This document shows, piece by piece, positions 1 through 64,000 of a stretch of 64,000 bases of DNA; positions within the stretch are counted from its first letter, which is position 1; every line of letters begins with the position of its first letter. Location of the stretch: positions 2,241,506 to 2,305,505 of the forward strand of contig JARFIW010000593.1 in assembly GCA_036346225.1 (NCBI GenBank). Direction: 5' to 3'. The DNA is from Platerodrilus igneus (taxonomy: Eukaryota; Arthropoda; Insecta; Coleoptera; Lycidae). Below the pieces are notes generated by a model that saw nothing but the letters and a program-made list of their open reading frames with translations, was not told the origin of the DNA and made no database searches. Made by a program: the position numbers and the translations under genes.

Positions 1-240
1 TTGAATGCAAATAATGACTAACATCAGCCCATTTGTATAAGGAGAATGCAGAAACCTAAGCCCTATGCCGCTATACTAATATTTTGCATGAATACAACCC
101 TTACGAAATACTTACCCACTTCCACGTTCTAGCTGATAAAGATGCACTGCTACTCCTGTAATTAAACAAAACCAATACTAGCACAGTTTGTGCGTTCTGT
201 TAACTATTACCATTAAATTTTATAGATATTAAGCACCAAA
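1..240. other. No feature seen
   Basis: AT-rich sequence with no recognisable coding or repeat signal. Confidence 0.5.
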
Positions 241-406
241 TCTAATCTCATTCCAAATAATAATCATAGACATGACCAAAATGAGTTTCTATTCTCTTAA
301 TTTACCAATTAACGAAAATATCTAATCTCATTCCAAATAATAATCATAGACATGACCAAAATGAGTTTCTATTCTCTTAATTTACCAATTAACGAAAATA
401 TCTAAT
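241..406. repeat. 80-bp perfect tandem duplication
   Basis: Two identical 80-bp units lie head to tail at 241-320 and 321-400, followed by the first six bases of a third unit. The unit starts TCTAATCTCATTCC and ends AACGAAAATA. The identity implies a recent local duplication, or possibly an assembly artefact. It has no coding content. Confidence 0.95.
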
Positions 407-1499
407 TACAATTTTTTTTTGGAAATTTCCAACTTCAACAGAACATAAAAAACACTTACTTGATTGAAATTCAGACGTTATCAAGATTTAAACGTCCCCT
501 TCAGAACAAACGACATGCCAGATGTTCAATAACTTACGGAAATATCTGCGATGCACTTAAACGGTTCCCTGAATTTTATATGAATCTTGAAGCCTTCTTA
601 TACAATTACGAATTAGATCATTATTTAACAAATCACCTACTATGAACCATAACCAAAAAGTTTATCGTAGGTTAATTTACTAACTCCGAATTAAGTTCTA
701 GAATTTCTCACATTTCCATATTTAAGTTAAAACCTGTAGATTCCTATCTCTAAGCACGTACTTGGTTGCATGTGTCTATGATGCTTAATAATCTTAACAC
801 AGTGTCTTAGATGCCTTTCTGCCGGTATCTCATCGCCAGGAATAATCTCTAACGCGATGTATTCATTTCTTTCACTTTTTTCTAACGCGGCACCAAGCAT
901 GATTGCTCAGGGCCATCGTTATTATCAGAACTCGACCTCCACAACCAACAGCTAACGGGAAAGTGCACGTATTTTCAATTTGACAACTGATTGTCAGTTC
1001 GACCGTTATAACATTCTATTTATAGAAGGAAAAAGATCTTACAACGACTCTTATAAGAGTTATTTTTAGTCACCGCGCAATTTGAAATGATGTTACCAGT
1101 TTTGAAGCTAGATTAACACAACAAGTAATAAATACAAGAGACACGCAGAATCGTAAAGTTAATTACTACTTAGAAATTTAGAGATATAAGGCTTGAACTA
1201 ACCTTCTATCAAAATAATAGCATAAATATCCATCAAAATGCTGATGGAAAATAAACTTGTTACAGAATAAATAAATAATTATATTTTACGGACAAACTTT
1301 AAGATTTGACGTACTAAGTGCGCATTTTGTCGTTAACATGTAAAATGTATCAGTCGTAAAAAATGCAATGTTTATACTTTCTTATAGAACAAGCGTGTTA
1401 AGTTAGAAATATTAACTGCGGAACAAATTTTAGTAAGCATTCAAAAAAAAGTAACAAGAGCACCAGCGACGCACAAACAGCAAAAAAACTATCGCAACA
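407..1499. other. AT-rich DNA, nothing recognised
   Basis: Only short open frames are present (for example 460-645 on +). None resembles a protein I know. No RNA gene or repeat was recognised. Confidence 0.4.
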
Positions 1500-1745
1500 T
1501 ACTTCCATGTGCCGAGATACCTATCATGTGCCCTTTGCATCCATGGAGGTGACTCAGCTAAACGTATGGATTCTTGCGCCCAGATGCAGCGTCACAAGGT
1601 AGCCAGATCTTTAGCGCTGAGACCATTACTGCAACAGCGGTCTACAGACAAGGACAGATAGCCCTACGCCGAAGAACAATTGGGTCAGCATAAAAAGAAA
1701 TTTGGCCTAACGTAGGAGGACCATTGGGCCTACGTCGAAAAACTA
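1500..1745. repeat. GC-richer segment with repeated CCTACG words
   Basis: This block is clearly richer in G and C than its surroundings. Near its right end it holds variants of one short motif: CCCTACGCCGAAG, TTTGGCCTAACGTAGG and TTGGGCCTACGTCG, partly in inverted orientation. That is consistent with the end of an old interspersed element. I could not assign a family. Confidence 0.3.
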
Positions 1746-4647
1746 AAAAGAGAATCTTACTAGTATTGATAAGCGCGGAAGAACCTACCGATGCACCCAG
1801 GATGTCCACTTCTCGTGGAAAAAAATGTGCATCGCTCTCGGAGTATTAAATACGCAGAGAGTACATGTTATAACGGCGAAAGGCAGGATCAAAGTGAAAG
1901 TGAAATTAGAAAACGAGATGATAAGCGATTCAAATATTTGAGTAACACATGTCAAAAGAACACTTCCAAAATCTTCGTAATGTGTAGATAGATAACAAAA
2001 ACCGCCAAATTCGAATACAATTTTAGAAAATTTACGATATTCAAACTTGCATTATTACTTATAAATAAAATGAACATATTCTTTAGAAAACAAAAATTGT
2101 AGATAACCAAGTATATTTGTTGCATTTATGCAACAATAAAAGATAAATTGAGGTACTTTGACTTAAACTAAAGGCGTTAATAACATTCTACAAAGTGTTC
2201 GAAAAGTACTTGTTTCAATGGTATTAGGATGAGCTTTACAGGAACAAATCAATATATTTAATTATAAAGCATGATCAGGGGCGTCTCCTTTAACCGGTAA
2301 CTACACAAAATATCGAAGCAAAAGCGTGGGAATATTTAAAAAGAATCCCAAAAGAACGAAAACATTCAGCAAGGCACAATGGAACAAAACAAGTTTTAAA
2401 AATAAAGATCGGAAGGCAAAATTCAGAGAAGTTAATTTAGAACGTAAAAATGTAGTTACACAACCGAATAGTGGAAAATTGGATGAAACAGCTTCAAGAT
2501 GTAATTTGGCTTCCTCGAAGAAGATTCTTATAACGCTGCGCGGGGTTCTGTGGAACTTTGCTTGCCGTTTTGGTAAAGGATGTTTTCCTCGTGCGCGAGA
2601 TTTTGAAAATTCGTTTAGATTCAATTTAGTACGTATGAACTGAAAGGATCAATGGTTTGTGTTCATGTATCAGAAAAATATTAAGGTGAGAATGATTGTT
2701 TTGTTGGACTAATTAGAGACGGAATTAGCTTACATGTATGTTAAAAACTTTTCATTAGTAAAATTTAGTGTAAGTTAAGGCATATATATTTAGTATTTTG
2801 GAATAGACACTAAAATGATAGAATGTAAAACCTGCTATTTAATTGTTTTCTAGGTTTGTTATTAACGAGATTTCCAAAAATTGGGATTTATAAATGTCAT
2901 GTAATTTATTATGAGAAACGGGAAAATTTCGAATGGTAGTATTATTGATGGATTAGATTCAAGATTTTTTATGATTTCTTTTAGCAAGACGTTGTAAGGT
3001 ATTTAATTTTCAACGAAATTAATGGGTCTGAATTTTACATTCTTTAAATTTTTGCTTTTTAAATAGTATTTAAATGTAAATGTCTTATAGCATTTATTTG
3101 CTATTGGCCATTATGAATCTAAAGATTATTTCGTTTGTCTCATTAGAAAATTATTCTGTATTATTTTGAAGTCTAGTCTATTAAAGTTTCTGTTAGTTGA
3201 AATTGAATGCCCCGTGTAGATACATGCACTAGTCAAAGAAGCGACGTTATAACGTACACCAATATTTGTAGCCATTTCTGTTGAAAACGTGTTGGGGTGA
3301 TCAGGTAAAGATGTTTGGTAAAATCACAGCATGAATATATAAAGGTGCTAACAGACATGTGAAGATTTCTGTTTTCGTTAGTGGTTAGTAAAAATATAAT
3401 TTCATTCATTATAGATAAGCTTCTTTTCAGCGCAAACAAAAATGATTCTTATTTGAAGAAAAACCTGAATTATTATTTGGCGGAAAGTATGATTATTTTA
3501 GTTATGAAGTAAAAGTTAAGTTAGTCGTAGAGATTTAAATTTAACGTAGTTAATCGTAAAGTTGAAAATTGGTTAAGTTCAATATGCAAAGATAAAACAA
3601 GTCCTACAACGCTTGACGCAGTTATAAAATGTTGTGGTGTATTTTATTTGAACATATCATTCATTAAGAGTTGGATGTTGTTTGATGTTGACCTTGAATA
3701 AATAGTGGAAGATGTACTGAATTGTCTTCGAAGTCGTACTGTCGGGTATATAAACTTTTATGGGTTATGATATGGACTTTCAAGGTTTGTCTTTTAACTA
3801 AAGTCTAATGTGCCTGTGTTAAAACCTTTAATCGTTAGAGATGATGAAAAATTCATAGTTTAAGAATAAAGAATGAATTGTTTAATGATCGCTACTCTTG
3901 CAATTTTACTTCAAAGTTAAAAGTTTGGACTTGCTTTCAATAGAAATTTTGTACCTTGAGATAATGCAAACACATAATTTATTTTGAATTGTTATAAGTG
4001 AAAAATACTTACGTTGTTTGTTCAGAAACACACTTGCATTTTAAGTTATAATTTTCCCGTATGTTACTTTTTTGTACTATAAATTGTTTATTATAAATCT
4101 TTATATCAATAATTCTATATGAAGTATTTGTTTCTAGGTTAACATGTTTCTGAGATAGTGAACATATTTGAACAAATACCAGTACCGATATTTGGCTTTT
4201 TATTCAAAACAATATGATTATAATTTTGAAACTGCTTTAAGTCCGATTTAGAAGATATTTGTGGTAAATTGTTGTTAATTTATTTATAGATTTTCTGTTG
4301 AATGTTCAGAAGTTTTCTGCGCCTCTCGTAGGTCAAATAAATTATATTCAGGCTTAAAGATGCGGTGTTGTCCTGTTTTCGTCTGAAATTTTGAAATATC
4401 ATATTCAACTTATACCCAAACTCATGCTCTCCCATGAACTAAACCTCAAGTTAGTCATTGGTGCAGTAGAAAACATTTCACTTGCGCCCAATTTTGTGTC
4501 ACTGGAGCTACTTACGTGAATATTCACTTATATTTCACTGGTGTCCAACATTACAGCCCACCGAGTCTATGTATATTAACATAATGTAAAAAATATACTT
4601 AGCAACTTGGCCAGGGTGCGGTTAAGAAATTCAGGTTTTTTAAGGAG

Positions 4648-4650
<3 letters not shown>
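1746..4650. other. AT-rich DNA, nothing recognised
   Basis: At about 2301-2643 both strands happen to be open for roughly 105 codons in overlapping frames, and the + frame would need a GTG start. Neither translation is recognisable. The rest shows no support for genes or repeats. Confidence 0.35.

Positions 4651-4686
<36 letters not shown>
4651..4686. repeat. (AT)18 microsatellite
   Basis: Uninterrupted AT dinucleotides, one of about twenty such tracts in the window. Confidence 0.95.
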
Positions 4687-4690
<4 letters not shown>

Positions 4691-5347
4691 AATGAAATTA
4701 TTTGATATTAATAAAGCTTGTGTAGGTTGAATTATATTTGAATTTATTTAGGAACTGGGCGAACATACAGTTGTAAAAGATATTCAGCTACCCCAGTGAT
4801 GGAATCGTATGTGGAAGGCATTTTGTTTTTCAATTTTATTTAATTTGACCAAAATTTTAATAAGTGTTCCATGATATTTGAAAGAACGGTAACGTATAAT
4901 AAGAAAAATTTATGGAACCGAAGCAAGGGAGGCTTATACGGAATGACCGTCTCCCATGAAATAATATCGAAACGAATTGCTGTGACAGACGGTTTGGTGT
5001 CCCTCAATTATGACAAGAGAAAAGCAGTTCAGGCTAAGTGATAGTGTAACGTACTTGTTTTCATTCCAGTCATTTTATTATTATTTCTATTTCGAATGTT
5101 TGTATTTCCTTTTATAATTTCATTCATAGGAATCCACTTTCGTACTACTGCAATTAGCGAACGCAACCTTGTATTGTTACGGGGTCCCCGCCCCTTCAGG
5201 GCAAATTAAAATTTATCAACGTAACGCTCATTTTACACGTAAGAGTTTATTTTGTTTTAAAACTGTTCTCTTCAAAATAAATTTAGCTTTTTGTACTGTT
5301 AGCCCGGATATATTTATGGCAGTGTATGACAACATATCAGCTGTTGG
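4687..5347. other. Nothing recognised
   Basis: AT-rich DNA with no recognisable gene or repeat up to the SINE-A duplication site. Confidence 0.35.
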
Positions 5348-5677
5348 TCTATATGATGTCCCAACATTTGGCTTTTTCCATTGCTCCACCCAAAGATACA
5401 ACACTGGCCAGAGAGCGGGTTTTTTTACCTAAAAATTTTGAATTTTGCTGAACTCTTGTTATTCCAAATAAGATAGGGATCTTCAGCGTGTGTATCATTC
5501 ACACACGGAACTTACATTTTACTTCTCATCCGATCTAAGGCGTATTTTTGTAAAAAAAAAGCTTGCCTCACATTTTTCATGCAGTCCATGCCACGAATCG
5601 AACCCGGGTCCTTGGGACCAGCAGACATACACGAACCTGTCTGATCCACAGAGCTGTCTCTATACGACGTCACAACA
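5348..5677 (-). mobile_element. SINE-A copy, tRNA-headed, minus strand
   Basis: This copy aligns along its length with the 312-bp unit tandemly repeated at 43-45 kb. Read on the minus strand it starts with a degraded tRNA-like head holding a B-box-like word (rc of GAATCGAACCC). The body follows, with the conserved words ACGTTAAAGATC (degenerate here) and a T-rich run, and it ends near the word rc of CCATTGCTCCACCC. Imperfect 19-bp direct repeats at 5348-5366 and 5659-5677 (4 mismatches by eye) look like target site duplications, which supports a true retroposed insertion. Confidence 0.7.
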
Positions 5678-5828
5678 CTGTTTCGTAAAATAGACTATAA
5701 CACATTGTACAACCCAATAAAAGGAAAACGAAAAACGACGGCTGTTATCGACCTGGACCTCGCAATACCCTTGAAGGAGACTAATTCTAGCAAGAACAAT
5801 GAAGAGACAGTCTTATACAAAGCTATCC

Positions 5829-6056
5829 GGTGCAACCAAGGGAGCAACTTTTTTACTTAGAAATTCAGAATATACCCGAAGCCTTGCCATTAATAACGTG
5901 CGTGACAATTGTAACATACGGAGTCTATATTTAACCTCCTATCCGACGAGGGGACATTTTTCTCAGAAATGCTCGTCTAACATTTTTCAAGCGCTACATG
6001 TGGAGAATAGAACTCAGGGCTTTGGGATGCGAACTGCTACAAGTAAACAACTCGAG
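5829..6056 (-). mobile_element. Degraded SINE-A copy, minus strand
   Basis: The same internal words as other SINE-A copies appear in the same order: CGTGCGTGACAA, CCTCCTATCCGACGAGG, ATGCTCGTCTAACATTTTTC and a corrupted tRNA-like head. No target duplication is visible. It lies about 150 bp from the preceding copy and is clearly more diverged. Confidence 0.55.
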
Positions 6057-8059
6057 TCGTCTTTACGACCTCTTCAGCACAGTTTTCAACCGGAAATCAT
6101 CTAGCATGTGCGAATTTGTCGCAAACGTTAATTCAATAGCAATCACGTCAGTAAAAAAGATGGCATCCCCCACTTGGTAGCTATACGAGATACGACACAT
6201 GATACAGAATTGTAACCAAAGATATTTATATCTTGGGTCCATTGTCAAACATAATCATTATTAAATTATTACAACGCAGAGCAGTATCTCCCAAATAAAT
6301 CTACACAAGGACAATAGAAACGGTAATTTTTGCTCCAATGTTTTAGTTCAGTACACCGAACTGTACTAAATATTTAGTGTGTCGATGTTAATCTTAAAAT
6401 AAAAGTGCAACGCAAATATGAATAAAATACTACACAAAATGCAGTTTTTGGCAACTCTTACAACTTGACCGTTCCAAACAGTCATGTAAACAATAAAATA
6501 ATACGTGAAGTAAATAGCTTTATTGGGCAAAGGATAATTAAAATTCAAATCGTATTTCAAGAAAATACTATTGCCATGTGCATGAAAAACAAATATGTGG
6601 GATTATTGTGAAATACCATTATTGAGTTGACAAAAGTGATAAAGAGTAAAAGTGCTACTTAAATTACGTAAGTCTTTCATCTCTAGTACAAGTATCTGGT
6701 TTCCTAACAAGGTAGCATAATAATTACAAACCTTATGTTAAATGGATCTATAAGTGAATGTGCAAACAACATGCAAATTGAACAAAAAAATACTTGCTAT
6801 TTATTTTTATAAGATTATACCCTTTATGGGCACATCATAAATTTCTTCTTATTTTACTTCTACATCTATGAACAAAATCTTCGCTGGAAGTGTTAGGGGC
6901 ATGGAATATCTTAATTTGATTCTTAATAGGTTTTAAGTATATATCTCAAGTGGAAGTTTTAGAAAGCTAAAACTTAGTACATGAATATAAATTCTTAAAT
7001 AAAATGTTAAATAACAGGACACAAGAGAAATAGGTGAAAAATCAGTTTTGTATAAGAATTTTATTTCGGAAATTAAGCTTTGAGTGTCTGATGAGCATTA
7101 TCCAAAATGAATAATAACCGTGACGAACCTGTGCCTAATATGTATAGTCCTACCATTTATGTAGTGTGAAAATACAAATGTGTAATGAATACCTTACCCA
7201 AATTATACCTTTAGGGTTTTATTAAATGGTGGCTAATGTAAGTCAAACTACACACGCACATAACATAAATCAATCTACACTAAATTCCAGTTCAAACGTT
7301 GATAATTAGGTACTTATGGGTGACATCTAACTAAAGTGGCAAATAACATTCCCAACAAGTGCATATTTCGAAGTTAGTTCTGCAGAATAATTGAAATAAA
7401 TAACAGATAACTAATAAGTGTAAATTGAATATGACAGCTGGCCGTTTACAAGTGGTGTTAAATTTAGAACTATAAGTGAAAGGGGAGTTTAGACTGGAAT
7501 AATTAAAGGAAACGTGCACCAGGCACAATCCCCTTATTAGGAAACAGTCATGCATAACAAATTAATAGAATAGCTATTAGTAGAACACAATACAGCTATT
7601 GTCGCCATAATAATAATATTTTTTAGAAGATGATAATAATATGGCATTATTTTAATCAGAACACGTATAATTAGATAATGTTCTAATGAGCCGAAATAAA
7701 GAGACACAAAAATCGGCGCTTCAAACCCGGCCCTAAAATTATATTTGTGATTTATCTGAGACAAACTTAAACGCTTTTGATACAGCGAAAGTCGATAGCT
7801 TTGAGGGTCAGAAAATTTTCCAATGACCACTTGATAATTAAAATATATTTGTTTTTAAAAAGTTTCCCCACGAATCTACTTTTCTCGGTTAGTTATTCAA
7901 CGAGGAAACCTTCGTAAAAAAAAGAACGGAATATCAAAATATTCTGTAAGAAATTTAACAAAAATAATTGAAAAATAATGACATAAACGATAAACCAAGC
8001 AAATAACTGTCGAAAGCTTCTAGGAGTCGGTTAAATAAATTTATTGAAACAAAAATTCT
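6057..8059. other. AT-rich DNA, nothing recognised
   Basis: Only short, uninformative open frames occur here (up to 97 codons on the minus strand near 7.5-7.8 kb). No known domain, RNA or repeat was recognised. Confidence 0.35.
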
Positions 8060-8690
8060 TTTGTAATAACAACAGTTCTTTATTATCAACTGATTACATA
8101 AGCCTTTTCAACTACTCGTAGCTACAGTGAAATTCTAAAGCATTCACGAAAATATATTTCCAGCTAATCGCTAAAAGCACAACTACTAACTTCTTAAAGC
8201 TACAATAGCTTCTTAATGAATATCGAAGCACCATAATTAATTATGAAAGCACTAAGTGCTGATTTATATCCATCACTACAAAACTTATATCACATGGAAC
8301 TATTTATTTGAACGCTGTTACACTAATTTTTCATATTACGACTTTATAGATCAATACTAATAAAAACTAGTATTATAATCAACGATTGAATAAGAATTAC
8401 ACTAATAATTCTCGGCTACTCTAAGAACGTATTAGAATTATGCAAATAACATCTAGAAGGTTCCTATTGTAAGCTTAATAAAGCTCTTAAATGCAACCTG
8501 CTTTAAACTGTCAACCAAGTTTATCTGAAGATGTCACGCCACACGGTGGCTTTCACTGATCCTTTGTGTGCATATGTCTCGTTTATGGTCAGTTGTATTA
8601 TTCTGGTCAAGGGTAGAATAATTGACGTCTTGTTAGCAATCTGTACGTCTAGAGGCAGTATTGTATTAAATTCTAATAAAAACCATTTAT
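8060..8690 (-). repeat. LTR-like remnant related to the gypsy LTR at 13-14 kb
   Basis: Several words occur in the same order and spacing style as in the minus-strand gypsy LTR at 13306-14089. Near the left edge is TTGTAATAACAACAGTTC (compare TGCAATAACGCAGTTC). Near the right edge is CCACACGGTGG followed by CCTTTGTGTGCATA (compare CCACACAGG and CCCCTTTGTGCATA). No coding region is attached, so a diverged solo LTR is the simplest reading. Boundaries are approximate. Confidence 0.35.
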
Positions 8691-9499
8691 AACATTAAAC
8701 GAAAAAGTTTAAGATTTGTATAATATAAGTACGCCTACTATATTTTTTAGGTATAAGTTTTTGCCTGAAACGTATAATAAAACAACTAGTTTACACTATT
8801 CCAATAATTAAACAAGCTTGTTATAGTAATTACAATATGGAAGAAATAAAAAAATATGCAGTATCTCATGCATGTATCTGTTTAGCAAGAACTGGGGTTT
8901 CATTATATCATAGATCCTGGTAACTAATAAGCTTGTAATTAAAAATTCGTAAAACATTAAATTCCTTAATTTTGAAACGGCGCGACGGATTAAATTTTGG
9001 ATTAAAAATATTACCAGTTTTCTTTTTTCAAAGTTTACAAAGGAAAAATTTTTCTTTATAACAGAACTGTAAAGGTTTTTCAGTTTCTTAACCATCCAAG
9101 TTGCGCAAATAGGGAAGTGGGAAACCTCTACAAAAGGATATATAAACATTGTTTTCTGTTCAACCCAAAACATACATACAAAAGCATAGAACTTTCAACA
9201 AGGGAAAAATTAACAATTAATCAGTTTATAATTATGAATTAAATAGATACCTTTTACCTAAACCTGTTAAATAATAAAAGGAAATGTTTTAATTTAACTA
9301 AATTTAATATAAATTACAAAATATTTTCATAAACTCCACCAAGAAAATGTTTTCAAGTTGTTATAAATGAGTGTTGGTTAAATTTGGGTGTATGTGCAGG
9401 ATTGTTAAGATTTAAAAAATCTATAACATTCGACGTTAGCAATAAAGCGAAAAGAAATAAACAGGACATCTGATTGGCTTACCACATGAACTATTGTGA
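8691..9499. other. AT-rich DNA before the PLE
   Basis: There is a minus-strand open frame of 121 codons (8808-9173) without recognisable similarity. The PLE 5' boundary must lie near 9.48-9.51 kb but I see no clear border. Confidence 0.35.
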
Positions 9500-9511
9500 C
9501 AATACTGTATC

Positions 9512-11037
9512 ATGACTCAAAATGAACGGTTGAACTCTATACAAATAGAACACGTATTTGTAAACCAAAACGAACTAAATATCCTGTCCAAAGAACTAAA
9601 CTTCTCAATTGCACTTATCAAATCCTCTAATATTCCCAAAACTATCCAAAAACGCAAAATACCTCGCAAATCTAAACCACCTCGCTTGTACGGTCTTCCT
9701 AAAGTCCATAAACCTGATGTCCCTCTGCGTCCGATAGTTAGCACAATTGACTTGCCAATCTACCATCTGGAAAAATACCTGGCAAATTTCTTAAAACCTT
9801 ATTCCGGTAACACCCCTACTAATGTTTTAAACTCCACTCATTTCATAGAACTAATTGCAAATATGGAGCTAGACCCTAATGATATACTAGTCAGTTTTGA
9901 CGTAACATCCCTATTTACAAACGTACCGGTCATAGACACTTTCTCCATTATTAAACAACTCATACCTCAAGAAAACGAATTTGAGTACCTGGCCACGTTC
10001 ATTGAAAAATGCTTAACTTTTACCTAGACGGACAATTTTACAAACAAACTTCGGGCACACCAATGGGCTCACCTCTATCACCTATTGTGGCCACTATATT
10101 CATGGAGTCTTTGGAATCCATGGCTCTAGAATCCACAGACCTTAAACCAAAAACTTGGCTCCGTTATGTAGATGACACCTTTGTAATTTGGCCCCATGGA
10201 CATCAAACGCTCAATAATTTTCTAGACCACATAAACAATCAACATAAAGATATTAAGTTCACTATAGAAATTGAAAAGAACGGAACTCTGCCATTCCTTG
10301 ACGTTCTAGTGGAGCGCCAACCTAACGGACGACTAGGTCATTCCGTATATCGAAAACCCACACACACAGATAAATACCTACATGCGTCGTCACATCATCA
10401 TCCCTCACAAAAATCATCTCTAGTCCACCGTGCAATTAAGATTTCACAACCAGAACACTTATCTAATGAACTGACCCATCTTAAAACCAGTCTTATAAAA
10501 AACGGCTATCGTAACTCAGATATCGGCAGAGTAATAACCCGGCATCTGCATCCTACACGAACCCCCAAACCACGCTGTAATCCCGATACATGTTCTTTAG
10601 CAATCCTTCCATATATACACAGAGTAACAGACCGAATTGGCAAAATTCTACGTAAACACAACATTAAAACAATCTATAAACCCACCAATAAAATTTCACA
10701 AATATTACCAACCCCAAAAAATTCCGAAAATAGTCTTAAAGCCCCAGGCGTATATAGTATACCTTGCCGTTGCGGTTTAGTATACATAGGAGAAACAGGA
10801 CGGTCAGTACAGACTAGACTAAACGAGCATAAGCGATGCTTAAGAACAAGCCAGTACAATCGCTCAGCGGTGGCCGAACACCAACATAAAACAGGCCATA
10901 CCATTAACTTTGACAAAACGAAACTAATTGCCAGAATTCCATTTTTCTACAATAGAAAAATTAGAGAATCCATAGAAATCAATAAAAATCCTAATAGCCT
11001 AAACAAAGACGATGGCTACTACTTTTCCCCCATTTAG
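9512..11037 (+). pseudogene. PLE reverse transcriptase / GIY-YIG endonuclease, frameshifted
   Basis: Two open segments in different + frames (9512-10027 and 10009-11037) together cover one PLE polyprotein. The first holds PPRLYGLPKVHKP and RPIVS (early RT motifs) and VSFDVTSLFTNVP (motif A with its catalytic Asp). The second holds SGTPMGSPLSP (motif B), LRYVDDTF (YVDD at residues 53-56 of that segment) and the downstream palm/thumb region. Its C-terminal GIY-YIG domain has GVY at about 247-249, YIG at 259-261, Arg 270 and an EH pair at 273-274. A CRC pair just before YIG resembles the Cys pair found in some PLE endonucleases. The frames break between motifs A and B, near 10015-10027, through a one-base offset. 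There is no in-frame continuation, so the copy is inactive as read. Otherwise the protein is well preserved, so the insertion is fairly young. Confidence 0.9.
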
Positions 11038-11136
11038 AAAACAAGCCTATGTTCACAACAGCGGAACCGCGACGTTCACTGATCCGCTACGACACTCCTC
11101 TCTATTCATGATCGCTCATGCATTAAGTTCTCGCTC

Positions 11137-11144
11137 TATATAAG
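11137..11144 (+). promoter_or_regulatory. TATA-like box in PLE 3' tail
   Basis: TATATAAG lies about 100 bp after the PLE stop codon and about 155 bp before the hammerhead-like hairpin. PLE terminal repeats normally carry the promoter, so this position is expected if the tail is a pLTR copy. Function is inferred. Confidence 0.4.
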
Positions 11145-11291
11145 CTACCACTTTCGCTACTTTCACCAGTTACTTCGCCACAAAACACCTTTTTGCTAGT
11201 CTGCTAGTTCAGAAGTACTCTTCTCTTTACACTTTAACTTGTCTACTTAATATTATCTTTTTATTATTTTTGATTTTATTACTTATTCATT

Positions 11292-11340
11292 TTCTTGTCC
11301 TGATGAAGCCCCTTACAAAAGTGGGCTAAACGTCGACCTT
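11292..11340 (+). other. Hammerhead-like hairpin in PLE tail, degenerate
   Basis: CTGATGA at 11300-11306 matches the first hammerhead core strand. It is followed by a GC helix (GCCC 11308-11311 with GGGC 11323-11326) and then TAAACGTC (11327-11334). A canonical core would have GAAA where TAAA stands. One extra base (A11307) separates the core from the helix, or pairs with T11327. Stem I is weak. It is best read as a decayed or divergent PLE hammerhead. Confidence 0.5.
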
Positions 11341-11440
11341 AATTTATAAAATGACACGGTCCCAACCCGGAACCATAAATATTTATAATGACTCCGGCCG
11401 TAAAGCCTCCGACAATATTGCAGGTCACAATAGATTATAG

Positions 11441-11817
11441 GAAATTTATTGTTAGAATTAAGATTACTAAGAAGTAATACTTTGTATTGAATAAAGAAAT
11501 AGCAGACATGAGATCTGCAGTTCCCACAAGCAATGTGAGAGGCAGGGATAGCATAAATACCCTCAGGAGCCGAAGATGGCCAGTCAGTCTCAAGCTTCAC
11601 AACTTTAACATTGTTGGTTGTTCAGCTACTCACCCTAATTTTAGTTAATTTAAAGTGAAAGTCAACTTAGAATATTTTTGATCCCAATACGTTACTGCAT
11701 ATAATGTACCTGTAATTAAAATTAATATTGTAATTTCTGTTTCAAATAAATTGATAGAAGAGTTTTTTGGAAGAAGCCTTTTTAAAAAGTCGCTACAAAG
11801 GACCCAAAACCTATCTC
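11441..11817. other. Nothing recognised
   Basis: Sequence between the PLE tail and the first SINE-A fragment. A short segment near 11.51-11.60 kb is slightly GC-richer, but no feature could be assigned. Confidence 0.35.
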
Positions 11818-12025
11818 ACCCCACGCCCCAAATTTGGCGTCCCCGGCAGTCGCCCGGCTTGCCCGCACCTTTATCCGGCGCTGCACACACACACACGCGC
11901 GCGCACGACGAATTATTGTGAAAAATGCTCGCCTAACATTTTTCAAGCGGACTGTGTCAGGAATCGAGCCCGGAACTTTGGGCTTAGTAGTCACACGCAA
12001 ACAAACTAGCCACGGAGCTGCCAAA
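11818..12025 (-). mobile_element. SINE-A head fragment at the left edge of the big inverted repeat
   Basis: Read on the minus strand from about 12025, this has the SINE-A tRNA-like head (A-box-like word near CTCCGTGGCTAG, B-box-like GGGCTCGATTCC) and the first part of the body. It then breaks into a (CA/CG)n tract at 11884-11908 and an unrelated GC-rich stretch (11818-11884). The 3' half of the SINE is missing here. The right arm instead keeps a SINE-A 3' half at 19788-19990. Confidence 0.6.
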
Positions 12026-13305
12026 GCTAGAATGCGCAAATAAAACATGTACTTAATAATAACAATCCATAAACATTTAAAACTGCCTCTACTTCAACTG
12101 CAAATAAAATGATGATGGATTCCCACATATCATCTATAACCTCAAAAGCATACATTATAAGACGAGTGTCAAACGTAAATAACACAAAGTGGACACTCGG
12201 TAAAAGGTGGTATTAGAGGTAAAATAAGATAGATGACCAAGAAGCGCTTACACCCTAATTAATAAATGACGTTATGAAACTTTAATTCATAAAAATTTTT
12301 ATGATATTCTTGAAAAATTAAACGTTACTGCTTTGGTTTAATATATATCAGATTGTGTATTTAAAATTGGACGTATAGCGTGTCGATACGTCAGCGCTTA
12401 AAATTACTTTTAATTGATTCATGTTAGATCCGGACGCCAAGACAGTTCCTTAAATTGGCCTGTGTGAACCTACCTACTTGCATAGCTAATCAAAAACGCA
12501 AGTTTCTGCGGATATAATTTAAAACCCACTTATTGGTTAGATTATAAAACTACTCTATATTGCTTAACAAATAACAATCACCTTTTAACTATCTGGGTTT
12601 ACAATTCGCATGTTACACGGCGTAAACTGTTTCAAAGAAATTGTGTAGGGATATACAAAACAAACTAAGTTTTGTCAAAGGAATTCAAGATGGCAGTTTG
12701 TAAGAGCTTGCTGATGCCAAACTCGATAGCACCGACAATTGACTATTCTAAAAAAAGCATACAAATGATCTGAATGTGGTTGGGATACAATAGTAAAGAA
12801 AAAGAAACCTATTGGATAAAGTAATAAATGTGCATTAACCGAATGAATCAGTTTGAAGATTATTTTGTATTGGTTCTGTCATGATGAACAAAAGAATAAG
12901 GATAGAACAAAAATTACATCCGCAAATAAAATGAGAGATATGGAAACTAAGAGAGGATCATAAAAGACGGGGTTGGACTAAGAGGGTAAACCTTGAGGTT
13001 CTAAGAACAAAAAAACTTCTGAGAATCCAATGACATTTTTGAAAGGAAAGATGTACCCAAAGATAGCAAGCATGGAAGCAAATAGTACGAATGGGAACCT
13101 TGGATAAGGGCTAATATACGCTTTTATTCAGACTACAAGCGAACAGCGTGAAGGGTATGCATTGTTTTGCCACTCAGTTATTTTGTTTACTAGGCTGAAA
13201 GGTATTAAAGTTAACTGTAACAGCTAACTATATTTATGGTTTGCCGAAAGTTCTACGACAATTTAACGGCAATAACTGTGTTAAATCCGTTAGAGTACAG
13301 TATAT

Positions 13306-14089
13306 TGTAACAAAAACAACAAAGTCTATTTGCAATAACGCAGTTCTCTATTCTTCTTAATCTTCTTTGGGGATTAAACCACTCATAGTTTTTAAAATTA
13401 TCTTTATTAATGACCTCGGTCATGGATGGAAACGTTAATAAAGATAATTTTAAAAACTATGAGTGGTTTAATCCCCAAAGAAGATTAAGAAGAATACTAA
13501 ACAAACCATAACAAATATACAGGGAGTATTTACAGTTCTCTATCTTAAAACTCGAACAAAAGGCTCTTCAACATCTACTCTATGCTATAAAAGTTTTCAA
13601 AAGCTCACAACGATTTACTTTGAGAGCATTACTAACAATACGAGTATGATCTTCTAAACACGAAGATTTTATTAACTTAATCTCAAAGCACTACAATTAA
13701 TTTATATACGAAGCACTAATCACTATGATTAATTTATATTACAAATTTATGTCAACAGTAGAATAATTTATATTGCCTATTATAAAACTCTGGGCTAAAG
13801 CTTTACATAATCGGACAGCAATTTATATAAATCTTAATTGTATCATAAAGATCAAGAATATTCCAGTAATTATGAAAATTATTATCTAGAGATTTCTTAC
13901 AACGTCTAGAATATATCCTATTGTAATATTAATAACCTTTAAATGTGAAAGTCTTGTACGTATCAATCAAGTGATCTTCAAAAGGTATAACACCACACAG
14001 GTCCATCGCTCATCCCCTTTGTGCATAAATACCTTGTTTGCGTTCTAAGGTAATTATTTTTAGTCACTTGCAGATCAAGTGGCGTTACA
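13306..14089 (-). repeat. Gypsy 3' LTR (minus copy)
   Basis: The LTR runs on the minus strand from TGTAACG (rc at 14083-14089) to GTTACA (rc at 13306-13311). These are inverted termini typical of LTR elements. Without the PLE-hairpin insertion it is about 590 bp. It aligns over its length with the + LTR at 16641-18510 once the mariner is removed. Confidence 0.7.
13352..13532. mobile_element. PLE-tail hairpin insertion with 11-bp target duplication
   Basis: A perfect 60-bp inverted repeat (13351-13410 and 13435-13494) surrounds a 24-base loop with the tail word GGTCATGGATGGAAACG. The arms match the + strand tail fragment at 51.38-51.44 kb. The insert is flanked by identical CAGTTCTCTAT at 13341-13351 and 13533-13543. 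The sister LTR (16641-18510) lacks the insert, so its structure gives the empty site. This fits the PLE habit of inserting with inverted terminal sequences, here as a tail-only product. Confidence 0.75.
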
Positions 14090-14385
14090 CTGCCACCATA
14101 AAGCTGTTCTGTCCCAGAACACTCTGTGAACCGGACGTTGGAAGTCTCTTCAGCGGTAAGGACAGACGAAACCATTTCTGCAGTTGTCATGTTAATAGAA
14201 ATAGCAATTAACACTTTCCATTGCAGGCGCCTTACCATTCAGATTGTAACCACATACCAAAATGTAGACCCTGGTTTTCTGGATCAGTACCTTTATAGCA
14301 CATTTTGTACTACCCTCCAGCCGAACACATCGAGTCCACAATCGATCGTGGGTATGACCAACTTCATATCTTCAAATTCGATTAG

Positions 14386-14712
14386 CCGACCCTTAGAGTA
14401 CCCCTACATTTGATTTTTCCATTGCTCCATCCGAAGGTACTACATTGGCCAGGAAGCGAGTTTTTTTACCTGGACATTTTGAATTTTGCCGAACCCTTGC
14501 TGATGCAAGCAAGGTAGGAATCATTAACGTGCGCGACAACACTCCCACACGGGACCTCTATTTTACCTCTCATCCGAACGAGGGCGTATTTTTATAAAAA
14601 AATGCTCGCCTAACAATTTTCAAGCGGACCGTGTCGGGATTTGAACTCGGAACCTTGGGCACAGTAGTCACATGCATACCAATGACACCACAGAGCCGCC
14701 GACCCTTAAAGT
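14386..14712 (-). mobile_element. SINE-A insertion, minus strand, with target duplication
   Basis: Nearly full-length SINE-A. On the minus strand the tRNA-like head lies at the right (about 14700 down to 14625), the body has CGTTAATGATTCC in place of the usual CGTTAAAGATCCC, and the tail is near 14405. Direct repeats CCGACCCTTAGAGT (14386-14399) and CCGACCCTTAAAGT (14699-14712) flank it. It interrupts the gypsy 3' region, and the equivalent place in the other arm (about 16360-16370) has no SINE. Confidence 0.8.
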
Positions 14713-15085
14713 CCACTAACGCCTTCCACAGATCCTGGTCATTTGGTTTACAGGAAAACTGTTGCTTAGTCATCAAGTAGTAGATGCCCCGATATCGGTC
14801 CTTTAGCCGCATGGTTTTTCCAACTTATAATTGTTATCTGCAAGGTTGATCAAGACTACCAAATTTATTTGTAACACCCGAGCCAGTCATCCGGACATAT
14901 AAAGTTCCGCCTTTACGCAATGTACCAAATAATATTCCAGTGGCACATCGACTAGATCACCTTGAATTTCCTTCGTTACTCCAAATATCCCCTCGCTTGT
15001 GCCGCTGTACAGACATGAATCAATTATAGCTCGGTCCAGACCTTTGTTCGTCATCACCAGCTTAACTGCTTGTTCGTTTCACTGT

Positions 15086-15652
15086 TTACCGTTCTTTGGC
15101 ATTACCCGCGCCATCGCTATCATAGGGTGCTAGCCGGTTAACATGCACCACTAGCGTTCCTCTTTTTGGGTGCTTACGAATGCGATATACCACGTCGTTG
15201 ATCCTTTTTACAACTTCGTACGGACATTCCCAACACCTACGTCTAGGGTTGTATAGCCAGACGCGGTTGTCCTTTCGAAAACCAGATTCTTGCGCCTTGA
15301 TTTTATATCTGGTTTTCATCAGATCGCTTGCGATCAGGATATTTTTCCTGACGTCACCAGGGATGTCGTGCATCTTGCGATTAAGCTTCTTGGCGTACTT
15401 TGCCCACGATATCATCTCTGGACTTACACCCAAACTCAAATCACGTGACAGACGAATCTCCCGTTCCATCATAGCACATGCAGGTGTGTGGCCAGTGCTT
15501 TCATGGCCGAAAACTAATAGACCAATAAAAATAATGTATATTTGTTTGTCTTTCTGATGTTTGGAGATCACCTTAGAAAGTTATTTGCCCAAGGTGCGAT
15601 TCATGCGTTCTGCCATACTATCCGGTTACTAGTGCAGTGGTGTTGTTCGGGT
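15086..15652 (-). pseudogene. Ty3/gypsy integrase C-terminal part
   Basis: The open segment 15571-15086 carries HESTGHTP (integrase core end), then a charged region. It continues through KTRYKIKA, the phrase VWLYNPRR, and a GPY/F-type module CPYEVVKRINDVVYRI at about residues 116-131. It ends with VVHVNRLAPY at about 141-150. Upstream on the minus strand (15572-15652) are TRTTPLH and ERMNRTLGK, the region around the catalytic Glu of the integrase core, with in-frame stops. Gypsy integrases insert the element cDNA into chromosomes. Only this end of pol survives, so it is dead. Confidence 0.85.
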
Positions 15653-15722
15653 AGTAGTAGTATTCATCTACCCAAAGCAGTTGAAAAACGATGAGCAATA
15701 TATCCAAAACAAATCATCATAT

Positions 15723-15955
15723 TGTAACCCCACTCGGTCTACAAGTGACTAAAAATAATTACCTTAGAAGGTAAACGGTATTTGTGCACAAAGGGGATGA
15801 GTGAAAGCTTCTGTGGTAATATACCTTTCGAAGATCGCTTGGTTGATAGGTACAAGAAGTATACATTTAAATGTTATTAATATTACAATAGGATATATTC
15901 TAGACGTTGTAAGAAATCTCTAGACAATAATTTGCATAACTGCTAGAATGTTCTA
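15723..15955 (+). repeat. Gypsy LTR fragment (5' side of + copy)
   Basis: Starts TGTAACC and matches the first 230 bp or so of the LTR at 16641, including AAATAATTACCTTAGAA, GCACAAAGGGGATGAG and ATAGGATATATTCTAGACG. It then stops abruptly at integrase sequence. Confidence 0.75.
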
Positions 15956-15956
15956 A

Positions 15957-16045
15957 GAGATTTGTCGGTTGCTAGGGATGAAGAAGACCCGAACAACACC
16001 ATTGCATCCGCAATAGGATGGTACTGTAGAGCGCATGAACAAAGA
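15957..16045 (+). pseudogene. Gypsy integrase core scrap
   Basis: Reading from 15957 in frame gives EICRLLGMKKTRTTPLHPQ, then a stop (TAG at 16014-16016), then DGTVERMNK. This is the conserved segment leading to the catalytic Glu of retroviral-type integrases. Only about 30 codons remain. Confidence 0.75.
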
Positions 16046-16994
16046 TCTAGACCGAGCTACGATTGGGTCATGTCTGTACAGCGGCTCAAGCAAGGTGAGA
16101 TTTGAAGTTACGGAAGAGATTCAAGGTGATCTATTCGATGCGCGACCGGAATATTATCCGGAACATTGCGTAGCGGCGGAGCTTGATATGTCCCGAGGAC
16201 TGGCTAGGGTGTTAAAAATAAATTTGGTGGTCGACAAGAATCAGCGGTTGGAAAGATCATGCGGCTAAAGGACCGATTTCGAGGCATCTACTACCTGATG
16301 ACTAAGCAGCAGTCTTCTGGTAAACCGAAAGACCAGAATCTCTGGAAGACGTTAATTTGAAGATAAGAAGTTGGCCATCCTCACGATCGATTGTGGACTC
16401 GATGGGTTTAACTGGATGGTAGTACGAAATATGCTATAAAGGTACTCTTCAAGAAAACGGGTCTAGATGTTGGTATGTGGTTACAATCCAAATAGTAAGG
16501 CGCCCGCAATGAAAAGTGTTGATTGCTTTTACCAACATGGCAACTGCAAAAACGGTTTCGTCTGTCCTCACCGCTGAAGGGACTTCCAACGTCCGGGTGA
16601 CAGAGTGCTCTGGGACAGAACAGCTTTAAGAGTGGGACAGTGTAACGTCACTAGGGCTGCAAGTGACAAAAAATAATTACCTTAGAACGTAAACAAGATA
16701 TTTATGCACAAAGGGGATGAGCGACGGCCCTGTATGGTGTTATACCTTTTGAAGATCACTTGATTGATACGTACAAGACTTTCAAATTTAAGGGTTATTA
16801 CTATTACAATAGGATATATTCTAGACGTTGTAAGAAATCTCCAGATAATAATTTTCATAATTGCTTGAATATTCTTGATCTTTATGGTACAATCAAGATG
16901 TATATAAATTGCGGTCACGGTTATGTAAAGTTTCAGCTTAGAGTTTTGGAATAGGCAATATAAATTACTCTACAGTTGATATAAATTTGTAATA

Positions 16995-18298
16995 AAAGGT
17001 GAGCCAGTCAAACCTGCATTTTTGAAAAGGGCGGGAGAGCCGTGAAAGTGGGCGGGCGAGTTAGCAGGTTATTATTGTGTCCCCCACAACTAAGCATTTC
17101 AGTCGCCATGGAGTAGTGGTCTAAACAACAACGTTCATTCGCTGTGAAAGCGTTTTACCAAGGTGGTAGATATGCAGCCGCTCAGCGTCGTTTCCGAACG
17201 AATTTTCAAATTAATAGAAATAAGCTAGTGCCGTGTGTAAATTCAACCAAATTGTGGGTGACAAACTTTGAAGCAATTGGTGAAACGAGAAGCAGAAGGG
17301 ATGGCAGTGCAAGATCAGTGCGAAGTCCCGCGAATATTGACCGCGTGAGAGTTACTGTGGAAAGAAGCCCTCGGAGATCGGCGCGTCGACTGAGTGCTGG
17401 GCTTTACATGGCAAACACGAGCGTCCGAAGAATCTTGAGGTTAGATTTACACCATCACCCATACAAAATTCAGGTTGTTCATGCTATGAATAAAAACGAT
17501 TTTGTAGCCCGACCGCGTTTTTGTCAAGCGTTGTTGGACATGTTTGATGAAAACGTGGACCTTGTTCACAACCTGTGGATGAGTGATGAGACACATTTCC
17601 ATCTCTCCGGTTTTGTGAATAAACAAAATTTCCGATATTGGAGTGATAAAAACCCTCAACAACTCCATCAAAAACCACTTCATTCAAGCAAGGTAACAGT
17701 TCGGTGCGCAATGTCCTCATTAGGAATCATAGGCCCGTATTTTTTTGAAAATGACAAGGAGCACTGTGAATGCACAACGCTATTCGGAAATGCTGCATTC
17801 GTTCTTCATTCCTCAGCTTCGTCAACATAGAATGAACAATGAAACCTTATTCCAGCAAGACGGTGTCACAAGTCATACAGCCCGTGTGAGTATGAATGTT
17901 CTCAACAATGTTTTTCCAAATAGGGTGATATCCCGAAATGGAACAATTTCTTGGCCTTCAGATCGCCCGACCTCACAGTGTGCGATTTTTTCTTGTGAGG
18001 GTACTTGAAGAGTAAAGACTTTGAACAACGGGCTCCAACGCTTGGGGAACTCCGGTTGGAAATCGAGAAAATTCCTCAGCGTATGCTCCGTGATGTGATG
18101 GGCAGTTTCAGAAATCGCCTACAAGAATGCCTCAATCGGGAGAGACGCCATCTTACTTGCGTTATTTATAAACAGTGAATTGTTGTTTCTTAAATGCTTT
18201 TTAATGTACATTAGGATAGTGACAATAAAATTTTGAAATATTCATTCGTTTATTTTTAACAGTCATTTCAAAAATGCAGGTTTGAAGGGCTCACCCTG
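16995..18298 (+). mobile_element. Mariner-type DNA transposon, about 1.3 kb, TA target
   Basis: Terminal inverted repeats of about 30 bp: left AAAGGTGAGCC then CAAACCTGCATTTTTGAAA, right (read inward) CAGGGTGAGCC then CAAACCTGCATTTTTGAAA. TA dinucleotides at 16993-16994 and 18299-18300 flank it. The uninterrupted site is visible in the other arm of the inverted repeat at 13737-13738, confirming both the TA target and the element limits. The left terminus differs from the right at its first bases, so it is probably immobile even if transposase were supplied. Confidence 0.9.
17108..18178 (+). pseudogene. Mariner-type transposase, DD41D-like spacing
   Basis: A start codon at 17108 is followed by a stop at codon 3, and then the HTH region begins (FAVKAFYQGGRYAAAQRRF). 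The first catalytic Asp is in MSDETHFHLSGF (about 17580-17615), the second in FQQDGVTSHTAR (about 17851-17886), and the third in PDLTVCDFFL (about 17968-17996). I count 41 residues between the second and third Asp. That is the spacing reported for rosa-like mariners; classical mariners have 34. Two frame changes (about 17755-17775 and 17960) and a TGA in place of a Trp codon just after CDFFL break the gene. The protein would cut and paste the element through its inverted repeats. Confidence 0.85.
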
Positions 18299-19787
18299 TA
18301 TAAATTAATCATAGTGATTAGTGCTTCGTATATAAATTAATTATAGTGCTTCGAGATTAAGTTAATAAAATCTTCGTGTTTACAAGATCATACTCGTATT
18401 GTTAGCAAAGCTCTCAAAGTAAATCGCTGTGAGCTTTTGAAAAGCTTTTTGTTCGAGTTTTAAGATAGAGAACTGTGTTACTGCAAATAGACTTTGTTGT
18501 TTTCGTTACAATATGCTATATTCTAACGAATTTAACACAGTTATTGCCGTTAATGTGGCGTAGAACTTTCTGCATACCATAAATAAAGTTAGCTGTTTCA
18601 GTTATCTTTAATACCCTTCAGCATACTAAACAAAATAACTGAGTGGCAAAACAATGCATACCCTCCACGCTGTTCGGTTGTAGTCTGAATAAAAGCGTAT
18701 ATTAGCCTTTACCCAACGTTCCCACATTCATACTGTTTGCTTCCAAGCTTGCTATCTTTGGGTACATCGTTCCTTTCAAAAACGTCATTGGATTCTCACA
18801 AGTTCTTTTGTTCCTAGACCTTCTAGGTTCGTCTTTTTCAGGTATTTACCCTCTTGGTGTCCAATCTCGTCTTTTATGATCCTCCCTTAGTTTTTTTCAT
18901 TCCTCTCATTTTATTTGGGGATGTTATTTTTGTTCTATCCTTATTCATTTGTTCATCATGACAGAACTAATACAGAATACTCTTCAAACTGATTCATTCG
19001 GTTAATGCATATTTATTACTTTATCCAACAGGTTTCTATTTCTTTACTATTGTATCACAACCACATTCACATCATTTGTATGCCCTTTTTAGCATTGTTA
19101 ATTGTCGGTGCTATCAAGTTTGACATCAGCAAGCTCTTACAAACTGCCATCTTGGATTCCTTTGACAAAACTTAGTTTGTTTTGTATATCCCTACACAAT
19201 TTCTTTGATTCAGTTTACGCCGTCTAACATGCGAATTGTAAACCTAGAGTTAAAAGGTGATTGTTATTTGTTAAGCAATATAGATTAGTTTTATAGTCTA
19301 ACCAATAACTTGCGTTTTTGATTAGCTATGCAAGTAGGTAGGTTTACACACACCAAATTTAATAAACTGTCTTGGCGTCCGGATCTAACATGAATCCATT
19401 AAAAATAATTTTAAGCGCTGACGTATCGACACGCTATACGTCCAATTTTAAATACACAATCTGATATATATTAAACCAAAGCAGTAACGTTTAGTTTTTC
19501 AAGAATTTCATAAACATTTCTATGAATTAAAGTTTCATAACGTCATTTATTAATTAAGAGTGTAAGTGCTTTTTGGTCGTCTATCTTATTTTACCGCTAA
19601 AACTAAACTTTATCGAGTGTGTCAACTTTGTGTTATTTACGTTTGAGACTCGCTTTATAATCTGTTTTTGAGGTTATAGCTGATATGCTGGAACCATCAT
19701 CATTTTATTTGCAGCTGAAGTCGAGGCAGTTTTAAATGTTAATGAATATTATTATTAAGTACATGTTTTATTAGGGGATTCTAGCTA

Positions 19788-19990
19788 CGGCGTGTGCGTG
19801 AGCGTGCACGCGTTCGGGCGGGCGTACGTGCGCACGCGCGCACGTCTGTGTGTTGTCATGCACGTAAACGATCTCTACATTGCTTGGAGTAAATAGCAAG
19901 GGTTCGGCAAATTTCAAAATTTCCAGGTAAAAGAAGCTGGCTTTCTGGTCAATATAGTACCTTTGAGTGGAGTATTGGAAAATCAAGAGC
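19788..19990 (+). mobile_element. SINE-A 3' half at the right edge of the big inverted repeat
   Basis: After a short (CG/GT)-rich stretch (19795-19855), the SINE-A body and tail appear on +: CACGTAAACGATCTCTAC, AGCAAGGGTTCGGCAAA, TTTCCAGGTAAA and GGAGTATTGGAAAATC. The tRNA-like head is replaced by simple sequence. It is the complement of the head-only fragment at the left edge. Confidence 0.6.
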
Positions 19991-20992
19991 CGGTAGAGTT
20001 ATAGCAATGTAGGCAATATGCGTGGTCAGCAAAATAGTTTACAAAAATCTAGATTTGAATCCACGAGTTTTTCTTTTCCTCTTGTCATCATACTTTATAT
20101 CTAGTAGTAAACAACGCAGCAAAATAAGATATTTTATAACTACGTTGTTTTCAGTTTAATAATTATTTGCATATTTTTCATCTTGTACATTGGTCAGTTT
20201 TAAAAAGTCATGAAACAAATTTAACCTTGAAACTATTATCAGCCATAATGATCAAGTAGAATTGATGCTATAAGAACTTTAAGGAATCAAATTGGAGAAG
20301 TATTATAACAAATTTAATTTCCAATTTCCAAATTATTACGTTAAACTTGTATGTTAGCGTATTCAGGTACTACCTCTGGCATTATATTTCATATTTAAGT
20401 ATAAAGATGTAGTTTCAGTAATAAAATTTATATGAAGTAGTTCTTTAAAAAAATTCACGTTTCCGTTTCGTATCATATTAATTTTTTCTTTAGTAGAAAA
20501 GTACTTTCATTATATTTTACAAAGTATTAATTTCAGGTGAAGGCTGAAGAGCACGCATGGCGATCCGATGTTAGCGCTTGCGAAAAAGATATAATGTTTG
20601 TTCTCTGATACACAGAACTGGAGGACTGTTCCTTGATGGAAACCGAAAGGTGAGCTCACTTAGCCATGTTGCTTTTAACTACCGCACGATCCCGTAGATT
20701 AGGCATAAAGTTCGACTAAGTATGCTCGTTTTGAAGACCCCTATATGACTGAGAAGTAGTATTTGCGAAATACTTGAGTATTTTTAAACTGATGTTTTGT
20801 AACAATATCTGAAATTGAATTACAATTAAATAAAATGAATAATGCATTTGTTATCAGTGGGTCAGATGTGACATATTGCATTAAAGATAAATGATGTACA
20901 TATTTGAGAAAATTTCATGAATCTAAGAGAACTTTTATTATTACTGTTGAATATAAACGTTTTTAACAATAAACTATTATTATGTACAAGAC
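19991..20992. other. AT-rich DNA, nothing recognised
   Basis: No coding or repeat signal was recognised. A slightly GC-richer patch lies at about 20555-20720. Confidence 0.35.
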
Positions 20993-21084
<92 letters not shown>

Positions 21085-21381
21085 AGATGTATCTGTAAAC
21101 AAACTCTATGAAAATAATAGAGCCTATTGACGAATACAAATCGGGCTGGTAGTTATATAGCCATTTACAAAACATTAGCTATTGACGAATACAAATGGCT
21201 GGTAGTTATATAGCCATTTACAAAACATTAGCTAATGTTTTGTAAATGGCTATATAACTACCAGCCCGATTTGTATTCGTCAATAGGCTCTATTATTTTC
21301 ATAGAGTTTGTTTACAGATACATCTTATTTTATATATTGTTTTACACAATTTCTTATTGCGGACTGCAAATAACCGTTCTG

Positions 21382-21422
<41 letters not shown>

Positions 21423-21613
21423 GTAAGATATATCTGTAAACAAACTCTTATGAAAATAATAAGAAGTAATAAAGCTAATGTTTTGTTAATGGCTATATAA
21501 CTACCAGCCCGATTTGTATTTGTCAATGGCTCTTATTATTTTCATAAGAGTTTGTTTACAGGTACATCTTACTTTTTATACAATTTTCTTATTGCGGACT
21601 GCAAATAACTTGT

Positions 21614-21656
<43 letters not shown>
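20993..21656. repeat. R1 repeat: inverted fragment pairs alternating with (AT)n
   Basis: Three (AT)n tracts (20993-21079, 21383-21418, 21619-21655) separate pieces of R1, the repeat that carries hammerheads at 34 kb. A near-perfect palindrome centres on about 21230, with arms of about 100-150 bp holding ATGGCTATATAACTACCAGC. It includes a direct duplication of about 53 bp at 21124-21229. A second inverted junction lies at about 21466, where a minus fragment meets a plus copy starting GAAGTAATAAAGC. Plus copies end with GCGGACTGCAAATAAC right before (AT)n. The hammerhead part itself is absent here. Confidence 0.8.
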
Positions 21657-21688
<32 letters not shown>

Positions 21689-22743
21689 TATATTGATGTG
21701 ATTAAATCATCAAAAAAGCGTATGGCGTCATCTCGTAAACATACGACGCCGCCCCAAACCGAAGCCAAATAGGCAAACGTAAGAAAAAGATCAAATTATG
21801 TAAATATTAATTTGTTTGCATAGAGAAGCGTATTTGGAAAAATCTCAGTACATGAATTATAAATGCATAAAAACCCGTTATTGAAAAGAGTTTTCATTCT
21901 TGTTGCATAATTTAATAATAGTCTAAGATAAGAATACCGATATTTACTATATTCTGCTCGTAAGAAGACGTTTTTCAAAGAGTTTCATCCACAATGTGCT
22001 CAATTGTGTATCGATTACGAGTAAATGCGTAATTATTATAAAAGATTTTCATGTTTGCAGTTAATAACAGGGATCATGTACAAATGCTCTATGAAGAATC
22101 GACGTTATAGTAAAAAAGCGCATACAATTTCGTTTTATGTAAATCTTGTGTATAATATTTAATTGCATCTTCCTCCTAATACCAAACATACGTTGGTAAA
22201 TTTAGACGAAAGCATATTCAATTATGTTTGAAAATATTGGTCAATGTTCTATAAAAAAGTTACAGTAGTTAGAGACCGATCTAATATCTTTTGTTTTAGT
22301 AGTGGAAGTTATTTATTGAAATAGCGACAAAAGTGTTTTTAAATCTCATAAGTAAGTAAAATTATTTGAAGTACTGTAAGATAAAGTTTTTAATTTGAAT
22401 AAAAGCATAATTCCAACAAGATGTATTTTAATTCGAATGGAAGCATATGGTGTACGAATTTGAAACGCATGTAATGATAAATTAATCATAAAAGAATTGA
22501 ACTACAATGGTTTATAGATTTGGAAAGTATGTATGAAGTTTAATTGCACTTAATAATTTTTGAGATGGATACAAGTTTACGATATAAGATAGAAAGGACA
22601 ACCAGCATAATTTCAGTAAAACAAGAATCTCATTGTCTTTAAAATCTCTAAAAAGACATTCCTTTTATAACTTTAAGTTAAATTACGTAAGATTTCGTTA
22701 TAGATCTTTTTGTGCAGGTGGATAATTTAAAATTGGTGGTGCG
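21657..22743 (+). repeat. R2 repeat, first part, starting with (CA/CG)n
   Basis: Begins with a (CA)(CG) simple tract (21658-21690), then TTGATGTGATTAAATCATC and CGTAAACATACGACGC, and runs into the region ending TAATTTAAAATTGG at 22734. Related sequence in the same order occurs at 54.78-55.5 kb and 59.74-60.55 kb. It has no protein coding signal. The repeat is split by the Bel-Pao element that follows. Confidence 0.55.
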
Positions 22744-23109
22744 TGCGAATTAATTAAGAAGGCAGAATGCAGGTTGATATAAGTGAATATTTGATCAGAT
22801 ACAAAATGAATGTTTTATAGGAAAAGTCCACCCAATATGACGTGGAATGCGAAGGATGTAACAATAGTGCATGCCATAGTTAAGTACTTACCGAAAGCGT
22901 GTTTATTCTATGACGAACGTACACTGTGACCGAACAAAACTTGCGGGTTTCAAAACAGTGCACTGGTGCTCACTTTGCGACGACTGAACGAGAGGTCTGA
23001 ATGTTTTGTGTAGCATGATGAATGTAAACGGGTTACTATCCCGCACTCACTCTAATACCCTATTGTTTGAGGAAACAGGTAACGGAATAAGGGTTTAGGG
23101 ACGAAACAT
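22744..23109 (-). repeat. Bel-Pao LTR, 3' side
   Basis: Matches 26417-26711 through words such as TTTGATCAGATACAAAA, AAGTACTTACCGAAAGCGTG and AGGGTTTAGGGAC. On the minus strand it starts TGTTTCGTCCC. An extra segment of about 70 bp lies near 23015-23085. Ends were set by the limits of similarity to the partner LTR. Confidence 0.8.
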
Positions 23110-23258
23110 ACCGCCCACCAGAATTACCAAAATTGGCTAATCTTCTAACTATAATATGAACTAAATATATATGCAAAACAAAAACAATAAAATTAAGCTT
23201 ATACAGATTGCAACGTGCGCAAAAGATACGTATACACAAAAAAATGAAAACTAACAAA

Positions 23259-24030
23259 TTAATAGATAGGCAAGGCACAGAGCTTTATCATTAGCCTTTT
23301 GTATTGGCCGGAAGTAGTGTAAACTGTCGCAACAGGTGCAATGTTATCACGACACGGATGTAGAGCGACAATTCTATCCAGTTTCGAGAGCGCGGGTTTT
23401 GTTTCACCGACTACGTTAATATCGATTATGGAGATATTCAATGTGCTAACGCTTCCAAAAATCATGATGAAAGCGCTGAATTAACTACCATCAAAACAAT
23501 CTAGAAATTTGCAACTAACTCAAATCTACATGCGGAGGTGCGGTCATCGGCTCGAGCGTTAAAAAATATCCAGGTGAAAGAACAACTTAGACGATTAGGG
23601 TTCACTGATATGCTGCAAAGAGAACGCGAGTTGAGTAATGTCTCGACTTGTATGCAAACAGTATTGAATTCCTCGCAGGTAAGGATTTGCATGCCTATAA
23701 CGCGACGGAGGTGAGTTTTAACGACCCTGATACCGCTCTCCACTAATCCAAAGAAACGAAGTGCAGAAGGGAAATGAAAGTGCCAGGTAATTGCTTCATC
23801 CTTCACGGCTTTCTGCATATGTGAAATGAGCTCTTTGTTAACTTTCACAAAGTTAGTGCCGTTGTATCTAAGAACAGCGACCACGACGTGAAATGAAGCG
23901 ATGTACACTGCTAGAAAAGACTCTGTTGATAAATCCGAAGCTACTTCAATATGAAGGGCCTTGGTTGCAAAGCAAACAAAAAGACATATGTAGGCCTTCT
24001 GAGTTTTAAACCCACGTCGACGAAACAGGA
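23259..24030 (-). pseudogene. Bel-Pao integrase with C-terminal domain
   Basis: Reading right to left, KAYICLFVCFATKALHIEV and DLSTESFLA belong to the integrase core, followed by RYNGTNFV (catalytic Asp site, altered). Next come FFGLVESGIRVVKTHLRRVIG (catalytic Glu) and LLNSRSLCSIS. After a short gap, KLDRIVALHPCRDN and YKRLMIKLCALPI represent the C-terminal domain typical of Bel-Pao pol. Several frame changes and some deleted sequence near 23465-23505 break the gene. Normally this enzyme inserts the element cDNA into host DNA. Confidence 0.85.
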
Positions 24031-24059
24031 GAATAGAAAATTTCAGAATTTCTTTAATG

Positions 24060-24730
24060 TGTCATCGAGATAAGATACTGTAGATATAAACAATGAGTGC
24101 ACGGGTGCGGGTGTGGACACGGTCCCTAATAAAGCATAACCAAATACTGTATTTATAGCTGACGGATGAACACCATCGTCAGGAATATAACCATCTTCAA
24201 TTATATATGTACGAAAACGTCCCTAACAATATGTCAATTAAACCCCGCATAAACCAGCATGGGTCTGCGAGTTTCAAATTAGAAAATGATTGCCGGGCAG
24301 ACAGCGAAATACTTGGCAAATCTGAACAAATGTTAGGTAGAAGTGCGGAAAAAATGTAAGTGAAAAAATCTGACGATTCCACTGTACGAATTTGACATTG
24401 CGTGGTTCCATATAAAGAACCTACAGCAACTTCACCTAATCCTATAGTGGGGCGGAAGCCTGTTAAAGAAGCAGTCCTAAACGTTTGCGGCAACGAATAG
24501 TATTAAAACTTGATTGACTTGCCCAGTCACAAATTGCTCTTACAAGTTGAAAATTATCCCATTTATCTTTGACCTCAAGAACAACGGTAGCTATCAAAAC
24601 TCTACGATTAGAGTACAAATTGTCTAAGCCTCCAGTCGAAGACATTGAAATTTGTGCGGGTTGCCAAGAACTTTTTTCTGTAACATTCTCTGCAAGAGGT
24701 GCGCTGGGAGCAATGTTCAAAAAATGTAAC
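24060..24730 (-). pseudogene. Bel-Pao aspartic protease region
   Basis: The segment 24720-24463 reads VLIATVVLEVKDKWDNFQLV then RAICDWASQSSF, corresponding to the retropepsin active site region. The Asp is still present, but the usual Asp-Ser-Gly is altered. The segment 24493-24197 has LKLADP and IDILLGTFSY, the second half of the fold. Further left, DDGVHPSAINTVFGYALLGTV gives the linker to pol. Frames change several times. The family role is maturation of the Gag-Pol polyprotein. Confidence 0.75.
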
Positions 24731-24739
24731 AGTGAATTA

Positions 24740-25698
24740 TGTTTAGCCGAACAGCGCCTACAGGTAAACGCCGACTTGCATTAGTTTAAAAAATGCGACG
24801 AACTAAGACAATTGATGCACAAATGTGCTGATTTTACAATATTAAAACTCGCGGTTGCTGGCAATTGTAAAAGACTCACATTTATAAATTGAACGTGTTA
24901 TCGCCTTGCAATGGACACATTTTGATTTTGGAGCTCCACTGTCAGTAGAAGCTAAAAATACTTCACAATCCTTAATATTTGGCCTATATAAATAAAGATT
25001 TACTAACGGTACCACTAGTGTTGGAAGCACTAGCCAAAGAATTATTTTCTAATGCGCGACATTTGTCTGATAGAAAATGCCCCAAGTCTTCAAAAGTAAG
25101 GAATTCCACATCTGCGAATTTAATTTCAAAAGCTTTGCAAGTAGAATTGTCTACCCTTTGTATTAACCAATTAAAAAGTGTGAATTCTCAAAGATCTATG
25201 TCTTTGTACTGCGAAAGTGCGGTTAGGCTTTCATTGAAAGTGCTTAGTAAATTTCGCAATGATTAAACTGAATCATTGTTGCATTTTGGTGCGTTAAAAA
25301 TTGATTGCCAATACACGGTTGCTAAAACACGTTCATTTTTATATCTGGACAAGAGAATTTTATATGCGATAAAATAATTATCGGAAGTCAAAGGCAAATA
25401 AATGCTTGACAATAGACAAAGGCTCCTTAGACAAGGAACTGATTAAATATTGGATTTTAGCCACGGGCGATAAACTTTTATTATTGTGCATAAGTGCGTT
25501 GAATAAATCTATATAGGGAGGCCATTTGCTATACACACCTGAAAAACGAACCAGTACAATTTTAGGCAGTCTTACATTATTACTAGGAGTTGGCGCTTCC
25601 AAGGCCACTAATTCTACGGAATTAAAACGTGAAACTGTCAGCTGTGTTTGAACAGGATTCCGTAAATTTTGTTTCTGTGGACTAACATTTATGGTCAT
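24740..25698 (-). pseudogene. Bel-Pao Gag
   Basis: The first open piece (25698-25378) has LPKIVLVRFSGVYSKWPPYI, LFNALMHNN and LSKEPLSIVKHL, the conserved start of Bel-Pao Gag. Frames further left give ALSQYKDIDL, RVDNSTCKAFEIKF, FEDLGHFLSDKCRALE and then Cys-rich pieces, KCVHCKAITRSIYKCESF and CINCLSSSHFLN, the zinc knuckles. Stops and frame changes divide it. Gag would form the particle that packages element RNA. Confidence 0.85.
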
Positions 25699-26416
25699 AT
25701 ATACTGCTTTTAATTCACAAAAGAGCAGGTTAATTTCAAAAATATAATTACAGAAGTCAGTCCAAATATCAGATGACTAATCGATTAGCGTACTACGATT
25801 AATAGACTGAAAGTCATCGTACAATTACGTTGTGATTTTAAAGAGAGCTGTAAACTTGAGGCGATTTTGCAAATGTTCAATATTGATTGATAGTGCTTCA
25901 AAGGTTTTTGGACGCGCGACAGTCTGTCTAGCGACAATCACTGATTTATCTAATATGTAGTTCATTATTACGTTTCAATAACAAGGTTATAAAGTTGAAA
26001 CAATAATGCGGGTTGTGGGTATTTTAATGCAAAGGCTTAACTAGAAACGAATCAAAATAAAATGCGTATGCTAAAGCAACATGAACAAAATTCACCCCTT
26101 CAAAAGTTTTAAGTATTTGTACAAAGCTAACAAAAGATGCGAAATGGCTTGAAACTAGCAAACTCGGTTACTACCTGCAAATTCCACGAAAGGGTTTACA
26201 AAAATTCTTGCTACCTAGCTGTAAATAACACGTGCAAGGGTCTGCAGGTAAACTAGATTTGGAAACAAGTTATTTCACTAAATACGAATGCGGAATTTGT
26301 GTAGATATGTACGTTGCAATCTAAAAGCTCAAATTCTGTGCTACTTAAATAATTAAACAATGAACTGTAATTAAAACTTAGGGTTAATCCAGGTCGAGGG
26401 AACAGGAAATGAAGCG

Positions 26417-26711
26417 TGCGGATTAATTAAGAAGGCGTAAAGATATAAGTGGGTATTTGATCAGATACAAAAAGAATGTTTTATAGAAAAGGTCCGCCCA
26501 ATATGACTTGGGATGCGTAGTATGTAACAATAGTGCATGCCACAATTAAGTACTTACCGAAAGCGTGTTTATTCGATGACGAACGTACATTGCGACCGAA
26601 CGAAACTTGCCGGTTTTCAAAAAAGTGCACTGGGGTTCACTTTGCGACGACCGAACGAGGAGTCTGAATGTTTTGTGTAGAATAAAGGTATAAGGGTTTA
26701 GGGACAAAACA
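26417..26711 (-). repeat. Bel-Pao LTR, 5' side
   Basis: On the minus strand it starts TGTTTTGTCCCTAAACCC at 26711 and runs left to about 26417. It is shorter than its partner because the extra segment of about 70 bp is absent. Confidence 0.8.
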
Positions 26712-27000
26712 ATTGGGGTGGTCTAATTTCAGAAGTTTGGCCATTATAATAAGCTTCATTGAACATAATTGATCAGCTACATTTGAATTTAATTTTAAAG
26801 GATCACCAATTCCCAGATTAGTCTGTTTTCAGGTCACCTAGTCAAAACTCTGTGACCAGATCCAACTCCGATGTTACATTGTAAATATTTCGTCAAAAAC
26901 TATTTTCGATATAGTTCTGTGTTCTGTATTTAGTGTGTTAAATAAACATAAAGAAATGCATGTATTATTTTTTACTAATTGGAATATTATTTAAAAAAAA
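26712..27000 (+). repeat. R2 repeat, part beyond the Bel-Pao insertion
   Basis: Continues the R2 order interrupted at 22743: GGCCATTATAATAAGC, TGATCAGCTACATTTGAATT. The corresponding words at 60.56-60.62 kb are GGCCATTATAAAAGG and TAATCAGCTACGTTTGAATT. Confidence 0.55.
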
Positions 27001-28460
27001 GTTTGGGGTGTCAGAAGCAAATTTGTACAAGAGCGCTGTAAGCGCTCCGCGCGGAATTGATACGACTATTGATGATATAAACACGTTGATCTAACATAAA
27101 ACTTCAATGTCAACGATAATTAAATGCGTCTAAGAAGAGATCACGTACAACGCCGATCAACTAGTTCAAAAGAAGACTGCTAAAGGCTACTGATGTTACC
27201 TACAGGCGGTATAAACGAAAATACATAAAATAATCATGTATAAACCACAGCGGAATGGATTGATATTGTCGATCGAACCTCGATCCAATCCACATAATTT
27301 CATACTTAACAAAACAGTTAATTACCTCCATGCTTTACGCCTTTTGTGAACCGTATACTTCAAATTATTTTTTAGACTGGCAAATATTGATTTTAAAGAT
27401 GCGGTTTCAAACCTGGAAAAATTAGCAATGCAATTTTCAAGGAAGAAACACCTAATATCAATCTCAAAGTAAAATAAATTATTTATAAGTAAATGTTGTA
27501 ACATCCTAAACGAAACTCAATCAATGCTTTTAAATAAAAAATTTACATACTTTAAATTTTTTTACATGATTAATGACCAATTACAAAATGATTAAACTAG
27601 TGACTATTATTATATGTTTACAAAGATATTCAAACAAAAATTCGAAATAATTGTATAAATCAATAATAAGTGAGATTTACAACTAGGTGTGAAAGCAACA
27701 AAATATATACGTAAAGGAAACTAGTAAGTACGTGCAATTTCAACAAAAGTTAAGCAATATGAAAGAAAGAAAAATGCGTATCCATTTACGTTAAATCGGT
27801 GTTAATTTTGTTATTGAAAGCGGAAATTGAATATTGACGAAAGCGGTATTCTAAATTTCTTTGATGTGGTTTCTTGAATATTAAGCAATTTTAATTTAAA
27901 ACAAGCCTCTTTATTGGTAACCCACATTACAAAGGCTTCTAAGTAAACAACTTTGAGCATAAGAAATGTTTCGATCTTGAATAATATTTCTTTAATTATT
28001 ACAACATTTAACACGCAACAGCTCCAAAATGTAACAAAGTATCCCAATTAGCAAATAGTTTAGGACAACCTTGGGAAGCTACCACTATCTTCTTTCTTTC
28101 ATTATGGTGTGTAGACGTAATTTATGTAGTTCATTCAACCGTAACAGTAATATTTTAATAAGTAAAGAACTCTAAATAATTTATATAGAAATAAAGGTAC
28201 CCATATTACTAGTGACCAGTGTGTGATACATTGGCTACAACTCGTGCTCTACGTCGCTACAAAAGTTGCTAATATTTAGTTATGCACCTTGTTCAATATC
28301 AAATGATATTTTTCCTTTCGTAATATTTACCAGCACTATAACGTAAGTAATCTGAGATAAACAACAAATGATTATGCTTATTTTTTAATTGCTTAGAAAA
28401 TTATTGCGCCGTAACGTAATGTCACACATAATAGCTGCTAGTAATTAAAGCAAGGTATTC
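27001..28460. other. AT-rich DNA, nothing recognised
   Basis: Short open frames without similarity, and no recognised repeat except short A/T runs. Confidence 0.35.
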
Positions 28461-28464
28461 TACA

Positions 28465-28631
28465 TCCGTCCGGGTGGTGCAATCGGTTAGCAGGTTGGCC
28501 GTAAAAGCAGAAGATACATGTTCAAAACCTGCCTAGGATTTTATATTTTCCATGTTTCAATTAATAGCTCGATTTGAAATGATCATTTAGGCTTTCCATA
28601 AAAGCCTTGACTAATTATTTCATCTAACTAA

Positions 28632-28685
<54 letters not shown>

Positions 28686-28738
28686 TACATCTTATTTCAT
28701 ATATTGTTCTACACAATTTTCTTATTGCGGACTGCAAA

Positions 28739-28794
<56 letters not shown>
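28465..28794 (+). mobile_element. SINE-B copy, (AT)n, R1 fragment, (AT)n
   Basis: A tRNA-like head at 28465-28540 (A-box-like GGTGCAATCGGTTAGC, B-box-like TGTTCAAAACC) leads into the SINE-B body: TTTCAATTAATAGCTCGATT, GAAATGATCATTTAGGC, TTATTTCATCT. (AT)n follows at 28633-28680, then a 62-bp R1 piece ending GCGGACTGCAAATAAC, then another (AT)n at 28743-28794. This head differs from those of the other SINE-B copies. Confidence 0.65.
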
Positions 28795-28798
<4 letters not shown>

Positions 28799-30244
28799 TG
28801 ATTATAAGGTTATTTAAGGTCACAAACGAGGAATACCTCATGTAAATATAATAAAAACCACAAAAACCAAACATTAAAACCCAAAAATGTAGATAATTCA
28901 TTAATTATAGAAAAGCAAATAAAAATCACCCTGTATAAAATCAATCATAAGCTACAATTAATTAAAGAAAGCTCATTCCGTAATAACTTCACTACATTCA
29001 TTAAAGTAAATAATTGCGGAGTAATTCAATCATCTTAGAACATTTAAAAACATTCTTAAGCTTAAAAACAAATACAAATTCAAAATATTCCAAGAAGAAC
29101 AACTGTGAAATGAAATTTCTTTCAATCTTAACGCATTTGCGTTAACAAGCTAATAAATAGGTGCAATTTAGAACGTATATAAAATGCAATATTTAATAAA
29201 ACCAGCATATTTCAATGAAGTATGAATATTAGAGGCGACGGTAATATGTGCGATTTCGAAAGTACATAAAATACCATTTGTTAATCAAGTACTTCCGATG
29301 TAGTGCAATTTAGAACGAATATATTAAAGCATCCAAATTCTGACACATTTTGGAAATAACTATAATTGAAACGCCTTCTGCACGTACGAACAACTGATTA
29401 CGTTCACTCAACCAATGAGAATGGGTGGAATATTCGAGAAGGAAGTTGATTCTATAAAACTAACTGAGCAAATAAAGGAGCATCATCTATAAACCACGCG
29501 CCGACTGTGCTAGTTTGAAAGATATTCACGTAAATAGAAATTTTAGTAAAAATAAATAATTTTAAAAGTTGAATTTAAACGTGAAGTGATATAAAACAGT
29601 AGAGTGCGTGTTATAATTAAATGTATATAGAATTTTGCCGTAAACATAAACGTAAGTCTAGAAATAGGTAACATGAATAATAAATTTTGCAATTTTATTA
29701 ATTTAGGGCACTAAGTAATTAACCATGTCACTGATAAAACACTAAGTCCCTACTAAGTCATTAGTAAAGGAACTAAAAAACTAAATTACTGGATAATATT
29801 CTAAAATGCGGAATAAACGACCCTAAGCTACTGAATAAACGACTCCAAGTAACGACAACAATCAAAAGTGATTTCTGGGCCAGGAAACTCCAACAAGAAA
29901 AAAAACCAGCAGAATTATGGGATCAGAACTATTTATGCAATATATAGCATGTTGCATTTGTAATTTTAAATAATTTGTGTATTTAGAAGTCAGCTTAAAA
30001 TTTGTAGGTGACAAAATTCAGTGTGTAAAAGTTAACAAAAATTTTATTACTACGCAAAAATATGTTTAAAAAAAAGGATATTTCTTTGAACGTCCAACGA
30101 AACTGTTCGTGGTAAGATACTTTTCTTTTGCTGACTTTAATTGCTTTTAAAGATGTAAAATTTTATAATCTTCGTAAAGAGCTAATTCGATAGGAATATT
30201 TATTTTAATTTTGATTTAAAAGTTATATAAAAAGTAAAAGGTAA
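28795..30244. other. Unassigned AT-rich DNA, possibly old LTR sequence
   Basis: Words such as CTATAAAACTAACTGAGC, followed by AATAAAGGAGC and an A-rich stretch near 29.45-29.6 kb, have the look of an LTR promoter and poly(A) signal. No partner copy or coding region is present. Nothing else was recognised. Confidence 0.25.
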
Positions 30245-30861
30245 GAGGCTTGTTCAATTGAAACCCATCTTTGGTTCAGGAAAAATTTATTGACAACTAA
30301 ATTTACAAATAATTACGATTAAGGCACATATTCCATTGTTTCGCCAACCTATGTATACCCTGTCTAAAGAAATCTTGTGGCGGCTGCTGCTGGAAGAATT
30401 CTTTCACGGCGTTTTGTACTTCTTCGTCCGACCGAAAACGGTTACCTTTTAACGCTTTTTTAAGTGGCTCAAAGATGTGAAAATCGCAAGGCGATAAATC
30501 GGGACTATAGGGTGGATGCTCTAATATCCTCCATTTCTTTCGCTGTAGATTTTCTTTCACTACGTTAACAACATGAGGTCGAGTATCGTCGTGAAGCAGA
30601 ATGACACCATGTGAAAGCTTCCCTGGACGTTTTCGTCTTATTGCTTGATGGAGCTTGTTCAAAGTTTCATTATACAGGTTTGAGTTGATATGCACCCGAG
30701 GTTCTGTGTATGAATTTCCACTGGTTACAAACCTTCAGCACACAGAAATTGAATGACCGCACGCTAATCACGCTAATCACACATCACAAACGTAAGTTGA
30801 GTGATTACAATTGTTTCCAAGGCTAACCTGACCAAAGATGGGTTTCAATTCAACAAGCCTC
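30245..30861 (-). mobile_element. Mariner deletion derivative, about 0.6 kb
   Basis: Inverted ends of about 33 bp: left GAGGCTTGTTCAATTGAAAC then CCATCTTTGG, right (read inward) GAGGCTTGTTGAATTGAAAC then CCATCTTTGG. Only the C-terminal half of a transposase remains between them, so the N-terminal half was lost internally. I could not see an unambiguous TA duplication. Near the right end the 9-base word GATTAGCGT occurs twice in succession in minus-strand reading. Confidence 0.8.
30303..30695 (-). pseudogene. Mariner transposase C-terminal half (DD34D)
   Basis: 131 codons remain open. LLHDDTRPHVVN carries the second catalytic Asp, and PPYSPDLSPCDFHIFEPLKK carries the third, with 34 residues between them as in classical mariners. 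The typical C-terminal run EEVQNAVKEFF and WNMCLNRNYL follows. The DNA-binding domain and the first catalytic Asp are missing. The reading frame is unusually clean for a fragment. Confidence 0.9.
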
Positions 30862-31143
30862 GCATTAAGGACGTAGATTTGTAAACTGTAATATAACAAA
30901 ATTTTTATTTAGTACATTATACAATCTTTGGCGGATTTCGTTTGCCTTAGTCAGGTCTATTGAGTGTTGGAAAGGAGTGAGTAAAAATTCTGTTATCATA
31001 TCGTCGTTCACTCTGTGCGTGACATCACTGAGATAATAGAGGCCTAAATTTGATTGTGTTAATTTTAATTTATTTTAAAGACACAGAGGTGGTGATCAGC
31101 AGGCAATTGGTCGTTGTACATCCGGCGAAAGGCGTTATCGTAG

Positions 31144-31145
<2 letters not shown>

Positions 31146-31186
<41 letters not shown>

Positions 31187-31211
31187 CGCGCGCGCGTGTG
31201 TGTGTGTGTGA
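31146..31211. repeat. Compound (AT)n(CG)n(GT)n microsatellite
   Basis: (AT)n at 31146-31181 passes directly into (GC)n and then (GT)n. The DNA just after it (GATAAAGAAGTCACGAATAG) weakly resembles the start of R2 copies. Confidence 0.85.
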
Positions 31212-31379
31212 TAAAGAAGTCACGAATAGTCATCGAACGCCAAATTCTACCAGAAAACCCACCCAAAACAAAGAAAAGTAAAATTTTCCAATATTTAATT
31301 TTTATCCTGTATAAACATAAAAGCGCACTACCTTGACAAGATTAATGTATTCCCGTGCAAAATAAAGACGCTTTAAGTA

Positions 31380-31381
<2 letters not shown>

Positions 31382-31414
<33 letters not shown>

Positions 31415-33609
31415 CTGTGAAACCTTATAAATCACCTGGTCCGTTGATTCCTTCTGTTAATCGCCTCGGCTGCTCTTCTAGATAACTTCCATTCTCAATC
31501 ATAAAATTAAACAACACATTCCTACCACAAACATCAACGTTAACTCTATTTACATCAATATTCAGAATACATTAAATTTTCAAATTAAATTTGAACATAA
31601 AATTCAGTTTTAAAAAGAATTTCCGGATTAATTTTATTATCATTTTACTGTGCATCCAAAATTAAAGTCCTTGTTGGATGCCTACTAATTAATATAACAA
31701 TATAAGCAGACCGGAGTCTGAGTATAAAGGAGCATCTACCACCCCTTTACGTTAATTAACCAGGTTTGTCTAATTGAGCTCAAAGACCTACCCAAAGTTT
31801 CATCCTATTCCCGAACATCAAAACAAAATACCCCTTTTACTTAAACAAGCAAATTTCATCTTAAAATTAAATTTTATGGTTAGAAAAATTCCACTAATGT
31901 CCATTTAAAGTAAATCAATTATAAAGTCATTCAATACACACAAAAATGTCAAACAAAATAGTACAATTTACCTGAAGGTTATTGTCCTCGTAGCTTCAGT
32001 GTAATCGTCCCTTTGTAAATCACACCATTCCAACCGGATTCTATTTACAGCTTCAAGTTGTCAACGCTTTAAAATGTTCTCCATCACCATTAATTTAAAG
32101 TTGTTTCTAGGCTTTTCCGGAACTCATCTGTGTATATCTGCCTCTGGTTCAGTGGATGCAGACACATTTACGAACCATTTAGTCATTAACACCCCGCAAA
32201 ATAGCAAAGAAATTCATACTTCCTTTTACCAATATTACCAATATACGCCAAAACTGCCTACTTTTGGGTATACATTTGTCGTTGTAAATTTTACTAATTG
32301 GTACCGTGATAATAAACTTTTATTACCTTGTATCTAAGTGCACTGAAGTACATTCATGTTAGCACGTAAAATAACCAATTATTTTGAGTCACTAAAATAT
32401 ACTAGCACACTTTAAATTATTTAATCAAACTAAAATGCACTGTTTAATATCAAGTCGCGGATGCACGAGCTTTTAACGCATCGAATCGTCGAAAGTCTAA
32501 GAGTCTAAGAGAGAAACACATATTCCCGCCTGTATATATAGCGAATAGCCGACACGTCGCTTTGTTCCCTAAAACGGGTAATTCCAATGAATTCCTCATT
32601 CTACGTTCCCAGTCTGTAGCCTGCACGTCGATTTTATGAATTTAGTACTCACCCCATTGAGATCTCAGAAAATTTCAACACGGCCCGCAAAGTTGTCCGA
32701 GAAAACTAATTACTTTTATACAGAAATTGTTGTTCTACCTCTGATATATGCATCCTATTTTTAACCAATCGCAGCCCCTTGACGTTGCTTAAATCCCGCC
32801 CTTTACAATATGTGTCTTTGCTTGACGCATTTTCTTTTTCCTTTTCTAACCTGTTCGTATTGGTGCAAATTTATATTCTTTATTATCGATTATATTTTAG
32901 TCCACGCGGACTGTTATCTGGGTTTAATAAACCCGTATCGCACATTCTCGTAAATACTAAGTCCCGGTTTCTCCAAGATTCTTTGAAACATTAATTATTT
33001 GCCAAATTTACGCAGAATGAGCTTTTTAAAAATACGCAGGTGTTCTGTATTTCCTGCTAAAGCATCTGATCGTTTCCAATATCCTTAGAATCAACATGTT
33101 TATCCAAACAAATTAACTTGAAATTGCCTTTTAAAAACACGCAGGGTGTTCAAACGTAACATTTTAAATAACCTTCCTACGATTTGACTATTATTGGGTT
33201 TTCACAAGCCTTTTATGCTTATTATATGTTATTAACGGTTTAATTAACTCCAATTAAAATTGATTTCCATCCTTTTCATTTTTTAGCGAATACACCTTAA
33301 ATATTAATTATTATATGTACACTTTGTTTTACTACCGGTTACTTAAACTAGGGTTAATTAATATAAACTTTGCACGTAATTTCCATTTGTTTAGGAATAA
33401 TTAAATTATCCACTGCGCTTTTCAATACTGCTTCTTTTGATGTAAAGCGTCTTATAGATAATTTAAATTTCTTATTTTTACTGAAACGACCGAGTTTATT
33501 TATGCTTCAAGGTTTTAATAAAGCGTATTATTTAATGAAATTCCTTATACACGGTAATTAAAATTATTTGATTTGATTATTTAATTTTCTACCCTGGTCT
33601 AAATATGAG

Positions 33610-33611
<2 letters not shown>
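31382..33611 (-). repeat. R3 repeat copy 1, between two (AT)n tracts
   Basis: Bounded on the left by (AT)n (31382-31412) and then ATTGCTGTGAAACC, and on the right by (AT)n at 33612. Shared landmarks with the other R3 copies, in order, are TTAAAGTCCTTG (31663), GAGCTCAAAGACC (31776) and TTTACCTGAAGG (31967). A minus-strand TATA-like box lies at 32533. No protein coding signal was seen. The boundary facing 33.6 kb is less certain. Confidence 0.5.
32533..32540 (-). promoter_or_regulatory. TATA-like box in R3, minus strand
   Basis: TATATATA is followed (leftwards) by GGCGGGAATA. The R3 copy at 47-49 kb has TTATATAAA at 48286-48294 followed leftwards by GGCGGAATA within about 20 bp. The paired positions suggest a real promoter transcribing leftward, but this is inference. 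Confidence 0.35.
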
Positions 33612-33657
<46 letters not shown>

Positions 33658-33815
33658 ACAAGTTATTTGCAGTCCGCAAAAAGAAAATTGTATATGAAGT
33701 AAGATGTATCTGTAAACAACTCTTATGAAAATAATAAAAGCCATTGACAAATACAAATCGGGCTGGTAGTTATATAGCCATTAACAAAACATTAGCTTTA
33801 TTACTTCATAGGGGA

Positions 33816-33873
33816 GGAAACATCCACTGACCATGGTTTCGGCTTGTTAGCCTCGTCAGAGTGGAATAGTTCC
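33816..33873 (-). ncRNA. Type I hammerhead self-cleaving ribozyme, minus copy
   Basis: On the minus strand: outer stem I GGAA/TTCC, an internal loop, inner stem I TCCACT/AGTGGA, and core CTGACGA (rc 33853-33859). Stem II is GGCT/AGCC with an AACA loop, then GAAA. A very short stem III, ACC/GGT, closes on two bases. The predicted cleavage follows the C complementary to G33829. Every core position matches the hammerhead consensus. The only difference from the + copy within the 58 nt is one base in the stem I internal loop (CTAT versus CCAT). A tiny stem III is usual for hammerheads of PLEs and related satellite elements. Confidence 0.85.
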
Positions 33874-34386
33874 CAAGAACCCTATGAAGTAATCGAAGCT
33901 ATTATAATGATATAATTTCGAAACAATCACTGTACTATGGCAAAAGTAAATAAAACCGCCATCAGGTGATAAAACACCAACACTACTAAAGTGTGGAAGT
34001 ACAGAATTGAACCGAAACTACATAATAAATTTTATAAATGACTATAAAAGTTACTTCACATACAATTTTCTTTTTGGGGACTGCAAATAACTTGTCTTTG
34101 TTTATTTGAATTGCCCTTGGGGCATGAACCCGGGTGTCGCCACGAGAAGGTTTGTTACGTATGCAAATAAATTTTGCAGTAACATTCCGCAAATCTCAAA
34201 GGCATGACGTACTTTTATAGTCATTTATAAAATTTATTATGTAGTTTCGGTTCAATTCTGTACTTCCACACTTTAGTAGTGTTGGTGTTTTATCACCTGA
34301 TGGCGGTTTTATTTACTTTTGCCATAGTACAGTGATTGTTTCGAAATTATATCATTATAATAGTTGATTACTTCATAGGGTTCTTG

Positions 34387-34444
34387 GGAACCATTCCACT
34401 CTGACGAGGCTAACAAGCCGAAACCATGGTCAGTGGATGTTTCC
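34387..34444 (+). ncRNA. Type I hammerhead self-cleaving ribozyme, plus copy
   Basis: Outer stem I GGAA (34387-34390) pairs with TTCC (34441-34444), and inner stem I TCCACT (34395-34400) with AGTGGA (34432-34437). The core is CTGACGA (34401-34407). Stem II GGCT (34408-34411)/AGCC (34416-34419) has an AACA loop and the G10.1-C11.1 closing pair. GAAA follows (34420-34423). Stem III forms A34423-C-C with GGT (34428-34430). Cleavage is predicted after C34431. The stem I internal loop and stem II loop are placed for the tertiary contact that speeds natural hammerheads. Activity is inferred. Confidence 0.88.
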
Positions 34445-34570
34445 TCCCTATGAAGTAATAAAGCTAATGTTTTGTTAATGGCTATATAACTACCAGCCCG
34501 ATTTGTATTTGTCAATGGCTTTTATTATTTTCATAAGAGTTGTTTACAGATACATCTTACTTCATATATA

Positions 34571-34620
<50 letters not shown>

Positions 34621-34623
34621 TAT

Positions 34624-34653
<30 letters not shown>

Positions 34654-34654
<1 letters not shown>

Positions 34655-35242
34655 TGCCGTGTAACCTTAACAAAATTCGTGCCCCAACGTTTGGGCGTCA
34701 TAAAATTGCCGTAGAACTCTTTTAAATTTCGTGTCCCTCCTGGGCCAACAAAATTTTCAAAAAAAAAAATAAAAAAATTTCTTACCCTTTATTTTGGACG
34801 CCTTCGTGTTTCTCTGCTCACCCTGGCTAGCTCAGCAATCGGCTTCTTCTTGAATACCTATCATTTTAAGTACAGACCTCTCTCTCTCTCACACACACAC
34901 ACACCGTCAAATGAAATTACCAAAATAATACAACCATACAACATTTTATTTACACATATTAACAGATAGAATATTTGCACTTGGGTACAAACGGTTTGGT
35001 ACAATTTTTACCAGCTCAATTATTAACTGCTTTAAAGTCCTTGGTTTTTAATATATTTTAACAAATTCTACATGATCCTAGTAGATGGCCCCACATACAA
35101 CCCTAGTTTGACTTCATACTGGTCTACTGTGAGCTCATTATAACCCAGTTTTTGTAAATGCTTTTTAACCTTGCATTTTATTGAAAAACAAATTTAAAGA
35201 CCCGTTTACTCCTTACAACAACAATTTATAGCATGAATAAAC

Positions 35243-35286
<44 letters not shown>

Positions 35287-35560
35287 TCAATAAACCCTTT
35301 TCTAATAATCAAAATTGATTGTCCTGCACATGTACCTTTTTAAACAAGTTTTAAAGGTAATAAATACACCACCAATAAGTCAAACACACAAACACCAAAA
35401 ATATCAACACAAATGTTTATACAAAAACAGAAATTTAAAGTTCGTTGCCTGGAGTCACCTTCATTCCTCGTCACCGCTGAAGATGGTTACCAGAAACCCT
35501 AGTCGTTGTGTCCATCTACTACGATGAAGCCTGGATCCAAAGAACCCCACCATCCAAACC
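34654..35560 (-). repeat. R3 repeat copy 2
   Basis: Starts right after (AT)n with ATTGCCGTGTAACC and parallels the copy at 62.98-64.0 kb: AAATTTCTTACCC, CTGGCTAGCTCAGC, TTTAAAGTCCTTGG, GAGCTCATTATAACCC, GACCCGTTTACTCC and TTGCCTGGAGTC. An (AT)n tract (35246-35284) has expanded inside it. A small CT/CA tract lies at 34877-34904. Confidence 0.6.
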
Positions 35561-35778
35561 TCCACTACCACGACTGTTCTTCTCCCCAGATATTAGCTTC
35601 GTCCCAAAAGTAACATTCCATACCAAATATTTCATGCCCTGGAATTATGAAACACCCTGTATGCTTCCAAATATTTTTAAATTGTGCACTTTAGGCATGC
35701 CTAATATGCGTTCAAATTTGGTTTACGTAGCTTTTATAATAACGGAGTTATCGACCGTTGTCACACTAAAAACTCACC

Positions 35779-35816
<38 letters not shown>

Positions 35817-36107
35817 TATTAATCAAATTTTTGAAATTCTGCCAAACCAATATTTTACCTTTTCTATATTACAAAAATTGTTTACCATTTTGAAAAAGCT
35901 GTTTTAAATATTTAATGCATACGTAATAATTTCATGTTTCAATCATATTTATAACCAACCTCATTGTGAGTAGCTGAAAGTTTTCATACTTATAATCAGT
36001 GTTTATATATTTTTAGTTAAACCTGTGATCAAGCATAAAATATATGCGAAAATTTAGGTATTAAAGAAGAGTAGTTATTTCCAGTGACCTATAACCCGCA
36101 AACAATC

Positions 36108-36109
<2 letters not shown>
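35561..36109. other. Unassigned; two CACCCTGTA words and (AT)n
   Basis: CACCCTGTA occurs at 35653-35661 and 35775-35783 in the same orientation. The second passes into (AT)n (35782-35812). This word is the usual outer end of mariner-type elements, as at 18292-18300, but I see no partner ends. The rest is AT-rich. Confidence 0.3.
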
Positions 36110-36153
<44 letters not shown>

Positions 36154-36322
36154 CAGGATACAGGTTCAAGTCCTGTCCAAGACCTTATATTTTCCATCTT
36201 TCAATTACTAGCTCGATTTGAAATGATCATTTGGGCTTTGCATAAAAGTCTAAGTTATTATTTCATCTTATTCACTGTAATACTATAGAGTTTATCAGCT
36301 TACCTTGTGTAATTAACTATCT

Positions 36323-36371
<49 letters not shown>

Positions 36372-36770
36372 TGAATAAGATGAGATAATAACTTAGACTT
36401 TTTATGCAAAGCCCAAATGATCATTTCAAATCGAGCTAGTAATTGAAAGATGGAAAATATAGGGTCTTGGACAGAACTTGAACCTGTATCCTGGTTTTGC
36501 CGGAACCATGCGTTTACCAATTACGCCACCCAGACCGATGACACAATTGGGAAATTTACAAATTTAAATCGTGTACACAACTATACATGAACCTAACTTT
36601 CAATTACGTTTGGCATTTTTGTCAATCATATCTGACATTATCAAGTTTTTGACTTATGTCAGTTATAGACAGAAAGCTACGCTCAAAATTACGGGTATAA
36701 CCCAAGTATTAAATATATAATTATTTTAGATAGTTAATTACACAAGGTTAACTTGGCTATCACCCCAAAG
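36110..36770. mobile_element. Inverted pair of SINE-B copies around (AT)n
   Basis: After (AT)n (36110-36149), a head-truncated + copy runs from ACAGGTTCAAGTCCTG through AGCTCGATTTGAAATGATC to CTTGTGTAATTAACTATC. (AT)n (36326-36370) follows. A minus copy (36371-36770) then has the body, a complete tRNA-like head (rc at about 36473-36540, B-box-like AGGTTCAAG) and the SINE-B flanking segment down to TTACACAAGG. Confidence 0.7.
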
Positions 36771-37316
36771 GAGAGTTAAAGATGGGTCGAGGATGAAATT
36801 TTCTTAGTTAAACTGAAAACAATTTAATCTAAAATTGGGCGTCACTGTATCTAGTAATTATTAAATAAAAAGTGGAAGATACAGAAAACCCTTTTGTAGC
36901 TGTTAATTCTAAATTTTTCTATGTAAATTCTTGGATCAACTTACAACATAATCGATTAGACGTTTTCAACATAGAAACATTTTTAACATATGAGTTTTTA
37001 CAAAAAAAATCAATTGTGCGATAACACATATTTCATAACAAATAATCAAATCATATACCCATATTTAATAATTAAATTATATTACAGATTCTTTAGTTTT
37101 AAAACACTTAGAGGAAATCTCGTTACACATTAGTTATCTTATGAATGAATGTCAGACCTGGCAGCCAAAAATTTAATTTAAAAAAAACTAAAATTTTAAG
37201 CAATCTTAATATAAAGCTTATTTTGTTACTAATAAAACAATTTCGTTTAGGCCTCTCTTACTCGAGAGAGTTTCAAATTTTACAAAAATTTAACACGCGG
37301 TTTTTCTTTCACAAAA
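36771..37316. other. Nothing recognised
   Basis: AT-rich DNA with no gene or repeat signal. Confidence 0.35.
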
Positions 37317-38736
37317 TACAGAGTAATTCACAACTTCATAAAAATATTTTAACTGATGCTTAAGAAAGGAGCGTAGATTCATATTTATGCAAAAAAAATA
37401 ATTATTTTTTAAAACTAAAAGCCCAAAATTTAAACTGATGTTTTTAAGAAAGAGTGTACATGTAAATGTATGGTAAGTAGGCGACACACCACATCAAGTA
37501 AGGAGGCGACCCTCCACAGCTTCTATCGAAATTTCAATGTACCGTATAAAGTTGTGATTAACGCAGTGTTCTTAACTTTGTAGAAATATGATAACTAATG
37601 CTTGAGCTTGGGGATGGTGTTAAGTAAAGAAGCTTTAAAAAAAAAACTAATGTTGACGGCAATGTGTTTACTGTACTTTGAAATTAAGGTAGCAACTCAC
37701 CAAGTTATACTGCTTATAGAAGGTGTTCAAAATGCCTTCCATTTTGTTGAATGCACAAACGTGCTCTTCTGAGCCAGTTTTGCAAAATACTTTGATAGAC
37801 ATTTGTTTCAAAGTTTCGTATTTCTTCCACCGAATCACTAATGCGTCGGCGTAACTGCTCCAAGTATCAATGTTCACATTAACGGCATACACGATATCTT
37901 TTAAAGCACCCCACAGAAAGAAGTCTACCACGTTGCACCGTGTGTATAAACACTTGAATATTTGAAAGCCGTCGTCGAGGATAACGTACTCTATACAACT
38001 CGCGTGCGGCTGCAGCATTTTGCCCGGCTTCACCATACGTTAGAACGATATCCATTAACTCCACATTAGTAAAGTCATCCACAGTTATAAATTAAGAAAT
38101 GTGCTGAAATTATTGAATATTAATTATGAGATTTGCAAAGCTAGGTATTGACTTTAATAACGTTTGTTGTAAGCAACTGCTTCTAACAGACCAAAAACAT
38201 AATACATAATGCAGGAGCATTTAAGTCGTTGAACCATAATGTGTAGAATAATATTACACTCTCTGTTATTAAAACTAACTAACATCGTAAATTTCTTAAA
38301 TAGATGACACATGCTTATGTTTAAGGTAAGCTTGTTTAGGATAGAGATTACGATTTAAAGTTTATAACCACAGTGCAAGGCAGTTCATTCTTTAATTATA
38401 GGCCGTTCAATATCACCAACCTTTTCAATGTTTAACGAGCCTAGGCTCATCACTCACTTAAGAATTTCTATGCCCCTATTATTACCATCTGTTAACGGAT
38501 CCCTATACAGTTGAGGAAACCCTGAATCATAACTTCGTACGATACAATAAATTACTGATAAAAACTGTGGTGTGTCACCTCCCTACAATACGTTTACATA
38601 TACACTCTTTCTTATAAAATCAATTCAAATTTTGGGCTTTTAGTTAAGCAAACAATTTTTTTGCGTAAATATAAATCTACGTCCCTTTCTTAAGCATCGG
38701 TTAAAATATTTCTATGAAGTTATGAATCATTCTGTA
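37317..38736 (-). mobile_element. DNA transposon with long inverted ends, internally deleted
   Basis: Terminal inverted repeats of about 170 bp (37319-37493 and 38566-38734) start CAGAGTAATTC and CAGAATGATTC (read inward) and are flanked by TA on both sides. They share words such as TTTTAAC(T/C)GATGCTTAAG and GAAAGAGTGTA. The interior holds a transposase start and end with the catalytic middle missing. The TA target and CAG termini suggest the Tc1/mariner superfamily. Such long inverted ends are unusual for most of its families. Confidence 0.8.
37714..38082 (-). pseudogene. Transposase remnant: HTH start joined to C-terminus
   Basis: From 38082 leftwards the frame reads MDDFTNVELMDIVLTYGEAG, AAAARELYRVRYPRRRL and IQVFIHTVQRG. 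This resembles the N-terminal helix-turn-helix of a common insect Tc1/mariner-type transposase group. Further left, VDFFLWGALKDIVYAVNVN represents the region of the last catalytic Asp. Another frame then gives RISDSVEEI and ILQNWLRRARLCIQQNGRHF before a stop at 37714-37716. The central DDE/D domain is deleted. Confidence 0.75.
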
Positions 38737-41700
38737 TATGCAGTATTAAAAATTTGGTAATATTAAGTGTTGTTAGGGCTTTTAAAAAAAACATCTCGTC
38801 AACTGAAGAGTGGGTTGTATAATAAATCCGGTGAGGGATTCAGCAAAAGTAATGGACTCCCACTTAATCCACAGGCCATCGACTGCTATCCTTGCGCTGG
38901 GTATGATCAGATATCAGTTAACTTTCTGCTGTTCACTTGCAGGTATTGAATTCAAAGGATTCCAGATTGACTTTAAATTGTAGTATTATTGCTTTGAGGG
39001 TTTTACGCATCAACGGCTTCCATCCCGCTTTGCTCGAAGAATAACGTGGAAGTCATCGGATTAGGGAAACAATTTATGAAAACAATTCGACCTGTAAAAT
39101 TTATATCTCCGCGAAATTTTATGCTAATCAGAACAAATGCTTGACGACCACACGCCGTTTATGAGACAAGTTGGAAAACCTTAACGTATTAGTGAACAAT
39201 GAGTTATTTACTCGGACTTTAATGTTAAGAATGCTGTTTAAAACGTTCTAAGTTATGTTTCAAAACACTTGAGGTATTTTCAAATATTATTATTGCGACA
39301 AAATGTGTGTGTCTTGCGATTGAATTAAACTAGGAAATAACGGATTGTTTGGTGTTTTCCATATGGGACCAAAGATTCATTATGAATTCAAAGGCTTATT
39401 TAGCTTTGCAAATAAATAATTTTAAGCGACTTTTTCATTTTTTCTTAATATGGATTTGTTATGCTGCAAAAAAATTTTGTTGTACAAAAAATTGATACAC
39501 CTTGAATTTACCGCGACACTAAAATTTTTCATAAACATATTTAGAAAATAAAACAATTCAAATTTAACGCGATCCATTCATTTTTCATAAAAGAATAAAA
39601 AAAAAAATAAAAATCGGATAAGCATTTATTTAATAGTAGGTAATCGTGTCAAGAAAATTAAGTATTGTGCAACAAAATTAATATTAGGGAGGTCACAGGA
39701 TATCTATACCGTATCATCAAGAACGTACTAAAACTACACTTGTTTTAATTGTAAGAAACGATTTTCGTTTATAATTTATCTTTTGCTTTAAAGTTTTGGT
39801 GTCCCTGGTGCGTCGGAAGGGTCATCACACGGAGGTCGGGCGGAGCACAGACGTACTAATAAAAAAAGTTCTTACATTCCATTACCTAGATCTCGAATTT
39901 AAAACGAGTAAATTTTATAACAGGAAACAATTAGTCGAAATATCGCGTTATACTCGGGCTAATACAGGAAATAAATATCCAGACCCTTGTAGCGGGAACG
40001 TATTAAAAATAATAGAATTCTTCCCTATTTACTTGTTATTCATAGAACAAATCGAATGCAAAAAATATTGGCAAAACAGTAGGAATATTTCATACACATG
40101 GAACATATTCTTGAAAAAATTAAAATCCTTCATAGTATCTCCTTGAAAGTATTTTTCAGAATCATAGCGAGCTTACACATGATGCTACTAAAAATAGTCA
40201 AACATTCCGCATTCCTAAAAAGGGAAAGTTTTCAAATAGTATCTTGTCTGCATTATTCAATCTGTATCTATTAAAGACATCAAAGAGATAACATAAAAAT
40301 GTGCTGCAATGAAAAAGTTGGAAGATCCATTTAACCTGTAATAACCGTTCTCTTGAATAGAAATTTTATGCTACATTCGAACTAAATACTTTATCTATGT
40401 CTTATACTATGTATCCAAATACATAAAATGCAGCCAAACCTGCTAAATAAATACATAATATTATTTAATGGTAAGTGTTATTAATATACATAGTATCATT
40501 TCTTATACATTTCAATATATAAGAAAGTTCGTGAAATTTAATGGAATAATCAAAATTAATCTAGAATATTAATATTTTTTTAAAAATTTATATAAAACAA
40601 ACTTTTGAATAAGTATCTGACTGGCTACTGCCATACGATTTACAAACAGGTTTAGAGAAACTGTACTTCACCTGCACCATTTAAATGCTAAAAATTAATT
40701 GCAACTTATGAAACATAACTGATATATTGATGTGTTATATCCTTATAAAGTCATGTTTCAAGAAGTATAATCTGACAATTAAGAGACTACAAAATTATTA
40801 CATAAATCTTCATGCAAAAATCATGTTAATTACTTTAATTATTCTTATTTACTATTCGAGTTTTACCCACCCGATATAAATTTTTATCTATTTTGCACTC
40901 CAGCGATATTCATTCGAATAGCATATAATTCTGGATTTTTCAATTTAACAAAATGCTGACTTCTGGGTTTTTCAGAAAAAAATTTTCTTTGTATAAAATC
41001 TGAAAAAATTTCAAGCATGATTAAAATATGCTTTCTGCTGACTTTAGCAACACATGAAATTAGTTATTCTATGTGTGAAAAAGATGAATTCACTGTATTT
41101 TGTAATGTTTTTCCATAGTCTATCCGTAAAAATGACAATTTGCAAATCCAAGCAGAAAACTACCCTTATTATCTAGTTGCGATTTATGACTACGCTCTAG
41201 GTGCGCGCCACTCCGCACGTTTTAGAAACCCTCAAGCAAAACTTAAATATTTGTAAGGTAAATAGTTAGAAGTATAAAATTAGTAAACGTAAAATTTTAA
41301 CATTGATAAGTCATTAAAAATTTTTTATAATAAACATTGAATGAACTTGAACTAGATGAGCTAGTAATGTACGAAGAATACATAATCTGATATGCGTGCT
41401 AACGTGAAACGCCTTCAGAATCAAACTGCAATACACAGGTATATATTTCAATTCAAATCGAATCCTACTATTTTGAAGAATAGCAGTTTAGAGCTGAACC
41501 AGCCACTATAACACGATTACAAGAATTTAAGATTTGTTAAAACCAACAGGTGTTAATATTCCTTAAGAATGCATTCTATGTTTCATAGAATTACTTGTGT
41601 TGAATCTAGTTTTGCAAGATTTTAAACAACATTCATCAATGTCAAACATATTTCTAATAATAATTCAAAAAGCAAACCTATAGAAGGACTCAATTACTGA

Positions 41701-42230
41701 ACTTTTTAGACAAAAAAATTCCTAATGTTGCGGTCACTAGTGTCGTCGATACACTGTACTGAAGTAAAAAAACTTGTTGGCACTTTAAATGTTTTTAAAA
41801 AGATCCTCAAAAATGACGATATCTTTAAGGAATTATACTAATGGGCATGCGAATTAGATTTCAAAACGGGGCAGGATATTCCTTAAGAAAAACACTGATT
41901 ATATTAAAATTACAGACACTGAAATAATCGCCATGTTTAGACCAAATATTCTTAATAAATAAGAAAGTTTGAAAAATTGAAATTCTGGAACAATACATGT
42001 CTGATTTTATGAAACCTAAAAATGAACTGCTAAGTACTACATTAGTCTTGAGATCAAAATCAGCTAATTTGCAAAAGTCATGAATATCAGCTGGCTTAAT
42101 ATAAGAATTAAAAAAGTTTATGAATAACAAAACAACCGTACAACCCAGCAAGAGAAACGGCTTTAACACCAATTAAAAAGGTCTTAAATTACTACAAACT
42201 AGTACAAAAATCCTTCGTTATACACTTGCG
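38737..42230. other. AT-rich DNA, no gene recognised
   Basis: The longest open frames are 116 codons at 39796-40146 (+, needing a GTG start) and 103 codons at 41861-42172 (-). Neither resembles a known protein. The start of the first is a local GC-rich patch (39794-39852). No repeats shared with the rest of the window were recognised. Confidence 0.35.
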
Positions 42231-42463
42231 CACGTACACTCACACACAGACACCACACGTACGCGGACGCATTCTACCACACGAAGCGCGCACGCATATA
42301 ATAACACCCACGTAAACGCACACGCATGCGGCGCACCCATGCGTTTACATGTTTGCCCAAGTACGCACCAGTACGCCCTTGCACGCATACACACACACGC
42401 ACACACGCACACGCACACGCACGCACGCACGCACCCACGCACACACGCACACACGCACACGCA

Positions 42464-42514
<51 letters not shown>

Positions 42515-42560
42515 GCACACACGCACACACACACACACACATACATACACATACACATAC
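42231..42560. repeat. Complex CA-rich microsatellite tract
   Basis: About 330 bp of interspersed (CA), (CG)(CA) and CACG words on the + strand. Long open frames on both strands across it are by-products of the repeat. Confidence 0.95.
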
Positions 42561-42621
42561 CAACTGACGCAATGTACTTTTAAGAATTTGGAAAACGCGC
42601 GAGAAGATGCTTGGAAAAAAG

Positions 42622-44988
42622 AATATACACATACCCTACATTTGATTTTTTCCCATGCTCCACCCGAAGGTACTACATTGACCAGGAAGCGAGTTCTTTT
42701 TACCTGGAAATTTTTGAATTTTGCCAAACCCTTGCTGTTGCAAGCAAGGCAGAGATCTTTAATGTGCGTGACAACACTCACACACGGGACCTCCATTTTC
42801 CCTGTCATCCGAACGAGGGGGTATTTTTGTGAAAAATGCTCACCTATCATTTTTCAAGCCGATTGTGTCGAGATTTGAAACCGGAACCTTGAACATAGTC
42901 ACACGTAGACCAACTACACCAGCAAGATAGGGATCTTTAACGTACGTGACAACACTCACACACGGGACCTCCTTTTACCTCTCATGCGACCGAGGAAGTA
43001 TTTTTGTGAAAAATGACCGCCGAACATTTTTCAAGCGGACCGTGTCGGGATTCGAACCGGAGCCCTTGGGCGTAGTAGTCACACGTATACCGACTACGCC
43101 ACGGAACCGCCCAAAGTATACACATACCTTACATGTGATTTTTCCAATGCTCCACCCGAAGGTACTACATTGGCCACGAAGCGAGTTTTTTTTTACCTGG
43201 AAAATTTGGAATTTTGCCGAACCCTTGCTGTTCCAAACAAGGTAGGGATCTTTAACGTGCGTGACAACACTCACACACGGGACCTCCATTTTACCTCTCA
43301 TCCGAACGATGGTGTATTTTTGTGAAAAATGTTCGCCTAACATTTTTCAAGTGAACCGTGTCGAGATTCGAACCCGATACCTTGGGCGTTGTAGTCACAC
43401 ACATATCAACAACGCCACGGAGCCGCCTAGTATACACATACCTTACATGTGATTTTCCAATGCTTCACCCAAAGGTACTACATTGGCCAAGAAACGGGTT
43501 TTTTTACCCGAAAAATTTTGAATTTTGCCGAACCCTTGCTGTTCCAAACAAGGTAGGGATCTTTAACGTGCGTGACAACACTCACACACGGGACCTCCAT
43601 TTTACCACTCATCCGAACAAAGGTGCATTTTTGTGAAAAATGACCGCCTAACATTTTTCAAACGAAGCGTGTCGAGATTCAAACCCGATACCTTGGGCGT
43701 TGTAGTCACACACATATCAACTACGCCACGGAGCGGCCTAGTATACACATACCTTACATGTGATTTTCCAATGCTCCACCCGAAGGTACTACATTGGCCA
43801 AGAAACGAGTTTTTTTTACCTGGAAAATTTGGAATTTTGCCGAACCCTTGCTGTTCCAAGCAAGGTAGGGATCTTTAACGTGCGTGACAACACTCACACA
43901 CGGGACCTCCATTTTACCTCTCATCCGAACGAGGGTGTATTTTTGTGAAAAATGTTCGCCTAACATTTTTCAAGCGGACCGTGTCGAGATTCGAACCCGA
44001 TACCTTGGGCGTAGTAGCCACTCACATATCAACTACGCCACGGAGCCGCCTAGTATACACATACCTTACATGTGATTTTCCAATGCTCCACCCGAAGGTA
44101 CTACATTGGCCAAGAAACGAGTTTTTTTTACCTGGAAAATTTGGAATTTTGCCGAACCCTTGCTGTTCCAAGCAAGGTAGGGATCTTTAACGTGCGTGAC
44201 AACACTCACACACGGGACCTCCATTTTACCTCTCATCCGAACGAGGGTGTATTTTTGTGAAAAATGTTCGCCTAACATTTTTCAAGCGGACCGTGTCGAG
44301 ATTCGAACCCGATACCTTGGGCGTTGTAGTCACACACATATCAACTACGCCACGGAGCCGCCTAGTATACACATACCTTACATGTGATTTTCCAATGCTC
44401 CACCCGAAGGTACTACATTGGCCAAGAAACGAGTTTTTTTTACCTGGAAAATTTGGAATTTTGCCGAACCCTTGCTGTTCCAAGCAAGGTAGGGATCTTT
44501 AACGTGCGTGACAACACTCACACACGGGACCTCCATTTTACCTCTCATCCGAACGAGGGTGTATTTTTGTGAAAAATGTTCGCCTAACATTTTTCAAGCG
44601 GACCGTGTCGAGATTCGAACCCAATACCTTGGGCGTAGTAGCCACTCACATATCAACTACGCCACGAAGCCGCCTAGTATACACATACCTTACATGTGAT
44701 TTTCCAGTGCTCCACCCGAAGATACTACATTGGCCAGGAAACGAGTTTTTTTTACCTGAAAAATTTTGAACTTAACCGAACCCTTGCTGTTCCAAGCAAG
44801 GTAGAGATCTTTATCGTGCGTGACAACACTCACACACTGGACCTACATTTTACCTCTTATTCGAACGAGGGTGTATTTTTGTGAAAAATGCTCGCCTAAC
44901 ATTTTTCAAGCGGACCGTTTCGCGATTCGAACCCGGGACCTTGGGCGTAGTAGTCACACACTTACCACTTCGCCACGGAGCCGCCTAG
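42622..44988 (-). repeat. Tandem array of SINE-A units of about 312 bp
   Basis: Head-to-tail SINE-A units, all minus strand. Two incomplete ones lie at 42622-42921 and 42922-43116. Six complete ones follow: 43117-43430, 43431-43741, 43742-44053, 44054-44365, 44366-44677 and 44678-44988. Each has the tail side first (TATACACATACC), then the body (CACGTTAAAGATCCC on minus), then the tRNA-like head (minus strand: GGCTCCGTGGCGTAGTTG as A-box-like and GGTTCGAATC as B-box-like). The three units from 43742 are nearly identical, and outer units are more diverged. The array therefore grew by unequal exchange or similar after a SINE founded it. Confidence 0.92.
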
Positions 44989-45617
44989 TATACACATATC
45001 ACATGCGGAAGCCTAATATTATATATGTCGTGATGTATAAAGCGTGGGAAATCTTATTAGTATTAATCTGTAAATATCGTATAAAGAGCATTTCCAATTC
45101 GAATTTCTAGTGTTAAACAAATATAGTAAATTAAGAAAATTTATGTTGGGATATTGGAGCTTTCCCGTTCTTCATAATCATTAGTTTGTAGATAACCTAA
45201 ATATTATTAACAACATTTAAAACATCTGTTATATTAAAGATAAAATTCTTCATGGCAAACGCTCATAATTTCTAGGAAACATGAAAACAACAAAGGTAAA
45301 AATTAAAATCTGTATCAATAATGGTATAAAATAGCTTCTTATTGTGCATGTAGTGCAGCACACAGTTGTTTTAATCAAAACTTCAAAGGCAACAGTCCAA
45401 ACACTGCTATTTTTCAAGGCAGGTGAACTACAATTCTCCCATTATCTTGTTATTCTAATAAAAAGTTAATAATGGTGAAAATAATAAGAACTCATATATA
45501 ATTTTAGTCTTTAAAAGCTTATCAAATTTCCTTATTGGTCTGGTAAATCTAAATAGCACACACGCTAGAAATAGTTTCAATACAACAGATAACCATCAAT
45601 CCCACAATTATATATCG
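44989..45617. other. Nothing recognised
   Basis: AT-rich DNA after the SINE-A array. Confidence 0.35.
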
Positions 45618-45625
45618 TATAAATA
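45618..45625 (+). promoter_or_regulatory. Candidate TATA box
   Basis: TATAAATA lies about 270 bp before the start codon of the candidate reading frame at 45897. TATA-like words are common in AT-rich DNA, so the support is mainly the pairing with a plausible coding start. Confidence 0.2.
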
Positions 45626-45896
45626 GATTAATAAAATGCCACAGGGAATTTTGTTCTGTGATACAAGTGAAAAATTAAAATTAGTGAAATTTAATTAAAA
45701 CGAACTAGGAAGTTTTTCAACGTGATAAAAAAGCTGTTTAATTAAATAGGCTTTTGGTAATTTTGTGAATTGTGGTGGAGTTTTGAGAAATTATTTTAAA
45801 GTTTTGAGCGTTTCTGAAAATATTTTGAGAACTTTTGGATAATACGTTAAGAGATTTGTTGATAAAAATTTAAAAATTTTTAATTAATACCCAAAT

Positions 45897-46124
45897 ATGT
45901 TTAATTCCAGAATACTACGTCTGGGAGGAATTCATCGTATTGCTGCTGTACAGAACAATTTCCAAAGTAAACTTTCATTTTTGCAGATCGAGGTATCCAA
46001 GACAACAGCTGATACAGATGATTGCAACATACAACAAATAAGATCAGTGAATTACCCTATTTCTATATTTAAGAAAGCATTCTTATTTTATGGTGCAACT
46101 CGAAAACTTATTTTTGAATTTTGA
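45897..46124 (+). CDS. Possible exon with mitochondrial-type N-terminus (hypothetical)
   Basis: An ATG at 45897 opens 75 codons. The first 25 residues (MFNSRILRLGGIHRIAAVQN...) are rich in Arg and hydrophobic residues with no acidic residue, which resembles a mitochondrial targeting presequence. The remainder (IEVSKTTADTDDCNIQQIR...) is not recognised. Possible splice donors (GTAAAC near 45969, GTATCC near 45992) could end an exon inside the frame. There is no homology evidence, and a chance frame is quite possible. It is one of the few open frames here not explained by repeats. Confidence 0.2.
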   Translation: MFNSRILRLGGIHRIAAVQNNFQSKLSFLQIEVSKTTADTDDCNIQQIRSVNYPISIFKKAFLFYGATRKLIFEF

Positions 46125-46510
46125 ATATGAATTGTCTTATATAAGGTAAATTTTTACACTGAGTTAAGTTTAAGAACATTACCAGGAGGGAGATTTTTTT
46201 TGTGTACAAAAGTTTATAAGTAAAGAAAGTTTTAAACCACGGTGTAAAGAGAACCACTTACCACTACAAATTTATAAAACCCGATTATTTAAACTGTACA
46301 ATAACTTAGAAAACGTAAATTGCATTTTATTCTTTTATATATACTTACATCTTTGTATTATCCGAACGCAGCAAAATGGGATGATCAAGTTATTAGTACA
46401 TGAACTATGTATATAACTAGAATCAATTTCCTTAAATGCAAGACGTAATTGAAAATGGGTAACAAGAATAATCTTCCAGTAGTATATATTATAACACCTT
46501 CTAATCAATT

Positions 46511-46675
46511 GGCTGCCTAGCTCAGCTGGTTAGAGCGTTGATCCGTCTAATCAATGGTCGCAGGTTCAAATCCTGCTGTAGCTGTTCTTTTAGCGGTTTT
46601 CAATTACTAGTTCGATTTGAAATGGTAATTTAACTTTACATAATAAAGTTGGGTTTTCATTTCATCTTATAACTG

Positions 46676-46714
<39 letters not shown>
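46511..46714 (+). mobile_element. SINE-B copy with a well-folded tRNA-like head
   Basis: A tRNA-like head (46511-46584) is followed by the SINE-B body (TTTTCAATTACTAGTTCGAT, GAAATGGTAATTT, TTTTCATTTCATCTTA) and an (AT)n tail at 46679-46714. The head reads as a cloverleaf: D stem GCTC/GAGC (46520-46536), anticodon stem TTGAT/ATCAA (46538-46554), T stem GCAGG/CCTGC (46560-46576) and a 7-bp acceptor stem with one mismatch. The anticodon loop CCGTCTA would give GTC. It lacks the universal U33 and has a pyrimidine at 37. The SINE body follows directly, so I do not call a tRNA gene. Confidence 0.8.
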
Positions 46715-46719
<5 letters not shown>

Positions 46720-46949
46720 TTTGAGAATGTCTGTATGTATAAATATGCATGAGACATTTTATTTGTATATATTTAAATTATTATTTAAGCTTTTTAATTT
46801 AAGTTATTGAGCAATAGCAAATTGTCTACATATGTAATTGAAATAGGAATTTAGTTTGCATGCATGATCAAAAGTTGTATGTTTCCTTTCGAAAGGTGGG
46901 ATGATAACTGCTAAGTTTTTAGACTTTTAATGTAATGTTGTTACAGAAC

Positions 46950-47030
46950 TATGTGTCATTGATAAAGACCCGCAATTAGGGTTGAAACGTTTGAAAATTT
47001 AAAATAAATGCTTTGAGTTTAGTGATTTTA
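46950..47030 (+). mobile_element. PLE-type tail fragment with hammerhead-like hairpin
   Basis: TTGATAA (46959-46965), one extra base, helix GACCC (46967-46971)/GGGTT (46979-46983), then GAAACGTT (46984-46991). The layout matches the PLE tail at 11300 and the fragment at 51357. No coding sequence is attached. The core differs from the hammerhead consensus at two positions, so cleavage is doubtful. Confidence 0.45.
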
Positions 47031-47083
47031 ATTGACCTAAAACCCAAGAAAAGTATATTTATATATTTATTTATATATATATT

Positions 47084-49430
47084 GCTGCGGAACCCTGTTG
47101 GAGCCCCACACATTCGCGATTATTTCTGTGAATTAACCACTGCTCAAACCCCTGTAAAAATTTGATAATCATTACCTAAAATAAATTTGAGTTCGAATTT
47201 ATTTGTCCCGCTCTGTTCTAGTTTTATACCCTCTGAAGATGCTTTCTATAAATGACGCCACACTGCCAGCTCTTGCACTGCTTGTTCGGGAAACACCACG
47301 GCTGCTCGTCTGCTCTGAAATTCATTACCACCCTTCTATTCAATGAAAGACTATCCGACTAACAAAAGTACATCCTATTTTATTATGACAAAATAAATTA
47401 AAACCACAAAAATCTTTGTCTTTATATACTTAATCCATATATCAAAGATTTAATGATCGTCCTCAATATTAAATAGCGCCATCTTAATACTACAATGATT
47501 TCCTGATTTGTCTATATTTATCTATGCTTATTTTAAGGTAGATGAGCCGAGCCTATCGCTGAACCTTACTTTACATTCCCCGGTCTAATATGAGCTCATA
47601 GTATAAACCTTTCTGTGCAAAATTTCAGCACAGAAAATTTCCAAAAGAAAGACCCGTTTACCTTGTACATATGCAAAAATATACACAAGTATTTTATATA
47701 CACCTATTTACATAACCATATTTTAAATACTTCCTTCTTAAAGGTAAATAGTTTAATTTTATTAATTCATCAAAATACACCCAAAATAACATTAATAGTT
47801 TAAACATCAATTAAGCACCACAAACTGTTTTTTTAAAAAAAATTCTTTTACCTGAAATGTTTCTCTACCATGAAGCCACCTCTAAAGCTGCTCTCTTTTA
47901 CCGACTGCTCGTCCAGAATCACTCCACGTTGCTGCATGCCCTCAGGAACAGCAATTACTCCTCCAAATCGCTTGGCATCCAAATTACGGTCCCTCCAAAC
48001 CCTCTGTACTGCCGCTACTGGTCCATGAACATCCACTTCTTCCGGCCAGTGTCCAACAAGCACCATCAACCAAACTATATAGAAGTCACTACTTACTGTT
48101 CATCCTGCTTCATGTTACAAAATCAATTTTATACAATTCACACCGATTTTAATGTTGCACCAACTTGTGCTTTTAATTACTTGTAATTTAAAATCTCGGA
48201 CTCACTAGTCGCGTATTGTAGTGATTTGAAGCCAGTTAGAAGATGATCAGAGAAAACAAAGAGAGAGTATTCCGCCTCCAGGTCGTTTATATAACCATAC
48301 TCCCTACCAACTTGCACGTTTCCCCTAACAAACCTTCCTCGAAAATTTTCACACCACTCTCAACAAACAAGCTTTTCCCCGTAATACCTATCCAACGGCT
48401 CACAATTTTCAAAATCATCGTACACAATAACACAACCGTCGTTCGATTCTGCTAATCTCGTCGTTAGCCTTCGACAATTCCCTGTAAATTCGACCGCCCC
48501 TTGCCAACCGTTTTCTAAAACTCAGAATTTTGTTGTACAAACAAGTATTTGACGCCAAAAAGCTCATTTAATTTTCTAATCGTTCTACTCTTCTCTGAAG
48601 CCCCTGTCCACCGCTATCACACCCGAACAACCAAAACACGCCTTTCATATGCGCGTACATACCATTATCCCACTTCCACTCGTATCACAATATGTTCTAC
48701 CCTTCATTTCTCACCCCACCTAACTTTCCTATGTCAGTTATATTTTTCTTGTATCCTTGTCAAAACCATGTTTTCTATCTCTTTGCCTTCTCCTTCTATA
48801 ACCATTTTGTTCATAGTCTTTTCACACTACTTTTCGTTACATCTTGAAAATCAATATCTTCTGCAAACACGCTGCATCTCTGTCTCGCTTATTACCTTTA
48901 AAAATGTCCTCGTCTTACAGACGTTTGAAAGTTACTACAACTGACCATATGATATCTTCCCTCTGTTTCCAACGTATGCCAAATATAGTCTTTCGCTTGA
49001 TTTTATCGATCTGTTTTTACATGTAACCGTCCGTTCCCTACTATAGACCTGTTGTTCATGTTAACGATTTTTACGTAGAAATCTTTAATTACTATATTCT
49101 CGACGTTTAAAAGCTTTACTGGAAGTTTTATTTTCTGCCCGTTCCTTCTTTGAAATCTATAACTGTTATAACTATATTATCCTACACTATTTTATACCCT
49201 CAAGGAATTCACCTTCCTTGCGTAAATTATCAATTTTTACACTACGCCTGACATGAAAAGCTTTTATACTAACACTATTTCTAAGCTTCAATATACTTGT
49301 TTACCTTGCCATCGTTCCTATTAGTAATTAATCATTATCCTAATTCTGAAATGAAGCACAAAAATTAAACCTACACTATTTTACATAGTATCATTCCTAT
49401 TCTATTGTATTGAAAAACGTTTTAAATTAG
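47084..49430 (-). repeat. R3 repeat copy 3
   Basis: Begins after a TA-rich run with ATTGCTGCGGAACC. Shared R3 landmarks are GAGCTCATAGTATAAACC (47591), GACCCGTTTACC (47651) and TTTTACCTGAAATG (47846). A minus-strand TATA-like box lies at 48286-48294. From about 48290 to 49350 the + strand is strikingly poor in G. The right end is taken at the next SINE-B. Open frames here (for example 48549-48944) look like by-products of that composition. Confidence 0.5.
48286..48294 (-). promoter_or_regulatory. TATA-like box in R3, minus strand
   Basis: TTATATAAA on the minus strand, followed leftwards by GGCGGAATA, parallels the arrangement at 32533 in another R3 copy. Confidence 0.35.
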
Positions 49431-49435
49431 GTAAT

Positions 49436-49895
49436 TAATTACACAAGGTAAGTTGATAAGTTGATAAATACTAACGTAGATGAAATAATAACTTAGACTT
49501 TTATGCAAAGCCTTAATGATCATTTCAAATTGAGCTAGTAATTGAAAGATGGAAAGTATAAGGTCCTGGACAGAACTTGAACCTGTATCTTAGGTTTTCC
49601 AGGCCCATGCGTTTTACAATTACGTCACCAGAACGGGTGACGATAACAGGAAAATTGACAAATCTAAATCATGTACTCAACCATCCATCAACCAACTTTC
49701 AATTACTTTTGGCATTTATGTCAATTATATCTGACAGTAATTTTGAGCGTCGCTTCCTGTTTATAACTGACATAAGTCAAAAACATGACACTGTCAGATA
49801 TGATTGACACAAATTCCAAACGTAATTGAAAGTTAAGTTGATGTATGGTTGTTTACGTGATTTAGATTTGTCAATTTTCCTATTGTCGTCATGCT
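49436..49895 (-). mobile_element. SINE-B foldback copy
   Basis: From TTACACAAGGTAAGTTGATA on the left, a minus SINE-B body and tRNA-like head run to about 49640. The SINE-B flanking segment then folds back on itself. 49640-49765 (GTGACGATAACAGG ... ATATCTGACAG) matches the reverse complement of 49790-49890 (CTGTCAGATATGATTG ... CCTATTGTCGTCAT). The unit thus contains an inverted repeat of about 100 bp. Confidence 0.65.
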
Positions 49896-51340
49896 AAAAT
49901 ACGAGAATTGAGGTAATTTAGCTTCTACCGTATTTACATTTTATTGAAAAGCGGCAAAATAATGTGTTTAGGTCAAGTAGAAAACTGATGATCACGTGGT
50001 GCAAGACCAGTTTTAATTTTCTGCGCAGGGTCATTTCGTCTTGAATAATCTCTCTACTGGAAAATGAATAAACTCTACACTTTTAAGAACCTACAATGCA
50101 CAAACAATTGGCGCTACGAAAATGACGATGTTAGCCTACCATCTAAATTAATTTCCCGAACTTAAGTATATGGAAATGCCGAAATGTTTGTATATTCCGC
50201 ACACCTATGCACCAACAATGCACAAAGAACGAACGTACACCAAGTTGATATTCTTTTAGGTCAGAGGTATGAAAAATGGGAAGAAATTTAGTTCGACATT
50301 CATCTTAACAGATAAACTACCCTCAAAAACCGTTTCAAATAATAGTGCTTTTGTTAATAAAAAATAACTAGGTATCTCATTTACGTAAATGGCGACACGG
50401 GGCAACAAAGAAAATTATCCAGGGAGATCTATACTTCAAGTATCTACGAGGATAATATTCAAAAATGTATGATGTAGATCTTACTTTACATCGTTGCAAA
50501 TTATTAATAACACACCACGATTTGTACCTCGGTTGAAGATTTATTTTGCATTTACTAAAGTCGCAACGTTATATATCTTTTAAACCATTTTGCATTTACG
50601 AAATTAAGTTTTAAGTTGTTACTGACATCGTTACCAAACGCCCACCCACATCGCAAGACTATCATCAATTAATAAAATTAGTCACGCGTACACTATTAAA
50701 TTACTCCTTTATCATATGTTGTATCATAAAATCGTGATAAGTTATTATGAATTAGAGCTTTAGCAAATTTATATGTTGTAAATTGTATGTTATAAACCCT
50801 AAAGTGGGTAAGATAAGTTTTAAAGTTGTGGTTTAATGAAATAATTATGTAGAAGAACATCTTGGACAATCTAAAAAAAAACTGAACAAAAGTAGGATTT
50901 ATTCCTTGCTGTTTTACACATGTTGAAGATCAGCAACTCTCAAAACCCTATTCTACATAATTATAACTAGCGCTATTTACACTGTTAAAATTAGCTCTCC
51001 AACACCCAATTTTCTTCCTACAAACAAGTTATTCGTGGTTATTTTAAGATTACTTACATCAAATCTATATTCGGAATTGTCAAATTATGTCCTTGAACGC
51101 TTAGGGGGCACTTTTTATTGGTCTGCCTTAACACATAAAATATTGGACAAAATACTTGTACGATAGCATACTACTGACCTCATGCAAAATCCACTTCAAA
51201 GTAGGCGTGGGAACTAGATGGTTTATCTAAATAAAAGATTGTTTTTATATTTTGATGTAGTGCATTTCAGTACGCTTTGGACTAATGACAAAACATATTT
51301 GTAAAGTGTTTCCAAGTGGTTTTGTCATAAACGTCAAACT
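49896..51340. other. AT-rich DNA, nothing recognised
   Basis: No convincing gene or shared repeat. Confidence 0.35.
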
Positions 51341-51344
51341 TGAA

Positions 51345-51440
51345 GTTTTTATTATTTTGACAACGATCCTAGGTCATGGATCGAAACGTAAATAAAGATC
51401 ATTTTAAAAACTATGAGTGGTTTAATTCCCAAAGAAGCTT
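51345..51440 (+). mobile_element. PLE-type tail fragment (same family as the 13.4-kb hairpin)
   Basis: Stem I TTATT (51352-51356)/AATAA (51391-51395), TTGACAA (51357-51363), one extra C, helix GATCC (51365-51369)/GGATC (51378-51382), GAAACGTA (51383-51390). The tail that follows (AAAAACTATGAGTGGTTTAA) matches the arms of the insertion at 13352-13532. An 82-codon open frame starting in the hairpin (51376-51624) is probably fortuitous. Confidence 0.55.
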
Positions 51441-52770
51441 AAGAATAATCCAGCCACTTTCGCGTGACAAGAATTCCAAGAAGGTAATAAAAGTAAATTC
51501 TTTATTGAGGCATTTTTATTGTTATAGTACCCTAAACTATACTAAACAGATGTTAAGATTGAGAGTAGCTTGTAAAATTTATGAGAGGATTGACCAGAAA
51601 CCTATACTTGTTGATTCAGCTTGAGTTTTAAGTTTAAACCTTTTATAGATTGCTGCAATGGGTTTCTCTAGGGGTATTTTAAATAAAAAAACAATTTTCA
51701 AAGCATGAACGAACAAACGATCTGAGGTTCCGTGCTGTGATACTGGGGGGAATAACAATCAAAAGTGTACATGCCAGATTACGCGTTGAAATTACATTGA
51801 AAACAAAGGAGCTTTTTTATTGAGTACCGTAAAATGAGACGAATAACAACAAAACTTCATAAAATAAGACAACACGTATCTTGAAACTAAATATTACTCT
51901 AGAGATATTATTTAATTGTGCCAGTTGGGTAACATGATAATGCGTTAGGAAATCAAAGGGGGTGTTTCGGTATCACTGCTATTAAAATCCAACATTATTT
52001 AACATCCACAAAACTCTTGCGGAAAGTGCAAATTTAATATCAGTATAAATCTTACGGTTAATCTTTTTCAATTCCCCATACGCCTATCTGTCGGCATGCT
52101 ATAATAACATTTTTTTTTCTTTCAGTGATTGTGAAAAGTAATTATTTAATTTGTAATCTATGAAGTGAGTAGAAACATCATATTTTGCGTTTCTATTCAC
52201 CCCATAAATATCAATAGTGTTTTTATCTATATCATTTCCATAAAGTAAGAAATGTTTTACTTAAAGTTCAGTTGGAGAAGGATAGTATGCAAATTTCATT
52301 GAACGACAAGAAAAACGTACCCAAGTTCGAAAACAACAACTGTAGCCTTGACCGGGTGCATTGTTTTCAAACTCGTCATAAAGAATATTGTAATAAGGAT
52401 TGTGACAGTATTAACAGCTCAAGGCCTGCCGTAACTCCTGATATTGTCAAAAATTATTATCTGAACATTGAACGAAGGCATGAGAAGAACACATCATCAA
52501 TTATGAGACTAATTTGTGTGAAAATCTGAGGAAACGTAAATTAAATTCAAACGTGAATGCAAATACCAAGAAAGAATACTAATTGAGGAAAGCATTAAAG
52601 TGACAGAGTTGGGAGTTGGGAGTTAGGTGAACTGACTAAATTCGCGCCTACATAAATTTAAATCAGTGCTTCAAGTAATCCAACTGCAAAAGAATCAGAA
52701 TCTAAAGAAACTTGTAAAATTCGGAATCTTAAATATACAAATTGACATCTACCTCAGTAGAGAAATTGGT
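51441..52770. other. Nothing recognised
   Basis: One 85-codon frame at 52272-52529 (+) contains several Cys and His residues but no motif I can name. Confidence 0.3.
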
Positions 52771-52774
52771 TCCC

Positions 52775-52985
52775 TTTAAAACCATCACCACCACACTACA
52801 CTATCTTCCACACCGCCTCTGCCACAACAACCCTCCTCCATTACACTCCACAGCACCACCTTCTACAACCATCCTCCACAACCCTTCAATTTCCAACACC
52901 GCCACCTTCCGCACTCCTCTACCTTTTCCTTCACCTACTTCAATTATCTAACCCATAACTTCACGTCCACCACAACTGTCACTTT
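52775..52985. repeat. G-poor CCA/CTT-rich stretch
   Basis: The + strand is almost free of G over about 200 bp and is dominated by CCA, CCT and ACA words. It looks like a decayed trinucleotide-type simple repeat. A 69-codon Pro/Thr-rich frame across it follows from that composition. Confidence 0.7.
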
Positions 52986-53955
52986 TAATTACAACACAGC
53001 TGTCAATTTGGTAACTGTTATTTTGATCACGTTATTTTTTCCACGCCATGTTGGTGCAATTTATCGACTGGCTTCGTATATTTTTCACAAACTACTTAAT
53101 TTCAACCTTTAATATCACTAGAATTGTCAACTTAAACCTAAGAATAAATACAATACAAAAATTTATTAAACATGATATGACCAAGTTTTTATATGGTTGT
53201 ACTAACATCCACTGCAATATCTGGAATCAGGTAAATTGGGATACACAATCTTCTATATATTAAATGAGGTGGGATATAATTATTTTTAGCGCTGTCAGGT
53301 AATTTGCATTGGCTTGCCCGACTGTCACTTTCCAATAAAATTGTATCTTTTTTCTCCTGTTAATTTTATATGTCCGCCTATAGTAAAATTTTGGAAAGCA
53401 TCAGCAGTTTAGATCTTTCAAATTAAATAAAATTTAAATACATTGTTCCTGTATGCCTTGGAGGAGGGCAATAAGAGCTACATACTATACATTTGAAGAA
53501 AACATGTTGGTAATGCGTGATGGCAGTAGCATAACTACTTTCAAATACATATAAATATTTTTAAAATCTACGATACAATTCCTGGTAGAAGAAGCTCGTC
53601 TGTATCTCAAATTTCTCTAGTCGCTCTAAATCACCTGCGTATTTTCTAATTAATCAAACAACACCCTATGCATCTGAAAACATCTTCTGGTGGTAAACCT
53701 TGCACAAGCGTACAGTGCTATTTCAATTGTTGTTCTCGTAAAATTCTCCATACGCGTGTAGAAGAAATATTGAAAAGCTTTGATAATCTTTTAGTTTTAG
53801 TGGTGAGAGACAAGCTTTTCAAATCAACCATGCATTGGTATCGTTTCCTGTCAACGTTGATTTACTGTGGTGCTATGTTTCTCGTTTCCTTCAATCGCCA
53901 TTCAATAAGAGCATATGTTTTTCGGTTTGCCATTATTCGATTACGGCACCTTTCA
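52986..53955. other. Nothing recognised
   Basis: AT-rich DNA. A 117-codon + frame (53668-54021) runs into the GT microsatellite and is not recognisable. Confidence 0.3.
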
Positions 53956-53958
53956 AAA

Positions 53959-53992
<34 letters not shown>

Positions 53993-54760
53993 CATGCATG
54001 CGTGCGTGCGTGGGTGCGTGAGTGCGTGAATTACTGCAAAGTTTTAATTTTAATGAAAGAATATATGAAACTTGAATGGACTTCATGGTAAATTTTAAAC
54101 GATTTGGACAATCTTGGTATGTTGATTAGAAATGCAATTTTGATGTTTAATGGTATTTAATAAGAAAGTTTAACAATATGGAAAAGAACGGCAAGCATAA
54201 TTTATAAAGTAAAACAAAAATCATTGTTTTAAAAATTTAAAAGGAAATTTATATTAGTTAGTTAAGTTAAGATATGTAAAATTTTGCGTGAGAGTGGATA
54301 AGTTCGGTAAGTTTTCTTATTATATAAAAGAAAAACCTATCAAACACAACTGATCAGATACGTTTAAATCAGATTTTAAGGGAAGGTTATTATAAATATT
54401 CGGCTTATTTCATAAAATTTTATTCATACTAAAATTTAGATAGGGAATGATTTGTGAATAAAAATCCTAATTAGAGAAAGTTTTGGACTCTATTTAGTGT
54501 AAGCGAGTGATTATCCAGTGGTTATTATTTTTTTTTATCTTAGACGTATGATATGGTTCGAAAGAAAAAGCTGTTTGGGCAATATTAGAATCTATTTTTA
54601 AATTTTAATATGAGAGTAATTTTTATATAACGTTGTTTGTTAAAAAAAAGCTATTGTGGATGTAGCAATTGTTATTTGAAAGATTGTTTGTTAAAGATTT
54701 CATGTCATTAAGAGTTTGATCATTTAAACTGACCTAACAAAAATAATTAGGGCAACACTT
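53956..54760 (+). repeat. R2 repeat copy, second half, behind (GT)n
   Basis: (GT)n with CGTG variants (53958-54027) precedes DNA similar to 22.5-22.74 and 60.4-61.02 kb: GGCAAGCATAATTTATAAAG, AACTGATCAGATACGTTTAA, and near the end AAATAATTAGGGCAACACTT (54737). The first half of R2 is missing. Confidence 0.5.
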
Positions 54761-54774
54761 TTACCACAATCAAC

Positions 54775-55560
54775 CACAGCGCCACATGTGTGTGTGCGTG
54801 TGTGTGTGTGTGTGCGCGCGTGTGCGTGCGTGTGCGTGTGCGCGCGGGCGCGTGCGTGTATGTGAGTGTGTGTGCGCGCGAGCGCGCGCGTGTGTCTATA
54901 TAGTGATGTGATGGGATCCTGCAAAGGTCATTGAGCGTCATTCCGTAAACATACAACACTGCAAACCTGAGGAAATAAAGAAATTTTTGTAAATACTCGT
55001 GTTCAGAGTAGAAACGCTAAGTATTTGTAGAACACCCTGTCTATTATACTCTAAATGCAAAAACGCCGTGACTTACAAGCCTCATTCATGTTACATAACT
55101 TAATAGTATCTTTAAATAAAAATAGAGAAAAGTATGTAAGTAAAAATCCGCGAGTTTATGGAAATTCGCAATAAATTAAAAGCATGCCTGTTACTTCTTC
55201 AAACAAAATGTGTTTATGGTTTCATCCGTAATAATAGTATTGACTTTAAAACAAATTAACAATTTGCTCTGGAATTTACGAGAAATTTATATTTAAAAAG
55301 ATTCCTTATCTGTGTGGGATTGTCAATTGCCGTGTAAGAACTAGTATCATTTAACATTTAACTGGTTACTTTACGCTTTTCATAAGCAAACATTCAATTC
55401 TAATTGCGTACAATCAAAACATCGAAATTATCGCTGAAAAGTATTTTCTTATGTAAGCAAGTGTACTAAACATATTAAAAATAAAATCCCCTCAAATACT
55501 ACGTTTGCTTGAAATCGCATCAACATAATGAATGCACCCCGGCATTTTATTAAAAGCAAT
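54775..55560 (+). repeat. R2 repeat copy, first half, behind (GT/CG)n
   Basis: A (GT)(CG) tract (54786-54898) leads to GTGATGTGATGGGATCC, AAAGGTCATTGAGC, CCGTAAACATACAACACTGC and AAATAAAGAAATTTTTGTAA. The same order is seen from 59796. Confidence 0.55.
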
Positions 55561-56654
55561 TTTCAAAGGTGTTCTGCACCTTTAGTTCAGTTTCAAATGA
55601 GATCAGTTGATATAATACAAACATTTGCAGTAAAACAGCACATAAATAGAAAGATTATATGCTGAATAACAGTTTGACAAAATAGAAATTTAAATGTTAC
55701 TAATATGGTTCTGAGCTCAAAATTAATGTATACCTGATACAGTAACTTTCCAAATATATAAAAGGCAACTAGAGTATAAATAAAATGTTTATGAATAAAT
55801 TTAATCTTCAGTGTTCTCAATAGCTACTAGATATTTTAACAAATAAGTGTTTACCTGAATTTTGTAGAATATTATACACAAACTGTGTAATTTAGATTGT
55901 AACGTAAAATACAGTTCAGCAACTTATCGAAATGGACGTCATCTAATAACAAAAACTTCTTAGGATTTTCAGATAAATTGTCATCAGGTTACCTGAAATC
56001 TACGTATACCATTAATTTTATTGAACTGCTATAAACCTGCTTGTTTCCTGATATGATGTAATTCCAAATACAGGTTTAGAGAAAGAAATTCTGTTTCATT
56101 AACAAGAATTTATGTAGATTGAATACTACATATTAACACTATCGTGAATATAAATCTTTTCGTATAATAACTTTATGCGTGTGTTTAGAAATTAAGAGTA
56201 TTAAGAAAATAGTTCATCTGGTCAAAAGCACTTTATCTGGTTCGTTCCACTAAGCGTTTCTTGATGAAGAAACCAGTACAACGAAAAACTTCCAAAATCA
56301 ATTCTAACTGTGCCGTCTAATTCAATATAAGAAAAACCATAACAGACGAAACAAAGCTTATGATTCAAAATTAAAAACGCCATCAGTTTTTGTTCGGAAT
56401 GAAAAAATATCGATTCCTTCAACAAGTATTTAAATTCATATAGTTATAATGTTTACATATGATAAGATCTTGAAAGCGAAATAACAGAATTACATTAACT
56501 TCATTTGTTAACATCTCGTCTCCAAATAAACTAGATAATAATTTAGTTTCACTCATTTGACACACTTTGCGTACCGCGTTAGAGATTTCCGGGACCGTAG
56601 TGATAAGTATGTTATGTATATATGTATGTTATATGCATATATGTATATTTATGC

Positions 56655-56660
<6 letters not shown>
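55561..56660. other. AT-rich DNA, nothing recognised
   Basis: No supported feature. A hairpin GTTTCTTGATGAAGAAAC near 56257 was considered and rejected as a hammerhead. Confidence 0.35.
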
Positions 56661-56701
<41 letters not shown>

Positions 56702-57010
56702 CAAATCTAAATCGTGTACACAGCCATATATCAACCTAACTATCAATTACGTGTGGCATTTTTGTCAATCATATCTGACATTGTCAGTTATAGACAGGAA
56801 GCAACGCTAAAAATTACGGCTATAAGCCAAGTATTAAATATATAAATATTTTAGGTAGCTTTTTACACAAGGTAAGTTGATAAATACGTATTACAATGAT
56901 GAAATAATAACTTAGTCCTAAAAAGACTAAGATACAGGTTCAATTCCTGTCCAAGACATTATATTTTCCATTTTTCAATTACTAACTCGATTTGAAACGA
57001 TCATGTGGGA
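56661..57010. mobile_element. (AT)n and rearranged SINE-B
   Basis: (AT)n (56661-56697) is followed by the SINE-B flanking segment in minus orientation, up to CACAAGGTAAGTTGATAAAT (56870-56889) and GATGAAATAATAACTTAG. Then comes a + SINE-B starting within the tRNA-like head (ACAGGTTCAATTCCTGTCC) and continuing into the body to about 57005. The junction again brings opposite orientations together. Confidence 0.6.
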
Positions 57011-58192
57011 TCGCTAAACCAATCAGATACTTTGTTGTGAGCTGAAACATTATTATTGACGAGGCGCTACGTGATTTATAGTAAGTCGAATATTCTTATA
57101 AAATATAAAATTTCCTGAACGATGTTGTTGTCAATCTGTATCAGAGGTTAGATATAAAAAAGTAATTTTAAAACTGATTATTAAAGTATTCGCAATTATT
57201 ATAAAGTTTATGCAGTTGATTTTTGCCATTGAAAAAACCGTACATGTATTTATTTGCTAAATTAGTATAAGTAATAGGGTATTATTTTTAGAGCTTTCAA
57301 TTCAATTTTTATTGGCATTCAATTGTAGTTTATTCCAATTCAATTAAATTTAATTCAATTCGATTCCCTGGTTAGCTTTCTCTACTTAATGTTAGTGAAA
57401 GTCTCGTATATTTGAATTCAAGTTAAAACAATCTCGACATTAATCAAGTTCGATAGTAATACACAAGCGGAGGAGCCCCTTATCGATAGAGCATTAATAG
57501 TTGGATTGTAGGGAGTTTTGGAAGGGCTGATAACTCTGGAGTTATTTAAAAGCACCAATAAATAAAGGTTAGAATAGTTCTTAAGATTTATGATTATAGG
57601 AGACTATGATAATATTTAAATCTGTAATTTGTATAATGTTTTGTAATTTGATAATTTTATTGTAGGAAGTGGTAACTTTTAGGTTTACTCAATTAGAATA
57701 CTCACGATTTTCATTTACGATAATCATATTTTGTACAACAAAGCGTAATTTACATGTATTGGGAAGAAGAAGTATATTTTTAAAAAAGTAAAACCGGTGG
57801 TGTGAGTATACTCAAACGCTTAAGTACAACATAAAAATTATTCTTGGTATATTGAAACTTCGATTTTTTTAATTTGATTTAATACTGTAAAAAATTTTCT
57901 TTCTCCTACATTTTATCATATTATTTATGAATATTTGTACTTTAGAATATTATAAAAGTTTAATACCTCAATCTGTTAGAGCTGCAAAGTTTTTGTTTAT
58001 GTTCTTCCATTTGAGATAGTAGAGGAAGTAAATTCTTGAATTTTTAATTAATTTTTATAATTATAGTTCAAGTTTTAATTTTTATGATTAAGGTTTTAAA
58101 CCACAACGTAAACAATAAATGTAGATGGATTTTTAATATTTACGTATTCAATTGAAGAAAAAATTAAAAAAAAAAAATTAAACCGTTTTGAC

Positions 58193-58194
<2 letters not shown>
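57011..58194. other. AT-rich DNA, nothing recognised
   Basis: At 57290-57365 words such as TTCAATT and CAATTC recur, giving a weak local simple repeat. Nothing else was recognised. Confidence 0.35.

Positions 58195-58232
<38 letters not shown>
58195..58232. repeat. (AT)n microsatellite
   Basis: About 38 bp of pure TA/AT dinucleotides. Confidence 0.95.
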
Positions 58233-58236
<4 letters not shown>

Positions 58237-59299
58237 TTTTGCAATTCCAAAGATTTTGTAACCTAAATTAACTAAAGCAATCTCAAGCTTGAGAAACAAT
58301 AAAGAAAAAGAGAATCACACTTACATGACAATTTCAAGGCAAATAGAGTACACTTCTAGGCTGAAGTAAAAAAATTCACGATGCCTAAAATAACAATTCT
58401 GTAGCAAGCAAATATGGCAACAAATAATTGAAGCTAATGGAATATTGGCCACCAATGTATGTTGAAAAACATTATACACTTCCACTGGTGCAGATGTTAA
58501 ATATGAAATTTAAGTTACCATATCTTGACTGATCGTTTTCAGAGATAGAAAAGTAGCTATTAAACAGAAACGAATAGTTCTAATATATCTTTATTATGAG
58601 TCATTTCAACATTCAGCAGATATGCAAAGCAAATCTCTGCTGAGCAGACTGATTTGGTAATCATAAGCAACACAAAATAATGTTCAATGTATGTATAAAT
58701 GTAAGCTTGTAAGAGTGTAGGCTTGTAAGAATGTATGCGTGCATGCTGCGTATGTGCGTGTGTAAGCTGCCCAGGGGGAGCTATAAATAATGACCACAAA
58801 TCAACAGAAGCAAAATGTGATTTAAGGGTAATGAAAATAATAAGTAGGGGTTCCTCTAATAAGATATAGATAAACTAAATGACACCAAAATCAGAACGGC
58901 TTGTAAAAATAGAAAAGATAGTAAAGTAGTTCAAGTTGACAACAATACAGATGAAAACTGAGAGTTCTTTAAGAAAGTGGTATTAGGAAAAGCACACAGT
59001 ATATATAGGTATTAAAAAGTATGTAGCGAGAATAAACGCAGAAAAAATTATATTTAATAGAAGAAAAAGGAAAACAAAAGTGTTGCCACTGAGAAATGTA
59101 GTAAAAATATAGGAAACTCAATAATATATACAATGTGCAGGCCAAACAGCAATGGATACAAAGTAGCTGCGATGATATTCAATCAATACAAGCAGTGAGT
59201 AATGGCAGACTAGAATAACTCATCAAAAACATATGATCTATGACAGAGTTAGTAATAGAAATAAAGTAATAAACAATAAACCATGCAGAACATCAGTGG
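58233..59299. other. Mostly unassigned; right part may be old LINE
   Basis: No clear feature. From about 58.85 kb the + strand becomes A-rich, like the degraded LINE coding trace that follows, but no motif could be read before 59.3 kb. Confidence 0.25.
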
Positions 59300-59560
59300 A
59301 AGCTAACAATATAGCAGGAAAGTGGAAAAGGTATACACAAACACTCTATTCACTGAACAAAATTTGGGTAATATGGAAGACTCGGGGGAAGTAAAAATCA
59401 GAAAGCAACATTTGAAATACTAAAGAAATTTTAGAAAACAATAAATCAACTAAAGATATTAAAAGTTTTAGAAATAACTCAGCTGCTGGCAAAGTTAATC
59501 TCATGTGCAAAAATTTTATGCCAGAGTGTGCTGAGCCACTTTCCGAAAATGTTAGTTAAT
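59300..59560 (+). pseudogene. Degraded LINE reverse transcriptase fragment
   Basis: One + frame reads NTLFTEQNLGNMEDSG (about 59340-59390). Another reads FRNNSAAGKVNLMCKNFMPE and CAEPLSENVS (about 59469-59556). These resemble the segment before and within RT motif 0/1 of CR1/L2-type LINEs, where a NNSAAGPDG-like run precedes a ...CAEPLS run. Many stops lie between. No later RT motifs follow. This is a weak call. Confidence 0.35.
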
Positions 59561-59719
59561 ATAATATAGAACAGAATACAGAATAACATAGAGGGAATAC
59601 AAACACAAAATTAATTTAAGTTGAAGTCATGCTTTGTCAGTTCCACGGGACAACAAGATGTCATTGACAGGTGTATTGCAGACCTCAAACACACCATGTA
59701 CGTATTAATACCTTTTTCA

Positions 59720-61030
59720 CTTCCACATCTACACACATGCACATGCGCGCACGCATGCACACACTCACGCATGCATGCACACGCGCATACACACACATAA
59801 TGATGTGATAAGGAGTCGTGTAAAGGTCATTAAGCACCATTCCGTGAACATAAACACTACAAACTTGAAAAAATAAAGAAATTCTTGTAAATACTCATAT
59901 TCCTATTGAGGTAATTGTAGAAACACTCAGTATTGGGATAACACGCTGTATACTATGCCATAAATGCATAAAAACCCCCTTGATTTACACGCTTCATTTG
60001 TGTTACGTAACTTAATTGTATATTTATATAGGAATAAAGTAAAAATTTGGATTTGAAAATGCTCCCCATCCATAAATTTCTATCAGAAAAGTACTCGATT
60101 ATAAAAAATTCATTCAAAATGCATTCTAAAAGAATTACAGTTTGCAGGTGTTAAATTTCTTTCCATTTTTCATTAAAAAGCATCTATGAAAACGCAAAAA
60201 CATGCAATCGTGTTTTCGACAAGAAACAGGTTTTTAAATAGACAAGCGTATTCCATTAACGTGATTTTGCTAGAAAAATATAGGTTATTTATAATACCAG
60301 TCCTGTAACTGGTTAAACGCGTACCCCCAATGTTTCATATTCTGCATACATGAAGTTAATACCATATAATGGACTCGGATGCCAGTTTACGATACGAAAA
60401 AGACAACCAGCATAATTTAGCAGTAAAAATAAAATCTCATTGTTATTAAAATCTTTAAATAGACATTCCTTATATAATTTAAGTAGATTAGATTACGTAA
60501 GATTTTGATGAGTGAGTGAATAATTTAAAATTGAATGAGGTCGAATTTCGGCAAGTTCGGCCATTATAAAAGGATTTATTAAACCTGACTAATCAGCTAC
60601 GTTTGAATTCGATTTAAAAAGTATTAAAAATTATTCTTAATTTTTAAAAGTTTAAACATAGTGTGATTTAGATAAGAAAGGATTTGTGAATGGAAATACC
60701 AATTAGCACGAGAATTTTTTTAACTCTATTTTAGTAAGTTTAAGCGAATCATTATCCAGTAGTTATAAAATTGTTTGATCTTTGGCTTAAGATATTTTGA
60801 CAATATTGGACTTTACCTTTAGTTTTTAATATTTGTATGTAACTATTTTTCTTTGGGGATATTGTTTGTTAAAGAAAAGCTGTATGTGGAGGTGGCAATT
60901 GTTATTTAAAAAATTGGTTGTAAAAAAATTTTTGATGTCATAATAAGTTTGATGTTTGATTCTCGTCGTTTTGTTTAAACCGAGCTAGCAAAATAATTAG
61001 GGCAGCACTTTTAATTCATCATCTACTAAT
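59720..61030 (+). repeat. R2 repeat, most complete copy, behind (CA/CG)n
   Basis: (CA)(CG) words (59728-59796) are followed by ATGATGTGATAAGGAGTC, GTAAAGGTCATTAAGC, CCGTGAACATAAACACTAC and then the second half: GACAACCAGCATAATTTAGC, GGCCATTATAAAAGG, CTAATCAGCTACGTTTGAAT. The end is near AAATAATTAGGGCAGCACTT (60991). At about 1.3 kb it defines the order in which the other copies can be read. It has no coding capacity and unknown class. Confidence 0.55.
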
Positions 61031-61084
61031 GTCAGCAACGTTTATTAACGCCCCATGTCGGGTATCTTCATCTACATTCTACAG

Positions 61085-61086
<2 letters not shown>

Positions 61087-61121
<35 letters not shown>

Positions 61122-61954
61122 TATAAATACTAATGTATTACAGTTAATAAGATGAAATAATAACTTAGACGAAAAATATAAGATCTTGGACAGGACTCGA
61201 ACCTGTATCTAGGTCTTTCGCGGACCATGCGTCTTACCAAATACGCCACCGAGACCGATCACGACAATTGGAAAATGTATAAATTTGAATCCTATACACA
61301 GCCATATACATCAACCTAACTTTTAATTACGTTTGGCATGTTTGACTTATGTCAGTTTTAGACAAGTATTAAATGGCCAAGTATTAAATATTTAAATATA
61401 TTAGGTAGTTAATTACACAAGGTAAGTTGATAAATACTAACGTATTGCAGTTAATAAGATGAAATAATAACTTAGACTTCTCCATCTTTCAATTACTAGC
61501 TCGATTTGAAATGATCATTTGGGCTTTGCATAAAAGTCTAAGTTATTATTTCATCTTTATGTTAGTATTTATCAACTTACCTTGTGTAATTAACAAACAG
61601 ATATTTATATATTTAATACTTAGCTTATAGTCGTAATTTTGAATGTTACTTTTTGTCTATAACTGACATAAGTAAAAACTTGAAAATGTCAGATATGATA
61701 GACAAAAACCCCAAACGTAATTGAAAGTTAGGTTGATGTATGGTTGAGTACACGATTCAGATTTGTAAATTTTCCAATTGTCGATATCGGTCTCGGTGGC
61801 GTAATTGGAAAAACGTATGGTCCGTCAAAGCCCAAGATACAGGTTCGAGTCCTGTCCAAGACCTTATATTTTCGATCTTTCAATTACTAGCTCGATTTGA
61901 AATGATCATTTGGGCTTTGTATAAAAGTCTAAGTTATTATTTCACTTTATTGGC

Positions 61955-61988
<34 letters not shown>
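61087..61988. mobile_element. Composite of inverted SINE-B copies between (AT)n tracts
   Basis: (AT)n (61087-61116) precedes a minus copy with a tRNA-like head at about 61188-61255. A foldback at about 61412-61594 then places CACAAGGTAAGTTGATAAAT and its reverse complement around a SINE-B body. The flanking segment follows, then a + copy with a complete head at 61787-61863: GGTCTCGGTGGCGTAATTGG as A-box side, CAGGTTCGAGTCCTG as T arm, and acceptor ends GGTCT/AGACC. Its body runs into (AT)n at 61956-61988. Confidence 0.75.
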
Positions 61989-61997
<9 letters not shown>

Positions 61998-62984
61998 CAC
62001 AGGGTGTCCAATAAATAGTGAATAATCCTTTAGCTGCTGATGGAGGGTCTCATAACTGTTCGGAAAATGTGAAGTCATGCTTAGTAAAAGTCGCACGGTT
62101 CAAGGTAATTAAACTTGTTTCAGATTTTCTCAAATTGTTTCCCTTGCTCATATTCTTTGGTGTCATGGTCACAAACGAAGTAATTTAATCATTCTGTTTT
62201 TGAGTATTATTGTTCAATAGTGGTGTAAACAGAGATACATTACTGTTTTGGCATCACTGTTCAATTTTTTTTCTTAGAAAAATCGAAATCTTAATTATTG
62301 TGATTTCATGATTTTTTCTCCCAAGTTTAAGTTCTTGTACTATAAAAAAATGTATGTAAACCTCTTGGTGGCCAATTGGTATAAAAGTAGCCCGTTTAAT
62401 AAAGATTCTAGGCTGGTATAACACATGGTGCTTTTTTTTTTAAAGAAACTACGATTATTATTATTAATTTAAATAATGAGATACTTTTACCATTCTGCCA
62501 TAATAGATCAAATTGATGCGCTTTATGATCTAATTAGTGTCAAACTATGGGGCTGAAATTTTTATGTTTCTCCCGGAGCGTCTCGTATATTCTTATCTAA
62601 CGTACGAAGTTAATTGTCGCACCGCATTCCTTCTTATTGAAATGCGTAAAGCTATAAATAATTCCTATCGATTTTTATTACATTTTTATGTTCTCGCGAT
62701 TTCTTCGAACCGCGTTTATTCAATAATTAGCTATTTAAGTATTTTTAGTACAGATGACGTATTTTCTTTATTAATCACGAAAATCTAGAAATTATGCTTT
62801 AATTAAAACTTTTAAAACGAACATTTTATTTTACACACACGGAAAAATAGTTAAAGCTCGCGATTGTTTTCTGTATGGTTGATTTGTATATTAATAATGC
62901 TAGTATTTGAATACGCTTTTTATTTATCGCCACAAGATTGCTGTGGTCGTGGACTTATAGGTTTGACATCGCCAGTGTCAACAT
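61989..62984. other. Unassigned; one mariner-type end word
   Basis: CAGGGTGTCC at 62000-62009 looks like the outer end of a mariner-type element, but no partner end or transposase was found. The rest is AT-rich, with an unrecognised 83-codon frame at 62537-62788. Confidence 0.3.
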
Positions 62985-64000
62985 TGATTTTCAAAAAAAA
63001 ATAAAAAATAATTTCACACAAAAAAATTTCTTACCCCTTACTTTCTCTGCTTCAAGAATATTTAGCAGCTTCCCTGGCTAGCTCAGCTGTGCCTCTTCTC
63101 GGATACCTAAATATACAATCATTCTTCCTTCCCACTCGCACACCATTTAATAAAATCACCAAATAATACAACAATCATACAATCTTGTATTTACCGCTAT
63201 TTACAGACAAATTATTCACAGGTATAAACAGTTCGGTACACTAATTACAACTCAATAAGTGATATGTTTTAAAGTCCTTGTTTTAAATTATTATTTGCAA
63301 ACATATTTAATACAATATGAGTAGATGGGCCCCAAATAATACCCTAAATTTATTGTGCACTGGAGTATGGTGAGCTCATAATAACCCAGTTTATTAATGT
63401 ATGCCTTTTACCTTGCATAAAATTAATACAAAATTAATAGACCTGTTTACCCTTAACAATCCAATTTATATTCATAATGAAATTTAGTAAGTTTTAAATA
63501 CACCCTTTTTCAATATTTTAAATAACCCCAATAATTGTCCAGTACACGTATCTTTTCCGATACGTTATATAACCACAAATAACCCCAATATTCACTCACA
63601 CATCACCAAATAATACAAAAGTATCAGATAACAGAAATTTCAAATAAGTTACCTGGAGAATGCTTCAGGCCTCCATCCCTTCGACGATGATCACCGGAAC
63701 CCCTTGGCTTCGCGACTATGCGCTCTGATACTCCACATATTCACAGATGATAACCCCAATATTCACCAAACGCCTTTGCTTCAAAATACCATTCCATAAC
63801 AGCATACAAACTCACATATATTATACTTCTATTTATTGATTTACTAGCTTGGTATAGTAGTAGTTGAACTTCTGTTAGATTAATTCACTATACGTATCTC
63901 ACTTTAATAACTAACAGGCCACAACTACCAAGTTACAAGTGCTAGCACTACATTTACTGTATTATGAATATTTTAATACTCACATAACAAAAACTCTACT
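62985..64000 (-). repeat. R3 repeat copy 4, running off the window
   Basis: Landmarks in R3 order are AAATTTCTTACCCC (63026), CCTGGCTAGCTCAGC (63079), TTTAAAGTCCTTG (63268), GAGCTCATAATAACCC (63372), GACCTGTTTACCC (63441) and AGTTACCTGGAGAATGC (63647). No (AT)n borders the left end here. The right end lies beyond 64000. Confidence 0.55.

Follow-up and report, generated by a model that had tools for sequence, protein, structure and literature searches.

The insertion and its two hammerheads

The window, by which we mean the whole stretch of 64,000 nucleotides that was analysed, carries a two-direction insertion of a repeat between two (TA)n runs, with one hammerhead motif in each direction, and further copies of the same repeat. 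It also holds a 5'-truncated Penelope-like element (PLE). The features are given below; unit positions (u) refer to a 507-bp reference unit, and A and B to two end sites, all of which are described in the next section.

33612..33654, unstranded: (TA)n at the left end of the insertion
33648..34051, minus strand: repeat unit in the minus direction (u1-401), its outer end being site B beside (TA)n
33823..33865, minus strand: type I hammerhead, minus copy, core 33859-33853, predicted cut after the C at 33829
34051..34210, plus strand: partial repeat unit in the plus direction (u347-506), on the inner side of the junction where the two directions meet head-to-head, at 34051
34211..34568, plus strand: repeat unit in the plus direction (u1-358), its outer end being site A beside (TA)n
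34395..34437, plus strand: type I hammerhead, plus copy, core CTGACGA 34401-34407, predicted cut after C34431
34564..34654, unstranded: (TA)n at the right end of the insertion
21074..21382, unstranded: short two-direction insertion, diverged, without hammerhead, left end A and right end B
21415..21625, unstranded: second short two-direction insertion without hammerhead, left end A and right end B
28680..28743, plus strand: repeat fragment (u335-388) between two (TA)n runs
9500..11418, plus strand: 5'-truncated PLE with an RT frame (Pfam) and a GIY-YIG motif (by eye), apart from the insertion and of a candidate mobiliser kind

Both hammerhead copies possess CTGACGA, GAAA, the cleavage C and three helices with stem I open, as in type I. 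In stem I, 6 inner base pairs are followed by an internal loop (CAU/U in one copy and UAU/U in the other), the outer helix GGGAAC/GUUUCC and one more, closing helix; stem II is 4 bp long, and stem III is self-complementary (ACCAUGGU), the 8-nt self-complementary sequence being ACCATGGT. An earlier note on this DNA had claimed two inverted hammerheads with all conserved core positions, and a layout of a 6-bp inner stem I, an outer stem I, a 4-bp stem II and a minimal stem III; core, stems and loops were indeed located on both strands, and the same layout was seen in both copies. Its statement that the copies differ at one base holds inside the motif (about 58 nt), but four differences are found across the full arms, 33691-34051 and 34211-34568, which are identical in 357/361 columns. 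All four lie in or beside the hammerhead module; perhaps they are copying errors at a stable hairpin.

A scan of the window with a strict hammerhead descriptor gave exactly 2 matches, against 0 in 200 Markov-1 windows, and with one core mismatch allowed the same 2 were recovered, while 40 random windows averaged 0.25; these scans ruled out a chance motif. The covariance-model check proposed in the earlier note gave a divided outcome: RF00163 matched the plus copy, the only hammerhead submitted alone to Rfam, with a score of 22.9 bits (E=0.001 for 131 nt), which falls short of the gathering threshold of 34, a curators' cut-off and not a structural criterion, but it was absent from the whole-window Rfam table at E values up to 10. 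The window hammerheads are real motifs, for which self-cleavage is predicted from sequence. Folding predictions show the hammerhead stems formed in a linear unit, a circular unit and a single arm. When the full window element is folded as one transcript, the stems do not form because they are captured by the antisense arm; since the hammerhead is thus predicted to be locked in a long duplex, the window copy would be silent when read through. In viral contigs, a hammerhead pattern scan returned 5 loci, none with a closed hammerhead, and a 22-mer of the repeat, called R1 in the earlier note, was not found.

A 507-bp repeat with two end sites

A search of the 2.71-Gb assembly with the 83-nt hammerhead module gave at least 42 matches (739 first-look candidates, 40 of them scored). 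These counts are lower bounds, and 20 loci were fetched for unit analysis, the arrays being sampled via the loci that best matched the hammerhead. As to the host, the named protein hits were mostly to insects. The repeat unit is 507 bp long, 35.5% GC and non-coding, the longest open stretch in three joined units being 65 aa; L022:6102-6608 was taken as the reference unit and numbered u1-507, with the hammerhead core at u192 and the predicted cut after u222. Units are arranged head-to-tail; not counting partial or terminal ones, L014 contains 10 complete units and L022 contains 8. The suggestion that R1 is a non-autonomous ribozyme family is supported, as the genome search placed hammerhead copies in this non-coding, head-to-tail unit. 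The accompanying remark that other R1 copies lack the ribozyme stands within the window but not in the genome, where many copies carry the hammerhead; the ribozyme-less copies near 21 kb are short two-direction insertions that end before the ribozyme, where, if a PLE protein copied the RNA, copying would have stopped early. The inverted pair is present but is not peculiar to the window copy, being the recurrent form of two-direction insertions.

The predicted folding energy of one unit's RNA is -147.3, whereas 60 shuffles average -107.0 (sd 5.9), which gives z -6.9. The first 150 nt of the unit (u1-150; L022:6102-6251) also fold better than shuffles (z -6.0), with 367/387 pair cells kept across two subfamilies, and are noted as a putative further structured RNA domain. 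In L014:3330-8375, identity fluctuates along the row of units in an uneven, partly repeating manner, which may reflect a multi-unit template or a later duplication of several units.

The two-direction arrays (15 of them within fetched loci, the other 3 in the window) were head-to-head in 18/18 cases, with minus copies on the left and plus copies on the right. Of their outer ends, 35/36 adjoin a (TA)n run, the exception being the right end of L014. These ends fall into two clusters about 43 nt apart: site A, at about u349-358 (...ACATCTTACTTCATATA), and site B, at about u392-401 (...AACTTGTCTTTGTTTAT). Every scorable array (17/17) has one A end and one B end, a result with a chance of about 8e-6 if A or B were taken at even odds at each end. 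The arrays are distributed as follows.

A-left arrays: L014, L018, L020, L024, L026, L032, L032b (7144-7468), and the window insertions at 21.07 and 21.42 kb
B-left arrays: L021, L022, L023, L025, L031, L033b (6062-7701), L042, and the window insertion at 33.65 kb

For these counts, repeat runs of L031, L032 and L033 with over 1.5 kb between them were taken as separate insertions, as were the two window insertions near 21 kb, which are separated only by (TA)n; L019, whose left end could not be placed, was left out of the A/B count, and the tandem run L031:1-1412, which is cut off, was left out of end scoring. Eight further loci have the repeat in one direction, with the end at A in 6 and at B in 2, and some one-direction insertions stop at varied inner points.

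No two of 14 tabulated arrays have the inversion junction at the same pair of unit positions, and L042 adds a fifteenth junction. In 10 of the 14, the arms are adjacent or share 0-4 bases; one base lies between them at the L021 and L032 junctions, 22 and 43 bases (by eye continuing the plus unit) at those of L022 and L031, respectively, and at the L042 junction the matches overlap by 17 bases. As the junctions differ between arrays, the arrays are separate insertions, and descent from one palindromic master was rejected on these junctions and on the flanks. Several array flanks belong to shared repeat families carrying (TA)n, but by eye no two arrays have the same two-sided flank arrangement. 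In L016, L026, L030, L033 and L042, the (TA)n beside the insertions belongs to another repeat family ending TCACAGCAA(TA)n, and such runs seem to have been used as insertion targets. Any target direct repeat of the repeat insertions is masked by the flanking (TA)n and is not visible.

Conservation of the ribozyme was analyzed within and between two subfamilies, the second of which (L031, L033) is about 82% identical. A first comparison appeared to show a conserved ribozyme, but this arose from loci chosen by their hammerhead, which makes the ribozyme invariant by construction. In 21 hammerhead-covering units of the main subfamily that lay outside the search list, variation was 20/981 in the hammerhead and 157/10266 in the rest of the unit, that is, no extra conservation of the ribozyme. 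A core that is not conserved relative to its flanks had been named beforehand as counting against the earlier reading, and in these unselected units the hammerhead does vary like the rest, so that this objection holds in part. Across both subfamilies (8-sequence alignment), however, 216/224 pairing cells of the hammerhead are kept, with the 8 unpaired cells falling in 5 pairs, and no pair in that alignment is changed on both sides. In the second subfamily, stem III is changed from the window sequence to the equally self-complementary ACCGGCCGGT, a U.U stands at the base of stem II, and the cleavage position is occupied by U in three L031 units. This pattern fits, without proving it, upkeep of the ribozyme in source copies followed by decay after insertion.

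The template for insertion could be an RNA circle or an uncut multimer. A circle may be considered because the array ends lie off the predicted cut and the arrays run across it. Divergence of units was 1.23% within arrays and 1.09% between arrays, with 771/1000 shuffles as low in a permutation analysis; within-array units are thus not more alike overall, which argues against a single circle as the usual template. Private variants common to all four sampled L031 units, and to both L024 units, favor one template in those arrays, whereas L018 and L023, whose arms differ, and L022, whose units are mixed, point the other way.

Penelope-like elements of the same genome

The repeat is not a PLE: it has no frame over 65 aa, and hence none of the RT and GIY-YIG coding of an autonomous PLE. 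As had been stated earlier, no PLE is attached to the insertion itself, but a 5'-truncated one, with RT and GIY-YIG, lies in the same window at 9500-11037. This element has a minimal hammerhead near 11300-11334 with a changed core, for which Rfam gave no hammerhead match.

The PLE is very abundant in the genome, with 44,465 first-look candidates, of which 118 were scored. Among the scored matches, four close head-to-head pairs were noticed rather than drawn from a systematic scan of arrangements. In three of them (C1374, C811 and C537), the left end lies at an inner site, corresponding to A, and the right end, corresponding to B, about 30 nt further, through the tail. By eye, direct repeats of 8-12 bp flank these three pairs, each of which is therefore one insertion. 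The fourth pair, C813, was left out of the count as no PLE end is present in the piece fetched on its left. The genome's PLE pairs thus show both the published behavior of PLEs and the end pattern of the repeat (three of four pairs, the fourth being unscorable).

The repeat and the genome's PLE have in common the order hammerhead, A, B, the minimal PLE hammerhead being upstream of both end sites, although no sequence similarity was found between the repeat and this abundant PLE, and the tail is about 43 nt in the former versus about 30 nt in the latter. The PLE-signature features found in the repeat are (i) two adjacent internal end sites, (ii) a tail at one end and (iii) head-to-head inversion. 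In the available parts of the published accounts, PLEs carry a tail at one of their inverted pLTRs (PMC3846280), and for an Anolis PLE reverse transcription starts at two adjacent internal sites bounding the tail, and AT-rich DNA is cut and extended on each of its two strands (PMC11167929). According to the same source, the top and bottom strands showed no difference in start site in vitro, and hammerhead mutants still inserted; these two results mean that neither a strict pairing of A with B nor a need for cleavage is predicted there.

Mechanism, related systems and further features

The repeat is retrozyme-like in its ribozyme, base composition and arrays, and PLE-like in its ends, so that the simplest account is that a PLE protein copies its RNA. 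We consider it probable that the insertion was made by PLE machinery copying the repeat RNA from both cut DNA strands, given that its outer ends fall on two fixed sites with one at each end, as in the genome's own PLE copies. Under this mechanism, the arrays would be transcribed, and the hammerhead, perhaps acting as a dimer by way of its self-complementary stem III, would cut the transcripts to unit length. The PLE protein would bind what results, a circle or an uncut multimer, and would cleave both strands at (TA)n; one cut strand would start copying at A and the other at B, and the two cDNAs would extend inward over a fraction of a unit or over several until they were joined, often at a few shared bases.

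Among other origins considered, an insertion of retrozyme-like RNA by a LINE-type enzyme through twin priming, the process behind the known 5' inversion of LINEs, seems unlikely to us. It would also yield a head-to-head inversion with small overlaps, and annealing beside simple repeats is possible, but LINEs prime from the 3' end of the RNA, with a second primer that anneals at varied places, whereas here two fixed internal sites are used and the pairing of A with B recurs in the genome's PLE copies. We give even less credence to a DNA transposon of foldback or MITE type that has long terminal inverted repeats, inserts at TA, is moved by a transposase and bears a hammerhead by chance. The long, near-perfect inverted arms of the window insertion, the (TA)n on both of its sides and the non-coding nature of the element agree with it; nevertheless, the same terminal sequence was never seen at both ends of a scorable array, some insertions have only one direction with varied inner stops, many units occur in head-to-tail runs and the center of inversion moves between arrays. 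The foldback transposon was rejected on the unlike ends and the moving center. Least credible is a satellite spreading mainly by unequal exchange and DNA repair, with the hammerhead as a relic without a role, since, for all the long tandem arrays, the uneven, partly repeating unit identities in L014, the lack of within-subfamily ribozyme conservation in unselected units and the mixed units of L022, the dispersed short fixed-end insertions on many contigs require insertion, and the second subfamily keeps most of the hammerhead pairing and a self-complementary stem III.

Returning to copying by PLE machinery, a broader and clearly more tentative proposal, which falls somewhat short of an even chance in our judgment, is that animal retrozymes parasitise PLEs. 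A PLE dimer would cut both (TA)n strands, copying would start at A and at B without exception on a hammerhead-processed template, and the two cDNAs would meet; growing cDNAs might circle the RNA several times before meeting, giving head-to-head arrays. If this were true, the pairing of A with B would hold as a general rule wherever PLEs integrate from two sides, and the hammerhead would serve to make the template.

PLEs have been proposed as likely mobilisers of retrozymes on the grounds that both carry hammerheads and co-exist (PMC7229834, PMC7761336, as available in part). What our results add is that the insertion ends of such a repeat carry the PLE pattern, in one genome, with PLE copies alongside as a control. 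The titles and abstract openings of the open-licence papers retrieved by our literature searches contain no mention of PLE-type ends or of a PLE insertion signature on a retrozyme-like repeat. The question of retrozyme mobility can now be tested with purified PLE protein and unit RNA, and the strict rule of one A and one B end constrains models of PLE integration from both strands.

Compared with the metazoan non-LTR retrozymes, as described in the available part of Cervera and de la Pena 2020 (PMC7229834), the repeat is likewise non-coding and low in GC, with a type I hammerhead and head-to-tail units, and PLEs are present in the same genome in both cases. It shares with the axolotl retrozymes of that report a weak stem III with a self-complementary loop, and with one of them a U.U at the base of stem II, which here is found only in the second subfamily. 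In contrast, its 507 bp exceed the usual 150-450 bp of metazoan retrozymes, and because the repeat lies outside that range, which is one of size and not of mechanism, we call it retrozyme-like. Regular head-to-head arrays with two fixed end sites are not described for retrozymes in the available part of that report. The likeness is one of DNA sequence; abundant linear and circular RNA of unit length is a further mark of retrozymes.

With PLEs, as far as the available parts of PMC3846280 and PMC11167929 describe them, the repeat shares inverted ends in head-to-head orientation, a tail confined to one end, a pair of start sites downstream of the hammerhead, AT-rich targets and tandem or partial tandem copies, but it differs in having no protein, a fuller hammerhead with a stem III, insertion at (TA)n and a longer tail. 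Minimal PLE hammerheads (Cervera and de la Pena 2014; Lunse et al. 2017; both as cited in the available parts of PMC7229834 and PMC7761336) have in common with the repeat hammerhead the type I form, a weak stem III and a possible action as dimers. However, the repeat hammerhead possesses a 4-bp stem II with a tetraloop, a stem I internal loop and a stem III of 2-3 bp, whereas the genome's PLE has the minimal form. Among insects, the pDo500 satellite of Dolichopoda cave crickets comprises repeats 463-505 bp long that carry a type I hammerhead (PMC2837043) and so resembles our repeat in description; head-to-head arrays and fixed ends, as found here, do not appear in the available part of that account.

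Other features were recorded in the window. A tandem satellite at 42921-44998 has a 312-bp unit in 6.7 copies with 93% matches. A second long inverted repeat at 36149-36498 has 99-nt arms (98%) with (TA)n between them, and on the right the arm extends into a tRNA-like match at 36463-36535; more tRNA matches, at 46511, 49562, 61182 and 61790, are possibly tRNA-derived SINEs. A long near-palindrome at 13347-13498, with strong but sub-threshold matches to plant microRNAs in Rfam, is probably another inverted-repeat element. Finally, a reading frame at 17117-17830 encodes a DUF4817 helix-turn-helix, which we take to be part of a mariner-like transposase.
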